DNA of 64,000 bases from Hyphomicrobium sp. GTDB taxonomy: Bacteria; Pseudomonadota; Alphaproteobacteria; Rhizobiales; Hyphomicrobiaceae. The notes beneath the pieces are model-generated. The model saw only the letters and a program-made list of their open reading frames with translations, was not told the DNA's origin and ran no database searches. A program made the translations under genes and the position numbers. The stretch's first letter is position 1. Each line of letters opens with the position of its first letter. Shown in pieces: positions 1 through 64,000 of the stretch. The stretch is from assembly GCF_019753045.1 (NCBI RefSeq), contig NZ_JAIELN010000020.1, positions 1-64,000 on the forward strand, written 5' to 3'.

Positions 1-1494
1 ACCTTTACCGGCGTTTCCGGGCGCGTGCGGCGAAAGCTCTTCCGGCATTTGACGGGTCACGCTCCGAGCTTTTTTCAAGGGCAGGCGCCCGGCGCTCTCA
101 CGAGCAGAATCACAGCCACCGCAAACGCGCTCTATACGACCGAGACCATGGTTACGTTCAATGCCATGCCGCCGCTGGTCGCGACCGTCGTCGCCATCAT
201 TTATCTCACGACCGTGAGTGTCGCGATGGCGTTGACGTTGACCGGCGTCGTCGGGGTTATTGTCGTCTTCATGTTCTACTGGGCAGCTCGCGGCACGCCG
301 CTTCACCACGCCTATGCGCGCGAAGCCGCAAACGTCGATGGCGACATGATCGACGTCATCTCGAATATTTCGGTGGTGAAGGCCTTCGGGCGCATGCGCA
401 GCGAGCATCGCCGTCTCGGGGGCGTCATCAGCCGCGAGGTGCGCGCACGGAAGGAAAGCTTATATTTCCTCGAACGGCTCAGAATTTTTCACGCTATCGC
501 AACGGCAGTGCTGACGTGTTGCGTTCTCGCTTGGTCAATCGTTCTTTGGCAGCGAGGCGAGGCGACCGCCGGCGACGTCGTGCTCGTCTCGACACTCGGG
601 ATTTCCATTTTGAGTGCTACGCGCGATCTGGCCGTTGCTCTCGTTGACGTCACGCAGCACCTGGCGCGCTTTTCGGAAGCCTTGCGGACGCTCCTGACGC
701 CGCACGCGCTCCCGGTCATTTCATCCGCGAAGCGTGTGGCTGCGGCGCGCGGAGCGGTGGAGTTCCGTGATGTCGGTTTTGCCTATCCCGATGGCAAGCA
801 AGTCTTCTCGGCGTTGAATCTCAAGATCGAGCCTGGAACGCGTGTTGGTATCGTCGGGCCGTCAGGCGCAGGGAAATCGACGATCTTTTCGCTCATCCAG
901 AGATTTTATGACGTTCAATCCGGCGCAATTCTGATTGATGGCGAAGTCGGCGCGTTGTTGCCAGACGACGCTCTCCGCAAAGCCATTGCCGTCGTCCCTC
1001 AGGACGTGAGCCTTTTCCATCGTACGCTCCGGGAGAATATTCGCTATGGGCGACCCGGCGCGCGCGATGATGAGGTTATGGAAGCGGCCCGGATGGCGCG
1101 GTGCGAGAACTTCATCGAGCAGCTGCCGGCAGGCCTCGACACGATCGTCGGCGACCGCGGCGCGAAACTCTCAGGCGGACAACGGCAACGGGTTGCGATC
1201 GCGCGGGCATTTCTGAAGAATGCGCCGATCCTCCTTCTCGACGAGGCGACGTCTTCGCTCGACAGTCATTCGGAAGAGTTGATCAGAGAGGCTCTCACGA
1301 CGCTGATGAACGGAAGGACGGTTATTGCCATTGCGCACCGTCTTTCGACGCTCCGGAATTTTGACCGCATCGTCGTCATTCAGAACGGTAAGGTGGTGCA
1401 AGACGATACGCCCGAAACCTTGATCAGCAAGGCCGGCGCTTACAAATCGCTCGTCGATCTCGAAGTTCGGCGCCTCAAATCGGCGGCAGCGTAA
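1..1494 (+). CDS. ABC exporter, fused permease-ATPase (5' end missing)
   Basis: Half-type ABC exporter that moves an unidentified substrate across the inner membrane. The reading frame is open to the left edge, so the start and first membrane helices lie outside the window; the GTG at 25 is inside the conserved region preceding the FF...G.L.SRI motif and is unlikely to be the real start. Membrane segments are seen near codons 45-90 and 150-180 (counted from 25). The nucleotide-binding domain has Walker A GPSGAGKST (about 278-286), signature LSGGQRQR (about 382-389) and Walker B ILLLDEAT (about 400-407), followed by the H-loop in AIAHRLST. All ATPase motifs are intact. The substrate cannot be told from sequence. 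Confidence 0.9.
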   Translation, partial: TFTGVSGRVRRKLFRHLTGHAPSFFQGQAPGALTSRITATANALYTTETMVTFNAMPPLVATVVAIIYLTTVSVAMALTLTGVVGVIVVFMFYWAARGTPLHHAYAREAANVDGDMIDVISNISVVKAFGRMRSEHRRLGGVISREVRARKESLYFLERLRIFHAIATAVLTCCVLAWSIVLWQRGEATAGDVVLVSTLGISILSATRDLAVALVDVTQHLARFSEALRTLLTPHALPVISSAKRVAAARGAVEFRDVGFAYPDGKQVFSALNLKIEPGTRVGIVGPSGAGKSTIFSLIQRFYDVQSGAILIDGEVGALLPDDALRKAIAVVPQDVSLFHRTLRENIRYGRPGARDDEVMEAARMARCENFIEQLPAGLDTIVGDRGAKLSGGQRQRVAIARAFLKNAPILLLDEATSSLDSHSEELIREALTTLMNGRTVIAIAHRLSTLRNFDRIVVIQNGKVVQDDTPETLISKAGAYKSLVDLEVRRLKSAAA

Positions 1495-1524
1495 GGGATT
1501 GGCCGACGGACGTTGAGAGCGGAT

Positions 1525-3705
1525 CTATGCCAAGACGACTTTCGCGCCACCGATGCAGTTCGTGACATCGATCGTCACGTCGTCGTTTTTCCGTCGCAAG
1601 ACAAAATCGGCGGCCCCTTCGCCGGCACGTATATTTCGCACCGTTATCTCACCTGCTCTCTCCGGCAAATGAGGAGAGTTCAGCGTTACGGTCCGCGAAG
1701 CGCCGTCGATTTCGATACCCAGCAACGACCCCAAGAGATAGGGCATCGAGCCGCTCGCCCAGGCTTGCGGCGAGCATGCCACCGGATAAAGAATCGGCGC
1801 GCGCCCAGCCCGTCGCCGAAAGCCGCAGAACAACTCGGGCAGTCTGCCTTGGGACATGTTGAGAGCAGCATCGAGCAGCCCGTTGAATACGGATTCGATC
1901 TGCTCTGACTTTCCGTAGCGCGCGAAACCTGCACCAATCATCGCGTTGTCGTGCGGCCATATCGACCCGTTGTGGTAGGACATCGGGTTGTATCTGGCTT
2001 CGGTGGTCGCGATCGTTCTGATGCCCCAGCCAGAGAAGAAGGTCGCGTCCAACATCTGCTTAATGACGCGCGATGCCCGGTCCGAACTGGCGATGCCGGA
2101 ACTCAGTGCGTGACCGGCGTTGCTCGATCGGACGTCGACACGATTTTTGCGGCCATCGAGCGCAAGCGCGTACATGCCGATGTCCGACGACCAAAACTTC
2201 TCCTCGAATTTTCTCTGCAGATCGACAGCTTCGGCCTTCAGGCGGCGGCTCAACGCATCATCGCCAAGCATTGAGGCCATGCGCGCGGCAACAATCTTGG
2301 CCTCGTACACATAGCCTTGCACTTCGACCAGCGCGAGTGGCCCCTCTGCGAGGCTTCCATCCTTGTTGAAGATCGAGTCGTGACTGTCTTTCCATCCCTG
2401 GTTCGACAATCCATCTTCGGTTTCGCGTGCGTATTCGACGAACCCGTCGCCGTCCGGATCGCCAGGGCCGTTTATCCATTCGAGAGCCTTGAGGACCGCC
2501 GGCCAGATTTCGCTAAGGAATTTCTTGTCGTCTGTCGCCGCAATGTAGGCTCCAGCCAAGACAACGAAGAGCGGGGTCGAATCGACGCTGCCATAGTAGA
2601 GACCAAAAGGAACTTCGCGCAGCGACGCCATTTCGCCGTTTCGCATTTCGTGGAGAATTTTTCCGGGCTGAGCGTCGGCTGCCGCATCGTGTTCGCTTGC
2701 CTGAAAACGGGCGAGCCGACGAAGCACTCCGCGAGCGATGGATGGATCGATCCATAGCACCTGAAGCGCCGTTATCAGCGCGTCCCGGCCGAAAGTCGTC
2801 GAATACCAAGGCGTTCCCGCGTAGGGATACGGGCCGTCTGCGGTATGCGTGATCAACAGGCGCAAATCCGCCATCGAACGCTTCAGCACATGATTGAGAT
2901 CGGGATGTGAAACCTCAATGCTTGCCGCCTGCATCTCGGTTCGGCGGAGGTGCAGGTACGCATCGTGCAATCCCTTCACATAAGAGCACGGTGGACTGAG
3001 GCGATCGCCCTCGGCCAACGCGCTCACGTAGATGCGTCGCGACTGCTTCGCCGGGATGTGCAGCCGAAAGAATGCCGATGTCTCTTTCAGAGACATCGGC
3101 TCGGGATTCATATGAACGGACGTTTTCCGAACGATGCGATCCAGCCCCGTATAGCTGAAACTGACGGTATTCGGCGTGTCCGTCGTTCGGCGGACCGTTC
3201 CACGCTTCTCGCGGCGCATACCGCGCACTTCGAAGATGTCCAAGAAATCGCTGTCGAAAAAGATTGATACCGGCAAATAAAGATCAACATTCGCGTGGTT
3301 CGTGAAAACAAGCCGTTGCCGCAAGCTTGCATCGCGGACGTATGTCGTTCTGAAAACGTGGACGACGTCCTTATGAAGCCATAGCGAACCGTTCGAGTAG
3401 ACATCGGTATTCGTGAGGTCGGCGCAGAGCTGAAGGTCGTTCTTGTCGAGGGTCGAACCGAGAAGCAACGGTGGGCGCCTCGCTATCAGCAGCTCGAGGC
3501 GCGATAGGTACCGCGTGTCGTTAAAGAAGAAGCCATCTCCGTGATTGCCAAATGCGCCGATGTCCCCATGCGTATCGACGACAACAAAAGCATCGTCGTG
3601 CTTCAGTGTTTCGTGGGCTCGCGGCGAACTATCGGCCTCAGCGTGGATGTGCTCAGGCTCGTGTTCAGGCGGATGATCCGGCTGCCGTGATGGCGCAATT
3701 GCCAT
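1525..3705 (-). CDS. Glycogen-debranching-type amylo-alpha-1,6-glucosidase
   Basis: 726 residues. The N-terminal quarter has the GDE_N_bis-type pattern (GDIGAFGNHGDGFFFNDTRYLSRLELL, cited here only as residues about 47-73), and the C-terminal two thirds form an (alpha/alpha)6-barrel domain with FGRDALITALQ, GWKDSHDS and SYHNGSIWPHDNA motifs. Proteins of this build are annotated as amylo-alpha-1,6-glucosidases acting on branched alpha-glucans or related glycosides; the true substrate is not established for most of them. The ATG at 3705 is preceded by GGAG at a good distance. It lies 72 bp downstream of a glycosyltransferase gene on the same strand, so the two probably form a polysaccharide-related operon. 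No signal peptide, so cytoplasmic. Confidence 0.85.
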   Translation of the reverse strand: MAIAPSRQPDHPPEHEPEHIHAEADSSPRAHETLKHDDAFVVVDTHGDIGAFGNHGDGFFFNDTRYLSRLELLIARRPPLLLGSTLDKNDLQLCADLTNTDVYSNGSLWLHKDVVHVFRTTYVRDASLRQRLVFTNHANVDLYLPVSIFFDSDFLDIFEVRGMRREKRGTVRRTTDTPNTVSFSYTGLDRIVRKTSVHMNPEPMSLKETSAFFRLHIPAKQSRRIYVSALAEGDRLSPPCSYVKGLHDAYLHLRRTEMQAASIEVSHPDLNHVLKRSMADLRLLITHTADGPYPYAGTPWYSTTFGRDALITALQVLWIDPSIARGVLRRLARFQASEHDAAADAQPGKILHEMRNGEMASLREVPFGLYYGSVDSTPLFVVLAGAYIAATDDKKFLSEIWPAVLKALEWINGPGDPDGDGFVEYARETEDGLSNQGWKDSHDSIFNKDGSLAEGPLALVEVQGYVYEAKIVAARMASMLGDDALSRRLKAEAVDLQRKFEEKFWSSDIGMYALALDGRKNRVDVRSSNAGHALSSGIASSDRASRVIKQMLDATFFSGWGIRTIATTEARYNPMSYHNGSIWPHDNAMIGAGFARYGKSEQIESVFNGLLDAALNMSQGRLPELFCGFRRRAGRAPILYPVACSPQAWASGSMPYLLGSLLGIEIDGASRTVTLNSPHLPERAGEITVRNIRAGEGAADFVLRRKNDDVTIDVTNCIGGAKVVLA

Positions 3706-3777
3706 CCGAAAACTCCGTTAAAAAAAGACCACGCCGAAGCGCTATGTTAGGCGCTTAAAGTGGCAAGTGCCACTGCG

Positions 3778-4869
3778 TCAGTTGACGAGGGTCTCGTGGA
3801 CGGGACGGACTTCATCGCTGCGCGAGGCCGGTAAGCGGCCGGTCGCAGCAGGAGCGCGCTCGTAAAGCGCAACGTAAGCTTGAGCCATCGATGCAGCTGT
3901 AAATCTCTCGTCGAACCGACGGCGAATGCGCCTGCGATCGAGTGATAGGACGCCGGGCAACGCTGCGACGGCGCTTTCGACATCATCCACGATGAAGCCT
4001 GTTACGCCCTCGTCGACAACTTCTCTGACTGACCCACGGTCGAAGGCGAGAACCGGAGTGCCGCAGGCCATTGCCTCAATCATCACCATGCCAAAAGGTT
4101 CCGGCCAGTCGATCGGAAAGAGTAATGCGGACGCTTCTCCGAGAAATTTCGTCTTCTCCCGATCGTTGATCTCGCCAACGAAGTGTATGTCATCACCGTG
4201 AAGCAGAGGTCTGATCGTGGCCTTGAAATATTCGACGTCTACCGCATCGACTTTGGCCGCGATTTTGAGCGGGAAGCCCGCGGCGCGAGCGATTTCAATC
4301 GCACGATCAAGCCGCTTTTCGGGGGAGATGCGCCCCAAGAAAGCGAGATAGCCGCCGCGCGGATCGAATGTCGGACGGTGCAGATCGTCAGGCAGGCCGT
4401 GGTAGACCGTTCCGGCGAAGTTGGCGTAGGGCACTGGCTCACGCTGGGAATCCGAAATGGAAACGAGGCTCATCTCGGGAAACGCGCGATAGAGGAGCTG
4501 CAGGTCCGGAAGATCCTGGCGTCCGTGAAGTGTCGTCAGCGTTTTGTGCGCGATCGTCCGAAAGACCGGAAACTGGAACTGATCGATGTGAAAATGGATG
4601 ATATCGAAGGTCGAGGCCATGCGGCGAATTTTGTCGACCATCATCATGTAATAAGGAATTGGATCGCGTACGGCGGGATTGGACCTAAGCGATTTTTCGC
4701 AACAGGGCACCAGCTTGGCCGACGTTATGGAGTCACCGCTTGCGAAGAGCGTTACCTCGTGCCCTTGGGTCACGAGTTCTTCGGTGACATAGGAAACAAC
4801 GCGCTCGGTTCCCCCGTATAGTTTTGGCGGGACGCTCTCAATCAAGGGCGCAACCTGTGCAATCTTCAT
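3778..4869 (-). CDS. Glycosyltransferase family 4
   Basis: GT-B fold transferase of 363 residues. The N-terminus has the donor-domain start MKIAQVAPLIESVPPKLYGG followed by TERVV, and the C-terminal domain has the GT4 nucleotide-sugar motif EAMACGTPVLAFDRGSVREVV with the E-x7-E spacing. An upstream in-frame ATG at 4902 exists, but the start at 4869 fits the family N-terminus and is preceded by GGAAGG. It is transcribed toward the debranching-type glucosidase 72 bp downstream; together they suggest synthesis or remodelling of a glucan or trehalose-like sugar. This is inference: the sugar donor and acceptor cannot be read from the sequence. Confidence 0.88.
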   Translation of the reverse strand: MKIAQVAPLIESVPPKLYGGTERVVSYVTEELVTQGHEVTLFASGDSITSAKLVPCCEKSLRSNPAVRDPIPYYMMMVDKIRRMASTFDIIHFHIDQFQFPVFRTIAHKTLTTLHGRQDLPDLQLLYRAFPEMSLVSISDSQREPVPYANFAGTVYHGLPDDLHRPTFDPRGGYLAFLGRISPEKRLDRAIEIARAAGFPLKIAAKVDAVDVEYFKATIRPLLHGDDIHFVGEINDREKTKFLGEASALLFPIDWPEPFGMVMIEAMACGTPVLAFDRGSVREVVDEGVTGFIVDDVESAVAALPGVLSLDRRRIRRRFDERFTAASMAQAYVALYERAPAATGRLPASRSDEVRPVHETLVN

Positions 4870-5067
4870 GCGTTGGGTCCTTCCCGTGTTCGGAAAGTTC
4901 AACGTAGCGGCACTTGATTCGTTCCCGGATTACGTGCGGCGTGCTGACCACCGGCAGAGATCGTCAGTGTGCATGCATTTCGCAGCGCCAGCGCCAAAAG
5001 GCTTCCGCCAGACGCTTCGGTCCATGAAGGACATCTCCGTCATGGCCCCGCGTCTCGAGGGCAACAA

Positions 5068-5325
5068 CTAGCGTTTGCGGAGGCTCGGGTTCCGCTGCGT
5101 CGGGTCATTGAACAGCGGGTCGTAGTCTTGCTTTATCGGCTTCGGGTACGTGGCCTCGGGCGAGGATGTATTCAGTTCGGACACGCCGGTACCGGGAAGG
5201 CTCGACGGGGGAATTCTAATCATCGGCGCATTGGAGTTCGGGGTCGGCGTGCGAAGCCGCGTTTGCGCAAAGGCAGGCGACGCGGCGAACAACGCGAGCG
5301 CGGCAGTTGCGAGAATTGTTTTCAT
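5068..5325 (-). CDS. Small secreted proline-rich protein
   Basis: 85 residues with a clear signal peptide (MKTILATAALALFAASPAFA then Q) and a mature part rich in Pro, Asn and Ser with basic C-terminus (PSLRKR). The start at 5325 is supported by the ribosome site GGAGGGG just upstream; the longer in-frame ORF from 5484 has no such support. I do not recognise a family. No cysteines are left in the mature part, so it is probably a flexible periplasmic protein. The start codon overlaps the stop of a possible upstream ORF (5322-5618) as ATGA. Confidence 0.75.
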   Translation of the reverse strand: MKTILATAALALFAASPAFAQTRLRTPTPNSNAPMIRIPPSSLPGTGVSELNTSSPEATYPKPIKQDYDPLFNDPTQRNPSLRKR

Positions 5326-5618
5326 CTTCCCCTCCGTTTCCCCGATCGATAATGCGTGCCGCGCATGGTGGCAACGCCTCCGGACGCCGGGCCCCCATGC
5401 ATCCTTTGAAAACCGGGTTGCGTCTGATTGCGAAACTGCGGGTTCGGCGGCGCATCCCGCGCGCTCGGTGAAGAGGGCGCCCAAGATTTGTCATCGCCAC
5501 CGATCATCCCGCTCTGCTCCAAGTGGACGGCGAGTCCGCCGTGTAACACTTGCTTTAGCAACTGTCTTCCGATGACCCAAAAAGAGGGCGAAATAGCGAG
5601 AGCGCTGAAGACGACCAT
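5322..5618 (-). CDS. Possible small ORF coupled to the next gene (doubtful)
   Basis: A 98-codon ORF whose stop codon overlaps the start of the secreted-protein gene at 5325 in an ATGA arrangement, which is typical of translational coupling. The first 35 residues are hydrophobic and could be a membrane segment; the rest is Gly/Ser/Pro/Arg-rich with no recognisable domain. No ribosome site is visible before its ATG at 5618. The 355-bp stretch 5326-5680 holds nothing else I can support, so this may simply be leader sequence. Confidence 0.25.
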   Translation of the reverse strand: MVVFSALAISPSFWVIGRQLLKQVLHGGLAVHLEQSGMIGGDDKSWAPSSPSARDAPPNPQFRNQTQPGFQRMHGGPASGGVATMRGTHYRSGKRRGR

Positions 5619-5680
5619 GGCCGACGCGTGCCAGCATGACTTTGGTCTGAACTTCTGTTGCTGATGCGGAAGGTGAGCCT

Positions 5681-5938
5681 ATGGGAAAACTGGTTCTTCT
5701 GAGTGGCGAGCGCGCAAAGAAAGAGTTGGAAGAAAAGCAGCGAATTATCGCCGGATTGAAGGAGCTTTTAGCTCGCGCGGAATGCGGCGATCTCAAAGCG
5801 ATTTGCTACGCAAGTGTGGACACCGACGGCCAGAACGTCACGCTCGGAATTTTGCAGGACGACAAAACGGGCCTGCATGAGCTGATCGGGCTATCGCAAA
5901 TGTTGAGCGACGCCATTCTGCAAAGCGCGCGCGACTGA
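5681..5938 (+). CDS. Small hypothetical protein
   Basis: 85 residues, acidic, cytoplasmic. The first half is a charged helix (GERAKKELEEKQRIIAGLKELLARA) and the second half looks like a small alpha/beta segment (ICYASVDTDGQNVTLGILQ) ending in a helix. A GGAAGGTGAG ribosome site lies just before the ATG. Coding character is good (regular codon use, opposite frames broken). I do not recognise the family; nothing in the context gives a function. Confidence 0.65.
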   Translation: MGKLVLLSGERAKKELEEKQRIIAGLKELLARAECGDLKAICYASVDTDGQNVTLGILQDDKTGLHELIGLSQMLSDAILQSARD

Positions 5939-6128
5939 ACCCGCGGGCCAGAAGACGCTCTTAGGCCTCGGGGCCGATGCCCGGGATTCGTCCTCCTTTG
6001 GGGCGCTCATTCGAGCCCCCGAAACCCTGCGCCCAAATACCTCCCTCTCGGCCGAGCGATTGATAGGCAGCAGCAATCATTGTGCTCAACGATGCCGTTT
6101 GCATCGCCACGTCAGTTGGAGAGAAACC

Positions 6129-6461
6129 GTGAAGACAATTGCAATCGCTTTCGCAGCTTGCGTGACCATCGCGAGCAGCGCGATGGCCGCTTCCGTCGGC
6201 GTGATCCCGCTGATGGACAATTCCATCGTGTGGAAGACGGATGGACATGGTGGCGGCGGCGGTGGTCGTGGCGGCGGCCGATGGGGTGGTTCGGATGTCG
6301 GCGTGATCGTCGACGTCCCGTGGGAAGCAATGGGTTATGGCAACCAGCCGGCTCCTGGTCCGGCCCCCAATCGCTGTCGCGAAGCGCGAAACGCTTGCTT
6401 CGAGCAGTGGGGAACGGATGGCGGCAAATACGGCCGCTGCATGCAGGACTACGGTTGCTGA
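6129..6461 (+). CDS. Secreted glycine-rich protein with C-terminal Cys motif
   Basis: 110 residues starting at a GTG (VKTIAIAFAACVTIASSAMA) after a GGAGAG ribosome site; the ORF can be read from an upstream ATG at 6060, but the signal peptide places the start at 6129. After cleavage the protein has a Gly/Arg-rich stretch (GGGGGGRGGGRWGG) and a C-terminal part with four cysteines (NRCREARNACFEQWG and RCMQDYGC), suggesting two disulfides in the periplasm. Function unknown. It is convergent with the His-rich gene, with a shared hairpin between them. Confidence 0.7.
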   Translation: MKTIAIAFAACVTIASSAMAASVGVIPLMDNSIVWKTDGHGGGGGGRGGGRWGGSDVGVIVDVPWEAMGYGNQPAPGPAPNRCREARNACFEQWGTDGGKYGRCMQDYGC

Positions 6462-6509
6462 GTTAAGGCGAGATACCGCGGGATCGTCGCAAAATGCGCC
6501 GAAGAAAAC

Positions 6510-6537
6510 GAGGTGAGAGGCGGGTGCCGCTCACCTC
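6510..6537. terminator. Hairpin between convergent genes
   Basis: Perfect 8-bp stem GAGGTGAG/CTCACCTC around a 12-nt loop, lying between the convergent ends at 6461 and 6546. No long T-run follows on either strand, so it may be a weak intrinsic terminator or an mRNA 3'-end stabiliser. Confidence 0.5.
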
Positions 6538-6545
6538 ATTGATCG

Positions 6546-6803
6546 TTAAGCAGCAGGCTTGTGCGTGCGCTTTGCGGCGAGGTGCTTATGCGTATGCTTC
6601 GATGCATAGTGCTTCTTGCCGGGCTTCGAAGCGATGTGCTTGTGGGTGTGCTTCGAGGCATAGTGCTTTCCAGACTTATGCGTCGCATGGGCCTGATGAT
6701 GGGAATGATGCGTATGCTTCACGACCTTCTCGGCTGCGCCTGCAACGCCTGCGCCAAGCATCATCGCGACTGCGGCCATCGCCACTGTCAAAGCTGTCTT
6801 CAT
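6546..6803 (-). CDS. Exported histidine/lysine-rich repeat protein
   Basis: 85 residues. Signal peptide ending in GVAGAA, then a mature part made almost only of His, Lys, Ala, Ser and Thr, with the repeat HYASKHTHKH occurring twice and a diverged third copy (HLAAKRTHK). GGAG lies before the ATG at 6803. Such proteins can bind transition metals or act as acid/cation buffers in the periplasm; that is inference from composition alone. Short repeats of the same kind recur in many rhizobial and Hyphomicrobium-type genomes, but I know of no defined role. Confidence 0.75.
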   Translation of the reverse strand: MKTALTVAMAAVAMMLGAGVAGAAEKVVKHTHHSHHQAHATHKSGKHYASKHTHKHIASKPGKKHYASKHTHKHLAAKRTHKPAA

Positions 6804-7084
6804 TTTTTGGCTCCTGAGTTTTGAAACGTCTCATCGACGTGGTGCCCAGGTCATAAGGTGGTTTGCCTGTCACGTAGATGAACAAATGAGCCGTTTTGAC
6901 ATACAGTTTCGTAAGGTGGGTGCGGTCGTTAATTAGAGGTTTATTCCGCCGATCAGGTCGAGAAAGAACCCGGTCAGAAATACGCCGGGCCTAGCCCGAC
7001 GAATAAATCGAATGACCGCCGAAAAAGGAAATAGGAAAAGGAGCGGGAAAGCCGCCCCATTCCGAATCATCTCAAGTAGAAGGC

Positions 7085-7666
7085 CTACTCGCTTTCACTC
7101 ATGAATTTCTCGGCGGCCGTTACCAAGCTCATCTTCGGATTGGCCGCGCAGTAATCGGCGATGTCGCTCGTTTGCTTGATGAACTTCTCGATATCCAGAA
7201 TCGTCGAGCCATTGTTGTAGCTAGCGTGATAGCCGGCGAGCCACATGAATGTATCGCCGATGTTTTTCTGGACGTCCTTGTTCGTCAGAACCGTCTCGCA
7301 CGTCACGATAGCGAGGTCGACGCTCTCAGGGCTCGCGTCTTCGATATTTTCGCCCATGAATTTTTCGGTCGCCGACAGCACGCCGATGCCCGGGTGCTCG
7401 GAGCAAAATTCAACGGTTTTGTTGAATGAGTCCGAGAGTTTGTCCCAATCGACGACGGTGCCCTGATCGGCGGTCGCGTGGTATCCGCCCATCCAATTCA
7501 GTATGCCGTTCACGAACGAAATATCATCCTTCGTCTTTGCTGCGTAGGCCGAAGCGAGTTTCTCGCAGCTGATCGTCGATACGTCGATTGGATCGGCGGA
7601 CGCTGCGAGCGAAAACACCGACAAGAGAAACAGCGACGACAATACTGAAAGGAAGATACGCTTCAT
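7085..7666 (-). CDS. Periplasmic protein with two HdeA-like domains in tandem
   Basis: 193 residues with a signal peptide (about 1-24). The mature protein repeats one module twice: each has a Cys near its start (ISCEKL, VTCETV), a W-x-GYHA core (NWMGGYHA, MWLAGYHA), a second Cys (EFCSEHP, DYCAANP) and the ending SATEKFM/TAAEKFM. This is the HdeA/HdeB pattern, in which one disulfide holds a small helical acid-activated periplasmic chaperone. HdeA itself is a single domain of about 90 residues that works as a dimer, so this looks like a covalent dimer. Function as an acid-stress chaperone is inferred from the family. Confidence 0.8.
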   Translation of the reverse strand: MKRIFLSVLSSLFLLSVFSLAASADPIDVSTISCEKLASAYAAKTKDDISFVNGILNWMGGYHATADQGTVVDWDKLSDSFNKTVEFCSEHPGIGVLSATEKFMGENIEDASPESVDLAIVTCETVLTNKDVQKNIGDTFMWLAGYHASYNNGSTILDIEKFIKQTSDIADYCAANPKMSLVTAAEKFMSESE

Positions 7667-7931
7667 AGAACAGTCCCCGATTGGCTCACCGACCGACGCA
7701 CTGCCTGCAGGCCGCGACGCGGGAAGATCCCCGAGCCGAGGCTTCTTATCTCAGAGAGATTAACCAATAGGGAGGTTAGATCGCGTGGACACCGATCAGC
7801 TTTCGCCAGCCGATCGTTGAGGATTGGACAGTGACGAACCGATTCAACCACGAGCCAAGAAGCACCTGCCCTAGCGAGGCACGCAGATTGCACTCGTTGC
7901 AATGAAGCACAGCGTAAGAGGCGCCGGTGGC

Positions 7932-8135
7932 ATGTTTAGAGACAATGTTATTTGGGTCGATTTCCGCGTCTCGAAGGATATTAGAGAGCGGCAAGCTTTG
8001 TCATTTGCGGAGCGCCTGAAGGGCGGTCCGGCTCAAGCGCCAGGTCATATCGAGGCGACGAAATCCGCGATCGAGGTCGTCCGCAAAATGCTCGCAGGTT
8101 CGAGCCTTGTCCCCAAACGCCCTGACAAGCCATAG
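7932..8135 (+). CDS. Small hypothetical protein
   Basis: 67 residues beginning MFRDNVIWVDFRVSKD, then a charged, helical segment. The in-frame ATG at 7902 gives a longer reading, but the hydrophobic/charged start at 7932 looks more natural. I do not recognise a family. It is convergent with the receiver-like gene that ends at 8156. The region 7667-7931 upstream has no gene I can support. Confidence 0.4.
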   Translation: MFRDNVIWVDFRVSKDIRERQALSFAERLKGGPAQAPGHIEATKSAIEVVRKMLAGSSLVPKRPDKP

Positions 8136-8155
8136 CGGCGGACGCGACCGGTGCT

Positions 8156-8488
8156 TCAGGACGCTCTTCTTCGGCTCGGGTGCGCCGGATAGAATACGTC
8201 CGATCCGCTTATCCCGTATTGCGATAGGTCGCGAGGCTCCAAACTGTTGGCCGAGACCACGACCGGAACCTCAAGTGCCTTGACGGCGTCGCAGAAGTCC
8301 AACGTGTCGGTTTCGACGTCGAACTCAATGACGACTGAAGCGGCCTTCGTCGTCCGCACGAACTCGAGTGCGTGGCCGTATGATCCGAAGACGTATGCGC
8401 TGCCGTTTCGCTTTTGGCGCGCATCGCAAAACCGCATTCGATGATTGCTCGAGCGCTCGACGATGACGATTGCCCTGTAGCTTCCCAT
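8156..8488 (-). CDS. Small receiver-like protein, phosphorylation residue doubtful
   Basis: 110 residues. The pattern of beta strands and helices (YRAIVIVERS; SAYVFGSYGHALEFV; ASVVIEFDVET; VPVVVSANSLEP) resembles a CheY-like receiver fold, with FDVET at the position of the phospho-acceptor strand and VVVSAN at the position of the Thr/Ser strand. The typical acidic pair near the N-terminus is replaced by VERS, so it may be a degenerate receiver that does not take phosphate. A GAGG lies upstream of the ATG. No kinase is beside it. Confidence 0.55.
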   Translation of the reverse strand: MGSYRAIVIVERSSNHRMRFCDARQKRNGSAYVFGSYGHALEFVRTTKAASVVIEFDVETDTLDFCDAVKALEVPVVVSANSLEPRDLSQYGISGSDVFYPAHPSRRRAS

Positions 8489-8755
8489 GATGGGTACCTC
8501 TGAGCCTCCCGGCCTCAGGAGCGGGTTGTTCCGCGGTCCGTCAGATCAATCTATCGGCGGCCCGTGAGGTGACAATCGGGAAAAGACAGAGCCGTGAAAA
8601 TTTCTGTGAGTCCGGAAGAGGGCAACTGTGATTGGCGCAGCTCCGAATAGACTTCATCGCGCCAACCGAACTTGCCGACAACGCTCTGCAAAAGTGCGTT
8701 CAAGGTCCGCTGATCGCCGTGCTTGCGTGAAGCCGCCTTGGACCGACGGTCACGG

Positions 8756-8872
8756 TCACGGATGGGTGGCGTCGTAGTGCGCAACCTGGTTGTACATAAT
8801 GAAGCGGCCGGCCACGAAGCCAATCGCGATCAGGATGCAAGCGATGGCAAAGAGTCTGACGTGGCGATGCAT
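8756..8872 (-). CDS. Single-span membrane peptide, 38 residues
   Basis: Very short gene supported by an ideal ribosome site (GGAGG five bases before the ATG at 8872). The product is MHRHVRLFAIACILIAIGFV and so on: a basic N-terminus, one transmembrane helix (about residues 6-25) and a short polar tail ending in DATHP. The longer in-frame ORF reaching 9025 has no ribosome site and an unconvincing N-terminus. Function unknown. The stretch 8489-8755 beside it holds no gene I trust. Confidence 0.6.
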   Translation of the reverse strand: MHRHVRLFAIACILIAIGFVAGRFIMYNQVAHYDATHP

Positions 8873-9143
8873 AGGACCTCCGATCACCGAAAGCCCGTGT
8901 CTGCCACACGCTGCACGGCTAAGTCGAGCGGCATCGCTCTCAGAAAGCGCGAACCCCGAGCGCCCCCTCGGTAAAATCGGTCCTTTGGATGTGGGCCAGG
9001 GACTTAGCGTTCCCGACTTGAACACTTCCCCTACGCTCCATTAACGACGAAGCGTCGGAGCGGCTGATCGGGCGCCGCTTCTTGATAGCCTCGTCGCGCC
9101 CCACCGGAGTCTGGGGGGCCTCTCTCTGATTTTGAGGTGCGGC

Positions 9144-9671
9144 ATGTCCATTTCCGAAAAAGACGCAAAGAGCCTGCTGAACCATGAGGAATACGAGGCC
9201 GTGAAATCGGCCTACCATCCGGCGATTTATGCGTTGGACCGCGACGGTCTCAGAAATCTCGCTTTGCGGCTCGAGGGCTATCGCGAGAAGGCGAAAACAT
9301 TTGCTCGCCAAAAACGCCGCGAGGCGAAGGGAACGGCAGAACCTCGGGGCAAGAGTTTTCCGGGAACCGCCGACCAACCGGCGAAGCGGAAGCAGGTATT
9401 TGCGCACGCTCTCAAGGTCGTGAAAAAGGAACGGGCGCGTCTTCACAACTTAGATGTCCGCGCGCAGAACGTGGAAGCTGCGCACCGCGCGTTGGCTCTC
9501 CACCGCGCGAGCCAATTTACTCATCATCCGCAGGGCGACCCAACGGCGAACCCGGGCCAACAAGCTAAAGGCGCGCGGCCAAAGCGCGTTCGCACTCCGG
9601 GCAGCAAAGTTGGCAGCATCTTGAAGGCCAATGCGCGAGCCCAGGCCAAACGCGATAACCGGCCGCACTAG
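9144..9671 (+). CDS. Basic hypothetical protein
   Basis: 175 residues, starting at ATG 9144 behind GAGGTG. The N-terminal 60 residues form a helical region (LLNHEEYEAVKSAYHPAIYALD) and the rest is strongly basic and low in complexity (KRVRTPGSKVGSILKANARAQAKR), as in a nucleic-acid-binding tail. I do not recognise a named family; DNA or RNA binding is a guess from charge alone. It converges on the EF-hand gene with a hairpin between them. Confidence 0.6.
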   Translation: MSISEKDAKSLLNHEEYEAVKSAYHPAIYALDRDGLRNLALRLEGYREKAKTFARQKRREAKGTAEPRGKSFPGTADQPAKRKQVFAHALKVVKKERARLHNLDVRAQNVEAAHRALALHRASQFTHHPQGDPTANPGQQAKGARPKRVRTPGSKVGSILKANARAQAKRDNRPH

Positions 9672-9734
9672 GCAGCGTGCGAAAAAACCTTGCCGCGTTT
9701 CGGACTAACGAGATCTTCGACAACTTGAGAAAGG

Positions 9735-9772
9735 GGCCGCCTGGTTGCGACTTGCCTGCAGACCAGGCGGCC
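9735..9772 (-). terminator. Terminator-like hairpin after the EF-hand gene
   Basis: Perfect 11-bp stem GGCCGCCTGGT/ACCAGGCGGCC with a 16-nt loop, followed on the minus strand by CCTTTCTC. It sits 7 bp past the stop of the EF-hand gene (9779) and 63 bp past the convergent gene ending at 9671, so it may serve both. Confidence 0.65.
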
Positions 9773-9778
9773 AAGAAA

Positions 9779-10186
9779 TTATTCGACCAGAAGCAAGAAT
9801 GATTTCCCGGCATCTGTGGTGAGCTCTTTGTCGTCAAGCGTTCCATCGTTGTCGGGATCGGCGGCCTTGAAGCGCGCTTCGATCAGCGTGTCGTATTCTT
9901 TTTGGTCGATGGTTCCGTCGCTGTCGGGGTCGGCAGACTTGAGGGCAGCCTCGTCAACCCGGCCGGACAGCTCCTTCGCATCCAAAGTGCCGTCGTTATC
10001 GGGATCGAGCTTAGCAAAAACCTTCGCTCCCGCTGCTTTTGCCTCGGTTACATCGATCGTACCGTCGTTATCGGGATCGAGGGCCGTAAGGGATGAGGAA
10101 GCCGCCAGGAGCGGGGTAGAGTGATTGACGCAAATGATCCCGGAGACAGCCATCAGCGCAGCGGCGCTCAACAACTTCACGTTCAT
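9779..10186 (-). CDS. Exported EF-hand calcium-binding protein (four loops)
   Basis: 135 residues with a signal peptide (about 1-29) and four DPD(N/S)DGT(I/L)D loops, each matching the 12-residue EF-hand calcium loop with Asp at positions 1, 3, 5 and Glu at 12 (for example DPDNDGTIDVTE, DPDNDGTLDAKE). The start at 10186 is fixed by an ideal AGGAGG; the in-frame ATG at 10240 is too early. Calmodulin-like calcium binding in the periplasm is expected; partner unknown. The loops are so alike that the DNA itself looks repetitive. A second, two-loop EF-hand gene lies at 25992. Confidence 0.85.
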   Translation of the reverse strand: MNVKLLSAAALMAVSGIICVNHSTPLLAASSSLTALDPDNDGTIDVTEAKAAGAKVFAKLDPDNDGTLDAKELSGRVDEAALKSADPDSDGTIDQKEYDTLIEARFKAADPDNDGTLDDKELTTDAGKSFLLLVE

Positions 10187-10416
10187 TCGAATAACCTCCT
10201 GTTCGTGGATCGCGATCGTCGCAAATCCATGGCGATCCACTCTGCAAGTTCAGGATGAATTCCCAGCACGCGTCACTAGTTGCACCTTAGCAGAGGATAA
10301 ATTCCCGCTCTAAGGTGATATTTCGGAAGAAAAATCGGGAATAATTCTCATAAATGCTCTCAAGCCGGAGCTTCATTTGCGCCGAACCGACGAGTTGAGG
10401 GCGAGAGCGCCGCTTG

Positions 10417-11046
10417 TCAGATGAGCTTCAACTCGACCGCAATTCGAACCATTTCGGACGACGTCCGTGCGCTGAACTTCGTGCGAAGCGCCGCGCAATC
10501 GGCCGCAACCGTCTTATAAGAAACCGAAATGTCATTGGCGATTTCGGCCATGCTCCGGCCACTCGCCAGCATTCTGAGCACCAGGTGCTCGCGATCGCTC
10601 AGCAATGACGTCGTTCCGCGCGCACTAGCCCGAAGCAACGCCATCTCCTGAGTGAGATCATCCGATATCCAGGTGTCTCCGCGCGCAACCGCAAGGACAG
10701 CGTCCCTCAGATCGAATGGGTTGCCATTCTTGCTGACATAGCTTTTTGCCCCGCATTCGATGGCTTGTATGGCGAGCATCGGTGCGTCGCTCATGGAGAA
10801 GACGACAATCCGCACGTCTGGATCTTGGGCTACGAATTCCCGAGTCAATTCCAGGCCGGAGCCATCCGGAAGATTGATATCGATGACGCTGACGTCGGGC
10901 GCTTCTTCCTTCATCGCGATGCGCGCCGCTGAAGCCGTCCTTGCTTCCACCATCGTCACTCCGTCATCCTTCGGGAACAAGGCGCGACAACCGGCGATGA
11001 CGATCGGGTGGTCCTCCACGACGAGAAGCTTCACGGCTGTTCGCAC
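10417..11046 (-). CDS. NarL/FixJ-type response regulator
   Basis: 209 residues. The receiver domain (1-120) has the acidic pair E11/D12, phospho-acceptor D56 in VIDINLP, S84 in VFSMS and K106 in YVSKNG. The C-terminal LuxR-type helix-turn-helix (about 145-205) has LSDREHLVLRMLASGRSMAE and SVSYKTVAADCAALR. All residues for phosphorylation are there. No sensor kinase is adjacent, so it is an orphan in this window. Its ATG at 11046 is preceded by a 270-bp gene-free stretch up to the divergent small-protein cassette at 11321. Confidence 0.85.
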   Translation of the reverse strand: MRTAVKLLVVEDHPIVIAGCRALFPKDDGVTMVEARTASAARIAMKEEAPDVSVIDINLPDGSGLELTREFVAQDPDVRIVVFSMSDAPMLAIQAIECGAKSYVSKNGNPFDLRDAVLAVARGDTWISDDLTQEMALLRASARGTTSLLSDREHLVLRMLASGRSMAEIANDISVSYKTVAADCAALRTKFSARTSSEMVRIAVELKLI

Positions 11047-11320
11047 TCACCTGACTTGCTGACATGATTTCGTTCTAGCGAGCGATAAGCTATTATCAAT
11101 GCTGATTTTGCAGGGATTTTTTCCCGCCTCCGATAGCGAGACGTTGATGTTCATTCTGCTGCGTCTCAATCTCGCTAATGTTCCTTGTCGAGGTTGGGCC
11201 GCACCCCGCGCGATGGCTGGTTCGAGTGGCTCCCGAGTGCGACGTAAACTCAACGATGGGGCTTCGCTATGCCCAGGCATCGACGTGGAAATGCCGATCT
11301 CACTCTGCTAAAAGCCGCCT

Positions 11321-11677
11321 ATGTCAATCAGGTCGCTAATCCAAATTTTCATTTGGGCGTGTTTTGCCGTCGGCACGCTGCAAGCGACCAATGCTGCCCA
11401 ACGTCACGTCGAAGCGGGAACACAACTCGCCTCCCTTTGGAGCGAGAAGGACGCCAGGTTCCTCTCGCCTTCGCGCGTGCAGGTCGTTCCGAGTTCGCAC
11501 TCTTTCATAAAGCCGGCCGGAGGATCGAAGCAGTTCAGCTCTACGAGCCCGGACACTGCATTCTCCGCGCGGCCATCGCAGCTCTTGTGCGTGAGCCACA
11601 CGCCGCGTTCTTGCGGGCTCGGTGCGTATTATCTCGAACGAACGTCGCATGATCCGCGCGCGCCACCTTTAGGCTGA
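11321..11677 (+). CDS. Small exported protein, cassette copy 1, first gene
   Basis: 118 residues. N-terminal hydrophobic segment IQIFIWACFAVGTLQATNA looks like a signal peptide. The C-terminal end SHTPRSCGLGAYYLERTSHD is nearly identical to that of the gene at 25261, while the N-terminal and middle parts differ completely. No clear ribosome site is seen, and a longer overlapping ORF exists in another frame, so the start is uncertain. The shared tail, kept in frame across a 3-bp insertion in the other copy, argues that this end is translated. Function unknown. Confidence 0.5.
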   Translation: MSIRSLIQIFIWACFAVGTLQATNAAQRHVEAGTQLASLWSEKDARFLSPSRVQVVPSSHSFIKPAGGSKQFSSTSPDTAFSARPSQLLCVSHTPRSCGLGAYYLERTSHDPRAPPLG

Positions 11678-11777
11678 TCCGGATCAACCTTCCTCAATCC
11701 TTTGAACACAGCACGCACGCTAAGTGTCGTCTTCGGATCGACGCTCGATAGCGCATGCCTCAACACGGACAAACGTC

Positions 11778-11939
11778 ATGGATGACATCAACTCAACGAC
11801 TGAACCTTCGCGGCCGGAAATCTCCGAGCGAGAGGCGCAGCTCATCGAAAAGCTCGGAGCTCGCCTTCTGCTGATCTGGATATTGGGATTTGTGGCGAGC
11901 ATTGAATTGCTCATGATCGTCCACATTCTGAGACATTAA
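11778..11939 (+). CDS. Single-span membrane protein, cassette copy 1, second gene
   Basis: 53 residues: an acidic cytoplasmic N-terminus (MDDINSTTEPSRPEISEREA) and one transmembrane helix (about 30-49, LLLIWILGFVASIELLMIV) with a short basic end. It follows the exported-protein gene by 100 bp. A diverged copy at 25565 is broken by a 1-bp deletion, so the reading frame here is the reference. Similar Glu/Arg N-terminus plus one helix proteins are common as small membrane-bound modulators, but I cannot assign a role. Confidence 0.55.
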   Translation: MDDINSTTEPSRPEISEREAQLIEKLGARLLLIWILGFVASIELLMIVHILRH

Positions 11940-11943
11940 ACCG

Positions 11944-11975
11944 AAGGGCCGCGATCGGATTTGGTCGCGGCCCTT
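11944..11975 (+). terminator. Intrinsic terminator after cassette copy 1
   Basis: Perfect 11-bp stem AAGGGCCGCGA/TCGCGGCCCTT with a 10-nt loop, starting 5 bp past the stop at 11939. The same hairpin, slightly diverged, follows copy 2 at 25734. Confidence 0.75.
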
Positions 11976-12047
11976 ATTCAATCGTTGCATCAGGGTGAAC
12001 GATCGTCTTGAGACGACTGCGCCACAAACATGGCCATCGGTGACGGC

Positions 12048-14321
12048 TCAGTACGCAAGTCTGCCGAACAAGCGCACATTCGCGCCAGCCTGCAGCACCT
12101 CATCTTTCTTGAACGACGTGCTGTCTCTTACGTAATCATTCAAAAGGTTTTCGCCCTTGAGCCCAATAGTCATTCGAGGAGCGACGGGGTCGCGCGCATC
12201 CAACGCCATTGTGTAACTCACCTCGGCGTTGACCAGCGTGCAACCGGCGGTCGGGGTCTCGTTTGGTGCGATTTCATCCTGTGAAAACGCATACAGAGAA
12301 GAAATCTTCGCCTGCCAGGCGTCGTCGCGGTAGTAAAGGCCGCCGCCAATGCGATGGGGCGGCATCCTCGGCACATACTCGCCGTTGGAAAACCTTGCGT
12401 GCACAAAATCATATTGACCTGAGAGACCCCACACCCCCCGCAGGACGTGTCCGACGTCATACTCAGTTGCGAGTTCGACGCCATAGAACGTCGCGTCACG
12501 CTGGTTGAAGATCACCTCATTGAGCTCATTGCCAGGATCGCCGCTCCCGCACGTGCCGATGGTGTCACCGCACATTGCACCGGTGAGATCGCGGAAGATG
12601 TATCCGTCGTACTTCGTGTAATAGGCGGAGGTGTCGAAGCGCCATTGCCCTGAAGTCTTGCCGAAGCCGAGCTCGATCGATTTCGACTTTTCGATGCCGA
12701 TATCGGGATTGCCGATTTCGAACGTGCCCGTCACGTCATGTGCGCCTTTGGAGAAGAGTTCCTGCGCCACGGGAGCCCGCTCCGCGTACTGTCCGGTCAA
12801 GCGCGCAACGACTCCGAAGGGCAGGTCGTACAGAAGGCCAAGGCTGGCGCTTTTTGGGTCGAATGTTTTGTGTTGCCCGATGAGATCGGATGATGTCGGG
12901 TTGAAAATATCGTCATACATCGTCCCGTGTACGCTATCGTGCTCGATGCGAAAGCCCGCCTGGAACCTCAACGGTTCTGTGACGCGCAGTTCCTCCAGTA
13001 GGTAGCCGCCGATGACGTCGGTGGTGTTGGGCTCGAGCAGGCTGTCGCCCTCGAAACTCGTGCCCACGAGCTTCCGGTTGCTGATTTGAATGCCCGCCGT
13101 ACTGGTGAGCGCGCCAATACCCGTGGCAACCGGCACCGATTGAGCTTCGAGCCGGGCTTCTGTGTATTTGTTGGTGAAGCGAGAGCCGACCGTGTCCGCG
13201 TTCTCCTCAGCATCGAAATCAAGCTCGTTATGCGCGTAGTTGTCCCATCCGAACCACGTTCTGATCGCCGCGAGTCCGAGCCCTGGATTACGCCACTCAC
13301 CCTTAGCGTTGATTTTATCTTGCCCCATATCGATGCGCGATTTGGCTTCCGCGGATTCAACGCCGGGAATGGCATAGAGGCTGTCGAACCGCGTATAGCT
13401 GACGCCGAAGAATCCATCGTGCCAAATGAACGATCCGCCGATCGAGGCTCCATGGCTGTCGACGAAGGAATTCGCCTGTTTGCCATCTGGTGTGTCGTAA
13501 TCGTTCGATTTGCGATCGAACCCGTCGGCATGGATCGCGAAGCCCTGCGATCCTGCGGTTGCCTTGAAGGCGCCGTCACGGCCGCCATCGACGGAACTCA
13601 GTCCCCCCATGATCTCGCCGCTGAAGCCATTATAAGGAATGTACGTCGGGATGCGCTGATTTTCGGCACTCACGACACCGCCGATAGCTTGAGAACCATA
13701 GCGTATCGTCGCCGGCCCCCGAACGACCGTCACGCTATCCGCACTGTAGGGATCAATGGGGTAGGCGTGATCTTCGCTGATATCCGAAACGTCGCCTGTC
13801 GCAATCCCGTTCTCTTGGATTCGGACACGATTGTTATCGAGACCCCGGATGATCGGACGATTGGCGCCCGGCGCGAATACGGACCCGGCAACGCCTGGCT
13901 GTTGGTCCAAGGTATCCGTGATCGTCGCACCGTGGGTCGGCAATAAATTCGGCGCCGTCGTAACGGTGGTTGCGTTCAGTCCAACCTGAGGCGTGATGAG
14001 CGTTCCCGGAGGCGGCAAGAGATTGCCACTCGAAGCCGTCGGCAGAGATTCCTCAGGGCTCGGAACAGGTTTCGCAGTTGTCTTTTGTGCGGCCGTTTCC
14101 GCTTGCGGCGCGTTATTCTTTTTGGCGACACGCTTCGCCGTAGGTGCCGGCTTCTTCTTGGGTTCCGCGACGATGACTGGCGGAAGATTTGCCGGATTTG
14201 AAACTGAGTTCGATTGACCGCTTGCCGACGATAGCTGTGGCTCATGCCCCGCCTCTTGGCCGAACGCCGGACTCAACGATACGAGCGACACAACAGCTAC
14301 AACAGAAATATGACTCTTCAT
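12048..14321 (-). CDS. znuD: TonB-dependent outer-membrane receptor, ZnuD-like (zinc)
   Basis: 757 residues with a signal peptide ending in SPAFGQ. A low-complexity Pro/Lys linker (about 30-110) precedes the plug domain, which contains QPGVAGSVFAPGANRPIIRG and VVRGPATIRYGSQAIGG; the rest is a 22-strand barrel ending in an aromatic-rich strand (LFGRLAY). The segment FSKGAHDVTGTFEIGNPDI is the kind of loop seen in ZnuD-type zinc receptors, and histidine/aspartate-rich loops (EDHAYPIDPYSAD) fit metal uptake. The ATG at 14321 fits the signal peptide better than 14447. A Zur-like palindrome lies 39 bp upstream. Zinc as substrate is inferred from this combination. Confidence 0.75.
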   Translation of the reverse strand: MKSHISVVAVVSLVSLSPAFGQEAGHEPQLSSASGQSNSVSNPANLPPVIVAEPKKKPAPTAKRVAKKNNAPQAETAAQKTTAKPVPSPEESLPTASSGNLLPPPGTLITPQVGLNATTVTTAPNLLPTHGATITDTLDQQPGVAGSVFAPGANRPIIRGLDNNRVRIQENGIATGDVSDISEDHAYPIDPYSADSVTVVRGPATIRYGSQAIGGVVSAENQRIPTYIPYNGFSGEIMGGLSSVDGGRDGAFKATAGSQGFAIHADGFDRKSNDYDTPDGKQANSFVDSHGASIGGSFIWHDGFFGVSYTRFDSLYAIPGVESAEAKSRIDMGQDKINAKGEWRNPGLGLAAIRTWFGWDNYAHNELDFDAEENADTVGSRFTNKYTEARLEAQSVPVATGIGALTSTAGIQISNRKLVGTSFEGDSLLEPNTTDVIGGYLLEELRVTEPLRFQAGFRIEHDSVHGTMYDDIFNPTSSDLIGQHKTFDPKSASLGLLYDLPFGVVARLTGQYAERAPVAQELFSKGAHDVTGTFEIGNPDIGIEKSKSIELGFGKTSGQWRFDTSAYYTKYDGYIFRDLTGAMCGDTIGTCGSGDPGNELNEVIFNQRDATFYGVELATEYDVGHVLRGVWGLSGQYDFVHARFSNGEYVPRMPPHRIGGGLYYRDDAWQAKISSLYAFSQDEIAPNETPTAGCTLVNAEVSYTMALDARDPVAPRMTIGLKGENLLNDYVRDSTSFKKDEVLQAGANVRLFGRLAY

Positions 14322-14359
14322 TCCCCACACCCCCAACAGAAAACGCCCACGCGTCGCTA

Positions 14360-14376
14360 ATCGTATAATATAACAT
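14360..14376. promoter_or_regulatory. Candidate Zur (zinc repressor) box
   Basis: AT-rich imperfect palindrome ATCGTATAATATAACAT in an otherwise GC-rich region, 39 bp upstream of the znuD-like ATG. It differs at two positions from the perfect palindrome ATGTTATAATATAACAT, which resembles the operator type used by zinc-sensing Fur-family repressors (Zur) in rhizobia. The match is by eye, and no Zur gene is in the window. Confidence 0.5.
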
Positions 14377-14558
14377 CCGACATGAGTGGCAACGTCCCTT
14401 CTCGTCGCCAGGGCCTGGGATGTCGAAGGGGCATGAGGGTTTCGCATCGCCTGCAGATCAGCGCCGCTTGGGTCCGTCGCACCGAATGCGTGCCAAACTT
14501 CGCGGTGTGGAGGCCTATGAGGTCACTGCAGACGCTGATCTGCAGCAAGCCGCGCGCC

Positions 14559-14645
14559 CATCTCGTACCCGAGCAGATCTGGATCAATCCGGATTGCGGG
14601 CTCAAGACGCGCAAGAGGGATGAGATCCGGCCCGCACTCAAATTT
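14559..14645 (+). pseudogene. metE: Relic of the C-terminal end of metE
   Basis: A stretch translating to PEQIWINPDCGLKTR and then DEIRPAL matches the conserved end of cobalamin-independent methionine synthase, where the Cys of NPDCGLKTR is a zinc ligand. Only about 30 residues are recognisable; the upstream sequence to 14382 stays open but has no MetE-like content I can see, and the downstream part is unrelated. It is therefore a fragment left after deletion, on the strand opposite to the two uptake loci that flank it. The rest of 14382-14813 holds no other gene I can support. Confidence 0.6.
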
Positions 14646-14813
14646 GGAGAGGAACGAGCGCTTCGATTTTCATCCGCTCGACAACAGCGATACCGCTACT
14701 GTAACTTGACGACTGACCCGCCTCATCGATTTTATATCTGCCGACTCCAAACCATAATTTCATTTGGGTCAAAAAATACATGGCGGCGAGAACCGCACAT
14801 GTCGCAACAAAAA

Positions 14814-14841
14814 ACCCGGCGCGGTCGGAACCGCGCCGGGT
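14814..14841 (-). terminator. Strong intrinsic terminator of the B12 operon
   Basis: Perfect 12-bp stem ACCCGGCGCGGT/ACCGCGCCGGGT with loop CGGA, followed on the minus strand by six T residues. It lies 30 bp past the stop of the last operon gene (14872). Confidence 0.85.
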
Positions 14842-14871
14842 AAAACTGCTCACCTAAGCTTCGGCCGGACG

Positions 14872-15435
14872 CTAGGCGTGAGCCGCGACTTCCTTCGGAT
14901 GGCTCCAACGGCGCGCTTCAGCAACGCGATAGAGGGCGAGCACTGCGGCGAATGCAACGACATTGACGATGAAAATGCGCGTCACGATCTCAAGAGAGAA
15001 GGCTCCGGATTCTCCGCCGATCACAAAGCCGGCAGCATAAAGAGCAATCTCATAGACGGCGAAAGCAGCGATCAAGCTTGCTATCGTAGCTATCGAGTTT
15101 CTTAATACGATGGCGCCGATTGAGCGGGCGGCAAAGAACCCTGCAACGGCAGCAACGCCAATGGCAGCTCCCCAGGCGAACGAATTGGCGGTTTGCGGAT
15201 AATCCAGAAGTCCATATCCGACGACCTGGTTTGCGATCCAGGCCAACATAACGAGCGTCAAGCCAGTGCCGCGATCCATTTTACGTGCCGCCAATGCCCC
15301 GATCGCCGCAAATGGCGCCGCGCAGGCAAAGACATAACTGCCGACGACGCTCAAAACCGCAATCAGCACCACCCAAAGCATCGGCGTTACAATCGCCTTG
15401 TCGTTCATCGCATTTGAACGGGAAACTCCGATCAT
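14872..15435 (-). CDS. Unknown polytopic membrane protein of the B12 operon
   Basis: 187 residues with five or six transmembrane helices (about 15-37, 45-60, 65-85, 92-110, 118-145, 155-178) and a basic C-terminus. The start at 15435 has GGAG six bases upstream; the in-frame ATG at 15447 has none. I do not recognise the family. It is the last gene of the unit that begins with the cobalamin riboswitch and the BtuB-like receptor and includes a TonB gene, so a role in moving cobalamin or a precursor across the inner membrane, or in anchoring the TonB complex, is possible but unproven. No BtuCD or ECF genes are in the window. Confidence 0.75.
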   Translation of the reverse strand: MIGVSRSNAMNDKAIVTPMLWVVLIAVLSVVGSYVFACAAPFAAIGALAARKMDRGTGLTLVMLAWIANQVVGYGLLDYPQTANSFAWGAAIGVAAVAGFFAARSIGAIVLRNSIATIASLIAAFAVYEIALYAAGFVIGGESGAFSLEIVTRIFIVNVVAFAAVLALYRVAEARRWSHPKEVAAHA

Positions 15436-15515
15436 CTCTTTCTCCATTTGTGGGTCTTGATCATTTAGGCTGCTCTTCTACTTTTCTGCTACTGCTTTGG
15501 TGGCGCGTGGTGCGC

Positions 15516-16391
15516 TCATTTGAAATAAAACGGCATGGCAAAATTCAAATTGGCACCGGCCGGCGGCGGCGGGAAAGGAGCAGCGTTGCGCACTGCTACC
15601 ATAACCCTCCCGTCGAGACTCGAATTGCCCGAGGAGCGCGCGATACGTGCCGAACGTAACGCTCCGGATCCCGATACGCTGAATTCCACGACGGCAGTGC
15701 CGTGATCGCCGCCGCCAGAAGGCTTCTGCGCCACGACCCGCGCCCGGACGAGGGCCGCGTAGTTCACGGCCGACCCGGCGCTCGCCGAAATGCGGCCCGC
15801 GCTTTGCTTCGATCTGCTGCTGGCCCTGATGCTTGCCGCGCCTTTTTGCCTTGTATCGCTCGGACGCGTTCGGTCGGGGCGCAGTTCCCGGCGTTTGAGT
15901 AGCTTCCTTACTGCTTTCTCCGCTGGATTCGGTTCCGTTTCCGTCACCTCGAGGCCGGCGCCGATCTCGCTGTCTAGCGCGCCGCGCACCACGTCAATGC
16001 CCTCGGGCTCGGACGAGCTCTCTTCAAGTTCGGTCACCTGTACCTCAATGTCGTGCGCTGGCCGGTCCTCGCGCGTTTCCTTCACTTCGACTGGGCGCGC
16101 GGCCGCGCTGCTTTCCGCAACCTCGCCGCTCGTCGCTTCCACTGACTGCACCGAGACAGCCGCGACCGATGGTGATGCCTTCACCGTCTCCAAAACTTCA
16201 CTCTTCAAAACTTCAAGGCTGATAGCCTCGGTCGGCTGCTCGACAGCGCCCGGCTTCTGGTCGACCCAATAGAGGAAGGAAGCCAACACGGAGCCGTGCA
16301 GCGTGAGCGACAACAACGCACCAACACACATCGCCGCCGCCTTTCGACCACGTCTTGTTCCAACTCCAAGCATCTTTGCACTGACCATCAT
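15516..16391 (-). CDS. tonB: TonB-family energy transducer
   Basis: 291 residues. One N-terminal membrane anchor (about 19-42, with the His-containing segment LSLTLHGSVLASFLYWV typical of TonB), a long linker rich in Glu, Val, Ser and Arg spanning the periplasm, and a C-terminal TonB domain (about 205-291) with the pattern VVEFSVSGSGALRSARIARS, SSLDGRV and FPPPPAG. It would use the ExbB/ExbD proton-driven complex, not found here, to power outer-membrane receptors. Its place between genes downstream of the BtuB-like receptor suggests that it serves that receptor, and perhaps the ZnuD-like one next door. Confidence 0.85.
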   Translation of the reverse strand: MMVSAKMLGVGTRRGRKAAAMCVGALLSLTLHGSVLASFLYWVDQKPGAVEQPTEAISLEVLKSEVLETVKASPSVAAVSVQSVEATSGEVAESSAAARPVEVKETREDRPAHDIEVQVTELEESSSEPEGIDVVRGALDSEIGAGLEVTETEPNPAEKAVRKLLKRRELRPDRTRPSDTRQKGAASIRASSRSKQSAGRISASAGSAVNYAALVRARVVAQKPSGGGDHGTAVVEFSVSGSGALRSARIARSSGNSSLDGRVMVAVRNAAPFPPPPAGANLNFAMPFYFK

Positions 16392-16406
16392 GTGGCGTTC
16401 ACGGCT

Positions 16407-17048
16407 TCAATGGCTGGCGCCCGCCCGGAAGCCCTTACCATCGCTGTCGAGCGCTTCAGCGTCGCGACCAAGCCATGTTTTCGAAATGGTCCGCCACGTC
16501 TCGAGACGCGACCACTGGGGCGTCTCCGAAAGACTGTCATCTTCGTTGATAAAGGGGTTTGGAAAAAAGATTGAAATCATTGGCTCGTCCTTGCCATTCG
16601 TCATTTCAAATCCCCAAGTCACCGGCTTGCCATCGGCGCCGAAGCCGCGAAAGATGCGTGCCTTCGACGGCCGCCGGTGCGCTCGCAAGGCATCGCTAAC
16701 CGGAAACCGCTCCGATCCTTTGTTCTCCCCAATGCACAGATGAAAGTGGCCGCCCCGCTCGAACATCACGGTCAGATATCCATCGAACAGTGAGACCTTT
16801 GTCGGGGGTCCAGGACAGCGAAGCTCATACGCCGCCCCTTGAATGAGCGGTCCGAAGCAGAGCCCTTGCCAATGGTTCTGGAACACATCACGCAAGAAAG
16901 CTTGCAGAAACGCTTCATCCAGCGGCAGCTCCCAGTATTCGCGGCTCGGAGATCCGTCGGCTTTTCTGTCAACTGACGATGGGTCGGGGCCAAGCCCCAA
17001 CCGTTGTTGCGTGATGTCATGCACATTATTCGACACGACGGACCTCAT
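16407..17048 (-). CDS. Uncharacterised protein of the B12 uptake operon
   Basis: 213 residues (214 if an upstream GTG is used), soluble, no signal peptide. Distinct segments: a helix LQAFLRDVFQNHWQGLCFGP, strands YELRCPGPPTKVSLFDGYLTV, then HFHLCIGENKG with conserved-looking His, Cys and Glu, and a C-terminal WGFEMTNGKDEPMISIFFPNP. I do not recognise a characterised family. It sits between the BtuB-like receptor and TonB under the same riboswitch. With clustered His, Cys and aromatic residues it could bind or process the corrinoid, but this is inference from context. The start region has GTG-GTG-ATG in a row; I chose the ATG. Confidence 0.75.
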   Translation of the reverse strand: MRSVVSNNVHDITQQRLGLGPDPSSVDRKADGSPSREYWELPLDEAFLQAFLRDVFQNHWQGLCFGPLIQGAAYELRCPGPPTKVSLFDGYLTVMFERGGHFHLCIGENKGSERFPVSDALRAHRRPSKARIFRGFGADGKPVTWGFEMTNGKDEPMISIFFPNPFINEDDSLSETPQWSRLETWRTISKTWLGRDAEALDSDGKGFRAGASH

Positions 17049-17077
17049 CACCACTGTTCAATTTTCATGATCGGGAG

Positions 17078-17113
17078 GGAAGGCTCATGCACAGTTGCGC
17101 GCATGAGCCTTCC
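17078..17113. repeat. Perfect 13-bp inverted repeat between btuB and the next gene
   Basis: GGAAGGCTCATGC and GCATGAGCCTTCC with a 10-nt loop, 6 bp past the stop of the receptor gene. There is no T-run after it on the minus strand, so it is more likely an intercistronic stabiliser or partial attenuator that sets receptor mRNA above the downstream genes than a full terminator. Confidence 0.6.
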
Positions 17114-17118
17114 GCGCG

Positions 17119-19023
17119 TCAGTCGCTCGGCAGCGCCATTGAGAGACCGCCATAAACCGACGCGCCAGGTGTGCCGTAATCCAGCACTGTCTGATATTTC
17201 TCATCGAGCAAGTTCTCGCCACGGACGTACACTTTCCATCCGGGAGAGAACTCGTAAGAGGCCTTCGCATTGACGAGGACGTAGTCGGTGAGCGCCACAA
17301 TGCCTCGCGCGTCAAAGGAATTGTCGATCACGTCGGCGACATACTGCGCCGTCACGTTGAGTGCGACCTTGTCCATCGGCACGATATCGACACCAGCTGA
17401 GAATGCATGGCGCGGAACGCGGACTAGGCGTGCACCGCTAGCGTCTGTCGCGTCGGTGTAGGTGTAGCCGGCGGTCAATGTCAGGCCTGATGAAATTACC
17501 GCCGCGCCAGACACTTCGACACCGTTCCGATGGGTCAAGCCGGGCACGTTATAGTAGCCGCTTGGAGCCCACATAATCAGATTGTCAGTGTCGAGCACAA
17601 AATAGGTCGCGCCGATCCTGTATCGGCCATGGGCAAAGCCTTGCTCAACGCCTGCATCCCAACTGAAGCTCGTTTCGGGCTGCAGGTCCGTACGACCATA
17701 GTAGGGATCGTAGAGCTCATATAGGCTTGGCACACGAAAGCCGGTTCCGACGCTGCTATGAAACTTCGTCTCGGTCCCCGGCACCAGATATGCACCAGTC
17801 AGACGATACGTGTCGAAATCTCCGAACGTACTGTGGTCGTCGATGCGGCCGCCGCCAGTCAACACCAGTCCCTGAATCGGCTCCGCCATCAGCTGTGCGT
17901 AATAGCCGTTGAGATCTGCGGTCGCGCGGTTGGGGTTGCTGCTCGTCGAGGCGCCAGTGCGTTCCCAATCCGCGCCCGCAAGCAGCGATAGCTTTTCGTT
18001 GAACGTCAGAACGCCCTTGTACTCGCCTTTGATGCGATCGCCGTCATACCAGCCAGTTCGAGTCTTATCGTTGAAGGTCTCGCGGCGGACCTCCATGCCT
18101 TGAATGGCTAGGGTGTTTTGGAACGCTCCGTTGAACAAGGAGAATTCCGTGCCGACACGACCCACTTGTTGCGTCGTCGTGCCGTTGTCGAGCGTGTCGC
18201 CGAATGAATAGGTCGGGGGCGCGTAACCGTCGTAGTTATACTTGGCATCGAGCGCGCGCGCGGCAAAAAACACTTTCCACGAGGGTGTGAGGAAGTATTC
18301 GCCACGGCCAGAGAAGGTCAGGTTGCGAGAGCCGTCATCCTCTCGACCAAATGCGTAGGCGGAAAAGCCGTCGGTACCGACGCCCTGCACGGACAACGCA
18401 ATGTTGCTACCGTTGGCGGCGAGATAGCCCGCCGTGTAAGCGCCGTTGATGGTATTGTATTGTCCGCCCTCGATGTTGCCCTGCTGCGAAAATCCTGGCT
18501 TTTTCGCAGCCTTCGTTTCGATGCTGATCAGACCGCCGACGGCATCGCCTCCGTACAGCGTGCTTTGCGAACCTTTGACCACTTCGATGCGGGACACATC
18601 ACCTACGAGAAGGTGCTCGAACGACACCGCGGTCTGTGGAGCCGACGGATCGCTGATGTCCATTCCATCGACGAGGACTTTGACGTACTTGCTCGCAGCA
18701 CCGCGAATAAAGATGCCCGCCTGCGTTCCGGGCGGACCATTCTGATAGAAGCTTACTCCCGGCAGTGTCGCGAGATAGTCCTTCACATAGGTCTGGCCAC
18801 GGCTTTCAATTTCCTTTTGGGTGATCACCTCGACCGTGGAGCCGACTTTGGCGGCATCTGTCGGCGTTTGGTTTGCCGAATAGATCGTCACGCCCTCGAG
18901 GTCGGTCACCTCTTGCGCGCGCACTGGCCCTAACCCCGCACCGGCACCTAACACGGCGCCCACAGAGAAAAGCGCTGCTTTTAGCGTCTTACTTACCGCC
19001 GTTTCCGGCGCTTTTACTGACAT
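17119..19023 (-). CDS. btuB: TonB-dependent receptor, BtuB-like (cobalamin)
   Basis: 634 residues. Signal peptide ending in VRAQ, then a TonB-box-like EGVTIYS (about residues 43-49), a plug with GSTVEVITQKEIESRGQTYV, GIFIRGAASKYVKVLVDG and VVKGSQSTLYGGDAVGG, and a beta barrel. The ATG at 19023 has GGGGGAA upstream; 19083 is an upstream in-frame ATG without support. A cobalamin riboswitch precedes it, which is strong evidence that the substrate is vitamin B12 or another corrinoid. It heads the operon with the unknown 213-residue protein, TonB and the membrane protein. Confidence 0.9.
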   Translation of the reverse strand: MSVKAPETAVSKTLKAALFSVGAVLGAGAGLGPVRAQEVTDLEGVTIYSANQTPTDAAKVGSTVEVITQKEIESRGQTYVKDYLATLPGVSFYQNGPPGTQAGIFIRGAASKYVKVLVDGMDISDPSAPQTAVSFEHLLVGDVSRIEVVKGSQSTLYGGDAVGGLISIETKAAKKPGFSQQGNIEGGQYNTINGAYTAGYLAANGSNIALSVQGVGTDGFSAYAFGREDDGSRNLTFSGRGEYFLTPSWKVFFAARALDAKYNYDGYAPPTYSFGDTLDNGTTTQQVGRVGTEFSLFNGAFQNTLAIQGMEVRRETFNDKTRTGWYDGDRIKGEYKGVLTFNEKLSLLAGADWERTGASTSSNPNRATADLNGYYAQLMAEPIQGLVLTGGGRIDDHSTFGDFDTYRLTGAYLVPGTETKFHSSVGTGFRVPSLYELYDPYYGRTDLQPETSFSWDAGVEQGFAHGRYRIGATYFVLDTDNLIMWAPSGYYNVPGLTHRNGVEVSGAAVISSGLTLTAGYTYTDATDASGARLVRVPRHAFSAGVDIVPMDKVALNVTAQYVADVIDNSFDARGIVALTDYVLVNAKASYEFSPGWKVYVRGENLLDEKYQTVLDYGTPGASVYGGLSMALPSD

Positions 19024-19277
19024 AGTTCCCCCGTCATCAGACTTAATGACGGGAACTTCGGCAGATATGGCGAAAAACAGCACGACGTACGCTCGCGCTC
19101 TCGCCGGTGGCGAAAACGCGATTATGCTTGACCAATAAAGGCCTGCTCAAACGTATGTTTGCTATCTAGATGTTCATGTCCCGCGCCAGCCCTGACGTTG
19201 CTCCCGATCGGTTGCACATCAGTCGCCACTCCGGGGTTACCGTTCCTAAGTGCGGCCCGCACCGAGGATGGACGACT

Positions 19278-19475
19278 TGTGGCGGCAGGTCTCCTGGCTC
19301 GCGGCTCGAACGTCCCATCTCCTGCCTTCCCAAATTCCCAAAGAGGGGAATGTCAGTGGCTTCGTGGAGAGGACTTGCCGCTTACAGTTGCGGGCGCAGC
19401 CACGGCATCGATGTTTCCATCTCACCGTGTTCCCTCTTAGCTCGCGTTGGCGTAGGCCAACGAAAGCACCGTCAC
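19278..19475 (-). ncRNA. Cobalamin (AdoCbl) riboswitch
   Basis: On the minus strand this leader carries the hallmark elements in order: GGTGC near its 5' end (about 19470), AGGGAACACGGTGAG, CCCGCAACTGTAAGCGG, GCCACTG, GGGAAGGC and the B12 box GAGCCAGGAGACCTGCC (19284-19300). It ends about 250 bp before the BtuB-like ATG. By family knowledge, adenosylcobalamin binding lowers expression of the downstream receptor operon. Plus-strand ORFs across it are chance readings. Confidence 0.95.
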
Positions 19476-19635
19476 ACTCGTAATCTGCATATTGTTTGCG
19501 CTTCAGTCAAAAGAAATCGTCGCGATGGACGACTGCCGATGAAACCAATTCGTCGGATCTCGTTTTAGCCAGGCTTAAGTTAGCGCTCGACATCGCCAGG
19601 CAATCGACCGGACCACCACGGCCCTACGGCGACAC

Positions 19636-20052
19636 TCACTTGTCGGGAATGACGATCTTGCGGTCGCTCGTGTCGACCACGAAGACGGCGAGAAGTTTGG
19701 CCGGCTGCGTATCACTCGCATTGTGGCTCACTTGGTGATGATCGCCCGGCTTCTCCATCCAACTCTCGCCAGCCTGATATGTATGCTCGGGCTCGTCGTT
19801 CACTTTGCTGCGGATTGCTCCTTCCAACACGCGCGCATAAATGAAGGCCGAGGACGGGTGACGATGTGAGTGCGATCCGGCGCCGGGGTCGTACTCGACG
19901 AGCACGACGCGCATGCTCTTGCCAGGGACATTCGGCAACGCCTGGTCAAAAACGACGGATACCTTCGCTCCCGGAGCGATCGTCTCCTGCGCGGCGACGC
20001 TCGTCGCGAACAAAACTGCAGCGGCCGCAAGCAGCAGTGCGGTCTTCGTCAT
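19636..20052 (-). CDS. Exported cupin-domain protein
   Basis: 138 residues with a signal peptide ending in SVAAQ and a single cupin barrel. The cupin metal motif is seen as GSHSHRHPSSAFIYARVLEG (motif 1) and PGDHHQVSHN (motif 2). AGGAGAAG precedes the ATG at 20052; the in-frame ATG at 20085 is not supported. Probably metal-binding; substrate unknown. It follows, on the same strand, the frameshifted NAD-binding gene. Confidence 0.8.
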   Translation of the reverse strand: MTKTALLLAAAAVLFATSVAAQETIAPGAKVSVVFDQALPNVPGKSMRVVLVEYDPGAGSHSHRHPSSAFIYARVLEGAIRSKVNDEPEHTYQAGESWMEKPGDHHQVSHNASDTQPAKLLAVFVVDTSDRKIVIPDK

Positions 20053-20128
20053 GTGCTTCTCCTTTTCTGAGTTCGTGATGCCCAATCGGCAAATCGTGCG
20101 GAGCCGGGAATGAGTTCTCCCGTGGCGA

Positions 20129-20885
20129 CTAGGCGTGGGCCGACGAGCGGCTCAGCCAGTCCTCGAAGCGAATGGACCCCAAGCTAGGGCGGTCACTCGG
20201 AGTGAGCGATTTGTCGTTGAGCTCGGTGCCGAAGTAGCGGGCCCTGGCATCAGCGATCACCTGACGCTTGTCATCCTTGGCGGCCAGATATTGGCGGCCG
20301 ATCGCATCGAGGGGAATCTTCTCTGGGCCACCGATCTCTACGGTGCCATTCACCGGCGGGCTGACCGCAATATCGGCCAGCGCGGCTGCGACATCATCGG
20401 ACGCCACGGGCTGCAGAAGCGCAGGCGACAGGCGTATCGCATCGCCGTCTACGGCAGATTGAACGATGGCGCCGACGAACTCGAAGAACTGTGTCGATTG
20501 CAGGATCGTGTACGGAATCTTGGACGCCTTGATGAGGTTCTCCTGGGCTGACTTGGCGCGAAGGTAGCCGCTGTCGCGGATTGCGACCGGCGCCGACGAC
20601 CGAGAGTGCAACATGATGCCCGACCCCGGCTGCGGCTTCGGCGGCCAGCAGGTTACGGCCGGATTTCTCAAAGAACTCCAGAACCGCCTTGTCCTCGAAG
20701 GACGGTGAATTCGCGACGTCGACGACGACCTGAGCGCCTGAAAGCGCTTCGGCCAACCCCTCGCGCGTGATTGTGTTGACGCCCGAAGCTGGCGAAGCTG
20801 CAACGACTACATGGCCCTTTCGATGCAGCCGCCCGACCAGGTTCCTTCCGATAAGGCCGCTGCCACCAATAACGACAATCTTCAT
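20129..20885 (-). pseudogene. NmrA/SDR-like NAD(P)-binding protein, frameshifted
   Basis: The first part (from ATG 20885) reads MKIVVIGGSGLIGRNLVGRL with a Rossmann GxxGxxG motif and continues to ALSVVGAG at about 20590. The remaining part (SGYLRAKSAQENLIKASKIP, then TILQSTQFFEF and a normal C-terminus to 20129) is in a neighbouring frame. One missing base, or two extra, near 20580-20605 explains both. The whole would be about 250 residues, the usual size for NmrA-like atypical short-chain dehydrogenases. Either a recent pseudogene or a sequencing error. It is divergent from the regulator at 21099. Confidence 0.8.
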
Positions 20886-21098
20886 TAATCCGCTCTCCTT
20901 CTCGTTGCCCGCAACGGCTCGTTTGTATGAGAGGAGATTGCCTGCGAGCCGGCCAAAAAGCCTTGCAGCGACCTTGAATTGTCATTGGGTTTACCTTGCT
21001 TTTTCGTCCAACCGCATGACGAGGGCTCGGAGATGACCACTGTGCTATCAAGGGCTTGCCCAGATCGACGTGCTGCGCACCGACCTCGGAGCGCCGAC

Positions 21099-22682
21099 AT
21101 GCGATTTATATTCAAAGACTGCGTGCTCGACCTCGATACGCGGGAGCTCACCCGGGGATCCGAAGCAGTTGCCATCGGACCGCAAGTCTTCGACCTGCTG
21201 GCCTATCTGGTGCAAAACCGCGAGCGCGTCGTCAGCAAGGACGGGCTGCTGGATGCGGTCTGGGGTGGACGGATCGTCTCCGAGTCGACACTCACCAGTC
21301 ACATCAACGCGGTGCGCAAGGCGATCGGCGATAGCGGCGAGGAGCAAAACCTGCTCCGAACGATTCCGCGCAAGGGATTCCGCTTCGTCGGCGATGTCAG
21401 GACGACACGAACGTCGGATGACGTCGGCTCCCCGAAGAGCGACCTCATCGCATCGCGTGAGATTCCTGAGGCGGCCCTAGCCCTTCCCGACAAACCCTCC
21501 ATCGCCGTCCTTCCGTTCCAGAACCTGAGCGGCGATCCCGAGCAGGACTATTTCGCCGACGGCGTGGTTGAGGACATCATCACAGACTTGTCGCGCATTC
21601 GCTGGTTGCTCGTCATCGCGCGCAACTCGAGCTTCACCTACAGGGGCCGGGCTGTGGACGTGAAACAGGTCGGGCTAGAACTTGGCGTCGCTTATGTCCT
21701 GGAAGGCAGCCTGCGCAAAGCGGCGGACCGCGTGCGCATCACGGGCCAGCTAATCGACGCGCGTACGGGCGCTCACATCTGGGCCGAGCGGTTCGAGGGC
21801 ACCCTTGACGACATCTTCGAGCTGCAAGACCAAATCGCTGCGAGCGTCGTCGGCGCGATTGCACCGCAGATGGAGCTGGCAGAGATTGAGCGTGCCAAGC
21901 GGAAACCGACGGCGAGCCTCAACGCCTATGACTGCTATCTGCGCGGGCTGGCGCACTTGCACCGAGGGGACAGGGAGGCCGTCGATGCGGCTCTGCCTCT
22001 TTTCCATCGGGCGGTCGATCTCGATCCAGGTTTTGCATCTGCCTACGGAATGGGGGCGTGGTGTATCTTCTGGCGCAAGGTCAACGGCTGGATGAAGGAT
22101 CGCGCGCAAGAAAGCGCCGTCGGCGTCCAATTGGCCCAGCGGGCCGTCGAGCTGGGTCGGGATGATGCCGTCGCGCTCACGCGAGGCGGTCACGCGCTCG
22201 CGCATCTCGCAGGCGACCTGGATAGCGGCATCGCATTGCTCGACAGGGCTGTCGTCCTCAATCCGAACCTCGTTTCGGCGTGGTTCCTCGGCGGATTCCT
22301 GAGAGCCTGGCAGGGAGAATCCGAAGGCGCCATCGCGCATTTCGAGCGCGCCATGCGTTTGAGCCCCCTCGACCCGGAGTTGTATCGGATGCAGGCCGGG
22401 ATCGCGATGGCGCATCTTTTCGCCGGGCGCTTCGACGCCGCGTCGTCCTGGTCGGAGAAGGCGTACAGGAATTTGCCGAGCTTTCTGATGGCGATCGCTA
22501 TTATCGCAGCGAGCCATGCGCTGGCCGGCCGACAAGTCGAAGCCCGGCGAGCTATGGATAATTTGCATCAGCTCGATCCCGCGCTCCGCATCTCCAATCT
22601 CAAGGATTGGCTGCCGATCCATCGCCCGGAAGACTTTGCTATACTTGCGGATGGCCTGAGAAAAGCAGGCCTTCCCGAATGA
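21099..22682 (+). CDS. CadC-type winged-helix regulator with TolB-like and TPR parts
   Basis: 527 residues. An OmpR/CadC-type winged-helix DNA-binding domain at residues 1-100 (FDLLAYLVQNRERVVSKDGL, NLLRTIPRKGFRFVG), a TolB-N-like domain at about 130-270 (SIAVLPFQNLSGDPEQDYFA, GVAYVLEGSLRKAADRVRIT) and C-terminal TPR-like helices to the end. No transmembrane helix. This build is common in alphaproteobacteria, often annotated as adenylate-cyclase-like, but there is no cyclase domain. The start at 21099 has GGAG upstream and begins right at the DNA-binding domain. Divergent position suggests control of the NAD-binding gene. Confidence 0.85.
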   Translation: MRFIFKDCVLDLDTRELTRGSEAVAIGPQVFDLLAYLVQNRERVVSKDGLLDAVWGGRIVSESTLTSHINAVRKAIGDSGEEQNLLRTIPRKGFRFVGDVRTTRTSDDVGSPKSDLIASREIPEAALALPDKPSIAVLPFQNLSGDPEQDYFADGVVEDIITDLSRIRWLLVIARNSSFTYRGRAVDVKQVGLELGVAYVLEGSLRKAADRVRITGQLIDARTGAHIWAERFEGTLDDIFELQDQIAASVVGAIAPQMELAEIERAKRKPTASLNAYDCYLRGLAHLHRGDREAVDAALPLFHRAVDLDPGFASAYGMGAWCIFWRKVNGWMKDRAQESAVGVQLAQRAVELGRDDAVALTRGGHALAHLAGDLDSGIALLDRAVVLNPNLVSAWFLGGFLRAWQGESEGAIAHFERAMRLSPLDPELYRMQAGIAMAHLFAGRFDAASSWSEKAYRNLPSFLMAIAIIAASHALAGRQVEARRAMDNLHQLDPALRISNLKDWLPIHRPEDFAILADGLRKAGLPE

Positions 22683-22891
22683 CGGCGGATGTCCGCTTAT
22701 TCGGCAAAGTCGGCATCTTTACCTCGGCGACGTCGCCAAGCGCGCTCTGGGTCGAAAAAAAAGGGGCCCAACGCGATGAACTTCATCGCTGGCCCGCTAT
22801 CCTCTTCCGACCCAGTGAACGAAGCGTCCCTGAACGGATCGAAGCCCTCTTCCGAAGTCGCGCTATTCTTTATTTGCATGGAGCGACGGGG

Positions 22892-23194
22892 TCACGCGGG
22901 GAAGCAAAGCCAAGCGCCTAGGCAGGTTTTGGGTGTCGTCACTTTGCACGCCGTCTGCGAGGAGTGGCACGTCGTTGTACCTGAGCCGTCTTCGCATTTC
23001 GTGTGGACTGGGCCCTTGCCCACGCGGCCCTGCCCATAGATGATGTTTGCAAGACCGTGCGTTGAAAAGAGCACGGCGATATCGTGGGTCATAGCTTCGC
23101 CAACCGCTCCCACCTTGACGCAATCAGCCTGAGCCGACGCCGAAAGGGCGCAGATCAGTGCCGTGGCGGCTAAGCCTAGTTTGAAAGAACGCAT
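22892..23194 (-). CDS. Small exported Cys-rich protein
   Basis: 100 residues, signal peptide ending in SASAQA, mature part of about 80 residues with six cysteines (DCVKVG, TKCEDG, TTCHSS, ACKVTT, TCLGAW, LCFPA), enough for three disulfides. GGAGGGG lies before the ATG at 23194. Family not recognised. Confidence 0.7.
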   Translation of the reverse strand: MRSFKLGLAATALICALSASAQADCVKVGAVGEAMTHDIAVLFSTHGLANIIYGQGRVGKGPVHTKCEDGSGTTTCHSSQTACKVTTPKTCLGAWLCFPA

Positions 23195-23426
23195 TTGCCC
23201 CTCCGAAATGATTTTCCCAGCCTGGAAGCTAGTTGAGCGCGTGGCCGGCGACAACAGAATCGGCCTGCGGCAAGCCGGTTATCCTGAAAGGAACCGGAAC
23301 GCGTGCCGCATTTGCCACCCATCCGGCGGCCCGCAGTGCCCGCTTCGGCTCAATCGTGTCACCGATCAGCTCGCAAAATAGATATGTATCTGAGGGCAAA
23401 AAACACCGCGTCCGCATACGACAGAC

Positions 23427-23870
23427 TTACGGAGCGAGTTCGCCATAACCTCGAGCCATCGCGGCCGCGAAAATTAGAAGAAGCGGGAAGAGCGCGAGTT
23501 CGATCCACAAAAATCGACGAACCGTTAGGATGTCCTCGGTGTTCGGAGACCGGCCGACGCGCCTCCATTTTATGTAGGCGACTGTCGGCGGCACCGACAA
23601 CAACCCAATGACAACAAATGTGCCGATCTTCGCCCAAAAAAACATGTTGTGCGCGTAGTAATCCCATCCCTTCGCGGCGAAGAAAGCGCGCGAGAAGCCG
23701 ACGGCAACGATAAGTGCAGCGAGGACGCCGTACCAAAGATCGATTGATGCAATCCGCGCCACCGCAGTCTGATCCAAGCCGGGCTGCGCCAATAGAAGCT
23801 CGGCGAACAGCACACCAAACAGCATGAAGATCAAAATGTGGTGGGCAATTGCAAGGAACAGATCAAGCAT
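23427..23870 (-). CDS. DUF2214 family membrane protein
   Basis: 147 residues with four transmembrane helices. It starts MLDLFLAIAHHILIFMLFGV and contains DLWYGVLAALIVAVGFSRAF and GKWDYYAHN-like segment (KGWDYYAHNMFFWAKIG), the DUF2214 pattern. GGGAGAA is upstream of ATG 23870; the in-frame ATG at 23999 gives an unlikely N-terminus. Function of the family is not known. The 230 bp downstream to the neighbour (23195-23426) hold nothing I can support. Confidence 0.8.
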   Translation of the reverse strand: MLDLFLAIAHHILIFMLFGVLFAELLLAQPGLDQTAVARIASIDLWYGVLAALIVAVGFSRAFFAAKGWDYYAHNMFFWAKIGTFVVIGLLSVPPTVAYIKWRRVGRSPNTEDILTVRRFLWIELALFPLLLIFAAAMARGYGELAP

Positions 23871-24132
23871 CGATGTTCTCCCAACTTCCGCCGGCGATGA
23901 ACGAAGAAGAGCGGACGGTTTTAGAGACGGCGAGACGGAAGCGGACGGTACGGCACCCTTGTTAATGGGTCGATGCGCTCTAAGGTTGGTCTTCTGCAAG
24001 TTAATTGCTGACAGCTCTTTAGCCTGAAACAGTTTCTTGAGGAATTACGCAGATTTCCGCGACTTGGCGGCAAGAAAACATAAATATCCCTGTGCATACG
24101 GTTCGCTTTTCGAAACCATCTCAGGACCAGGC

Positions 24133-24762
24133 ATGGAAACGCTCTTAGCCGACCGATCCCTTGTTGATCTCCCTGTCGGCCTCGGGTTGCTGTTCGTCTT
24201 ATTTGTCATTCTCGTTTCTCTCGGCGCTTTCCAACACTCACGGCGACGACGTTCCCGAGGCTTCCCGCCTTCAATATCAAACGACGACGTGGCCGATCCG
24301 CGGAAGCAGTTGAAGTTCGTATCTCGTGTCCAGTTCGAGACGCAGCCACTGCTGAACAAGAGCGAGTTTCAGGTACTGCTTGTGCTTGAAGCTGTCGCGC
24401 GGGATCTCAAATCCGGTTTTCGCGTCATGGCACAGACGAACCTCGGAGAAATCCTGAAGCCAAAGCGTCAGCTCTGGGGCGAGACAGCTTGCGACCTCGC
24501 GTATAGATCCATAAACGGCAAACGCGCCGATTTCGTCATCGTGAACTCGGCAGGACATGCGGTGCTGGTAGTGGAATACCAGGGCGCCGGGCATTACCAG
24601 GGCACGGCGTTATTGCGCGACGCAGTCAAGCGCGAAGCGTTCCGCACTGCTGGTGTGGCGTTGATCGAAGTGCCTGCCCGTTTCCAGAAAGCCGACGTCG
24701 AGAAGCAAGTGCGCCAAATCCTCGGACGTCACGCGCGACGTCCGGCAGCCGCGTTCAATTGA
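24133..24762 (+). CDS. DUF2726 protein with N-terminal membrane anchor
   Basis: 209 residues from the ATG at 24133 (CAGGA upstream); an earlier in-frame ATG at 24037 is possible. One transmembrane helix (about 12-36) followed by a basic stretch and then a DUF2726 domain (about 70-190) with KSEFQVLLVLEAVARDL, KRADFVIVNSAGHAVLVVEY and DAVKREAFRTAGVALIEV. This is the D-(x)n-E-x-Q-type core of a restriction-endonuclease-like fold (ADFVIV...VVEYQG), so nuclease activity is possible. Similar proteins are widespread and uncharacterised. Confidence 0.75.
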   Translation: METLLADRSLVDLPVGLGLLFVLFVILVSLGAFQHSRRRRSRGFPPSISNDDVADPRKQLKFVSRVQFETQPLLNKSEFQVLLVLEAVARDLKSGFRVMAQTNLGEILKPKRQLWGETACDLAYRSINGKRADFVIVNSAGHAVLVVEYQGAGHYQGTALLRDAVKREAFRTAGVALIEVPARFQKADVEKQVRQILGRHARRPAAAFN

Positions 24763-25260
24763 GGAAGACAACGCTTCGGCTAGAAACAACTCCGATGGCC
24801 AATTGATCCGCGCCGAATGGCTTGGCTGCGGAACGCATGCGCGGTGTGCATCCCCTTAGCGTCTATTGTTCGGGGTGCGAATTTCTTTCTTAAGCTCACC
24901 CACACCGATGTCTGTCGCATTGCCTTGAGACGCTCGTACTGCTGCCATCGAGTGATGGCGCTTATTTCAAAGGTCGTCCGCACAATCGCGCGGCCTGAAT
25001 ACGTCGAGAGTTTCAGTGCTGTTCGTCCACGTAGACAATGCGAAATTCGTAACGAAGTTTGATAGGCCGCAGCACGGCGCGCAATCTCCCGAATTCCAAG
25101 CATCCGCGCATAAGTTGATGTTTGAGCTTATCAGTCTTGTAAATTGCTAGACACAGTTCTGCCCCGTCGAGCCCACAGACGTGCTCCTCCTCTGCAGCAG
25201 TTCGAACGCATCTTTGATGTTCTGAATTCCTGCAAAGGCACGACACTTAGGAGTTAGCAA
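24763..25260. other. Intergenic stretch without a supported gene
   Basis: About 500 bp. A 107-codon minus-strand ORF (24780-25103) is present but has no ribosome site and an odd composition rich in Arg and Thr. I see no RNA gene, repeat or terminator. Confidence 0.5.
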
Positions 25261-25464
25261 ATGAACACTATCAAAATCTCAGTCTGTGCTGCTGCCCTGG
25301 TCTCGAGCGTCGCTTCAAACAAGTCCGCCGCTTTGGCGATTGCAGTCACCGCGCGGCTGTCGGAGCGCTCGTGCGCAAGCCACACCCCGCGCTCTTGCGG
25401 GCTCGGTGCGTATTATTACCTCGAACGAACATCGCATGATCCACGCGCGCCACCGTTAAGCTGA
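25261..25464 (+). CDS. Small exported protein, cassette copy 2, first gene
   Basis: 67 residues with AGGAG eight bases before the ATG. N-terminal signal-like segment MNTIKISVCAAALVSSVAS, and a C-terminal part SHTPRSCGLGAYYYLERTSH that matches the end of the gene at 11321 with one extra Tyr codon. The N-terminal half is unrelated to copy 1 in sequence though similar in type. The conserved tail with its single Cys may be the functional part. Function unknown. Confidence 0.6.
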   Translation: MNTIKISVCAAALVSSVASNKSAALAIAVTARLSERSCASHTPRSCGLGAYYYLERTSHDPRAPPLS

Positions 25465-25564
25465 GCCGGATCAACCCTCCACAATCTCTTGAACGCAGCC
25501 CATGCGCCAAGTGTCGTCTTCGGATCGACACTCGATAGCGTATGGCTCAACACGGACAAACGTC

Positions 25565-25725
25565 ATGGATGACATCAACTCGACGACCGAAAGCTCGCAG
25601 CCAGAAATCTCCGAGCGGGAGGCGCAGCTCAAGGAAAAGCTCGATCTCGACTTCTGCTGATCTGGCTATTGGGATTTGTGGCGAGCATTGAATTGCTCAT
25701 GATCGTCCACATTTTGAGACACTAG
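25565..25725 (+). pseudogene. Cassette copy 2, second gene, broken by 1-bp deletion
   Basis: Copy of the membrane protein gene at 11778. It reads MDDINSTTESSQPEISEREA in the same frame, then a one-base deletion near 25650 (AAGCTCGATCTCG in place of AAGCTCGGAGCTCG) leads to a TGA at 25658-25660. Past that point the transmembrane helix is still intact in the shifted frame and ends at a TAG at 25723-25725. The truncated product would be 31 residues with no membrane helix. Confidence 0.75.
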
Positions 25726-25733
25726 GGCCGAGG

Positions 25734-25759
25734 GGCCGCGATCAGATTTGGTCGCGGCC
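25734..25759 (+). terminator. Terminator hairpin after cassette copy 2
   Basis: Stem GGCCGCGA/TCGCGGCC with a 10-nt loop, the counterpart of the hairpin at 11944. The following 230 bp up to 25991 hold no gene I can support. Confidence 0.6.
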
Positions 25760-25991
25760 TTCGTGCATCGGGCTGAGTAGCGCGTTGGTCAAATCGGCCT
25801 GGCAACAGCGTCTTCCGACTTTCCCTATGACACTTCCGAAATACCACGCTTGTATTTGGCAAGGTTGCCATTGCCTGAGCGCCGGTAGTGAGCGCCGCTA
25901 GCGGGGTTGCCGGCAAGGGCTTCGGGAGTTCACCAGCCGACAGTTGGCAACAGAAGGACAACCGAACAAACGAAGTTAGGGAGACAGCACC

Positions 25992-26297
25992 ATGGCCCAA
26001 AAATGGGGCGCTTTTGTTTCTATTCTGCTGTTGTCGGCAACGGCCGCCGTTGCCGGCGGCTGGGCTGATAATTTCAAAATCCTCGACACCGATGGCAACG
26101 GCACAATCAGCCGCACAGAGTGGGAGGCAAACGTTGCGAAGCTGAAGCTCGATCCGGCGCCGACCTTTACGGCGATGGACACCGACGTGAACAACAGCAT
26201 CGATACAGATGAGTGGGCTGCGGCGGAAAAAATGGCGAAAGCCTTCCCCACGGGTTGCAAGTCTTCCACGTCTTCCTGGTGTGAGAAGCAGTATTAA
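25992..26297 (+). CDS. Exported EF-hand protein (two loops)
   Basis: 101 residues; signal peptide ending in TAAVAG, then two EF-hand loops, DTDGNGTISRTE and DTDVNNSIDTDE, with acidic residues at the calcium-binding positions and Glu at position 12. Two C-terminal cysteines (GCKSST, WCEKQY) may form a disulfide. AGGGAG precedes the ATG. Likely a periplasmic calcium-binding protein; partner unknown. It is the last gene before the tRNA-linked island. Confidence 0.8.
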   Translation: MAQKWGAFVSILLLSATAAVAGGWADNFKILDTDGNGTISRTEWEANVAKLKLDPAPTFTAMDTDVNNSIDTDEWAAAEKMAKAFPTGCKSSTSSWCEKQY

Positions 26298-26328
26298 GCA
26301 TCGGTCACGGTAACGACGAGCTACCTCG

Positions 26329-26355
26329 AAACCCGGCGGGCAACTTCCGGGTTTT
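26329..26355 (+). terminator. Intrinsic terminator after the EF-hand gene
   Basis: Stem AAACCCGG/CCGGGTTT with a 10-nt loop and a trailing T, 32 bp past the stop at 26297. Confidence 0.7.
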
Positions 26356-26400
26356 GGGGCGCAGCAGCAGCGAGCGCGATTAAGATTTGTTTTGAGATGC

Positions 26401-26449
26401 TGGTTGCGGGGGCTGGATTTGAACCAACGACCTTCAGGTTATGAGCCTG
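26401..26449. repeat. Left attachment repeat (partial tRNA-fMet copy)
   Basis: 49 bp identical to 33676-33724. It is the 3' end of tRNA-fMet on the minus strand, from the encoded CCA through the T arm to the anticodon loop (CAT), then the match stops. It cannot fold as a tRNA. Integration by the neighbouring integrase would leave exactly this arrangement. Confidence 0.92.
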
Positions 26450-26590
26450 TTGACACTCCCATTTACGCTCATCGGCAAATATTATATTTCGGCGATGATG
26501 GCCTGACATTTATCGTGCTTTTACATATTACTAGCTGGTTAATGGCAGTCCGGCATCGTCCGCCCTAGTCTGGCGCAATCCACGCTTTCT

Positions 26591-26610
26591 TGGTACCCCG
26601 CTGGTACCCT
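26591..26610. repeat. Paired TGGTACCCY repeats, possible integrase arm sites (left)
   Basis: Two 9-mers, TGGTACCCC and TGGTACCCT, two bases apart, 18 bp before the integrase ATG. The same pair in the opposite order lies at 33596-33615 near the right end. Paired short repeats at both ends of an island are what tyrosine-recombinase arm sites look like; no binding data. Confidence 0.45.
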
Positions 26611-26627
26611 AATAGTTCGAGTTCGAA

Positions 26628-28058
26628 ATGTCCCGCAAGCTCACAGCCCGCTTCGTTGAAACCCTCAAAGCAAACGGCCACCGCACCGATTTTCGAGACG
26701 CTGCCGTATCGGGCCTAGAGCTTCGTCTCAGCCAATCGGGCGTGAAGTCATGGGCGCTTCGATATCGCCGGCAGAGCGATCGCGCCAAACGGATCATCAC
26801 CCTAGGAACATTCCCCGAATACTCGCTCGATGACGCTCGCAATTGGGCGGAAGACCGAAAGCGTGAGATTGCGCGCGGCGAAGACCCCGCCGCGGGCAAG
26901 CGCGCACGCAAAGAGGCGGTTACGTTTAGGGAGCTGGCGGAAGATTGGGTCGAGCGGCACGGCAAAGTCAATAAGTCGGAGCGCGCCCTTCGCGACGATC
27001 AATCGATGCTTGCTCGGCATATCAATCCCGAGCTCGGCTCAATGAAAGCGGTCGAGGTTCGGAAGCGGGATATTATTCGGCTTCTGGACATCGTCGGGGC
27101 CAAAGACGATGCGCGCGCGGGAGAGCGACCGGCAACGAAGCAGAAGCGCCTTGCGAAACCCCAGCGCCGCGGAAACGCTGCCGCCGCCAATAAAGGCGCG
27201 ACGAAAGCTCCACGTCGCATGACGCATCGTCCGAACCGTGTGTTTGAAGTTGTGCGCACAATTTTTCGTTGGGCCGTCGGTCGCGACGTTCTTCAAATTG
27301 ATCCGACCGTCGGCATATCGCCGCCGATCAAACGTGAGAAGGCGCGAGAGCGCGAGCTAACGGTCGATGAAATACGGAAGCTGTGGGCTGCCCTCGAGGC
27401 GACGCCAGTCGAACGCCGAAAATTGCCTAAGGGATCGCCGACGGGCGAGCGCGTGGTTGGAGAACGCGAACTGCGTATGACTCGCGCGACCGCATTGGCC
27501 ATTCAGATTTCGCTCGTCACAGCCCAGCGCATTGGAGAGGTCGCCGGCATCGCAAGGTCCGAGCTGGACCTGAACGATACGGCGCCCATTTGGATCATTC
27601 CGCGCGAGCGGACAAAGAACGGCGAGCCGAACCGCGTACCCCTATCGCCGTTGGCAGTGAAGCTGATCCGCGCAGCCATGGCGCTAAGTGAAGGCAATAA
27701 GACTTGGCTCTTCCCCAGCGCTACCGATGCCGAGAAGACGATTGATCCGCACGCGCCAACGAAGGCCGTCGAACGCTCACGCAAAGCGCTCGGTATAGGA
27801 AACTTTCGCATTCACGATTTGCGGCGCACGGCTGCAACCGGAATGGCAAAGCTCGGAATCAATCCGCATACTGTCTCGCTTGTACTGAACCACATCAGCG
27901 TCCGCCGCGGCACGGTTACGGGCAAGGTGTACGATCAATATACCTATGATCCTGAAAAGAGAGACGCGCTGAGGAAATGGGGCGCGCAATTGGAACGAAT
28001 CATTGCGGGCGTTGCGGACGCAAATGTCGTGTCAATCGACCATGCAGAATTCGCGTGA
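26628..28058 (+). CDS. int: P4-type tyrosine integrase
   Basis: 476 residues. The N-terminal DUF4102-type arm-binding domain (about 1-90, GLELRLSQSGVKSWALRYR), a core-binding domain (about 95-190) and the catalytic domain (about 235-460). The catalytic Arg is in AQRIGEVAGIARSELDL, the HxxR box in HDLRRTAATGMAKLGI, and the nucleophile Tyr in YDQYTYDPEKRDALRKW. All expected catalytic residues are present, so the enzyme may be active. Its place just inside the left repeat and the tRNA target agree with site-specific integration in tRNA-fMet. Confidence 0.95.
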   Translation: MSRKLTARFVETLKANGHRTDFRDAAVSGLELRLSQSGVKSWALRYRRQSDRAKRIITLGTFPEYSLDDARNWAEDRKREIARGEDPAAGKRARKEAVTFRELAEDWVERHGKVNKSERALRDDQSMLARHINPELGSMKAVEVRKRDIIRLLDIVGAKDDARAGERPATKQKRLAKPQRRGNAAAANKGATKAPRRMTHRPNRVFEVVRTIFRWAVGRDVLQIDPTVGISPPIKREKARERELTVDEIRKLWAALEATPVERRKLPKGSPTGERVVGERELRMTRATALAIQISLVTAQRIGEVAGIARSELDLNDTAPIWIIPRERTKNGEPNRVPLSPLAVKLIRAAMALSEGNKTWLFPSATDAEKTIDPHAPTKAVERSRKALGIGNFRIHDLRRTAATGMAKLGINPHTVSLVLNHISVRRGTVTGKVYDQYTYDPEKRDALRKWGAQLERIIAGVADANVVSIDHAEFA

Positions 28059-28158
28059 TGAATGGATAACAGCATCGGTCCGTGCCGTTTGAAACTCGGA
28101 AAACTCGTGATAAGCCTCAATAGAGGTACGCCGCGATTCCGCGTCAGGACTGAGCGAT

Positions 28159-29436
28159 ATGGGGACCCTGAAACACCGCTTCAGCTCGAATACCGGCCTT
28201 TTAGACGCGCGAGGAACGGCACAGGTTCTTTGCAGTCTTTCGGCGCGATTTAGCGCTGTAGAATTTGCAGATTACTGCACGATTGCAGAACAAGTTGTTC
28301 TTCGCGATCAAATTATTATCGTCGGTAAACGTGATCGGCTGTCGAGAGCCCAGGCTCTAGCGTTAAAGCCATTTTTTGATGCGGGCATTTTTGTATCGCT
28401 CGACGAGGCGTTCAAAATCCCGGAGCTTGCTAGTGATCCTCGACAGCTTCGAGCGACCATTTCTGCAATTGAACGAGGGCTAACAACGGCAACTGTTGAG
28501 GATGCAACCTTTGAAGCAAGGCGCGTGTTGGGCGGCGAAGCTCATTTCGGGATTCCGGCCACGCCACTGCTGCGCCAGCTCCAACACTTTGGCTTGGTCC
28601 GTCGGCCATGCATTGAAAACACTGTTTGGGATTTAGCGGCTCAATACCGACGGCTCTCCGACATCGCCGCAGAAATCAGGCGCCACTATCAAGCAATGGC
28701 CGCGCTGCCGCAGGTTGCGATTCCTCCGATCGCGTTGCGCGCCATTCAACGCAGCAAAACGTTCGAACAAATCGTATTTGAAATTTTTGAATTGCGGAAA
28801 GAATTTACGCCGTTGCGTACGCATCTGCGCGAGATCGAAGATCGCCTCCGCGAGGGCCGTCTTTCGCCTACGGATGCGCTAGAACTCGAGAAGACGTGGC
28901 GCGAGCGGTGGGTTCGAATAGCCGATAGGTTGCAATGCTCCAGCCGGTTAGCACTAGCGCGTACATCACTCCCGCTTCTAAAAGAGGGCGCAAAGATAGC
29001 GATGGCTGTGATTATGCAAGATGCCAAAGAAGCTGTCGCGGCGACCTTTGGACTGCTCAGTGCAGGAATGGATACGCTCGAAGATGTGGACGTATTGGGA
29101 ACTTTGCAGGTTCGGCCGGTTCATCGATCCGTTTCGAATTTTCTTTCCGCTTCTGATCAGGACCTTGTCCGCTCGGTTGCGCGCATTTTTGAGACTGACT
29201 TTGTGCGCCTAGACGGTGATATGCGTGCGCTCGCCTATCAGCCCGGAAGCCCGTGGCGTCTGGCGGTTGACGGCCATCAGACGCAAACTGCGCAAAATGC
29301 GCCTCAAAAGCAAGCGCGCCCTCAATGGCCGGCACCCACTCGGCAACGTTTCGACTTACCGCAAGGAAATCACTCAAGCATTCGGCAGCCCGTTTCTAAC
29401 TCGAATCGTAAGCCTCCGGGCTGGAGTTCGCTTTAG
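28159..29436 (+). CDS. Unknown island protein, 425 residues
   Basis: Soluble protein, 101 bp after int on the same strand. An alpha/beta-looking N-terminal part (about 1-140; FADYCTIAEQVVLRDQIIIVGKR contains a hydrophobic strand IIIVG after a helix) is followed by a mostly helical, charged middle (about 150-300; a heptad-like stretch REIEDRLREGRLSPTDALEL) and a low-complexity C-terminal tail rich in Gln, Pro, Ser. I do not recognise a family and see no nuclease, ATPase or methyltransferase motif. Being the only large intact cargo gene beside int, it is the most likely payload. Confidence 0.7.
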   Translation: MGTLKHRFSSNTGLLDARGTAQVLCSLSARFSAVEFADYCTIAEQVVLRDQIIIVGKRDRLSRAQALALKPFFDAGIFVSLDEAFKIPELASDPRQLRATISAIERGLTTATVEDATFEARRVLGGEAHFGIPATPLLRQLQHFGLVRRPCIENTVWDLAAQYRRLSDIAAEIRRHYQAMAALPQVAIPPIALRAIQRSKTFEQIVFEIFELRKEFTPLRTHLREIEDRLREGRLSPTDALELEKTWRERWVRIADRLQCSSRLALARTSLPLLKEGAKIAMAVIMQDAKEAVAATFGLLSAGMDTLEDVDVLGTLQVRPVHRSVSNFLSASDQDLVRSVARIFETDFVRLDGDMRALAYQPGSPWRLAVDGHQTQTAQNAPQKQARPQWPAPTRQRFDLPQGNHSSIRQPVSNSNRKPPGWSSL

Positions 29437-29487
29437 ATACGGCGCCACCGCCCGATCAGCAACACTCTCGGTTCCAATTAGAATTTC

Positions 29488-29525
29488 AGGCCGACCGGCT
29501 AGACCCCGGATCGGCCTTTCTTTTT
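29488..29525 (+). terminator. Intrinsic terminator after the 425-residue gene
   Basis: Stem AGGCCGA/TCGGCCT with a 16-nt loop followed by TTCTTTTT. It sits between the convergent ends at 29436 and 29525. Confidence 0.75.
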
Positions 29526-29746
29526 CAGGCGGCGATTTTCAGTCCATTGATCCAATCCTCGACTTCGCTCGCGAGCCACGCGACGCGCCGATTTCCAAGC
29601 TTCCTTGGTCTCGGAAATGACCCCTCCTGCATCCAAGCATAAATCGAAGCCCGCGATGCGCTAGTCATGTGCATGACTGCTGAAAGGCCCAGCAACCGCA
29701 CAGCCGGCGCGACAGGACGATCAGAAGATTCGGATGTTCGTATCAT
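29525..29746 (-). CDS. AlpA-like excisionase/regulator
   Basis: 73 residues from the ATG at 29746 (GGAG upstream); a longer in-frame ORF reaches 29890. The sequence VRLLGLSAVMHMTSASRASI then YAWMQEGSFPRPRKLG, RRVAWLASEVEDWI is the typical AlpA/phage-regulator winged helix, with PRPRKLG and W(x)4EVEDW. Such proteins act as recombination directionality factors or activators of integrase genes in P4-like elements. Confidence 0.85.
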   Translation of the reverse strand: MIRTSESSDRPVAPAVRLLGLSAVMHMTSASRASIYAWMQEGSFPRPRKLGNRRVAWLASEVEDWINGLKIAA

Positions 29747-30371
29747 TTGAGGAACTCCAGGGTTGATGCTGGAGCGGAGTTTCAGCTCGGAACTGCGTTT
29801 GCGCAAATCGATGCGTTCCGTGAGCGTCTGTTGACGTACAAAACTATTTCGACGGATGCCGATATTTGAGCAGCAGCTTTCTGGCCTCATTGCGAACGCC
29901 TACTACGAAAGCCTACAGCCCCGCTGAGACCATTAAGTAGACCGTAATTTTTGGCTCTTCGTCCGTGGCCGTTCGAGAGTCTGAATTACTGGCGTCCGGC
30001 CAAACGCAACGTTACGGGCCCCCGCTCGGCTTTGGTGCTTTTCGGCGGAGTCCGGAAACAATGGCTCAATAAACCGGCGACGGTGTTCATTGGGTTGGTG
30101 CGAAAAATAAGTTCGAAGGTCTTCTTCGGTCGATGTTGATCGAGCATTATTTCCGGCAGAAAATAAGCCGGAGAGGCTGGCTCGTGGTCGCCTTAGCGTT
30201 CGCGTCGCTGGGTTACCTCTTACTTCTTATCCCCAGCACTGAATTGTTCTTGAATGTACTGCATGCGATTTTGAAATCGCTCGTGTGACACCTTGAAGTC
30301 TATCGAATTGTCTCATTCGCGATTGCTCGTCGGCTAACGTAATTGAGATTTACGGCAGTCTCGCGTGCCGA
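29747..30371. other. Gene-poor stretch in the island
   Basis: About 620 bp between the AlpA-like gene and the tape-measure remnant, with only short chance ORFs. Noticeably AT-richer than the flanking chromosome. No repeat, RNA gene or promoter I can defend. Confidence 0.4.
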
Positions 30372-31466
30372 TCACCGCACCAAATAATTTCTGTTGTTGC
30401 GATATCTCTTAGCGACTTCGCCGGCCGCGTCATTTATGAGGCCCGGCGCGTTCTTGGCGAACATCTGTTCGGCGGCTTGATACATCTTCGCGATCGTCGC
30501 TTCGGTCGCGTCGCCGGTAATCGTGATGGCGACGTTCGTGACGTTCGATCCGCCCATTCCGCTCGCACTTACACCCAGCGAGCCGTTCGGGCCGCGCCTC
30601 AACGGAATGATCGCTTCCGGACCGTCTTCGCCCGCTACGCCCATGCCGCCGTTGAACGCGAAGTTCGTCGGCTTATCGACGATGCCGCCGGATGCGAACG
30701 CCGTGACAGTCGGCGCCCACGAACCAAGCCCGACGTCGCCGCCCGCGCCGAATAGGCCGCTGAACATTCCGCCTATATCGAAGCCGCCTGAACCGCCGCC
30801 GTTCAGAACCCCGCTAACCGCGACTTCGGCCGTCAGCATGCCGTCATTTGCGAGCTTCCGAAGTTCGCCCTGCGTCTTGCCGGTCTCGCGCGAGAGAATA
30901 CGAATAATCTCGGTCGCTTGCTCGTTTACCGAGTTGAATTCTTGGCCGCGAAACACGCCCGAATTCAACGACTGAGAGAACTGAATCAGCGCTTCTTTGC
31001 CGCTCTGCGTAGCGTTGCCGGAAACGACGAGCGCTTTATAGAGCGTTTCGTTTAGCCGAACCTGATCAGACGTCGAAATTTTCAGGTTGTTGAGCGCCGC
31101 GGCGTTCCGCGAATAGATATCGGCGAGCGCGCCGACGGGCGCGTTTGAGCGCTGAGCCGCAGCCGTCAAGGCGTCCAGAATGCTTGTCGCAGTAACGCCC
31201 TCTTGCGCAAACAGCGCAAGCCGGGATTTCGTCATCGCGAAAGTGTCGCCGGCCTGAATAAATTCTTTGGAGCTGAACGCGCCCGCGAGCCCGACAAGTG
31301 CGCCTTGAACCGAAAAGATTTGCGAGGCGAAACTGCGAACGATGCTTCCGGTCGTAGCAACGCCGCTGCGCATAGATCCGAGCGCGTTATTGAAAGCCCG
31401 TGCGCCGGCTGTAGCACCGCTACTATCGATAATTGCTGCGATCGTTATTGCACTGGCGTCACTCAT
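30372..31466 (-). pseudogene. Phage tail tape-measure gene, internally deleted
   Basis: 364 residues, in frame. The N-terminal 230 residues match the tape-measure N-terminal domain (QAGDTFAMTKSRLALFAQEG, FSQSLNSGVFRGQEFNSVNE, LRKLANDGMLTAEV), and then the sequence jumps straight to the usual C-terminal end (FASGGIVDKPTNFAFNGG, GEDGPEAIIPL). The long helical middle that sets tail length is missing; intact proteins are usually 600 to over 1,000 residues. No other tail gene is near. Hence a relic of a prophage, though the frame remains open. Confidence 0.8.
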
Positions 31467-31789
31467 CTTCGGCTCGCTTTAGAACAGAATTGACGTCAGC
31501 GAGAGTGAAGATGCGCGAGAGGATACGCAAGTTTAGTGATGGAGCGGGCTCATTGAGATGCCAAGGATGGGAAGGCTAAGGTTCGGCTTTTGCAGCATGG
31601 AAAACAACTTCACACGCTCCGACGGCGTTCACTCGCTTGAAATTGGCAAAGGCGCAAGTTCCAGCGCTCTCTTAAATGTTACTCGGTATACGTTGTTAAA
31701 TTGCCGTAGCCGCCACTTGTTGCATGGTTTGATGTTAGAATACTCACGTTTCTTATATTGCAAATATTTAAAACGGAGAATTTCTAGTG
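31467..31789. other. AT-richer gap with the upstream region of the next gene
   Basis: About 320 bp with no supported gene. The part 31730-31790 is AT-rich (TATATTGCAAATATTTAAAA) and leads into a CGGAGA ribosome site, so it probably holds the promoter of the secreted-protein gene. Confidence 0.4.
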
Positions 31790-32665
31790 ATGCGAGTGCG
31801 CTTCATAGCGTTCGCGGCAGCGCTTTATCTTGCCGTCGTCCCCAATGCAAACGCTCAGTCAAATGACGAAGTGGCAATTGGTCCGGTCGAATACACTCAA
31901 GATGTCAACGGAGTGCCTGTGACCATATCTGCGACTTCGTTTGTCAAGCTCGTAACCACCGACAGTAAACTTTCACTGCATGTTCGAGTTCTGGGCGACT
32001 TGATTGATCTTCAGAAAAAGATCGGTGCTATCGTGGATACGTTCAATTTGCCGAGCAATAACTGTGGCAGTTACAGCCCAAATAATCCCGTCGTATCCAT
32101 CCCTCGCAAAGAACTTAAGCCAACCGCGGATGGCGCTGTTTTCTCAATAGGCGGCAGCGTTACCATGTGGCAGTGCGTTCAAAATCCTGTCCCCAACTCT
32201 AAGCTCGATTGGGAGATTCGGAACGTTGGCTTCGGCATTAAAACCAAGGTGCCCGTGGTCAGGACTTGGCCAGGAAATCCCATCAAGACAATTCTCGTGA
32301 CACAGCCTTTCGATGCGGACTTGCCAGTTTATCTCGTCAAAAACAATGAGCATGCTGTTGGTGTTCAGTTTAGCAAACCGGACATCGAGTTGAAGGGGAA
32401 TCTGGCCTTCATTACAAAAGGCGTTTTAAAGATCGCGGGTATCAACATCAATGACAAGGCCTACGATGCTCTGCAAAAAGCGATTGACCCGCAAAAATTG
32501 TCCTTGGCTATTCCAGAAGAAGTTATGAAGTACAATCCTATTATTGAGAGCGCACGCCTCTTCGATAGCGGTGGGCATTTGACAGCGGAAATTTCGATGT
32601 CCGCGCTTGTGCCCGCCGACACGATCAACGCGCTGATCAAGGAGTTGATGGCCAAGAAGGCATAA
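31790..32665 (+). CDS. Exported hypothetical protein of the island
   Basis: 291 residues from ATG 31790 with a signal peptide ending in PNANAQ. The mature protein is all-beta looking with a Cys pair (NNCGSYSP, MWQCVQNP) and a helical C-terminal part. Lower GC than the chromosome around it, with AT-rich codons, which supports recent arrival. I do not recognise the family. The repeated ADTINALIKEL end resembles lipid-binding beta/alpha-wrap proteins only loosely. Confidence 0.7.
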   Translation: MRVRFIAFAAALYLAVVPNANAQSNDEVAIGPVEYTQDVNGVPVTISATSFVKLVTTDSKLSLHVRVLGDLIDLQKKIGAIVDTFNLPSNNCGSYSPNNPVVSIPRKELKPTADGAVFSIGGSVTMWQCVQNPVPNSKLDWEIRNVGFGIKTKVPVVRTWPGNPIKTILVTQPFDADLPVYLVKNNEHAVGVQFSKPDIELKGNLAFITKGVLKIAGININDKAYDALQKAIDPQKLSLAIPEEVMKYNPIIESARLFDSGGHLTAEISMSALVPADTINALIKELMAKKA

Positions 32666-32877
32666 TTATGCGTTTAGAACTGCGACGCGCTGCCGCCACA
32701 TCAAAGCGACAGCGCGTTCAGAAAAGTGCGGGCGTTCCGGCTGTTGAATCAGGAACCGCCCAATGCGGCCGGTGGCACCAATTCTTATTTTAACTACGGT
32801 CCTTATCTAAAATTTTATCTCGCAAATTATCGGGAAATCCAAGGCATTGGGGTATGCGTTGGGTAGGGAGCTGTATT

Positions 32878-33210
32878 GTGTCTGACGAAACAGAAAGTTG
32901 GGGTCAAAAGCACGTCAGCGCCGGAGAGCTGGCCCTATGGGTAATCGGGTTCGCTGTTGTCATCGCGACTGTTATTGGGCTACCCGACTTTTCGAGCAAA
33001 CGTCCGGTCACCGCGCCGACGACTTCGCGTACAGCAGCCGTCTCTTGCGATGAATTTAACGTCTGCACACCGTCGAATGCCAGTGCGCATGTCAAACTTT
33101 GCAATGCCATAATGAGCGAGGGACGTGCTTACGTGGCAGAAAGAAAATTTGATTTGGCTGTTCAGGCAAGCCTCCGAGCTAGCCAAATGGGATGCGATGA
33201 TTCGAATTAG
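32878..33210 (+). CDS. Hypothetical membrane-anchored protein
   Basis: 110 residues from a GTG at 32878, with AGGGAG seven bases upstream; an ATG at 32854 is in frame but lacks a ribosome site. One transmembrane helix (about 18-40), then an extracytoplasmic part with four cysteines (SCDEFNVC, LCNAIM, MGCDDSN) and a helix-turn-helix-like repeat (EGRAYVAERKFDLAVQASLRA) that looks like one TPR-like hairpin. Function unknown. Confidence 0.6.
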   Translation: MSDETESWGQKHVSAGELALWVIGFAVVIATVIGLPDFSSKRPVTAPTTSRTAAVSCDEFNVCTPSNASAHVKLCNAIMSEGRAYVAERKFDLAVQASLRASQMGCDDSN

Positions 33211-33222
33211 TTTTCGCCAGCC

Positions 33223-33430
33223 TTAAAACAATCCCGGTTGTCCTTCGTACTTTTTCGATTTCGCCTTCCTCGTCGGCGCCTGCTCCGTCATCGTCCAACA
33301 ACCGTCGTCTTCAAAGGTACGCAGCACAGCCTTCACGTCAGCTGGCGAAGCGTCCTTCTCACCAAGCCACGTCGCCCGATCCTCAGGCCGAAGGATCGCA
33401 GGCATTCTGTCCGTAATCTTCGCAATGAGC
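33223..33430 (-). pseudogene. C-terminal fragment of a SRAP (YedK-type) peptidase gene
   Basis: The frame reads ANALIAKITDRMPAILRPED and then WLGEKDASPADVKAVLRTF, the conserved end of SOS-response-associated peptidases, ending in the common basic tail. The catalytic N-terminal Cys2 and the rest of the protein (about 150 residues) are missing. The match starts near 33430 with unrelated sequence before it, so the gene was cut by rearrangement, perhaps at island entry. A 60-codon ORF from 33405 is what remains open. Confidence 0.7.
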
Positions 33431-33595
33431 GCGTTGGCCCGGTATCTCGGGGGCCATCGTTACTATTGGCGTGGTCGTCGGCGTTGTGCGTGGAGTAGTT
33501 CGGGGTGCCTCTTTATCTCGCGAGCCGGCCAGCCTTTAGCACGCGCCCCTAAGCGCATGGGATTCGGGAAGCGGCCATCTCCGATCATGCGCGCG

Positions 33596-33615
33596 TGGTA
33601 CCCTATTGGTACCCC
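33596..33615. repeat. Paired TGGTACCCY repeats, possible integrase arm sites (right)
   Basis: TGGTACCCT and TGGTACCCC two bases apart, 60 bp inside the right attachment repeat. Mirror order of the pair at 26591-26610. The rest of 33431-33675 holds no gene. Confidence 0.45.
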
Positions 33616-33675
33616 AGCATCGAAATTTGCCATTTTGAATGGCGCAATAAAATCGATTTTTGCTTGTTTTTCAGT

Positions 33676-33752
<77 letters not shown>

Positions 33753-33801
33753 TCACCAAAACGCGCGGCCCGGTATGGCTTGCGCGTCCGTAGGATAAAC
33801 A

Positions 33802-33825
33802 AGGCCGCTCGTTTCGGAGCGGCCT
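33802..33825 (-). terminator. Hairpin upstream of the tRNA
   Basis: Perfect 9-bp stem AGGCCGCTC/GAGCGGCCT with a 6-nt loop, followed on the minus strand by TGTTTATC. It may end transcripts from the gene at 33973. Confidence 0.5.
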
Positions 33826-33972
33826 CTGCCCGCCGTATAGCACAAAAAAATCGTCTGGAAACCCCTATCTTCAGATTTCGTCGAGACGCCTCCTGCGACG
33901 GCGAGAATCCAGCCTAAACACGCGCCCGATCACGCGGAGGACGACGGTACTGAGCACAAGTGTCGCGTGCCG

Positions 33973-34332
33973 CTAGGGCTCTTGGGAGCGAAAGCGAAGG
34001 CCCGCGATGTTCAACCCCGTCTGATCCAGAGATTCCGCAACCAGGTATGAGGCCGTTACGTCGCGACGGTAGGCGACGGCAACGACCTTCTGAGGCTTGC
34101 GAACTCGCGGCCGCTGGCGCGACACGGTCGGCTTGGCACGGGTACGTGCGTAGGCCTGCTGCTTGGCGATGGCCTTACCCAAGTGACCGCCAAGCGCCAT
34201 GTACCCGCCCGACCAATTCGTGCCGATCACCAACGAGGCATCGCTGAGGCCCTGAGCGAAGCTGCTGCGGACGTCAGCCAAAGTTGCTGCGGCACATATG
34301 AGGGCAATCGCCACAAACCTGAGAAACGCCAT
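33973..34332 (-). CDS. Small exported basic protein
   Basis: 119 residues with a signal peptide ending in SSFAQG, then GTNWSGGYMALGGHLGKAIA and a basic Arg/Lys/Pro-rich middle. I do not recognise the family. No clear ribosome site is seen. The 220 bp upstream (34333-34556) is AT-richer and holds only the probable promoter. Confidence 0.55.
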   Translation of the reverse strand: MAFLRFVAIALICAAATLADVRSSFAQGLSDASLVIGTNWSGGYMALGGHLGKAIAKQQAYARTRAKPTVSRQRPRVRKPQKVVAVAYRRDVTASYLVAESLDQTGLNIAGLRFRSQEP

Positions 34333-34556
34333 TGCATTCGGTCCGATGTTTAATGATTCTGGCTATATAGAGAGTCCGCAATGCTTCGGTAAACAAAAAG
34401 TTAATTTATTTTCCAATTCGACCCATTCCGGGTCATTTCTTTAGAAAAAACGCTTTTCCGATTTATTTCGCCAATTCGGGATTCCGGCTCGATTCGATAG
34501 GCCAATTCGCCCAGCCCATTGCTCTCTTTCGAAAGCCAGCCCTCAGTGCGGCCCCA

Positions 34557-35966
34557 TCAATCGGTCTTTGACGACTTCGGCAGAGTGGTTCCCGCCTCCT
34601 TGAACTTCAGCAAGTGCGCATCGTCGGCGGCGCCCTTCGTCTCGGCAACGACGCCGAATTGAAGCGGCTCATCCTGCGCGTAGCGTTTCCCCAACCGGTA
34701 TGCGATCTCGGCGCGAGCGGTCTCGACGCCGAGATAAAACGCGTGGCCGGGATCTGCACGCGTATCGAGATGCGGGAAGAGCTGAAACGGATCTTCCGAG
34801 ACGTGATGTCCATTGCGGTTGTAAATGTGGATGCCATCTTCCGCGACTTCGATGCGATAATTCTGGTCGCGGATCTCGGCCGCGAGCGCCTTTATTTCCG
34901 CAGGCGTCGATGCAAATCCCTTCCGGTCTCTGAGGGCCATGAGGCCTTCTCCAAATCCCTGCGGAAGTGCTTCCGCCTTGCGCGCCGCATAGAATTCGCG
35001 TCGCGCCCGGTCGAATTCCTTGATCGCCGTCCGGCAATGCGGACTTACCTGCACGGCGAGAACCGCCGTGATGTGAAGTTCCGAGCACATGCCCATCAGC
35101 AGCGCGTTGATACCGGTCGTATCAGCGTCCGTCAGTTCGGTGACGTTGCCGATTCCCATGAGAATCGGAATATCGGGACGGCGTTTGCGCAGATCATAGT
35201 AACGCGCAACCGATGCCGTGAATCCGTAATGGATCGGATCAAGAATGGGATCGGCGTAAAACGGCTTACCTTTGGCGATCATGATATCGATCACGCGATC
35301 GAGCGAGTCCATATCGGCCGCGCCGGCGGAGATGAGGATCGGGGTCGCTGGGCCTTCGTCGACAATCGATATGGTCCTCTCATTGAGGCTGAAAAGATAG
35401 TCCGCCCCCGCGCGCGTTGCCCTGGACAGTTCCTCGGCGTTGAAGGAATCCACGCTCACCTTCGCGCCGTCGGCGTGCAGCGCTGCGATTGCCGCTTCGA
35501 GATGCGGAAATGGGCTATCCGGGAGACAGCCGAGATCGATGACGTCGGCGCCATCGGCCCGCATCTTGCGCGAACGTTCGACAATCTGCTCCGGCGTCAT
35601 CAGCGTCGCGTCGACAATTTCGCCGAAGATCGTGACGTCGTATTCCGAGAGATCGACCTTTCGAGCGGTCTGACCAAGGTAGGCCGGCAGATCGGCGATC
35701 TCTTCGGGGCCGCGTTCGAAGCGCGTACCGAAGTGATCGGAGAGCCGGTCGATATCGCCACGAAAGCGGCCGGGAAGGATAACCCTGTCGGCATTTTCCG
35801 GGAGCTTCAGCCGCCGTTCGACGATCTCCGTCGTCATCAACGCGGCTACCTTGACGCCGACGCAGGCGACGATCGGTTCCAGATCAGCGTCATTGAGTTC
35901 GCCGGCGATACGCTTTACCCGGGGCTCGGCCAGTGATCCGGTTACCAATACAATGCGCTTGGCCAT
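34557..35966 (-). CDS. Dihydropteroate-synthase-like pterin-binding protein
   Basis: 469 residues. The central part (about 160-340) has a DHPS-type TIM barrel pattern: DGADVIDLGCLPDSPFPH, KVSVDSFNAEELSRA, PFYADPILDPI and ILMGIGNVTEL. Flanking domains are additional to folate DHPS, giving the longer form known from tetrahydromethanopterin-linked C1 metabolism in methylotrophs and archaea. A role in methanopterin synthesis is inferred from the family. The start at 35966 fits the N-terminus MAKRIVLVTGSLAEP. Divergent from cobF by 140 bp. Confidence 0.8.
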   Translation of the reverse strand: MAKRIVLVTGSLAEPRVKRIAGELNDADLEPIVACVGVKVAALMTTEIVERRLKLPENADRVILPGRFRGDIDRLSDHFGTRFERGPEEIADLPAYLGQTARKVDLSEYDVTIFGEIVDATLMTPEQIVERSRKMRADGADVIDLGCLPDSPFPHLEAAIAALHADGAKVSVDSFNAEELSRATRAGADYLFSLNERTISIVDEGPATPILISAGAADMDSLDRVIDIMIAKGKPFYADPILDPIHYGFTASVARYYDLRKRRPDIPILMGIGNVTELTDADTTGINALLMGMCSELHITAVLAVQVSPHCRTAIKEFDRARREFYAARKAEALPQGFGEGLMALRDRKGFASTPAEIKALAAEIRDQNYRIEVAEDGIHIYNRNGHHVSEDPFQLFPHLDTRADPGHAFYLGVETARAEIAYRLGKRYAQDEPLQFGVVAETKGAADDAHLLKFKEAGTTLPKSSKTD

Positions 35967-36105
35967 AGGCGGGCAATTCCCTTTGCGAATGCGTCTTGCG
36001 TGAAGTGGCACCGAACGGGGCGCGACGCAATCACCCCAGCGCTTCCCATCGACAAATCACAGGATTTACGGTTTTCGTCGTCGCTCAATATGGAGATGCG
36101 TGGTC

Positions 36106-36870
36106 ATGAAGACGGTTCTTCTCATAGGTATCGGCGCCGGAAATCCGGATTACGTGACGATGCAGGCCGTCAAGGCGCTGAACGAGGCCGACGTTTTCTT
36201 CTTTCTCGACAAGGGACAGGAGAAGGAAGACCTCATCAATCTTCGAAGAACCATTTGCGAGCGGTTCATAGAGGACAAATCGTACCGCATTGTCGAGGTT
36301 CCGGGGCCCGTGCGAGACGCGGATGCGCGGGACTATAAATCCGGCGTGCAGGCGTGGCACCGAGACAAGGCGAAAATCTTCTCCGATCTGATCGGCAATG
36401 AGCTTGCGGACGGCGAGGTGGGCGCGTTCCTCGTTTGGGGTGACCCTTCCCTCTACGACAGCACCGTGCGGGTGATTGAGCACATCATCGCTGAAGGCGT
36501 GCTGGCGTTCGAATACAAGATCATTCCCGGGATCACTAGCGTTCAAGCGCTCGCGGCGGAGCACAAGATTGCACTGAACCCGATCGGCGAGCCGGTCCAC
36601 ATCACGACGGGGAGACGGCTCAACGAAGGCCTGCCTGACGGCGTCGATACCACCGTGGTCATGCTCGACAATGGATCGGGTCTCCGAGCCCTCATCGATG
36701 AAGACGTCGATATTTTCTGGGGCGCCTATCTCGGGACGCCCGATCAAATCCTGATCTCAGGAAAACTCAAGGAATGCGTCGAGGCGATCGAAGAGGCGCG
36801 CTCGGAAGAAAGGAAGCGCAAGGGCTGGATCATGGATACCTATCTGCTGCGGCGAAAACCGCGGCCGTAG
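36106..36870 (+). CDS. cobF: Precorrin-6A synthase (deacetylating), CobF
   Basis: 254 residues. SAM-dependent C1-methyltransferase of the aerobic cobalamin pathway, acting on precorrin-5 and releasing acetate. It has the corrin methyltransferase pattern VLLIGIGAGNPDYVTMQAVK, FLVWGDPSLYDST, IIPGITSVQALAA and a WGAYLGTPDQ segment. ATG 36106 has GGAG upstream; a GTG at 36100 is in frame. It is not part of a visible cob cluster here, but shows that the organism makes B12 itself besides importing it. Confidence 0.93.
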   Translation: MKTVLLIGIGAGNPDYVTMQAVKALNEADVFFFLDKGQEKEDLINLRRTICERFIEDKSYRIVEVPGPVRDADARDYKSGVQAWHRDKAKIFSDLIGNELADGEVGAFLVWGDPSLYDSTVRVIEHIIAEGVLAFEYKIIPGITSVQALAAEHKIALNPIGEPVHITTGRRLNEGLPDGVDTTVVMLDNGSGLRALIDEDVDIFWGAYLGTPDQILISGKLKECVEAIEEARSEERKRKGWIMDTYLLRRKPRP

Positions 36871-36880
36871 GCCACCCAGT

Positions 36881-37798
36881 CTAACCGTTGCTGCCCCAGT
36901 CGTCCCACGGGGGCCTTTTCCCGAAGCGATCGACAAGAAAATCAATAAATACGCGGGTTTTCGCTGCGAGGTATCGATTGGGCGCGTAAAGCGCGTGGAT
37001 CGTCAGATCGGCAGGACAATTGTCCGGCAGGACGATTTTCAATCGGCCGGCGGCGATGTCTTTTCCCACGATAAACATCGGAAGCATCGTAATGCCGATG
37101 CCTTTCACAGCCGCGTCGCGCAACGCGTCGCCGTTGTTCGACGCCATGCACGACCCGATCGAAACGGAAATCGGCTCGCCGTTTTCGGTCAGATGCCAGC
37201 GTTGCAGTGACGTTGTATGGCCGTAACTCAGGCAGCGGTGATCGACCAAGTCGGCCGGCGTCTGCGGCGCGCCGTGTTTTTCGATGTAGCCCGGCGATGC
37301 GACAAGGACCATGCGTGCTGGGGTGATGCGGCGCGCGATGAGGCTTGAGTCGGCCGGGGTGCCGATCCGAACCGTCACATCGGCGCCTTCTTCCAGCGGG
37401 TCGATGAACCTGTCCGTCAATATCAGTTCGACCTTGAGATCGTCGTAGCGGATCATGAAGTCGGCAACGGCGTCACCCAGATAAAGCGTGCCGAACGACA
37501 TCGGCGCGTTGACCCTCAGCGTGCCCTTCGGCTCGTCGTGCAGGCGGGATATTTGCGCTTCCGTCTCCTCGACCTGGGCGAGGATTGCGAGGCAGCGCTC
37601 ATAATAGGCGAGACCGGCTTCCGTCGGCGTTACGCGGCGCGTCGTGCGATCGAGAAGCCGCGCGCCGAGGGTCTCCTCCAGCTCCATGACGGCCTTGCTG
37701 ACGGCGGACCGCGTGAGGCCAAGGCGGCGCGCGGCTTCCGCGTAGCTACCGCTCGCGATCACCTTCACCAGCGCGTTCATCGCCTCAAGCTTGTCCAT
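36881..37798 (-). CDS. LysR-type transcriptional regulator
   Basis: 305 residues. N-terminal winged helix (about 1-60; GSYAEAARRLGLTRSAVSKA), then a linker helix and a two-lobe effector domain. It is divergent from the wrbA-led operon with a 127-bp gap, and LysR proteins commonly control a divergent operon; in the related mhq loci of other bacteria the regulator senses quinones, but that regulator is of another family. Effector unknown. Confidence 0.92.
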   Translation of the reverse strand: MDKLEAMNALVKVIASGSYAEAARRLGLTRSAVSKAVMELEETLGARLLDRTTRRVTPTEAGLAYYERCLAILAQVEETEAQISRLHDEPKGTLRVNAPMSFGTLYLGDAVADFMIRYDDLKVELILTDRFIDPLEEGADVTVRIGTPADSSLIARRITPARMVLVASPGYIEKHGAPQTPADLVDHRCLSYGHTTSLQRWHLTENGEPISVSIGSCMASNNGDALRDAAVKGIGITMLPMFIVGKDIAAGRLKIVLPDNCPADLTIHALYAPNRYLAAKTRVFIDFLVDRFGKRPPWDDWGSNG

Positions 37799-37925
37799 TG
37801 CATCCTATTTGGAAACAGTATGATTGAATTTTGACGGATTGAGCCCATCCGGTCAACAGACATATGGTGCCTTTATCGGGCGGCCGAGCGTCGTCCAGCA
37901 GATTCACAGGTCTCGGAGGCACGCA

Positions 37926-38525
37926 ATGACGAAGGTTCTCGTTCTCTACTACTCGAGCTACGGCCATATCGAAACGATGGCGGGGGCCGTGGCCGAGGGG
38001 GCCCGGGAAGGCGGCGCCGAGGTGACGATCAAGCGCGTGCCGGAACTCGTGCCGGAGGCGGTCGCGAAGGCGAGCCATTTCAAGCTCGATCAACCTGCAC
38101 CGATCGCGACGGTCGACGAGTTGGCTGACTACGACGCCATCATCATCGGCGTCCCGACGCGGTTCGGAAACATGCCGGCGCAGATGAAGAACTTCCTCGA
38201 TCAGACGGGCGGCCTTTGGTTGTCCGGCAAGTTGATCGGCAAAGTCGGAAGCGTCTTCACGTCGACGGCCACTCAGCATGGCGGCCAGGAGAGCACAATT
38301 CTCTCGACCCATACTGTGCTGCTGCACCAGGGCATGGTGATCGTCGGGCTCCCTTACTCGTTCGCGGGTCAGATGGGCGTGGCGGAAATCACTGGCGGTT
38401 CGCCTTATGGCGCGTCGACGATTGCGGGCGGCGATGGCTCGAGACAGCCGTCGGCGAACGAATTGGCAGGCGCGCGCTTCCAGGGCCGTCACGTCGCGCA
38501 GATTGCAGGACGCCTGAAGGGCTAA
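37926..38525 (+). CDS. wrbA: NAD(P)H:quinone oxidoreductase, WrbA family
   Basis: 199 residues, flavodoxin-like. The FMN phosphate loop is [10 protein letters not shown] (about 8-17), and the flavin region [20 protein letters not shown] and [12 protein letters not shown] match WrbA. The ATG at 37926 has GGAGG upstream. The enzyme reduces quinones by two electrons. First gene of the operon that continues with dioxygenase, esterase and flavin reductase. Confidence 0.94.
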
Positions 38526-38653
38526 CATACGCATACGGATCGTCGCCGAATTGGCGACGGTCTAGTTCCGCCGGCGACGATTGAAGCGCCGGAGCGACTA
38601 ACCACATTGGAAAGCAACACAGCAAATCTCGTGCAAACGAGAAAGGAGAAGTC

Positions 38654-39589
38654 ATGTCTGGAATTCATCACGTGACTGCGATTGCTGGCAATCCGTCCCG
38701 CAATCTCGACTTCTACACCAAGGTTCTTGGCCTCCGACTGGTCAAGAAGACGGTCAACTTCGACGATCCGGGCACCTATCATTTCTATTTCGGAGATGAG
38801 ACAGGCAATCCGGGTACGATCCTGACCTTCTTCCCGTGGGATCATGCTCCGCGTGGACGCAACGGCGTCGGAACTGCGCAGCAGACGATGTTCCGCGTGC
38901 CGGAAAGCGCGATCGGCTATTGGGCGCATCGCTTCGTCGAGAAGGGCGTGCCGCATGAGGCGATCGAGAAGCGCTACGGGCGTTCGGTCCTGGCATTCAG
39001 CGATCCTGACGGCATGAGCCTCAGTCTCGTTGGCGTACCCGGTGCCGAAGCGGAACCGGCCTGGCAGGGCGGAGACGTCCCGGCAGAGCACGCACTGCGC
39101 GGCTTCCATGGTGTCAGTCTTCTGCTCGAGGACGCGACACGGACGGGAGCTATCTTGACGGATGTTTTCGGATTTACCGAAACCGACAGCGAGGGACCCA
39201 TCAAGCGGTTCGTCGCGAACGGTACGGTGGCCGGCGGCATCGTCGAGATCCGTGAAGCCAAGGGATTTCTCCCTGGGCACATGGGGCGCGGCTCGGTCCA
39301 TCACGTCGCGTTCCGCGCTGCGAACGACGAAGTGCAGGCCGAGATGCGGAAGAAGCTCGTTGAGAACCACGGCATCCGTCCCACGGAGCAGAGGGATCGG
39401 GACTACTTCCGGTCAATCTATTTCCGCGAGCCGGGCGGCATTCTCTTCGAGATCGCGACAGACGAGCCAGGATTCGCAGTCGATGAGCCTCTGGCTTCTC
39501 TCGGCCAATCCTTGAAGCTGCCGCGATTCCTCGAAGGCCGCCGCAAAGAAATCGAAGCCGTCTTGGAGCCTTTGGAGCAAGCAGCATGA
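38654..39589 (+). CDS. Ring-cleaving dioxygenase of the MhqO type
   Basis: 311 residues with two VOC/glyoxalase-fold modules (about 1-130 and 150-290). Starts SGIHHVTAIAGNPSRNLDFY with the first metal His, then a second His in FHGVSLLLEDATRTG-like GFHGVSL and Glu in ILFEIATDEPGF. In Bacillus, MhqO degrades hydroquinones and quinone adducts; by context this is the likely role here. The stop overlaps the next start (ATGA). Confidence 0.85.
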   Translation: MSGIHHVTAIAGNPSRNLDFYTKVLGLRLVKKTVNFDDPGTYHFYFGDETGNPGTILTFFPWDHAPRGRNGVGTAQQTMFRVPESAIGYWAHRFVEKGVPHEAIEKRYGRSVLAFSDPDGMSLSLVGVPGAEAEPAWQGGDVPAEHALRGFHGVSLLLEDATRTGAILTDVFGFTETDSEGPIKRFVANGTVAGGIVEIREAKGFLPGHMGRGSVHHVAFRAANDEVQAEMRKKLVENHGIRPTEQRDRDYFRSIYFREPGGILFEIATDEPGFAVDEPLASLGQSLKLPRFLEGRRKEIEAVLEPLEQAA

Positions 39590-40233
39590 CGACGCTTACG
39601 ACAGACCTCATCCGCGCGGGCGCACCCATCGGTGCCGCCCGCGCGGCGATGAACATGGTTCATGGACGCGGCGCGAGTGCCGAGGGCATCCTCGGACTCG
39701 CGGACGCCTTCGATGCGCGCGACGTCGCCTACGTCGCGCCGCAAGCGGAGGGCGGAAGCTGGTATCCGTATTCGTTCATGAGTCCCATTTCGCAAAACGA
39801 GCCGTATCTCAGCCGTGCGCTCGAAACGCTCGGCGGCGTGGTCGAGGATCTTCAGCGCGAAGGCATGCCTTCCGAGCGCATCGTTCTCTTGGGATTTTCT
39901 CAAGGTGCTTGCCTCGCGCTCGAGTTCGCGGCTCGCAACGCGCGTCGCTTCGGCGGGGTTGTCGCATTGAGCGGCGGTCTCATCGGGCCTGAGGGCATGA
40001 AGAGAAACGACGCGGGCACTCTTGAGGGCACGCCCGTGTTTCTTGGCTGCAGCGATGTCGATTCTCACATTCCGCTGGCGCGGGTGCATGAATCGACGGC
40101 GCTGCTGACAAAGCTCGGGGGCGATGTTACCGAGAAAATCTATCGCGGCATGGGCCACACTATCGTTCAAGACGAAGTCGACCACGTCAAAAAGATCTTG
40201 CAAGGCATCGGAGCGCCCGAAAGCAGGTACTGA
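39586..40233 (+). CDS. Alpha/beta-hydrolase (phospholipase/carboxylesterase), MhqD-like
   Basis: 215 residues. Nucleophile elbow LLGFSQGACLALEFA (Ser about 106), Asp in GCSDVDSHIP and His in GMGHTIVQDEV give a full triad. The oxyanion region is NMVHGRG. The start overlaps the dioxygenase stop as ATGA. In mhq loci the partner esterase works with the dioxygenase on quinone derivatives. Confidence 0.88.
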   Translation: MTTLTTDLIRAGAPIGAARAAMNMVHGRGASAEGILGLADAFDARDVAYVAPQAEGGSWYPYSFMSPISQNEPYLSRALETLGGVVEDLQREGMPSERIVLLGFSQGACLALEFAARNARRFGGVVALSGGLIGPEGMKRNDAGTLEGTPVFLGCSDVDSHIPLARVHESTALLTKLGGDVTEKIYRGMGHTIVQDEVDHVKKILQGIGAPESRY

Positions 40234-40234
40234 A

Positions 40235-40837
40235 ATGGAATTCGACTTCGAGAAAATGACCGCGGACGATCGTTACAAGATTCTGACCAGCACGATCGTA
40301 CCGCGGCCCATCGCCTGGGTAACCACCACATCCAAGGACGGCGTCCGCAACGCGGCGCCGTTCAGCTTTTTTACGGCTCTCAGCAAAGATCCGCCGTTGC
40401 TCGCGCTCGGGATCTCGCCCGGCGGCGACGGCACCATGAAAGATACGGCACGGAATATTCTCGACACGCGCGAGTTCGTCGTCAATTTAGTTCCGCGCAG
40501 CGCTTCGCACTCCATGAACCTGACGTCCAGCGTCGTGCCGCCAGGTGTTGACGAACTCGAGATTGCCAATCTCGAAACGCGGCCGTCGCTCAAGGTCAAA
40601 CCTGAACGTATCGCCATAAGTCCGGTTGCATTCGAATGCCGATTGCATACGCCAGTCGAGTTTCCAAATCAGCTGATTGCGCTTGGCCAAGTCGTGCAGG
40701 CGCACGTCGAAGACGCGTTCATTCTCGACCCTGAGAAATTTTACGTCGATACCATCGCGATGGATCTCATCGGGCGCATGCACGGCCGGGGCTGGTATAC
40801 ATCGGCGGACGGGATGTTTCAGATCGACCGGCCTTGA
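40235..40837 (+). CDS. Flavin reductase-like (FMN-binding split barrel) protein
   Basis: 200 residues, one base after the esterase stop. Motifs TSTIVPRPIAWVTTTSKDGV, NAAPFSFFTALSKDPP and DTREFVVNLV are those of the flavin reductase domain. Probably supplies reduced flavin or reduces a substrate within the quinone detoxification operon. Last gene before the terminator at 40853. Confidence 0.88.
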   Translation: MEFDFEKMTADDRYKILTSTIVPRPIAWVTTTSKDGVRNAAPFSFFTALSKDPPLLALGISPGGDGTMKDTARNILDTREFVVNLVPRSASHSMNLTSSVVPPGVDELEIANLETRPSLKVKPERIAISPVAFECRLHTPVEFPNQLIALGQVVQAHVEDAFILDPEKFYVDTIAMDLIGRMHGRGWYTSADGMFQIDRP

Positions 40838-40852
40838 TGGGCTACCGGCGTC

Positions 40853-40889
40853 AAATGTGGCGCCGAAACGAAGTTCCGGCGCCACATTT
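40853..40889. terminator. Bidirectional terminator
   Basis: Perfect 13-bp stem AAATGTGGCGCCG/CGGCGCCACATTT with an 11-nt loop between the convergent flavin reductase and dps genes; A/T at the stem base gives T runs on both strands. Confidence 0.8.
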
Positions 40890-40935
40890 AAGCAAATTAA
40901 TTTCTTCGTGAGCTGAGCGTCTTCGGGCGAAGACC

Positions 40936-41463
40936 TCAGGCCTTATGAGAAATGTCTCGGGTCGCCTCGAATAGGAACCACACGCGCCGCTCCGCTTCGT
41001 CGATCCAGTTTTCGAGAAGACTTGCAGTGGCCACATCGCCATGCTCGTCGCATAGATTGTGAACCTGCCGCATTTCGTCGACGAGTTGGAGATTGTCGTC
41101 CCTCAGCTCGGAGAGCATGTCATTGGGGGTAACGAAGGGCGCATCGTTATCGAGGATGCGCTTCTGGCTATTGATCTGGCCAATGGAGCGGAGTGTCGTA
41201 CCGCCGATCTTGCGAACGCGCTCCGCAATATCATCGGTCGCAGAAAAAATCTGATCGCCCTGCTCATCCAGCAGCAAGTGATAGTCGCGAAAATGCGGGC
41301 CGGACATGTGCCAATGAAAATTCTTGGTCTTGATATATATGGCGAAAAAATCTGCGAGAAGCGCCGTCAGTGCACCAGAAAGATCTTTGATGGCATTGTC
41401 GGCGAAGCGAGAGGGCGTATCGAGTGGGAGCTTACGTCGGGCCTTGGCGGATTCCGCTTTCAT
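40936..41463 (-). CDS. dps: DNA-protecting ferritin-like protein Dps
   Basis: 175 residues, four-helix bundle. The ferroxidase motif is KNFHWHMSGPHFRDYHLLLD and EQGDQIF, with His51-, His63- and Asp67-type ligands kept. The basic N-terminus (KAESAKARRKLP) can bind DNA. Forms a 12-subunit shell that oxidises iron with peroxide. Its position after the quinone detoxification operon fits an oxidative stress locus. Confidence 0.93.
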   Translation of the reverse strand: MKAESAKARRKLPLDTPSRFADNAIKDLSGALTALLADFFAIYIKTKNFHWHMSGPHFRDYHLLLDEQGDQIFSATDDIAERVRKIGGTTLRSIGQINSQKRILDNDAPFVTPNDMLSELRDDNLQLVDEMRQVHNLCDEHGDVATASLLENWIDEAERRVWFLFEATRDISHKA

Positions 41464-41547
41464 GACTCGTAGTTCCTTACCTTTTGTTGCCTCAGTAGTG
41501 TTCCTTCCAGAGTGCGCCTTAAAAAATCCTTCAGCACAGCTCGTTCG

Positions 41548-41955
41548 CTACAGACATTGCTCCCCCGTCGCTTCTTCGAGCACCGCCTTTAACATGGCGG
41601 ACATTTTATCTAAAGTCGGCTCAACGGCGGACGCTATTCCGTATTGGCTTACCAGCCAGTCCAAATCGAGATGCGCCACCCACGTGACGCCTTCATCGTC
41701 CTCCCAAACGACAACCCTCAGCGGGAGCTCCAATCCGATCTCTTGGGACTGCTGCATAAGCAGCGTACCCACGCTTGGGTTGCCAAAAAAAAGCACTTCT
41801 GTCGGGAGAAGCTCGAGTCCGACTTTCTTCGCTGCGGCTGCATGATCGATTCGGGCCAGGAGAGTTTGCCCATGTTGGGATGCCGCGGCTGCCAGCCGAT
41901 CGGCGGTCTCCTTCGCCGGGTAATGGCTTCGATGTCTGGCCACTCCATTGACCAT
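41548..41955 (-). CDS. DUF302 family protein
   Basis: 135 residues. ETADRLAAAASQHGQTLLAR, IDHAAAAKKVGLELLPTEVL and FFGNPSVGTLLMQQSQ are the DUF302 pattern. A GTG start at 41979 is also possible. Domain function is not known; it binds small ligands in structures. No signal peptide. Confidence 0.85.
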   Translation of the reverse strand: MVNGVARHRSHYPAKETADRLAAAASQHGQTLLARIDHAAAAKKVGLELLPTEVLFFGNPSVGTLLMQQSQEIGLELPLRVVVWEDDEGVTWVAHLDLDWLVSQYGIASAVEPTLDKMSAMLKAVLEEATGEQCL

Positions 41956-42227
41956 GATTTGGCAACCTTGGTTGGACACTTGCTAGAGTATAGCTCGGTA
42001 TAGCCGACCTCCAAGTCATCCGTACGTATAACTAAAACAGTTCCAGCTATTGAAAAATTGCATAAAATTCTCGACAGCAAGGCGAACGCCGAAAATAATC
42101 CGCTCGCGTCCGTTTCTAGAATAAAACCGGCTTCTCGCTTGAAAGTAAATGGGATCCTGTGGGCCCATGTCTCGGTCGGCACAATACATCGGTAAATACC
42201 GGCCGACCGGCAAAGTGTCGGCGAAGG

Positions 42228-42815
42228 CTATTCGTCGATGAGCGCGGATCGAACGGACTGCAAAATCTCATCCGAGATTGGGTGACCTTTGGTTGACCGC
42301 GCGAGCACCAGTCCGCCGACGAGCATCGAGAGCTGCGCCAGAGTTTCTTCACGCGTCGCGGCTTTCTTTTTTCCTGACAATACAGGGGCAAGCCTATCGA
42401 CTAATGTATCCATCGATTCCGCGAACGTTGCGCGCACTGCACCTCTCGGATTTTCGCGCGCGAGGTCGCCGCACATCGCCGCCGCGGGACAGCCGAGGCC
42501 AACAGAGTCGCGGTGATTTTTTGATGCATAGCGCTTGATGAACTCGGCTCGCGCTGCCTTCCGGTCCGAGCCGTTTCGCTCGATGAACCCTTCGTAAGTG
42601 CTACGCCGATCTTCAAACGCCTTCGCGCATGCTTCCGCTACGAGCGCCTCCTTCGAACTGAAATGTCCGTAAAAGCCGCCGTGGGTGAGGCCGGCCTCAG
42701 CCATCACATCGGGAACGCTGACGCCGTCTATGCCGTGCTCGAGAAAAAGCCGGGACGCTGCATCGAGAACGTCTTTCCGGTGCTGATCCGCCTGCTTGCG
42801 CGATACTCGCGGCAT
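42228..42815 (-). CDS. TetR/AcrR family regulator
   Basis: 195 residues. N-terminal HTH (about 12-55) with DAASRLFLEHGIDGVSVPDV and GLTHGGFYGHFSSKEALVAE, C-terminal ligand domain with two Cys (LGCPAAAMCGDL) as in TetR proteins that answer to electrophiles. Divergent from the thiolase gene at 43069 with a 253-bp gap. The Cys pair may sense electrophiles, which would fit the neighbouring detoxification operon. Confidence 0.9.
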   Translation of the reverse strand: MPRVSRKQADQHRKDVLDAASRLFLEHGIDGVSVPDVMAEAGLTHGGFYGHFSSKEALVAEACAKAFEDRRSTYEGFIERNGSDRKAARAEFIKRYASKNHRDSVGLGCPAAAMCGDLARENPRGAVRATFAESMDTLVDRLAPVLSGKKKAATREETLAQLSMLVGGLVLARSTKGHPISDEILQSVRSALIDE

Positions 42816-43068
42816 AATTTTTCCTCCTTCGCCCCGCGCATCCGACTTGGCGGCTGCTTGGCGCTTATTTTCATTATTGTCGTGGTTCCACCCACGCCTT
42901 GATTAGCACAAGTCATTGCTGTGTCGAGGCGGTTGCCAGTTCACCTGCGCATTCGCGGCAACCGGGTGCGGCAACATCGGCGTTGCGGCGGGCCTCGCCT
43001 TATTTAATTACGGTCATCATATATTATTCTTCACGGCGTGCATAGCCAATCGAGGGAGGATCCAAGAC

Positions 43069-44259
43069 ATGTCGCAAGACCCGATCGTCATCGTATCCGC
43101 AGTGAGGACGCCGTTAGGCCGCTTCTTGGGGGACCTCGCGCCTCTCCGGGCGTCAGAACTCGGCGCGCATGCGATCCGCTCCGCGGTCGAGCGCGCGAAA
43201 CTTTCGCCGGAGAAAGTCGACGAGGTCGTTTTCGGTAACGTGTTGACCGCCGGCCAGGGTCAGGCTCCGGCACGTCAGGCTGCGCGGGCTGCCGGGCTTC
43301 CCGATGCGACCGGCGCGACGACGATCAACAAGGTTTGCGGGTCCGGAATGAAGGCAACCTTTCTCGCCCATGATCTACTGGCGGCCGGTTCTGCGGATAT
43401 CATCGTGTCCGGCGGCATGGAGTCCATGTCGAACGCGCCGTACCTTCTTGAGAAGGCGCGCACCGGTTTCCGCGTGGGCCATGGGCAGGTCTTGGATCAC
43501 ATGCTGCTCGACGGTCTTGAAGACGCTTATGAAAAAGGGCGGAGCATGGGTGATTTCGGTGAAGCCACGGCGGAAGCCTACCAGTTCACACGTGCGGACC
43601 AGGATGCCTTCGCCGTCGAGACTTTGACGCGTGCACGAGCCGCGGTCCAAGGCGGAGCTTTCAAAGCCGAAATTGCGCCCATTAAAATTGCGGCCAAGGA
43701 TGGCGAAAAAATCGTTTCGGACGACGAGAACCCGCTGAAGGTTTCGCCTGAGAAGATCGCGAAATTGAAACCGGCTTTCCGGCCGAACGGAACGATAACC
43801 GCTGCGAGCGCCTCAGCGAATGCGGATGGCGCCGCCGCGCTGGTTCTTACGCGCCGCTCGATCGCCGAGCGTGAAGGACTTCCCATTCTTGCAGAGATCC
43901 GCGCCCACGCGACGCATAGTCAAGAACCGGCGTGGTTCACGACCGCTCCGATACCGGCGATGCGCAAAGTGCTTGCCAAGGCCGGATGGTCGGCGGGCGA
44001 TGTCGATCTTTATGAGATCAACGAAGCCTTCGCGGCAGTTGCCATGGCTGCGCAGAAAGAACTTTCGATCCCGCGTGACAAGCTCAACGTGAATGGTGGC
44101 GCATGTGCCCTCGGGCATCCGATTGGCGCGACCGGCGCGCGGCTCATCGTGACGCTGCTTCACGCGCTCGAGCATCGGGGCGTCACCAAGGGAATCGCGT
44201 CCGCGTGCATCGGCGGCGGCGAAGCGACCGCCATCGCCATCGAACGCGTGCTTCAGTAA
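43069..44259 (+). CDS. Acetyl-CoA acetyltransferase (thiolase)
   Basis: 396 residues. Active Cys90 in NKVCGSGMKA, NEAFA His-region motif, and second Cys in SACIGGGEA with GGACALGHPIGATGARL. The ATG 43069 is preceded by GGGAGGA; the earlier in-frame ATG at 42916 is unlikely. Condenses two acetyl-CoA to acetoacetyl-CoA or the reverse, for PHB synthesis or beta-oxidation; no phaB or phaC is nearby. Confidence 0.93.
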   Translation: MSQDPIVIVSAVRTPLGRFLGDLAPLRASELGAHAIRSAVERAKLSPEKVDEVVFGNVLTAGQGQAPARQAARAAGLPDATGATTINKVCGSGMKATFLAHDLLAAGSADIIVSGGMESMSNAPYLLEKARTGFRVGHGQVLDHMLLDGLEDAYEKGRSMGDFGEATAEAYQFTRADQDAFAVETLTRARAAVQGGAFKAEIAPIKIAAKDGEKIVSDDENPLKVSPEKIAKLKPAFRPNGTITAASASANADGAAALVLTRRSIAEREGLPILAEIRAHATHSQEPAWFTTAPIPAMRKVLAKAGWSAGDVDLYEINEAFAAVAMAAQKELSIPRDKLNVNGGACALGHPIGATGARLIVTLLHALEHRGVTKGIASACIGGGEATAIAIERVLQ

Positions 44260-44269
44260 GCTTGAACGT

Positions 44270-44301
44270 GCGGTTAGGCCTCTTAGACGAGGCCTAGCCG
44301 C
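44270..44301. terminator. Hairpin between convergent thiolase and permease genes
   Basis: 13-bp stem GCGGTTAGGCCTC/GAGGCCTAGCCGC with one G-T pair and a 6-nt loop. It overlaps the stop codon of the permease gene (44283). Confidence 0.65.
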
Positions 44302-46262
44302 GACTGCAATCGATCGGTCGATGCCCTGATGAGGCGGTCGGCAACGATGCCGATGAATGCAATGGCAAAGCCAGCCGTGAGGCCTCGCCCGGCGTCGGCT
44401 TTCGCGAGAGCAATGAACACTTCCTGTCCAAGATCCCGCGTTCCGATCATCGCGCAAATAATGATCATGCTAAGCGCGAGTAGCACGGTCTGATTCAATC
44501 CCAGCATGATTTCCGGCAGCGCCAACGGCAGCTGGACCCGCCAGAACATCTGACGCGGTGTGCAGCCGGATACGGTCGCCGCTTCGATGAGATTTTCCGG
44601 GATCTGCCGGATACCGTGATTGGTGTAGCGGATCGCAGGAACAATCGCGAAAAGGACGGTTGCGATCATTGCCGTCACGTCACCCACGCGGAACAGCATC
44701 ACGACCGGAATGATGAAGCAGAAGGACGGAAGCGTCTGCAGCGTGTCGCAAATCGGCATGAGGAAGGCCGCAAACCGATCGCTTCGAGACGCCGCTATGC
44801 CGAGCGCGATGCCGAATATCGCGGCTATCACCGCCGAGACGCCACACAAATACAGTGTCGCCATCGACTTTTCCCAGAGTCCGGTCGCGGCGCAAAAAGC
44901 CGTCATCAGGACGACGAGTATGGCGAGCCGCGGACCGGAAAGGCGATAGCCGGCGAGGCCCACCAGAAGGACCATTCCGAGCCAAGGGAATTCGACGAGA
45001 AAATCCCGGATCGGATTGAGGACGTAGAGCAATAGGAATGTCCGGAAAGCTTCGATGGCATCGAAGAAATGGATATTCACCCAATCGACGACGGCCTTCC
45101 ACCACGGCGCCGTCGACATCTTGATGGCGGCCGGAACCGACGCGAACGCGGGCACGAAAAGGCTCAGCACAGTTGTACCGGCGATAACGGCGACCGCGGC
45201 CGTCAGCATCGGATACCGGTTGACGAAATTCTGATCGGCGACGTGGACGGACGGCCGCTGGCGCGCGGCCGCCTGGCTCAGTCTGTCCAGAACAATGGCG
45301 AGCGCAACGATCGCGAGCCCTGCCTCCATGCCCTGCCCGATCTTCAAAGCCCGAAGAGCAAGCAGAACGTCATAGCCGAGGCCGCCTGCGCCGATCATCG
45401 AGGAAATGATGACCATGTTGAGCGCAAGCATGATGACCTGATTGACGCCGACCATCAACGTCGGGCGACCAGACGGCAGCAGGACCTTCAGCAACTTCTG
45501 GCGCTCAGTGCATCCAACCATCTCACCGAAATCGTCGATCTCGTGCGGTACGCGCTTTAGCGCCAGCACTGTCGCGCGGACCATCGGTGGCATGGCAAAT
45601 ATCGCCGTTGCAAGCATGCCAGACACTGGGCTGTTGCCGAACAGGAGCAGCATCGGGATGAGATAGGCGAATGTCGGCATCGTCTGCATCAGATCGAGCA
45701 TCGGCTGAATGATGGCGCGGTCGAACCAAGGCTTACGAAAGGCGACGACGCCGAGCCCGAGGCCGAAGACGACGCAAAGCGGGACGCTGATTGCAATGAG
45801 CGCCAACGTCAGCATGGCGCTATCCCACTGTCCGAATAGCGCGATATAAATCATGCAGCCTGCCGCGAGTGCGGCGAGCCTGCCGCCACCGAAGGCAAAG
45901 CCTGCGATCGCGAACGCGGCGCAGATACCAATCCACGAGAGGCGAGGAAGCACGAGAGCGTCGGGGCCGTAGCCGAATTTCCAACCTTTCGCGAGCAGAG
46001 AGATGGCCCACTGAAGCGGGACATTGAAGATGTCCGTTATGCCTCGCGTCAACCACGTGAAATTGGTTTTCACCCACGCCATGAACGCCGATATCCAGTC
46101 AGCGACCGGGATGACGGCGTCGGAGGGATATTTGACGGCCCAAGGTGCGATGCCGGGCATCATGTAGAGAATTGCAACGACGGCGATGGCCGCGATCCAT
46201 ACGAGCGTCCATGCGGATATCGGTGCGGGCCGCGCCATGATGGAAGTCTCGGCGACGGTCAT
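44283..46262 (-). CDS. proW: Glycine betaine/proline ABC transporter permease, double ProW fusion
   Basis: 659 residues with two complete BPD_transp_1 permease modules in one chain. The first contains FAYLIPMLLLFGNSPVSGM and CTERQKLLKVLLPSGRPTLM; the second LPSFCFIIPVVMLFRVGDVT and CTPRQMFWRVQLPLALPEIM. Usual ProW is about 300-350 residues and works as a homodimer, so here the dimer is fused into one protein. The start overlaps the ProV stop (ATGA). Inner membrane part of the uptake system for betaine-type osmolytes, inferred from the family. Confidence 0.88.
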   Translation of the reverse strand: MTVAETSIMARPAPISAWTLVWIAAIAVVAILYMMPGIAPWAVKYPSDAVIPVADWISAFMAWVKTNFTWLTRGITDIFNVPLQWAISLLAKGWKFGYGPDALVLPRLSWIGICAAFAIAGFAFGGGRLAALAAGCMIYIALFGQWDSAMLTLALIAISVPLCVVFGLGLGVVAFRKPWFDRAIIQPMLDLMQTMPTFAYLIPMLLLFGNSPVSGMLATAIFAMPPMVRATVLALKRVPHEIDDFGEMVGCTERQKLLKVLLPSGRPTLMVGVNQVIMLALNMVIISSMIGAGGLGYDVLLALRALKIGQGMEAGLAIVALAIVLDRLSQAAARQRPSVHVADQNFVNRYPMLTAAVAVIAGTTVLSLFVPAFASVPAAIKMSTAPWWKAVVDWVNIHFFDAIEAFRTFLLLYVLNPIRDFLVEFPWLGMVLLVGLAGYRLSGPRLAILVVLMTAFCAATGLWEKSMATLYLCGVSAVIAAIFGIALGIAASRSDRFAAFLMPICDTLQTLPSFCFIIPVVMLFRVGDVTAMIATVLFAIVPAIRYTNHGIRQIPENLIEAATVSGCTPRQMFWRVQLPLALPEIMLGLNQTVLLALSMIIICAMIGTRDLGQEVFIALAKADAGRGLTAGFAIAFIGIVADRLIRASTDRLQSRLGLV

Positions 46263-47347
46263 ATACGTACCTCGCGCGTCAGATCGCGATCGGCGAGCAA
46301 ATCAATGACCGCGTCCGGCGTCACTTCTCCTAGTGGCTTGCCGTCGGCTCCGGTCACGAGGAAGTTTTTCCGGACGCCGACGATCCGCGCCGAGAACGTC
46401 GACACTTTATCGGTCGCCTGCACCGTTCCACCGTAATCCGCGGACGGCGATACAGGCTGCATCAGTCGCGCAGCCGACATGACCTTGGCGCGTTGTACGT
46501 CGCGTGTGAATTCGGCGACATAATCCGTCGCCGGATGCAGGACCAGTTCTTCGGGGGTGCCAGTCTGAATGATTTCTCCGTCTTTCATGATAGCGATGCG
46601 ATCGGCCAGCCGGATCGCCTCATCGAAGTCGTGCGTGATGAATACGATCGTTTTCTTGAGGACGCTCTGCAAGCGAAGCAGTTCGGTTTGCATCTCTCTG
46701 CGAATGAGCGGATCGAGCGCCGAGAACGGTTCGTCCAGAAACCAGATCTCCGGCTCGACGCAGAGGCTTCGCGCGATGCCGACGCGCTGCTGCTGGCCGC
46801 CCGACAGCTCGCGCGGATAGAACTGCTCGCGTCCATTGAGGCCGACAAGCTCGATGACTTTTCGGGCTCGGGCCTCACGCGTTTTGCGATCCACGCCCTG
46901 CACCGATAGTGGAAATGCGATGTTGTCGAGCACCGTCAGATGCGGCAGCAGCGCGAAGTGCTGGAACACCATGCCCATACGGTGACGGCGAATTTCGATG
47001 AGCTCGTCGGGCTTTGCTTTGAGAAGGTCCATGCCGTCGAGCTCGACACTTCCCCACGTCGGCTCGATGAGGCGCGAAAGACAGCGTACGAGCGTGGACT
47101 TCCCCGATCCGGACAGGCCCATGACAATAAAGATTTCGCCGCGCTTCACTTCAATCGACGCATTCCGTACGGCGCCGACGAGCTTGGCCTCGCTGAGATT
47201 TTCCGACGTCACCATGCCCGCGCGATCGGCAAGAAACTTTTCAGCTCCGGCGCCAAACACCTTCCAAACATTCTTGCATCGCAGCTTCACCGGCCGGTCG
47301 TCTTCGGTCAGTTCCGCTTCTTTGCGCATCGGCGCTTGATCGTTCAT
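46259..47347 (-). CDS. proV: Glycine betaine/proline ABC transporter ATPase
   Basis: 362 residues. Walker A MGLSGSGKSTLVRCL, signature LSGGQQQRVGIARSL, Walker B IWFLDEPFSALD, H-loop VFITHDFDEAIRL. A shortened C-terminal CBS-like part (about 290-362) may sense ionic strength as in other ProV/OpuA proteins. GAGG lies upstream of ATG 47347. The first 40 residues are an extra N-terminal region (KNVWKVFGAGAEKFL). Confidence 0.92.
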   Translation of the reverse strand: MNDQAPMRKEAELTEDDRPVKLRCKNVWKVFGAGAEKFLADRAGMVTSENLSEAKLVGAVRNASIEVKRGEIFIVMGLSGSGKSTLVRCLSRLIEPTWGSVELDGMDLLKAKPDELIEIRRHRMGMVFQHFALLPHLTVLDNIAFPLSVQGVDRKTREARARKVIELVGLNGREQFYPRELSGGQQQRVGIARSLCVEPEIWFLDEPFSALDPLIRREMQTELLRLQSVLKKTIVFITHDFDEAIRLADRIAIMKDGEIIQTGTPEELVLHPATDYVAEFTRDVQRAKVMSAARLMQPVSPSADYGGTVQATDKVSTFSARIVGVRKNFLVTGADGKPLGEVTPDAVIDLLADRDLTREVRI

Positions 47348-47393
47348 TCCAGATTGCCTCATGCGCTCGCTTGGGATTTGCTTCTAAACAAAG

Positions 47394-47428
47394 AGAACCG
47401 GACAGCCTTGGAAAAGGCCGCCGGTTCT
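47394..47428 (-). promoter_or_regulatory. Intercistronic hairpin between proX and proV
   Basis: Stem AGAACCGG/CCGGTTCT around an inner GGCC-containing loop, followed on the minus strand by CTTTGTTTAG, 39 bp after the proX stop. Such a hairpin would raise the amount of binding-protein mRNA over the membrane parts. Confidence 0.6.
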
Positions 47429-47467
47429 GGTCGTTTCAGTACGTGCGGCAAAGAAAAAATCCGGTTC

Positions 47468-48436
47468 TTACTTCGCCCATTCCTTCCACTTCGCCTCATT
47501 GGCGGCGATCCACGCGGCGGCAACGTCGTCAATCGATTTGCCTTCGAGATCGATTTGACCCGACATCTTGTTCAATTCGTTGACGTCGATCGTGTAGGCC
47601 TTGGCGACCTTGTATGCGCCGGGCCACTTATCCTTCAGGCCCTTCCAGGAGTACTTCCAGATTTCGCCGTGCGGTTTGCCGCAATCGTATTTCTTGTCCG
47701 GATTTACGCCCCACTTCGGGTCGGTGTAGCAGGCCGCTTCGTATTCCGGGAATTGCACCCATTCGCCCTGATATTTTGCGGGCGCCCAGTGCGGCGAGTA
47801 AATCCACAGCAGGATCGGCGCTTTGCGTTGATATGCTGAATCCAGCTCCGCGAACATCGCGCCGTCGGTTCCGGCGTGCACGACAGTGAACGGCAGACCA
47901 AGCGCTTCGACACGCTCGTCATCGAAGCCTTCCCACGTTACGGGCCCGCCGAGATAGCGACCCTTCGGGGCCGTATCGGCCGTTGAAAATGCCTGAGCGC
48001 ATTTGGGATCTTTCAGTGCTTTCCAATCGGGGAGGCCCGGGCACTTTTCCTTCATGTAGAGCGGATACCACCACTCTTCCTTCGCCTTGGGGCCAAGCGC
48101 GCCGAGACGTTCGGTCTGACCCGTCGCGTCCGATGCCTTCATGGCCTCAGCTGCGGTCGTGTCCCAAAATTCGACGCCGATATCGATATCGCCGTTGGTG
48201 AGACCTGTCGTAAGGCTCGAAAGGTAGTCCGCTGTCGGATATTCGACGTTGTAGCCGAGCTTGGTGAGAATGCCGCCGAGGATTTTGGCGTTGAGATTGA
48301 CGCTCGTCCAATCGAAGAGCGCGATCTTGATTGGATCATTGGATTCGGGTGCCGCCATGGCTAGAGGCAGGCCCGTCAACGACAGCAACGCAGCACAAGC
48401 TCCACCGGTCAAAACACGTTTGACAGAACGGTACAT
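47468..48436 (-). CDS. proX: Glycine betaine-type ABC transporter binding protein
   Basis: 322 residues with a signal peptide (about 1-28, ending in LAMAA). The OpuAC-type domain has IKIALFDWTSVNLNAKILGG, DIDIGVEFWDTTAAEAM, SPHWAPAKYQGEWVQFPEYE and several Trp residues for a cation-pi box that holds a quaternary amine. First gene of the unit proX-proV-proW. Betaine, proline betaine and choline are all possible. Confidence 0.92.
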   Translation of the reverse strand: MYRSVKRVLTGGACAALLSLTGLPLAMAAPESNDPIKIALFDWTSVNLNAKILGGILTKLGYNVEYPTADYLSSLTTGLTNGDIDIGVEFWDTTAAEAMKASDATGQTERLGALGPKAKEEWWYPLYMKEKCPGLPDWKALKDPKCAQAFSTADTAPKGRYLGGPVTWEGFDDERVEALGLPFTVVHAGTDGAMFAELDSAYQRKAPILLWIYSPHWAPAKYQGEWVQFPEYEAACYTDPKWGVNPDKKYDCGKPHGEIWKYSWKGLKDKWPGAYKVAKAYTIDVNELNKMSGQIDLEGKSIDDVAAAWIAANEAKWKEWAK

Positions 48437-48749
48437 TGGTTAGCCTCCAAGCCAACTTTGTTGACATCAACGTAGGAAATCGGCATCGCCCGATTTTTCC
48501 TGTGAGTGATAATTTTTGAATTATGCTGCTGTTGTCCTGATCCGTACAAGGCCAAATTCAAGGCAATCGCCGATTATTCCGGCAGCATAGTTCGAGCAAT
48601 TTGCTTTCCCCCTTTCGTTAAAAGAAAACAGTCAGAATCGAATTCGGCGCACATCAGCGCGCCGCGAATTTAATCACTCGCGGCGGTGTGAGGGTCCGGC
48701 GTTTCGGCCCTTCGCAGGACGTGTTGCCACTAACTCAGCCCGACCTCCG
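48437..48749. other. Intergenic stretch before proX
   Basis: About 310 bp. Contains the proX promoter region and, near the start, AGGAAATCGG with a facing CCGATTTTTCCT (48473-48500) that could form a hairpin or operator. No gene is supported. Confidence 0.4.
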
Positions 48750-50459
48750 TCACGCTGGCGGCATCTGGAAGTACCAATTCGCAACGAGCACGACGGCGAG
48801 GCCGCCGAGCAGCGCCACGTAAGGAAGTATGCCGGCTTTCCGCTCGCCGAGATCCTGACCGGTCAATCCCAAATCTTCGAGCGCGCCTTTCGGGAAATGA
48901 CCTTTGTCTTGCACGTAGTGCCGGAAAGCGAAGACCGGGATGATGAGTCCGGCAAAAATGAAGCCGACCAAGAGCGCGTTCGAATAGCCCCAGACTTTCG
49001 CGCCCGCGCCCATGAAGAGCGCGTTGACGAACGCGAGTACCGTATTCAATCCGATCAGCCACGTCGGCGCGCGATAGGGGCGGTCGATATGGCCGCTATC
49101 GACGCGATGCATCCAACCCGCATTGAGGTTGAGGAAGTTGAAGATGATGTAGCCGACGTTCGATACCGCGAGGATGAAGAAGTAGCCGGCCGAGTCGGAC
49201 GCGATCGCGAGCAGGAACAGGTTGAAGACGAGGTCAGTCCACATGGCGCGCGTTGGCGCACCGTGCTCGTTGGTATGGCTGAGATAGCGCGGCAGCCAAC
49301 CATCGACTGAGCCCTGGTAGAGCGTTCGCGATGATCCGGCCATCGCCGTCATGATCGCGAGCACCAGCGCCAAGATCATAAGCGCGACGAAGAGTTCTTT
49401 GATGAATGCGCTACCGCTGGCGACCATGTTGGCCATGGCGTCGGCGACGCCCGTGCCCGCCACGATGCCGGGATCTTTCATTCCTTCGACGCCGAGAACG
49501 CCCTGGAACGTGAAGGGCACCAGAATATAGAGCAGTAGGCAAAGGAGCCCGGAATAGAAGATCGCCTTGAACGTGTCGGTTCGAGGATTGCGGAATTCCC
49601 GCGTGTAACAGATTGCTGTTTCGAAGGCGTAGGTAGACCACGCGGCGATGAACATAGCGCCGAAGAAAAGCGTCCATCCGACGTTATCACCGGTACCCGG
49701 GAGATACGGGCCCGCGACATTCGACGCGTGGAACTGGCCGTTGATGAGCGGGACGATTCCGACGATCAACATCGGGATAATGACGAGGAGGCCGATGTAC
49801 TTTTGCGCGTTCGCGGTGCCGAGGATGCCACGATGCTGAATAGCGAAGACGATCAACATCAATACGGCGCCGATGAAGAAGGAAGAGTTGAAGTTCAGCG
49901 TTCCAAGACCCGGCACCGCAACGCTCAGTGCATTGAACGATTGGATAGCTGGCGTGTGAACCGCGGTTACGGCGGTGATAGCGTCCGCCGCAGCTTTACC
50001 GGCATTCGCGGGATCAGCGAGCCAAGCGATGACTTCCGGCGATTGAGCTGTGAAGGCCGGAATCGGAGCGACGGCATTCAAGATATAGCCGGCCGCGATT
50101 GCGCATCCGAGGGACAGAACCGGCGACCATGCGAACCAGTTACACCAAACTGATAGCGGCGCGATCAATTTGGAATAGCGGAGCCAAGCCGTCGCGCCAT
50201 AGACCGAAGCACCGCCGGATTTGTTAGGAAAAAGCCCAGCTATCTCTGCGTAGGTGAAGGACTGCAAGAACCCCATGATCATGGAGACAGTCCAGACAAC
50301 AAAGGCAAGCTTGCCCGCGGTGCCGGCGATGCCGCCAATCGAGAAGAGGACGAGAGCGGGCACTCCGCTCGCCACCCAGAAGGCGCCACGCCAATCGATG
50401 GCTCGATGAAGTGTGTTTCCGGAATCTGCCCCGGTGGCTGGTTCGTAAGTCGCTGCCAT
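48750..50459 (-). CDS. APC-family amino acid permease
   Basis: 569 residues, about 12-13 transmembrane helices, no signal peptide. The N-terminal AIDWRGAFWVASGVPALVLF and IMGFLQSFTYAEIAGLFPNKSGG carry the APC consensus motif, with YAEIAG and the Gly-rich FSIGGIAG. GGGGG lies six bases before the ATG at 50459; two earlier in-frame starts are possible. Substrate not clear; near the betaine transporter and the amidotransferase a nitrogen compound is likely. Confidence 0.88.
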   Translation of the reverse strand: MAATYEPATGADSGNTLHRAIDWRGAFWVASGVPALVLFSIGGIAGTAGKLAFVVWTVSMIMGFLQSFTYAEIAGLFPNKSGGASVYGATAWLRYSKLIAPLSVWCNWFAWSPVLSLGCAIAAGYILNAVAPIPAFTAQSPEVIAWLADPANAGKAAADAITAVTAVHTPAIQSFNALSVAVPGLGTLNFNSSFFIGAVLMLIVFAIQHRGILGTANAQKYIGLLVIIPMLIVGIVPLINGQFHASNVAGPYLPGTGDNVGWTLFFGAMFIAAWSTYAFETAICYTREFRNPRTDTFKAIFYSGLLCLLLYILVPFTFQGVLGVEGMKDPGIVAGTGVADAMANMVASGSAFIKELFVALMILALVLAIMTAMAGSSRTLYQGSVDGWLPRYLSHTNEHGAPTRAMWTDLVFNLFLLAIASDSAGYFFILAVSNVGYIIFNFLNLNAGWMHRVDSGHIDRPYRAPTWLIGLNTVLAFVNALFMGAGAKVWGYSNALLVGFIFAGLIIPVFAFRHYVQDKGHFPKGALEDLGLTGQDLGERKAGILPYVALLGGLAVVLVANWYFQMPPA

Positions 50460-50813
50460 GCGCATCCCCCGATGCTTGAGTTTGATCCGCGTGCGACGTG
50501 ATAAAACGACAAACGCCACGAACCGGGTCTCCGGCGCGTGGCGCTAAACGATCAGCATAATTCCGAAAAGTGGATCGCGCCTGGGACAAAGCCAGGCGCT
50601 GCAGACATTTGCGTCCGCTGCGGCTCCGGTTAGTTGCTCGGTGTCCAATTTGGACATGCGGACCCTGTACCAATCACAACCAATTAGGCCGCTAAGTTAG
50701 CGGTATTTCAAGCTATCACAGCAATCAGTGAACGCAACGCATTTGGCGCATTCTGGATAAAATCGATTTCGCTGGAGGCATCGCACGGAGCGCCGATAAT
50801 TTCGGTCCGGGCG
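50460..50813. other. Intergenic stretch between permease and amidotransferase
   Basis: About 350 bp. It holds the permease promoter region and the 3' end area of the amidotransferase gene. ORFs here are chance readings. Confidence 0.4.
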
Positions 50814-51533
50814 TTAGCGCGAACTGATTTCTCGCATGAAGTTGCGATAGAACTTTTCTGCATCGGCAGCGAAGTTCGCCGTGTGAGGTTTCGCCGTCTC
50901 GGCCATACGCGGCAGTGCGCCCGGTCCGTGCGTTCGCTCCAAAGCCGCGGCGTATGCAGGGATATTGCCCCAGTCCGCGATCGTATTTTCCTCGATCTCG
51001 ACGTGGTACTGCATGCTCCAGGCATTGCGGCCGACGCGCATTGCCTGACACGGGCACACGTCCGATTGCGCGAGCACGACAGCGCCTTCCGGCGGTTGGG
51101 CCACGCGCACCGAGTGCCATTGAACCGCTTTGAACCGCTTTGGCAGATCGCCGAACACCGGATCGCTGCCGGCCTCAGGCGTCAGCGCGACGTCGAGTAT
51201 GCCGATTTCAGAAGGACGTTGCGGTCCGCATGTGCCGCCGAGCGCATCGGCGAGGAGCTGGTGCCCGAGGCAGAGCCCGACGAAAGGACGGCCGAGGTCG
51301 CGAACCCAGCGCCGGATCGCACGCTTTTCCTCGATGAGCCACGGACATTCCTCGACGTCCCACACGTCCATGGGTCCGCCCATCACCCAAAGCGCGTCAT
51401 AGTTTTCGAGCGCCGGAATGGCCTCGCCCTCGTCGAGTTCGACAGCGTCCCATGAAATGCCATCGGCGGCGAAAAACTTACGGAAGATGCCAGGATGCTC
51501 GCACGCAATGTGCTGAAAGACGAGAAAGCGCAC
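50814..51533 (-). CDS. Class I glutamine amidotransferase
   Basis: 239 residues, stand-alone GATase1 domain. The nucleophile Cys88 is in GLCLGHQLLADALGG, and the triad His is in WSMQYHVEIEEN followed by Glu two residues later. No synthase domain is attached. Stand-alone members hydrolyse gamma-glutamyl compounds or feed ammonia to a partner; which one is not clear. Upstream of the APC permease on the same strand, so amine or gamma-glutamyl-amide breakdown is possible. Confidence 0.85.
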   Translation of the reverse strand: MRFLVFQHIACEHPGIFRKFFAADGISWDAVELDEGEAIPALENYDALWVMGGPMDVWDVEECPWLIEEKRAIRRWVRDLGRPFVGLCLGHQLLADALGGTCGPQRPSEIGILDVALTPEAGSDPVFGDLPKRFKAVQWHSVRVAQPPEGAVVLAQSDVCPCQAMRVGRNAWSMQYHVEIEENTIADWGNIPAYAAALERTHGPGALPRMAETAKPHTANFAADAEKFYRNFMREISSR

Positions 51534-51751
51534 GAGGCCCCCCTATGCCTGCTATTGAGGGGCGTCTTGTGGCATAATTGAACGGATATTTCTACCGCGG
51601 AAGAGCACGGCCGAAGGCTGAACGGATCGACTGCTCCCGTCCCCGCGGTTTCGCGATGGTCCGCGCGACATCAGAGGTTCATTGTCGGGCGTTACGCTCG
51701 CGGCTTATCGATATAAAAAATGCAATTTCCTTTTCGAATGAGTGAGCGAAG

Positions 51752-53587
51752 ATGAAGACCAAATATTTTATCGCGATTGCATGTCTGGCCGAACTCGTAA
51801 GTGCAGTCCCCGCTTTTGCGGACGCGCCCAGGCACAACGTCGTACTGTTTGTTCCGGACGGGCTGCGGGCCGGCATCGTGACGCCCGAGACGGCACCGAC
51901 GTTTGCCGACATTCGGGACAAGGGCGTCAACTTCGCCAACAGCCATTCGCTTTTTCCGACGTTCACGATGCCGAACTCCAGCGGCATGGCGACCGGGCAC
52001 TACCTCGGCGACACCAGCGTTTTCGGAAATGTGCTTTATGCGGGCTTTCCGATCCGCACGGCCGCTTCGGCTCGAATGTCCTTCATCGAGAACGATAGCG
52101 TGATCGGTGATATCGACGAGCATTTTGCCGGCAACTTCATCGACGAGGAGACGATCCTTCACGTGGCGCATCGCGCCGGGTTCAACACGGCTGCTATCGG
52201 CAAGATTGGCCCGACGCTCGTTTTCGATCACACGTCGCGCGGTGGCGGCGAAAGCGTCATCGTCGATGATGCGACGGGGACGCCTGCAGGCATTCCACTC
52301 GCATCGTGGGTGAGCGACGGTCTCAAAGCGCAGGGGCTGCCGGTGGAGGCTCCGAGCCGGCTTACGAACAAAGAGAGCGGAAATTCCCACGAGCCCGGAA
52401 CGAAGGACGCCAATGTCGTTCAGCAGGGGTATTTCGCTGCCGCCCTGACAAGGGTCGTTCTGCCGAAGTTCAAATCCGACGGAAAGCCGTTCGTCATCGT
52501 CTTCTGGTCGCGCGATCCGGATGGCACACAGCATAACCAGGGCGACAGTCTGTTGAAGCTCGAGCCCGGCATCAATGGACCGACGTCGATGGCGGCGATC
52601 CGCAATGCCGATTCAAACCTCGCCGCGATCCGGCGAACGCTCGACGACCTTCAGCTTTCCGACACGACCGATATCGTCGTCTCGGCGGACCACGGCTTCT
52701 CGACGATCTCGAAACAAAGTGAAACCAGCGCCGCGGCTCGCGCAAGCTACGCGGACGTGCCTGCGGGGTTGCTGCCTCCGGGATTTCTGGCGATCGACAT
52801 TGCGGCGGCTCTGAACCTGCCGCTTTACGATCCCGAAGCCGGGAACGCCAAAGTCGAAGGCGGAACGCATCCGAAAAACGCAGACGGCCTGATCGGCGAA
52901 GATGCGAATGCGCCGAAGCTTGTCGTCGCGGCAAATGGCGGCTCGGATCTCATCTATATTCCGAGCGGCGACTCGGGCTTGGCCAAGAGGACGATCGATG
53001 CACTGCTCACGCAGGACTACGTCAGCGGGCTATTTATCGACGATAGCCTCGGTACTTTCGCCGGTACGCTGCCGTTAAGCGCGATCAATCTTCGGGGCTC
53101 GTCGCTGATGCCGCGGCCATCAATCGTCGTCAATTTCAAAAGCGTGTCGACGGGATGCGCAGAACCGGTTCTCTGCACCGCTGAGGTCGCCGACACCGGT
53201 CTGCAGCAAGGCCAAGGAATGCATGGCAGCTTCGGCCGTGCCGATACGGCCAACTTCATGGCGGCGTTCGGTCCCGACTTCAAGAAGGGCTTCGTCAGCG
53301 AGGCGCCCGCGAGCAACGCCGACATCGGGCAGACGATTGCTGCGATCCTCGGGTTGATGCCGGAAAGTCATGGCAAACTCGTCGGCAGAGCGCTGACGGA
53401 AGCGTTGCCGGCGGGAACAGTGCCGACGTGGGAGCGCAAGACGATCGTGTCGGGACCGTCGTCTTCGGGCCTGCGGACGATCCTCAATTATCAGGTTGTG
53501 GGCGAGACCAAATATTTCGACGCGGCGGGCTTTGGAGGACGCACGGTCGGCCTTTCACCAGATCCGGCCCTAGCGCTCACGAAGTAG
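51752..53587 (+). CDS. Exported alkaline-phosphatase-superfamily phosphodiesterase
   Basis: 611 residues with a signal peptide ending in AFADA. Metal-site motifs of the nucleotide pyrophosphatase branch: VVLFVPDGLRAGI with the first Asp, LFPTFTMPNSSGMATGHYLG with the Thr nucleophile, DPDGTQHNQGDS with Asp and His, VSADHGFSTI with Asp-His. The C-terminal part contains another His near QGMHGSFGRADTANFM. Cleaves phosphodiester or phosphate monoester in the periplasm; substrate unknown. Confidence 0.88.
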   Translation: MKTKYFIAIACLAELVSAVPAFADAPRHNVVLFVPDGLRAGIVTPETAPTFADIRDKGVNFANSHSLFPTFTMPNSSGMATGHYLGDTSVFGNVLYAGFPIRTAASARMSFIENDSVIGDIDEHFAGNFIDEETILHVAHRAGFNTAAIGKIGPTLVFDHTSRGGGESVIVDDATGTPAGIPLASWVSDGLKAQGLPVEAPSRLTNKESGNSHEPGTKDANVVQQGYFAAALTRVVLPKFKSDGKPFVIVFWSRDPDGTQHNQGDSLLKLEPGINGPTSMAAIRNADSNLAAIRRTLDDLQLSDTTDIVVSADHGFSTISKQSETSAAARASYADVPAGLLPPGFLAIDIAAALNLPLYDPEAGNAKVEGGTHPKNADGLIGEDANAPKLVVAANGGSDLIYIPSGDSGLAKRTIDALLTQDYVSGLFIDDSLGTFAGTLPLSAINLRGSSLMPRPSIVVNFKSVSTGCAEPVLCTAEVADTGLQQGQGMHGSFGRADTANFMAAFGPDFKKGFVSEAPASNADIGQTIAAILGLMPESHGKLVGRALTEALPAGTVPTWERKTIVSGPSSSGLRTILNYQVVGETKYFDAAGFGGRTVGLSPDPALALTK

Positions 53588-53606
53588 GACCTCGCGGCCG
53601 TCACCC

Positions 53607-54776
53607 CTACATGCTCTTCGACGTGACGGCGAGTTCGCGGCTTGAATTGGCCGCGTCTGCTTTGGCGACGCTCATGTCGTTGCCGCGCCAGACGAACGTG
53701 TCTCCGGCCCAGCCTTCGACCCAGAGCAGCGGGAGCAGTGCGTCGCGCAGCATCCACGCAATCGGCGACTGCCATTTCAAGTGCCAGCCCGCGACGCTCG
53801 CCAAAAGCGCTTCGGCTCCGTACCAGACTGCAATCAGGCCTGCGAGCACCGTCAGCGGATCGAGACCGATGCTCGAAGCTGCCGCGAAGCCCGATGCGAT
53901 CGGCAGCATGCTGCCCGAAAGAATTTCCGGCGCGTAGAAAACGGGAAACGTGACGCGGCGCAATCTCGCCCAGCGTACTTGTCGCGCCCACACCTGCTTT
54001 ACGGATCTTGGACCCAGCGGCTGCTTGAACGGGCGGTCAACAAGGCGCACGCGGAGACCATGTGCGCGGACGATCTTCGTCGCGGCGGCATCTTCGGCAA
54101 TCTCGGCGCCCAGCGCTTCGACGCCACCTGCCTCATCGAGAATATCGCGGCGCCAAAGCATCGACTTGCCTTGCGCAAATCCCAAGCCGATCGTATCGGC
54201 GGCGCTTTGCCAGCGGGCTTGATACGTATTGAGGAACGCGCATTCGAGTCCGGCCCAAAATCCTATCGGATGGCTGCCCACGGGCGGCGAGCAAACGAGA
54301 CCGACGCCCGGCTCGAAGCTGCGGAAGAGATCACCCAGGTAGTTCTCGGGCATCAACACATTGTTGTCGGCGAGAACGATCCAGGGATACCGCGCGGCTG
54401 CCCAGCCCTTGACGATGTTGTTCAGCTTGGGATTGCTTGTCGGCCTGTCATCGCCGATGAGCAGCATCGCGTCGATATGCGGGTATTTCGCGATCAGTTT
54501 CCGGACGAATGGCACTGCCGGGTCGTCTTCGCGAGCAGCGCAGAAAATGACCTCATAGGTGCCATCGGCGAGCTCGAAGGTCGAGCGCAATGTCATTTCG
54601 TCGAAATGATCCAGACCGCACACAGGCCGGACGATGCTGACGGGCTCGACACTCAAGCCGCGCGGGCGGGTCCGAGACGACATAACGCGCGATAACGCCA
54701 GTGCGACCGATACGAGATGTGTTGCCGTAGCCGCTACGCAGAAGATTAGAGCCGCCGCCGTGACGAAATCGGCCAT
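53607..54776 (-). CDS. Ceramide glucosyltransferase-like (GT21) membrane enzyme
   Basis: 389 residues. N-terminal transmembrane helix (about 5-27), GT-A domain with SIVRPVCGLD, VLADNNVLM (second Asp), a third Asp in AEDAAATK and the (Q/R)xxRW signature in RQVRWARLR, then several C-terminal membrane helices. This is the build of ceramide glucosyltransferases and hopanoid-linked HpnI enzymes. Either would modify a membrane lipid using a nucleotide sugar. The lipid cannot be told from the sequence. Confidence 0.85.
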   Translation of the reverse strand: MADFVTAAALIFCVAATATHLVSVALALSRVMSSRTRPRGLSVEPVSIVRPVCGLDHFDEMTLRSTFELADGTYEVIFCAAREDDPAVPFVRKLIAKYPHIDAMLLIGDDRPTSNPKLNNIVKGWAAARYPWIVLADNNVLMPENYLGDLFRSFEPGVGLVCSPPVGSHPIGFWAGLECAFLNTYQARWQSAADTIGLGFAQGKSMLWRRDILDEAGGVEALGAEIAEDAAATKIVRAHGLRVRLVDRPFKQPLGPRSVKQVWARQVRWARLRRVTFPVFYAPEILSGSMLPIASGFAAASSIGLDPLTVLAGLIAVWYGAEALLASVAGWHLKWQSPIAWMLRDALLPLLWVEGWAGDTFVWRGNDMSVAKADAANSSRELAVTSKSM

Positions 54777-54934
54777 CTCACCTACCCGGTTAAAAATCCA
54801 ACCGCTGCATTCCAGGATTCAGTGAAATTTCGACGACAGTTACGCGACGCATCCATGACATAGGGGAAAACTACCGCGCGGCAACGCAAGCCTTCGCGGA
54901 AGATGTGCATTTCAGGCCGCTTGGCCAGCGACGC

Positions 54935-55198
54935 TCAGGATTTCGTGCCGGAGACGCGAAACCTTTGTGCAATGTTCGTCAAAAGGTATGCGCCGGCGAA
55001 GGCTGCAACAACCAAGCCAATCACAGAAGGCAGGCCGTCGTTGAGGTCGACTGCGAGTAACCCCGCGTAGGCGATGGCTGCGCCCACCAGACCGCCGAGT
55101 GCGGCGACGACCGTATTGAATACTCCGCGCAGCGATAAGCCGTAGAGGATTCCGACTATCAGGCCCGGATACATTGCCGGCCAAAAATGATCACCCAT
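54935..55198 (-). CDS. Small membrane protein
   Basis: 87 residues with three transmembrane helices (about 8-24, 28-49 and 58-76), Gly/Ala-rich (AALGGLVGAAIAYAGLLAV). GGAGAGG precedes the ATG. Related small glycine-zipper-like proteins occur widely; function unknown. Confidence 0.65.
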   Translation of the reverse strand: MGDHFWPAMYPGLIVGILYGLSLRGVFNTVVAALGGLVGAAIAYAGLLAVDLNDGLPSVIGLVVAAFAGAYLLTNIAQRFRVSGTKS

Positions 55199-55309
55199 CG
55201 GAACCTCTCCCCATTTCCCTTGTCCCGGTGACGCGAATGCGAACGGCTGCGTCCCGTAGCGCTTCTAACAGTCAATTGAAGCTTCGACGAGGGACTGAAT
55301 GGGAGGAAA

Positions 55310-55335
55310 CAAGCCGCGCAGGTTGTCGCGGCTTG
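55310..55335 (-). terminator. Terminator after the sulfate-binding protein gene
   Basis: Perfect 9-bp stem CAAGCCGCG/CGCGGCTTG, followed on the minus strand by TTTCCTCCC, 33 bp past the stop at 55368. Confidence 0.7.
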
Positions 55336-55367
55336 CCAATTGTGTGCGTAGGCGTGTGCAGACCCGA

Positions 55368-56372
55368 TCAATTCTGCTTGGTCGTAATCTGATCGTAGAC
55401 GCCGCCATCGGCAAAGTGCGTTTTCTGGACCGTTGCCCAAGGACCGAGTTTGTCTTCTACCGAGAAGGTTTTGATGGCCGGCAGGTTCGCTTCCTTCAGC
55501 ACGGCTTCGTTGCGCGGCCGAAAATGATGCTTGGCTATTATTCTCTGCGCCGCGTCAGAATAAAGGAAATCGAGATAGGCCTTGGCGACATCCGCTGTCT
55601 TGCGTTTCGCGACGACGGTATCGACAATCGCGATTGGCGGCGCCGCCTCGACGCTGAGCGAGGGATAAACGACGTCGAAGTTCTGCCCATCGACCTCGGC
55701 CTTGATGAGAGCGGCTTCGTTCTCAAACGTCACGAGAACGTCGCCGATGGCGCGCTGTGTAAAGCTTGTCGTGGCACCGCGTCCGCCGCCGTCGAATACC
55801 GGAACGTTGGCGAAAAGCTTGGCAACGAAATCTCGCGCCTTTTCGTCTGAACCGAGCTTGTCGACTGCATAGCCCCAAGCCGCGAGATAGGTATAGCGTC
55901 CGTTCCCTGAGGTCTTCGGATTGGGAATTACGACTGACGTGCCGGACTTCACCAGATCATCCCAATCGGCGATTCCCTTGGGATTGCCTTTGCGGACGAG
56001 AAAGACCGTGGTGGTCGTGTAGGGTGCGGCGCCGTTGGGGAATTTCGTACGCCAGTCGTTCGCAATAACGCCTTTGCTCACGAGGAAATCGAGGTCCGTC
56101 GGCTGATTGAGCGTGACGACATCGGCCTCGAGGCCTTCGGCGACGGCTTGCGCCTGCTTTGTCGATCCGCCGTGCGCTTGCTTGACTCCAATGTCGCTTC
56201 CCGTCGACTTCTTCCAGCTCGCAACGAATGCCGGATTGATTTCCTTGTAGAGTTCACGCGAGACGTCATACGAAGCATTGAGAATGCTCGATTGCGCGAA
56301 CGCTCCGGGCGATACCGCCATTAGAAGAGCCGTCGCCAAACCAAACCGCGATGTCGTCCGCCCGATCGTCAT
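55368..56372 (-). CDS. sbp: Sulfate ABC transporter periplasmic binding protein
   Basis: 334 residues with a signal peptide ending in GAFAQ. Sbp/CysP features: ILNASYDVSRELYKEINPAF, KQAHGGSTKQAQAVAEGLEA, DVVTLNQPTDLDFL, KNPKTSGNGRYTYLAAWGYA (seen as NPKTSGNGRYTYLAAWG) and DVLVTFENEAALI. It captures sulfate or thiosulfate; the permease and ATPase genes are not in the window, at least not downstream. AGGAT lies before ATG 56372. Upstream are a 75-residue protein and a Met/Cys-rich leader ORF. Confidence 0.93.
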   Translation of the reverse strand: MTIGRTTSRFGLATALLMAVSPGAFAQSSILNASYDVSRELYKEINPAFVASWKKSTGSDIGVKQAHGGSTKQAQAVAEGLEADVVTLNQPTDLDFLVSKGVIANDWRTKFPNGAAPYTTTTVFLVRKGNPKGIADWDDLVKSGTSVVIPNPKTSGNGRYTYLAAWGYAVDKLGSDEKARDFVAKLFANVPVFDGGGRGATTSFTQRAIGDVLVTFENEAALIKAEVDGQNFDVVYPSLSVEAAPPIAIVDTVVAKRKTADVAKAYLDFLYSDAAQRIIAKHHFRPRNEAVLKEANLPAIKTFSVEDKLGPWATVQKTHFADGGVYDQITTKQN

Positions 56373-56485
56373 ATGCAGATCCTTTTTATGTACCGAGTTC
56401 TTTGACTGGGTGTTGTTGGGCACGAAGAACTGAGAAGACATCGCGTGCTTTGTCAGCATCGCGACGCCGTCTTGGTAATGAAAGA

Positions 56486-56516
56486 GAGACCGGCGGCCGA
56501 TGAAGCCACCGGTCTC
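56486..56516 (-). promoter_or_regulatory. Stem-loop upstream of the sulfate-binding protein gene
   Basis: Stem GAGACCGGCGGCC/GGCCACCGGTCTC-like (13 pairs with one mismatch) with a 5-nt loop, in the 393-bp stretch 56373-56765. On the minus strand TCTTTCATT follows. It may terminate part of the transcripts coming from the upstream small gene, so it could be an attenuator for sbp. The rest of the stretch holds no gene I can support. Confidence 0.55.
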
Positions 56517-56765
56517 AAGTAACCCGATCGCAGAGTGTGGGCGAGCAGGTCCAGGGAGGAAGGAAGCGCCGACAAGCGTGCTAGCCTGCGCTTTAGAAGT
56601 CAGTCGATGGTCCGATCGCCGCGAACGCGGGAACGGGGTCGAGGTCCCAGTCGCGGTTCACCACTAACGTCAGGTGTCGCGACGGGGCCGATGTGAAGGG
56701 TCTCGCCAAATCATTCACCTGCTGTGCCTCAACCGCCGGCTGGCTAGATGTGTTGTTGCTTCGGC

Positions 56766-56993
56766 TCATAGGGCGAACGCCTCCGCGACGCGGCCCGAGG
56801 CGCGGCGACGACGCCGGCTTACCGAATGAGCGATCGCTGCGCGTTCCGCGAGAAGCGGATTTGCGAAGCGGCGCCCTTCGAGCGCGCTGTATTCGTTAAG
56901 TGCCGCGTGGAAGAGATACTCGTGTTCCCCTTCTTCACGGATAATAAGTCCTGCTTGGTCGTCGCCGACCTCGATGACGTAAGATTTAGACAT
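56766..56993 (-). CDS. Small hypothetical protein upstream of sbp
   Basis: 75 residues starting MSKSYVIEVGDDQAGLIIRE, a small alpha/beta part with a helix ALNEYSALEGRRFANPLLAE and a basic, Arg-rich end. No family recognised. It lies between the Met/Cys-rich leader ORF and the sulfate-binding protein gene on the same strand, 393 bp upstream of the latter. A role in sulfur uptake is suggested only by position. Confidence 0.6.
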   Translation of the reverse strand: MSKSYVIEVGDDQAGLIIREEGEHEYLFHAALNEYSALEGRRFANPLLAERAAIAHSVSRRRRRASGRVAEAFAL

Positions 56994-57074
56994 GTCTTTG
57001 CTCTGCCGGCGGTCGCCAGCGTCCTCTTAAGTGCGATTGTTCGATTGAAATGGCTCAGTCCGGGCTGCGTGATC

Positions 57075-57152
57075 TCAACAGCAGCCGGGCATACACATGC
57101 AGCCCATCATCATCGCGCGAGAGGCATTAGAGCGAGGGTCTAGGTTTTTCAT
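57075..57152 (-). CDS. Candidate Met/Cys-rich leader peptide (25 residues)
   Basis: A short ORF with an excellent ribosome site (GGAG six bases before ATG 57152). It ends in MMMGCMCMPGCC and then TGA, so nine of the last twelve codons are Met or Cys. That makes it look like a leader peptide that senses charged tRNA-Cys or tRNA-Met. The RNA around its end has two alternative pairings: GGGCTGC (coding, 57099-57105) or GGCTGC (57081-57086) can each pair with GCAGCC downstream (57062-57068). It lies upstream of the sulfate-binding protein gene. Function is inferred; it could also bind metal. Confidence 0.5.
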   Translation of the reverse strand: MKNLDPRSNASRAMMMGCMCMPGCC

Positions 57153-57550
57153 AGCGGTCTCCATTGCGGAGCCCACGAGCACTTCGTAGGGCTTAGCGTT
57201 TGATGACGCGGCGCAAGTCGCTTTCGAAATCACCGCGGCCGGCACAGCAGCGTGCCGACAGACGCATGAAAGCCTTGATCGAGGCTTCGGGTCAAATAAC
57301 AAGAACTTCGATGCTTATGAGGTCAGGCGCCAAACGTTGCCCCGCCGGGCGAGGCCGCTATAAACGCCGAACTACGTTCATTTGATCGGACACGGTGCGA
57401 GGATCGCCATCTTTTCCCGCTACTGGCCGGATATCTGGGGGTTTTCGGGCAATGCCATGCACCGGCGTGGCAATTTCCCACATACCGATCCGATGCTACA
57501 CCTCGTCAGGGTCGGCGCACGAATTCAGCAGGGGAAGGGGGGCCTGTAGT
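57153..57550. other. Intergenic stretch between leader ORF and ugd
   Basis: About 400 bp with divergent promoters presumably for the leader ORF (minus) and the UDP-glucose dehydrogenase gene (plus). No other gene I can support. Confidence 0.4.
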
Positions 57551-58930
57551 ATGAAGATTTGTATGGTCGGCGCGGGGTACGTCGGGCTCGTCTCTGCCGC
57601 CTGCTTTTCCGACTTCGGCTGGAGCGTTACCTGCGTCGATAAGGACCCGAACCGGCTTGCAGACCTCAAGGCGGGCCGTTCCCCCATCTATGAGCCCGGA
57701 CTTGACGCTTTGTTGGAGCGAAACATCAAAGCCGGCCGCCTGGTGTTCACGGAGAAGCTCGCACCGGCCGTTGCGGACGCCGACGTCGTCTTCCTGGCGG
57801 TTGGAACGCCGATGCGGCGCGGCGACGGGTATGCCGACCTTTCCTATGTGTTCTCAGCCGTCGAAGAGGCTGCCCCTCATTTAAACGGCTTCACGGTCGT
57901 CACGACGAAATCCACCGTGCCGGTTGGAACCAGCCGCGAGATCGAGCGGCGTCTCAAGGCAAAGCGTCCCGATGCCGACGTTGCCATCTGCTCCAACCCC
58001 GAGTTTCTCCGCGAAGGATCGGCGATACAGGACTTCACGCATCCCGATAGGGTCCTCGTCGGCACCGATGACGATCGTGCGCGCGACGTGATGGAGCGGC
58101 TTTACAAGCCCCTGGCGCTGCGCGGCTCACCGGTGATGTTCGTCGAGCGTGAATCGGCAGAACTCGCGAAGTACGCGGCCAACGCCTTCCTGGCGCTTAA
58201 GATCAGCTTCATCAACGAGATTGCGGACCTCTGCGAAAGCGTGGGCGCCGACGTTCAGGAGGTTGCCTCTGCAATCGGCAAGGACCGGCGTATCGGCGAT
58301 AAGTTTCTTCATCCGGGGCCGGGTTACGGCGGCTCCTGTTTTCCCAAGGACGTTTCGGCCCTTATCCGTACGGCACGGGAGGCGAGAGCGCCGGTGTCGA
58401 TCATCGAGCAGGTCGAACGCGTCAACCACGAACGTAAGCTCGCCATGGCGATCCGCGTCGAAGAAGCTGCCGGGGGTTCGGTCCGCAACAAGACGATCGC
58501 GGTCCTGGGTCTGACCTTTAAGCCGAACACCGACGATATGCGCGACGCGCCGAGCCTCGTCATCGTGCCCATGCTGCAGGAACGCGGTGCGACCATTCGG
58601 GCTTGCGATCCGCAGGGCCGGCGTCATGCCGAGCCTTTGCTGCCCGGCATCGTCTGGTGCGATAGTGCCGATCAGGCTGCGGAAGGCGCCGACGTGCTCG
58701 TCGTCGTGACGGAGTGGAACGAGTACCGCGCACTCAATCTCGAAGCGCTCAAGGCGCGCATGGCCGGCAAGACCATCGTTGATCTGCGAAACGTCTTCGA
58801 TGCCGACGCCGTTCGCGAACTCGGGCTCAGCTATTCCGGCATTGGCCGCGGCCGGCTCGACGCTGCCAAGGGCGAACCAAAGGCTGCACCCGTTCAAACG
58901 CCGGTGCATTCCGTCGAAGCCGCAAAATAG
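57551..58930 (+). CDS. ugd: UDP-glucose 6-dehydrogenase
   Basis: 459 residues. N-terminal NAD-binding motif MVGAGYVGLVSAACFSDFGW, central helix and substrate region, catalytic Cys in GPGYGGSCFPKDVSALI, and C-terminal domain NKTIAVLGLTFKPNTDDMRD. Oxidises UDP-glucose to UDP-glucuronate for capsule, exopolysaccharide or lipid sugars. The ATG at 57551 follows GGGGGG; an in-frame ATG at 57395 is unlikely. Alanine/proline-rich C-terminal tail is not conserved. Confidence 0.95.
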   Translation: MKICMVGAGYVGLVSAACFSDFGWSVTCVDKDPNRLADLKAGRSPIYEPGLDALLERNIKAGRLVFTEKLAPAVADADVVFLAVGTPMRRGDGYADLSYVFSAVEEAAPHLNGFTVVTTKSTVPVGTSREIERRLKAKRPDADVAICSNPEFLREGSAIQDFTHPDRVLVGTDDDRARDVMERLYKPLALRGSPVMFVERESAELAKYAANAFLALKISFINEIADLCESVGADVQEVASAIGKDRRIGDKFLHPGPGYGGSCFPKDVSALIRTAREARAPVSIIEQVERVNHERKLAMAIRVEEAAGGSVRNKTIAVLGLTFKPNTDDMRDAPSLVIVPMLQERGATIRACDPQGRRHAEPLLPGIVWCDSADQAAEGADVLVVVTEWNEYRALNLEALKARMAGKTIVDLRNVFDADAVRELGLSYSGIGRGRLDAAKGEPKAAPVQTPVHSVEAAK

Positions 58931-59117
58931 ACCCGTCCCGGCACCGAGAGACCTGTCACCATGACGGGTTGGTGATGCAATGGCACCAACCATCCTTTTG
59001 AATTCCGTATAAATTTCTTATTTCCGCGTTTTTCTCCGCTGTTTGGCGACCGATGACGACCTCGCGCAAGGTTCGGGTAGGAAGCTCGCCCCCAAAGCTT
59101 GGGGGATTTTTTCGATC

Positions 59118-61211
59118 ATGGCAGCCACGAAAGCCGTTGAGAGCGGCGTCGACCTAAAATTGGGTCAACGCGACGCCGGTCTAGCGGTGGGCGTCATCGC
59201 CATTCTGATGATCCTGTTCCTGCCGCTTCCGGCGTTCATGATCGATCTTGGGCTGGCTTTGTCCATTGCGCTGTCGATCGTCATCCTGATGGTCGCATTG
59301 TGGATACGCCGGCCGCTCGAATTCTCCGCCTTTCCGACCGTCTTGCTGATCGCGACGCTGCTCCGACTGTCGCTCAACGTCGCGACGACGCGACTTATTC
59401 TCTCGCAAGGCGCCGAGGGACCGAACGCCGCCGGCCACGTCATCGCAGGTTTCGCCCAGTTCGTCATGGGCGGCAATTTCGTCATCGGCATCATCGTCTT
59501 CATCATTTTGATTACTGTGAACTTCGTCGTCATCACGAAGGGCGCGACGCGTATCGCCGAGGTCGGCGCGCGCTTCACGCTCGATTCGCTGCCCGGCAAG
59601 CAGATGGCGGTCGACGCCGATCTCGCGGCCGGCTCGATCGACGAAAAGGAAGCCATCCGGCGACGCAGGGAGCTCGAAGAAGAAAGCCAATTCTTCGGCG
59701 CCATGGACGGCGCCTCGAAGTTCGTTCGCGGTGACGCCATCGCCGGGTTGATCATCACGGCGGTCAACGTCTTCGGCGGGATCATCATTGGCGTCACGCA
59801 GCATGACCTGTCATTCGATACAGCAGCGAAGACGTTTACGTTGCTTTCCGTGGGCGACGGCCTCGTCACTCAGATGCCCGCCCTCATTGTGGCGCTGGCC
59901 GCCGGTCTTCTCGTGTCGAAAGGCGGCACGCAGGGCTCGACCGAAGGCATCATCGTCAGCCAGCTTGGCAACTATCCCCGCGCATTGATGGTTACAGGCG
60001 GCGTGATGTTGCTGCTGTCACTGGCGCCGGGCCTGCCCTGGTATGTATTCGCCCCTATCGGCGGCGCCCTCGCATTCATCAGCATGCGAGTCGTTCGCCA
60101 GAGAGAAGAAAGCGCGCAAGCTGCATCCCAAGCACGATCCGAGAGCGAAGTTCCGTCCGCCGAAGAGCAATCGCGTCAGTCCATCCGCGAACAGCTGAAG
60201 ACAACGGAAATCGAGATCTGCTTCGGCAAGCAGATTTCTACCGTCCTGATGCGTACGACCAGCGATCTGCCTCAGCGCGTCGCCAAGATGCGGAGAAAGT
60301 TCGCCAAGCAGTATGGTTTCGTCGTTCCGGACATCAAGCTAGTCGAAGATCTTTCCGTTCCGCCGAAGAGCTATCAGATCAAGGTTCATGGAACGGTGAT
60401 CGCGACTGCCGAGCTTCGGCTCGGGGACGTGCTCGTCGTCGTCGGCGACGGCCCAAAGCCCGAGGCGCCGGGCGACGAGACGCGCGAACCGGCATTCGGC
60501 ATGAAGGCCTTGTGGATACCGGACATCTTCACGAACGCGCTGAAGCGCGACGGTTTCGTTCCGGTCGAAAATACATCCGTGCTTCTCACGCACGTTGCCG
60601 AAGTCATACGCAACAGCTTGGCGCAGCTCTTTTCATATCGCGATCTTCGCGCGCTTCTCGAGCGGCTCGACCCCGAGTATCGCAAGCTGCTGGAAGAAAT
60701 CTGCCCGGCACAGATCTCGTACTCCGGCCTGCAGAGCGTCCTCAAAATGTTGCTCGCCGAGCGCATTTCGATCCGGAACCTGCACCTCATTCTCGAAGCC
60801 GTCGCGGAGATCGCACCGTTCTCGCGCAAGGCCGAGCAAATCTCCGAACACGTGCGCATGCGCCTCGCGTCCCAGATTTGCGGCGATCTCAGCGAAGGCA
60901 ACTATCTCAAGGTCGTGCGGCTTGGAAATCGCTGGGAGCTTGCCTTCCATCAAGCGCTCAAGCGCGATGCCAAGGGCGAAGTCGTCGAGTTCGACATCGA
61001 GCCGCGTCTCATCGAGCAGTTCGGAGGCGATCTCAGCCGAATGGTTCAGCCGCTCATGGACGCTGGCCATCAGTTCGTACTCGTAACTGCCGCGGAGACG
61101 CGCCCCTACGTTCACACGGTTACGGAGCGTCTCTACGGAACGCTGCCTGTCCTCTCTCATCTCGAGATCAGCCGCGGCGTCCAGATTCAGTCGCTCGGCT
61201 CCGTTTCATGA
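59118..61211 (+). CDS. flhA: Flagellar export protein FlhA
   Basis: 697 residues. The N-terminal half has seven to eight transmembrane helices with [40 protein letters not shown] and the FHIPEP-type loop [20 protein letters not shown]. The C-terminal cytoplasmic domain starts near 350. Part of the flagellar type III export gate. The ORF is open from 59043, but the start at 59118 has GGGGGA upstream. It overlaps fliR by 4 bp. Confidence 0.95.
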
Positions 61212-61972
61212 CCGAGTTCACTCACGAAACCATTCTGGTTCCGTTCCTTGTCTTCTGTCGCGTGGGCGCTTGCTTCATGCTGCTGCCCGGACTTTCGAGC
61301 GAGCGCATTCCGGTTCAACTTCGACTTTTCGTTGCCATCGCAGTTTCTCTCGCCATTACGCCGCTCGTATACGATTCCGTTCGTCCGTCGGCGGGGGAAA
61401 CACCGAGCAACCTGCTCGGCATGATCATGATCGAAACCTCAACCGGAATTCTTCTCGGATTTCTGGTGCGCGTTCTATTCATGGCCCTCGAGTTCGTCGC
61501 GACGGCCATGGCGAACTTGGCCGGATACGGATCGGTCTTCTCTCGTTCAATCGACAACAACGACCCTTCTTCGCCATTCGCGTCTCTCATAACGACACCC
61601 GCCGTCGTGCTTTTTTTCATCACTAATCAGCACATCAACGTCATTCGGATGCTGGAACGGTCATACGACGCCTTCAAAGTCGGGGTAGCCATCGCGGCGC
61701 CGCCAAATCTGCAGACGATCGTCGGGCAGGTCGGGATCGCCTTCAAGTTGACGCTGCAGCTAAGCGCTGCGCTCATTGTCTATTCTCTGACGGTCAATCT
61801 CGCGTTCGGCTTCCTGAACAAGATGGTGCCGCAGATACCGATTTATTTCGTATCGACGCCGTTCGTCGTGCTCGGCGGTCTCTTTCTGTTGCTGCAGATC
61901 GACAAATCGGCCATGGAGATTTTTTCCGCCCTGGTGACGCAGGCAATCCAGAATCTTGGCCAAAATGGCTAG
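61208..61972 (+). CDS. fliR: Flagellar export protein FliR
   Basis: 254 residues, six transmembrane helices, with [40 protein letters not shown] and [20 protein letters not shown]. Forms the export gate with FliP, FliQ and FlhB. ATG at 61208 overlaps the FlhA stop as ATGA. An upstream extension in frame is an FlhA shadow. Confidence 0.95.
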
Positions 61973-62381
61973 ATCATCGAAAAAGGTCCGTCGGCTCGTC
62001 GACGTCTTTCATGATCTCGAGACCACCGAGAGAGCCAGGGTCGGCGAATTGACGCGCCAAATCAGTGAGCTTCGGAGCTCGCAGGAAGAGATCGTCGCCA
62101 CCCTCGCCAATCCTTCCGCGGTCCACGAGCCTTTTCTGGCGCTGATGTCGCGGAGCCTTGGGAACATTCAGCGGCGCCTTCAACGTCTCTCGAACGAACA
62201 TGCGGCGGTGCTCGCTCGCTATGCCGCGGCTGCAGCCCGTACGCGTGCGGCGAATTCCTTGCTGGCTGACGTCCGAGCCGAGGAATCCCGCAAGTCCGAG
62301 CAGCGGGAACTCGAGGCTTTGCTCGAATTTCAGCAAGCTACGACGGCGCAAGGCCGGGGTAAGTCTACTCGTTCATCGTGA
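61965..62381 (+). CDS. FliJ-like flagellar coiled-coil protein
   Basis: 138 residues, almost entirely alpha-helical with long heptad stretches (ERARVGELTRQISELRSSQE, AVLARYAAAAARTRAANSLL). It overlaps the end of fliR by 8 bp and the next gene may start at its stop. Size, helical pattern and position suggest a FliJ-type export chaperone, but direct similarity is weak, so the name is inference. Confidence 0.65.
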   Translation: MARSSKKVRRLVDVFHDLETTERARVGELTRQISELRSSQEEIVATLANPSAVHEPFLALMSRSLGNIQRRLQRLSNEHAAVLARYAAAAARTRAANSLLADVRAEESRKSEQRELEALLEFQQATTAQGRGKSTRSS

Positions 62382-62410
62382 GATTTCATCTTCCGCAACC
62401 GAAACGAGCT

Positions 62411-62776
62411 ATGCCTATCATTTCGCCCACAGCTGCCGCCGATCAGGCCATGTGGACCGCCCGACAGACAGTCCGGCCGACGCCATCTGCCGACGTTCGA
62501 TCGGTCGGGGCCACCGCCGCGCAGGAACAATCCGGACAGACGCAGAAGAGCAAGGCCAAGGAAGCCGGCCAACAGTTCGAGGCAATGTATCTCCGGCAGA
62601 TGCTGGAAGAGTGCATGCCGAAGGATTCGGAATCTCTCTTCGGCGATGGCACCGCGGGAACGGTATGGCGGGGAATGATGGTGGATACCTTAGCGACCAC
62701 TCTGTCGAAATCGGGAACGATCGGCATCGCGCAAATGATTATCAAACCGGAACCCGACGGTTCCAGAGGACAGTAA
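62411..62776 (+). CDS. flgJ: Rod-binding protein, FlgJ N-terminal type
   Basis: 121 residues (132 from a GTG at 62378 overlapping the previous stop). The C-terminal half has the rod-binding pattern KEAGQQFEAMYLRQMLEECM, FGDGTAGTVWRGMMVD and IGIAQMI. No muramidase domain, as in other alphaproteobacterial short FlgJ proteins. Confidence 0.85.
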   Translation: MPIISPTAAADQAMWTARQTVRPTPSADVRSVGATAAQEQSGQTQKSKAKEAGQQFEAMYLRQMLEECMPKDSESLFGDGTAGTVWRGMMVDTLATTLSKSGTIGIAQMIIKPEPDGSRGQ

Positions 62777-62777
62777 A

Positions 62778-63275
62778 ATGAGCAATGCGGCGGCGGAAGC
62801 AAAAGCCGGATCTCAACAACCTTCGTCCGCAGCCGTCGCGCGCGCCGGCGCTGTTGTGCAAAGCGGTCGCGGTCTACGGACGGTGATTCCCAGCCGCGCC
62901 GTTACGCACGACATCGAAGCCGCGCGCGCACTTGTGATCCAGGTGATCCAGCGTATCGACAGTTGCCTCGACGAGGAAATCGCTGCTTTGGACAAAGCGC
63001 CAAACTTCGATCTCAAGGCTTCGAACGATCGCAAGAGCCAGGGCCTCGTCGATCTCAGCCAGGCCATGCGGCGGTTGAAACCGGCCGACGTCGATGACGA
63101 ACTCAATCTGCAGCTTCAGGCCTTCCGCGCCAAGCTCGCCGTCAATCTTCGCAAGATTTGCCTTCACCTCGATGCGGTCAAGGAAATCACGGCGATGCTG
63201 TCCCTCGCCATCCAGAGCGCGGAATCGGACGGCACTTATACTCGTCACATCGGACCGCAACGGAGCCCGACGTGA
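62778..63275 (+). CDS. Uncharacterised flagellar-operon protein
   Basis: 165 residues, soluble, helical C-terminal two thirds (DIEAARALVIQVIQRIDSCL, LNLQLQAFRAKLAVNLRKIC). It starts one base after the FlgJ-like stop. The helical pattern resembles an export chaperone of the FlgN kind, but the similarity is only structural in appearance. Its stop overlaps the next start (GTGA). Confidence 0.7.
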   Translation: MSNAAAEAKAGSQQPSSAAVARAGAVVQSGRGLRTVIPSRAVTHDIEAARALVIQVIQRIDSCLDEEIAALDKAPNFDLKASNDRKSQGLVDLSQAMRRLKPADVDDELNLQLQAFRAKLAVNLRKICLHLDAVKEITAMLSLAIQSAESDGTYTRHIGPQRSPT

Positions 63276-63739
63276 TCCGACTCCTCGTCCTATCATTCAT
63301 CGCCTGTCTCTCCACGATCGGCGGCGTCTATGGCGCCGTTTCATGGAAGTCCAGTGCGAAGACGGATACGGCGAAGGACACGGGCCCCAAGCTGCAGATG
63401 ATGAAAACTCACATGGTCAGCGTACCGATCCTGACCAACGGCGAAGTCATGGGTTATGTCGTGACACGCATGCAGTTCACGGCGGATACCGAACTTGTAA
63501 AACTCAGCACTATCCAACCGGAAGTGTTCGTGGCCGATGAAGCGTTTCGGCAGATCTACGAGACCACGCCGAACGACATCAGAACCGGACGCAAGCAGGC
63601 CATCAAAGATCTGGCGGCCAACATCGCGGCTGGAGCCAACAAGCGGCTCGGCCGGGATGTGATCAAGGACATCATGATCGATAGTTGGACCTATCTCTCA
63701 AAAGCGGACATGATGAAAAACAATGAGCGCAATCGATAG
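63272..63739 (+). CDS. Uncharacterised membrane-anchored flagellar-operon protein
   Basis: 155 residues from GTG 63272, which overlaps the previous stop. One N-terminal transmembrane helix (about 3-22), then a periplasmic part with KTHMVSVPILTNGEVMGYVV and a helical end. Size and build are like FliL, but the sequence pattern is not clear enough to name it. The stop comes 16 bases after the start of the next gene. Confidence 0.7.
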   Translation: MIRLLVLSFIACLSTIGGVYGAVSWKSSAKTDTAKDTGPKLQMMKTHMVSVPILTNGEVMGYVVTRMQFTADTELVKLSTIQPEVFVADEAFRQIYETTPNDIRTGRKQAIKDLAANIAAGANKRLGRDVIKDIMIDSWTYLSKADMMKNNERNR

Positions 63740-64000
63740 TAACTTCGGCTTCGATGCCGTTTTCCGCCAAACAGCCGCCGAGCTCAAACTTCGGCTAGCA
63801 CGCGACGCCGGGCTTTCCGGCAAGCCGGTGACTGCGCGGCAGCACGGAGGAATGGCCGCCTTCGCGATATTCGCCGGTCTTGGACTTTTATCGGTGCTGA
63901 TCTTTGCGATCGGCTATTCGGCGCTGTTGTCCGATGAGCCCGAGATCTGGATTCATCGACTGATGGCGCTCGCCGTCATGCAAAGCATCCTGATCGCTGC
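63724..64000 (+). CDS. Uncharacterised membrane protein, 3' end outside the window
   Basis: Starts at ATG 63724, overlapping the previous gene by 16 bp, and is open to the window edge (92 codons). Cytoplasmic acidic N-terminus (NFGFDAVFRQTAAELKL), a first transmembrane helix (about 44-67) and a second beginning near 82. Last visible gene of the flagellar operon. No family recognised. Confidence 0.6.

Follow-up and report, generated by a model that had tools for sequence, protein, structure and literature searches.

A candidate two-input leader for sulfur acquisition in Alphaproteobacteria: a SAM-II-type aptamer upstream of a Cys-tailed short ORF

The 25-codon leader ORF located upstream of sbp in a Hyphomicrobium sp. 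genome is genuine, beyond chance, and belongs to a type of composite leader present in many Alphaproteobacteria. This composite probably serves sulfur acquisition as a 5' leader with two inputs, in which a SAM-II-type aptamer would gate the translation of an ORF sensing Cys-tRNA. As a rule, a riboswitch and a leader peptide are found as separate devices. In this element, they are apparently joined, and a metabolite aptamer appears to control the translation of an amino-acid sensing ORF in dozens of genera. The copy described below lies in a 64,000-nt stretch of DNA that we refer to as the window (table 1). An earlier note on this DNA had proposed, by analogy to amino-acid leader peptides, that ribosome stalling at the Cys or Met codons of the ORF decides downstream expression. 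This interpretation is partly supported: its central idea holds, and it is incomplete in that it overlooked the aptamer, the hairpins, and the Shine-Dalgarno (SD)-covering helix at 57159-57237.

Table 1. Features of the leader region and its downstream genes in the window, with one additional riboswitch
Feature	Position	Strand	Remarks
SAM-II-type pseudoknot aptamer	57192..57237	minus	Stretch CGCGGUGAUUUCGAAAGCGACUUGCGCCGCGUCAUCAAACGCUAAG (57237-57192); likeness to SAM-II, weak Rfam SAM_alpha match
Aptamer P1	57237-57233 paired with 57211-57207	minus	
Aptamer L1	57232-57227	minus	UGAUUU
Aptamer P2	57217-57212 paired with 57198-57192	minus	Bulged U 57195, equivalent of SAM-II U44
P3 hairpin	57172..57191	minus	CCCUACGAAGUGCUCGUGGG; 6/6 pairs changed on both sides (93 sequences)
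P4 helix	57159..57171	minus	CUCC 57171-57168 pairs with ORF Shine-Dalgarno GGAG 57162-57159
25-codon leader ORF	57075..57152	minus	Peptide MKNLDPRSNASRAMMMGCMCMPGCC, then stop
SD and hairpin before the 75-aa gene	57005..57026	minus	SD GAGG 57026-57023; hairpin 57020-57005, ending 11 nt before the gene start
Conserved 75-aa protein gene	56766..56993	minus	Nearest and most frequent target
58 aa ORF	56593-56769	minus	Overlaps the 75-aa gene
sbp, sulfate-binding protein	55368..56459	minus	TIGR00971, 401 bits; start perhaps at 56372
Cobalamin riboswitch, elsewhere in the window	19267-19488	minus	107.7 bits

A GGAG ribosome site precedes the AUG of the leader ORF at 57152, and, as the earlier note had described, nine of the last twelve residues of the encoded peptide are Met or Cys. 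The peptide is identical in a near relative, Hyphomicrobium facile DSM 1565 (locus L246). Used as the sole query, it gave three convincing matches in 99 genomes, the window's own included; matches are this few because the body of the peptide is not conserved. Within the genus, every upstream region contains both the element and a short ORF. Among the 20 members counted, the ORF bodies differ and the tails are rich in Cys, for example, MSCCCCCC, CCCGC, and MRCCPCCC. The genus members G002 and G017 have neither the element nor the 75-aa gene. The conservation check that the earlier note had put forward was run, and both the Cys tail and the ribosome site proved to be conserved in relatives.

A covariance model built from a 21-sequence alignment identified the element in 45 of 103 genomes of the family and 66 of 347 genomes of the order. 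A class-wide survey with a second model (R2), in which 264 genera were sampled, gave matches in 86 of 387 genomes and in 52 of those genera. From these surveys, we took 26 of the 27 family rows outside the genus, 54 of the 61 order rows outside the family, and 80 of the 113 class rows, the class rows left out being already included, weaker, or close relatives. The resulting 180 copies comprise 100 at order level and 80 at class level; some class-level loci belong to the same organisms as R2 training sequences, so the class-level set is not fully independent, and counts across all copies are not independent because the copies are related by descent. One genome (G761) contains six copies, five of them clustered on contig C116, and five of the six have Cys-tailed peptides that are mutually unrelated.

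The ORF of each copy was defined by a rule blind to Cys: it opens at whichever SD-led start codon lies closest to where the model match ends, and it counts as short when it encodes 45 residues or fewer. At order level, 94 of 100 copies have such a start and 90 of the ORFs are short; all 90 contain Cys, 87 of them in the last eight codons. At class level, a start was found in 71 of 80 copies, with 42 short ORFs, of which 33 contain Cys, 32 in the last eight codons. Pooled, 132 of the 180 copies have a short SD-led ORF, 123 of these with Cys. In 119 of the 132, Cys falls among the last eight codons, compared with 43 in the +1 and 9 in the +2 shifted frame, which upholds the previous claim of a Cys tail above chance. 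The 132 ORFs encode 129 distinct peptides, 116 with Cys in the last eight codons, and in 55 of the short ORFs the last Cys is the final residue. An SD-led start is absent from the modelled place in 15 of the 180 copies. Cys is absent from nine short ORFs (L393, L398, L402, L414, L422, L423, L432, L435, and L445), several of which look like misplaced starts before a main gene. The short ORFs therefore combine conserved cognate Cys codons, an unconserved peptide body, and an SD, the combination by which a leader peptide is recognized.

The Cys codons of the leader ORFs are also unusual in kind. UGU accounts for 238 of 389 of them. In the long downstream ORFs at these loci (putative genes of 250 codons or more), it accounts for 181 of 755 Cys codons, and in 25 long ORFs from the window for 19 of 90. 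Where waiting for the charged tRNA is the signal, a rarer codon would be expected.

Met is likewise enriched in the leader ORFs, at 4.1% of in-frame residues versus 0.8% and 0.7% in the shifted frames, and genes for methionine uptake are among the targets. Both observations would suit a leader in which the Met codons, and not the Cys codons, do the sensing. However, in the last eight residues of the short ORFs Cys reaches 31% and Met 6.8%, and many ORFs have no internal Met. On this composition we rejected Met as the main sensing residue and regard a methionine leader as extremely improbable. The idea of a Cys/Met leader thus stands for its Cys part, with a conserved tail on an unconserved body in front of sulfur genes, and Met is secondary.

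The abundance of Cys and the presence of some Met in the window peptide would also agree with a functional Cys-rich peptide, either a metal-binding product, which was the other reading of the earlier note, or a nascent-chain sensor of copper or another metal. Peptide length argues against it. Nineteen peptides have 12 residues or fewer, 16 of them with Cys (MTCCCP is among the shortest), and some functional-looking versions have five to eight residues. A tunnel-bound sensor or a metal site would not fit into those of six residues, such as MTNRLC, MTTRLC, MTRLRC, and MTTCCP. In addition, the spacing of the Cys residues is not conserved, and the neighbours are sulfur genes, not metal genes. We consider a role for the peptide itself very unlikely.

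Upstream of the ORF, the RNA element consists of an H-type pseudoknot with a bulged U, the P3 hairpin, and the P4 helix, whose sequence in the window is CUCC-GCAAU-GGAG. Among 93 sequences from the order and beyond, in an alignment fitted to the structure of the model and biased towards it, 96.6% of the cells are paired and 12 of 20 pairs are changed on both sides, against a shuffle mean of 7.3; the corresponding number of cells is 99 against a mean of 19.1. When the partners were slid as a control, these values dropped to 3–5 pairs and 7–17 cells. In the first alignment of 21 sequences, 98.0% of the cells are paired and five pairs are changed on both sides, P1 and P2 being unvarying. In the larger alignment, P1 and P2 are paired in 100% and 98.3% of the cells, with one pair each changed on both sides and the others invariant, so both rest on sequence conservation and likeness to SAM-II. 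The support from covariation comes mainly from P3 and from the helix over the ribosome site, in which 4/4 pairs are changed on both sides and 88.1% of the cells are paired.

In genus g45, the P2 strand GCUAAGGA leads directly into the ORF ribosome site at eight of eight loci (L156-L158 and L161-L165). The pseudoknot strand GCUAAG is continuous with that site (GCUAAGGAG; GGAA in L163), and this arrangement is the simplest kind of SD-hiding riboswitch. In the window, hiding the SD would fall to the 57171-57159 helix. As the g45 pseudoknot strand runs into the ribosome site, and the window helix would be its equivalent, gating of ORF translation would be the likeliest output of the aptamer. A motif resembling TCTTGTTATTTG, a candidate promoter or regulator site, was observed on the minus strand of the window at 57293-57304; in 15 of 20 genus members, such a motif lies 65–69 nt 5' of the aptamer.

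The element is a relative of SAM-II, with which it shares the H-type pseudoknot, P1, the UGAUUU loop, the CUUGC and GCUAA strands, and the bulged U. Copies associated with biosynthesis precede metY, metZ, metA, metX, and metF, as is the case for SAM-II. Unlike canonical SAM-II, it has no GGCC P2a helix, its aptamer is followed by P3 and the SD-covering helix, it often appears to gate a Cys ORF, and 48 of 180 copies have G in place of A47. A canonical SAM-II riboswitch is also found elsewhere in 38 of 41 genomes searched, the genome of the window contributing locus L070, whose GGCC P2a helix the element lacks. At the Rfam gathering score, no known RNA family matched the element, and no match to a motif named sul1 appeared in its Rfam scans. 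In a relaxed scan, SAM_alpha (RF00521) gave 10.6 bits for the window copy, which is below the gathering cut-off of 36 bits and leaves this copy outside the family on score, though relatives pass. The score was 23.8 bits (E 0.00086) for the relative L172; at the cut-off, 0/20 order-level loci were retained, and 3/20 class-level loci exceeded it at 36.8–38.0 bits. One of these three (L371) has the Cys ORF and metN downstream. The SAM-II group is apparently larger than the Rfam model finds.

In SAM-II, the pocket residues named in the available part of PMC3764141 are U10-U12, U20, U21, G22, C23, and G42-A47. Position 47 excepted, they are conserved in 80–88 of 88 sequences of the element: U20, U21, G22, C23, C43, U44, A45, and A46 in all 88, U10 and U11 in 87. 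The base G8, which belongs to a triple in the pocket, is conserved in 64 of the 88. At position 47, 45 of the sequences have A and 43 have G, as does the window (G57192). We infer that the element would bind SAM, and are less sure of this for the G47 subclass, the window included. The 48 copies of this subclass all have a Cys ORF, the 75-aa gene, or both, and none is on biosynthetic genes. According to the same excerpt, A47 contacts the amino and carboxyl groups of SAM (PMC3764141). Because the base holding the methionine end of SAM is lost, the ligand might have changed to another adenosyl sulfur compound, which together with the Cys codons would form a two-input logic gate on sulfur uptake; we mention this as a rather unlikely proposal.

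The genes next on the strand are the 75-residue gene and sbp, as previously listed, together with a 58 aa ORF overlapping the former. The focus of the earlier note on sbp is retained in part: sbp lies downstream in the window and is a probable further target of the leader, but the 75-aa gene is both nearer and more frequent. Profile searches placed it after 88 of the 100 copies at order level and 24 of the 80 at class level; in the tally of all 180 copies it follows 111, and no other follower is as frequent. Sbp is encoded near 22 of the 111. Among 103 genomes of the family, element and gene occur together in 43, singly in 2 and 2, and in 56 neither is present. Of 60 relatives, 26 gave a match to the protein at E <= 0.01, the weakest matches being doubtful. 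It has no Pfam or NCBIfam match above cut-off and no solved relative below E 0.5, and its AlphaFold2 model (pLDDT 90.5) consists of three strands, then two helices. The 75-aa family, which is without a curated family, has the sequence pattern YVIEVGDDQAG..RFHAA..LEGRRFA. Its position behind this leader points to it as a sulfur-starvation gene. Where the 75-aa gene is missing at order level (12 copies), the element precedes sbp in three copies, genes for taurine-type binding proteins in five, and methionine transporter genes in four. Downstream genes thus belong to the pathway of the putatively sensed amino acid, as in an attenuator, and in the window this gene is sbp. As a separate observation, one copy (L438, genome G810) is located directly before a gene resembling dimethylsulfoniopropionate demethylase (NF009133, 393.5 bits for a cut-off of 410).

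The Cys short ORF is unevenly distributed with respect to these genes. Among copies preceding the 75-aa gene, 100 of 111 have it, as do 18 of 26 preceding uptake genes (118/137 pooled), compared with 0/30 copies before biosynthetic genes, here metY, metZ, metA, metX, metF, cysG, cysH, and DUF2849, named partly by blastp. Three genomes (G481, G564, and G650) contain both an uptake or 75-aa copy and a biosynthetic one. Part of the contrast could reflect lineage, because most biosynthetic copies are from other orders. By a generic ORF rule, none of 30 canonical SAM-II loci has a short SD-led ORF, while the element has a Cys-tailed one behind it in 111 of the 180 copies. If the two-input reading holds, control of sulfur uptake, with the Cys ORF, would be separated from that of methionine and cysteine synthesis, without it.

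Between the ORF stop and the 75-aa start, the median distance is 83 nt. A hairpin between the SD and the start of the 75-aa gene, with conserved spacing, was detected at 41 of 86 loci versus 5 of 430 shuffles, and this SD hairpin was the sole conserved structure that RNAalifold found from the ORF stop to the gene. Terminator-like hairpins followed by a U-run occur between ORF and target at 14 of 90 loci, compared with 2 of 245 control stretches, and no intrinsic terminator was found there at any of the 20 genus loci. The 45 nt after the ORF stop contain 37% C and 24% G at 76 loci, C exceeding G in 65; this C-rich stretch would suit Rho, as weak evidence. The earlier note had also described two pairings at the stop codon that compete for the segment 57062-57068, one with 57099-57105 (7 bp, -13.5 kcal/mol) and one with 57081-57086 (6 bp, -11.0 kcal/mol). 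Both exist in the window. They are conserved in only 2 and 6 of 20 genus members, respectively, and as a switch they were rejected.

A riboswitch might act without any sensing by the ORF, the SD of the aptamer serving as a standby site for the downstream gene, with ORF translation incidental and the Cys codons irrelevant. There is a precedent in Sinorhizobium (S. meliloti), where the SAM-II-type element of metA controls an SD that drives translation starting ~74 nt downstream, according to the accessible sections of PMC9373788; this distance is comparable to the median found here, and the biosynthetic copies have no ORF. This explanation nevertheless does not account for the Cys in 119/132 ORF tails, for the UGU bias, or for the finding that only uptake and 75-aa copies have the Cys ORF; moreover, a conserved SD of its own lies before the 75-aa gene. 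We therefore hold it to be unlikely and favour the two-input leader.

In the two-input leader, plentiful SAM would let the aptamer and the SD-covering helix, a structure seen by covariation, keep the ORF untranslated. At low SAM the ORF would be translated, and with charged Cys-tRNA scarce the ribosome would stall at the terminal Cys codons, a step consistent with the codon pattern and its preference for the rarer UGU. The location of these codons at the extreme end of the ORF suggests that the waiting ribosome acts on sequence 3' of the stop codon. It might block premature termination or free the next start site, which would allow expression of the 75-aa gene and of the sulfur-uptake genes that follow. 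The terminator-like hairpins of some lineages are what a transcription attenuator would need; for the genus of the window, which is without them, our guess is Rho-dependent termination or translational control. Sulfur uptake would probably be switched on when SAM and cysteine are both short.

Each half of this leader has known counterparts. The principle of the SAM-II riboswitch is established (PMC1273637, PMC6061858, and PMC4239095, each as excerpted), and the targets of SAM_alpha given by Leyn et al. are metY, metA, metX, metW, hom, and metC, sulfate uptake being absent from the part available (PMC4239095). The S. meliloti riboswitch differs in having metA as target, and no Cys leader is described in the accessible sections of PMC9373788; likewise, the portion available of a paper on the S. 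meliloti small proteome (PMC10117765) does not mention such an ORF. Among leader peptides, uORFC-8-2, upstream of cysS in Rhodobacterales, is similar in being an alphaproteobacterial uORF with tandem Cys codons, for which attenuation on low Cys-tRNA was proposed (PMC8632094, in excerpt). It differs in that it is found only upstream of cysS, has its codons at positions 14-15, and is always accompanied by an intrinsic terminator, and no aptamer is described in that excerpt. The window leader falls outside this class, as its targets are the 75-aa gene and sbp and no terminator was found. In mycobacteria, polycysteine leaderless sORFs attenuate operons responding to cysteine (Canestrari 2020, cited in the available text of PMC9094748); these are leaderless and actinobacterial, and no SAM aptamer is mentioned in that text. 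Our searches, which covered an open-access library with few subscription journals, found no paper in which a SAM-II element and a Cys leader are combined. Judged from sequence, the leader described here would unite the working of a Cys leader peptide with that of a SAM-II riboswitch.
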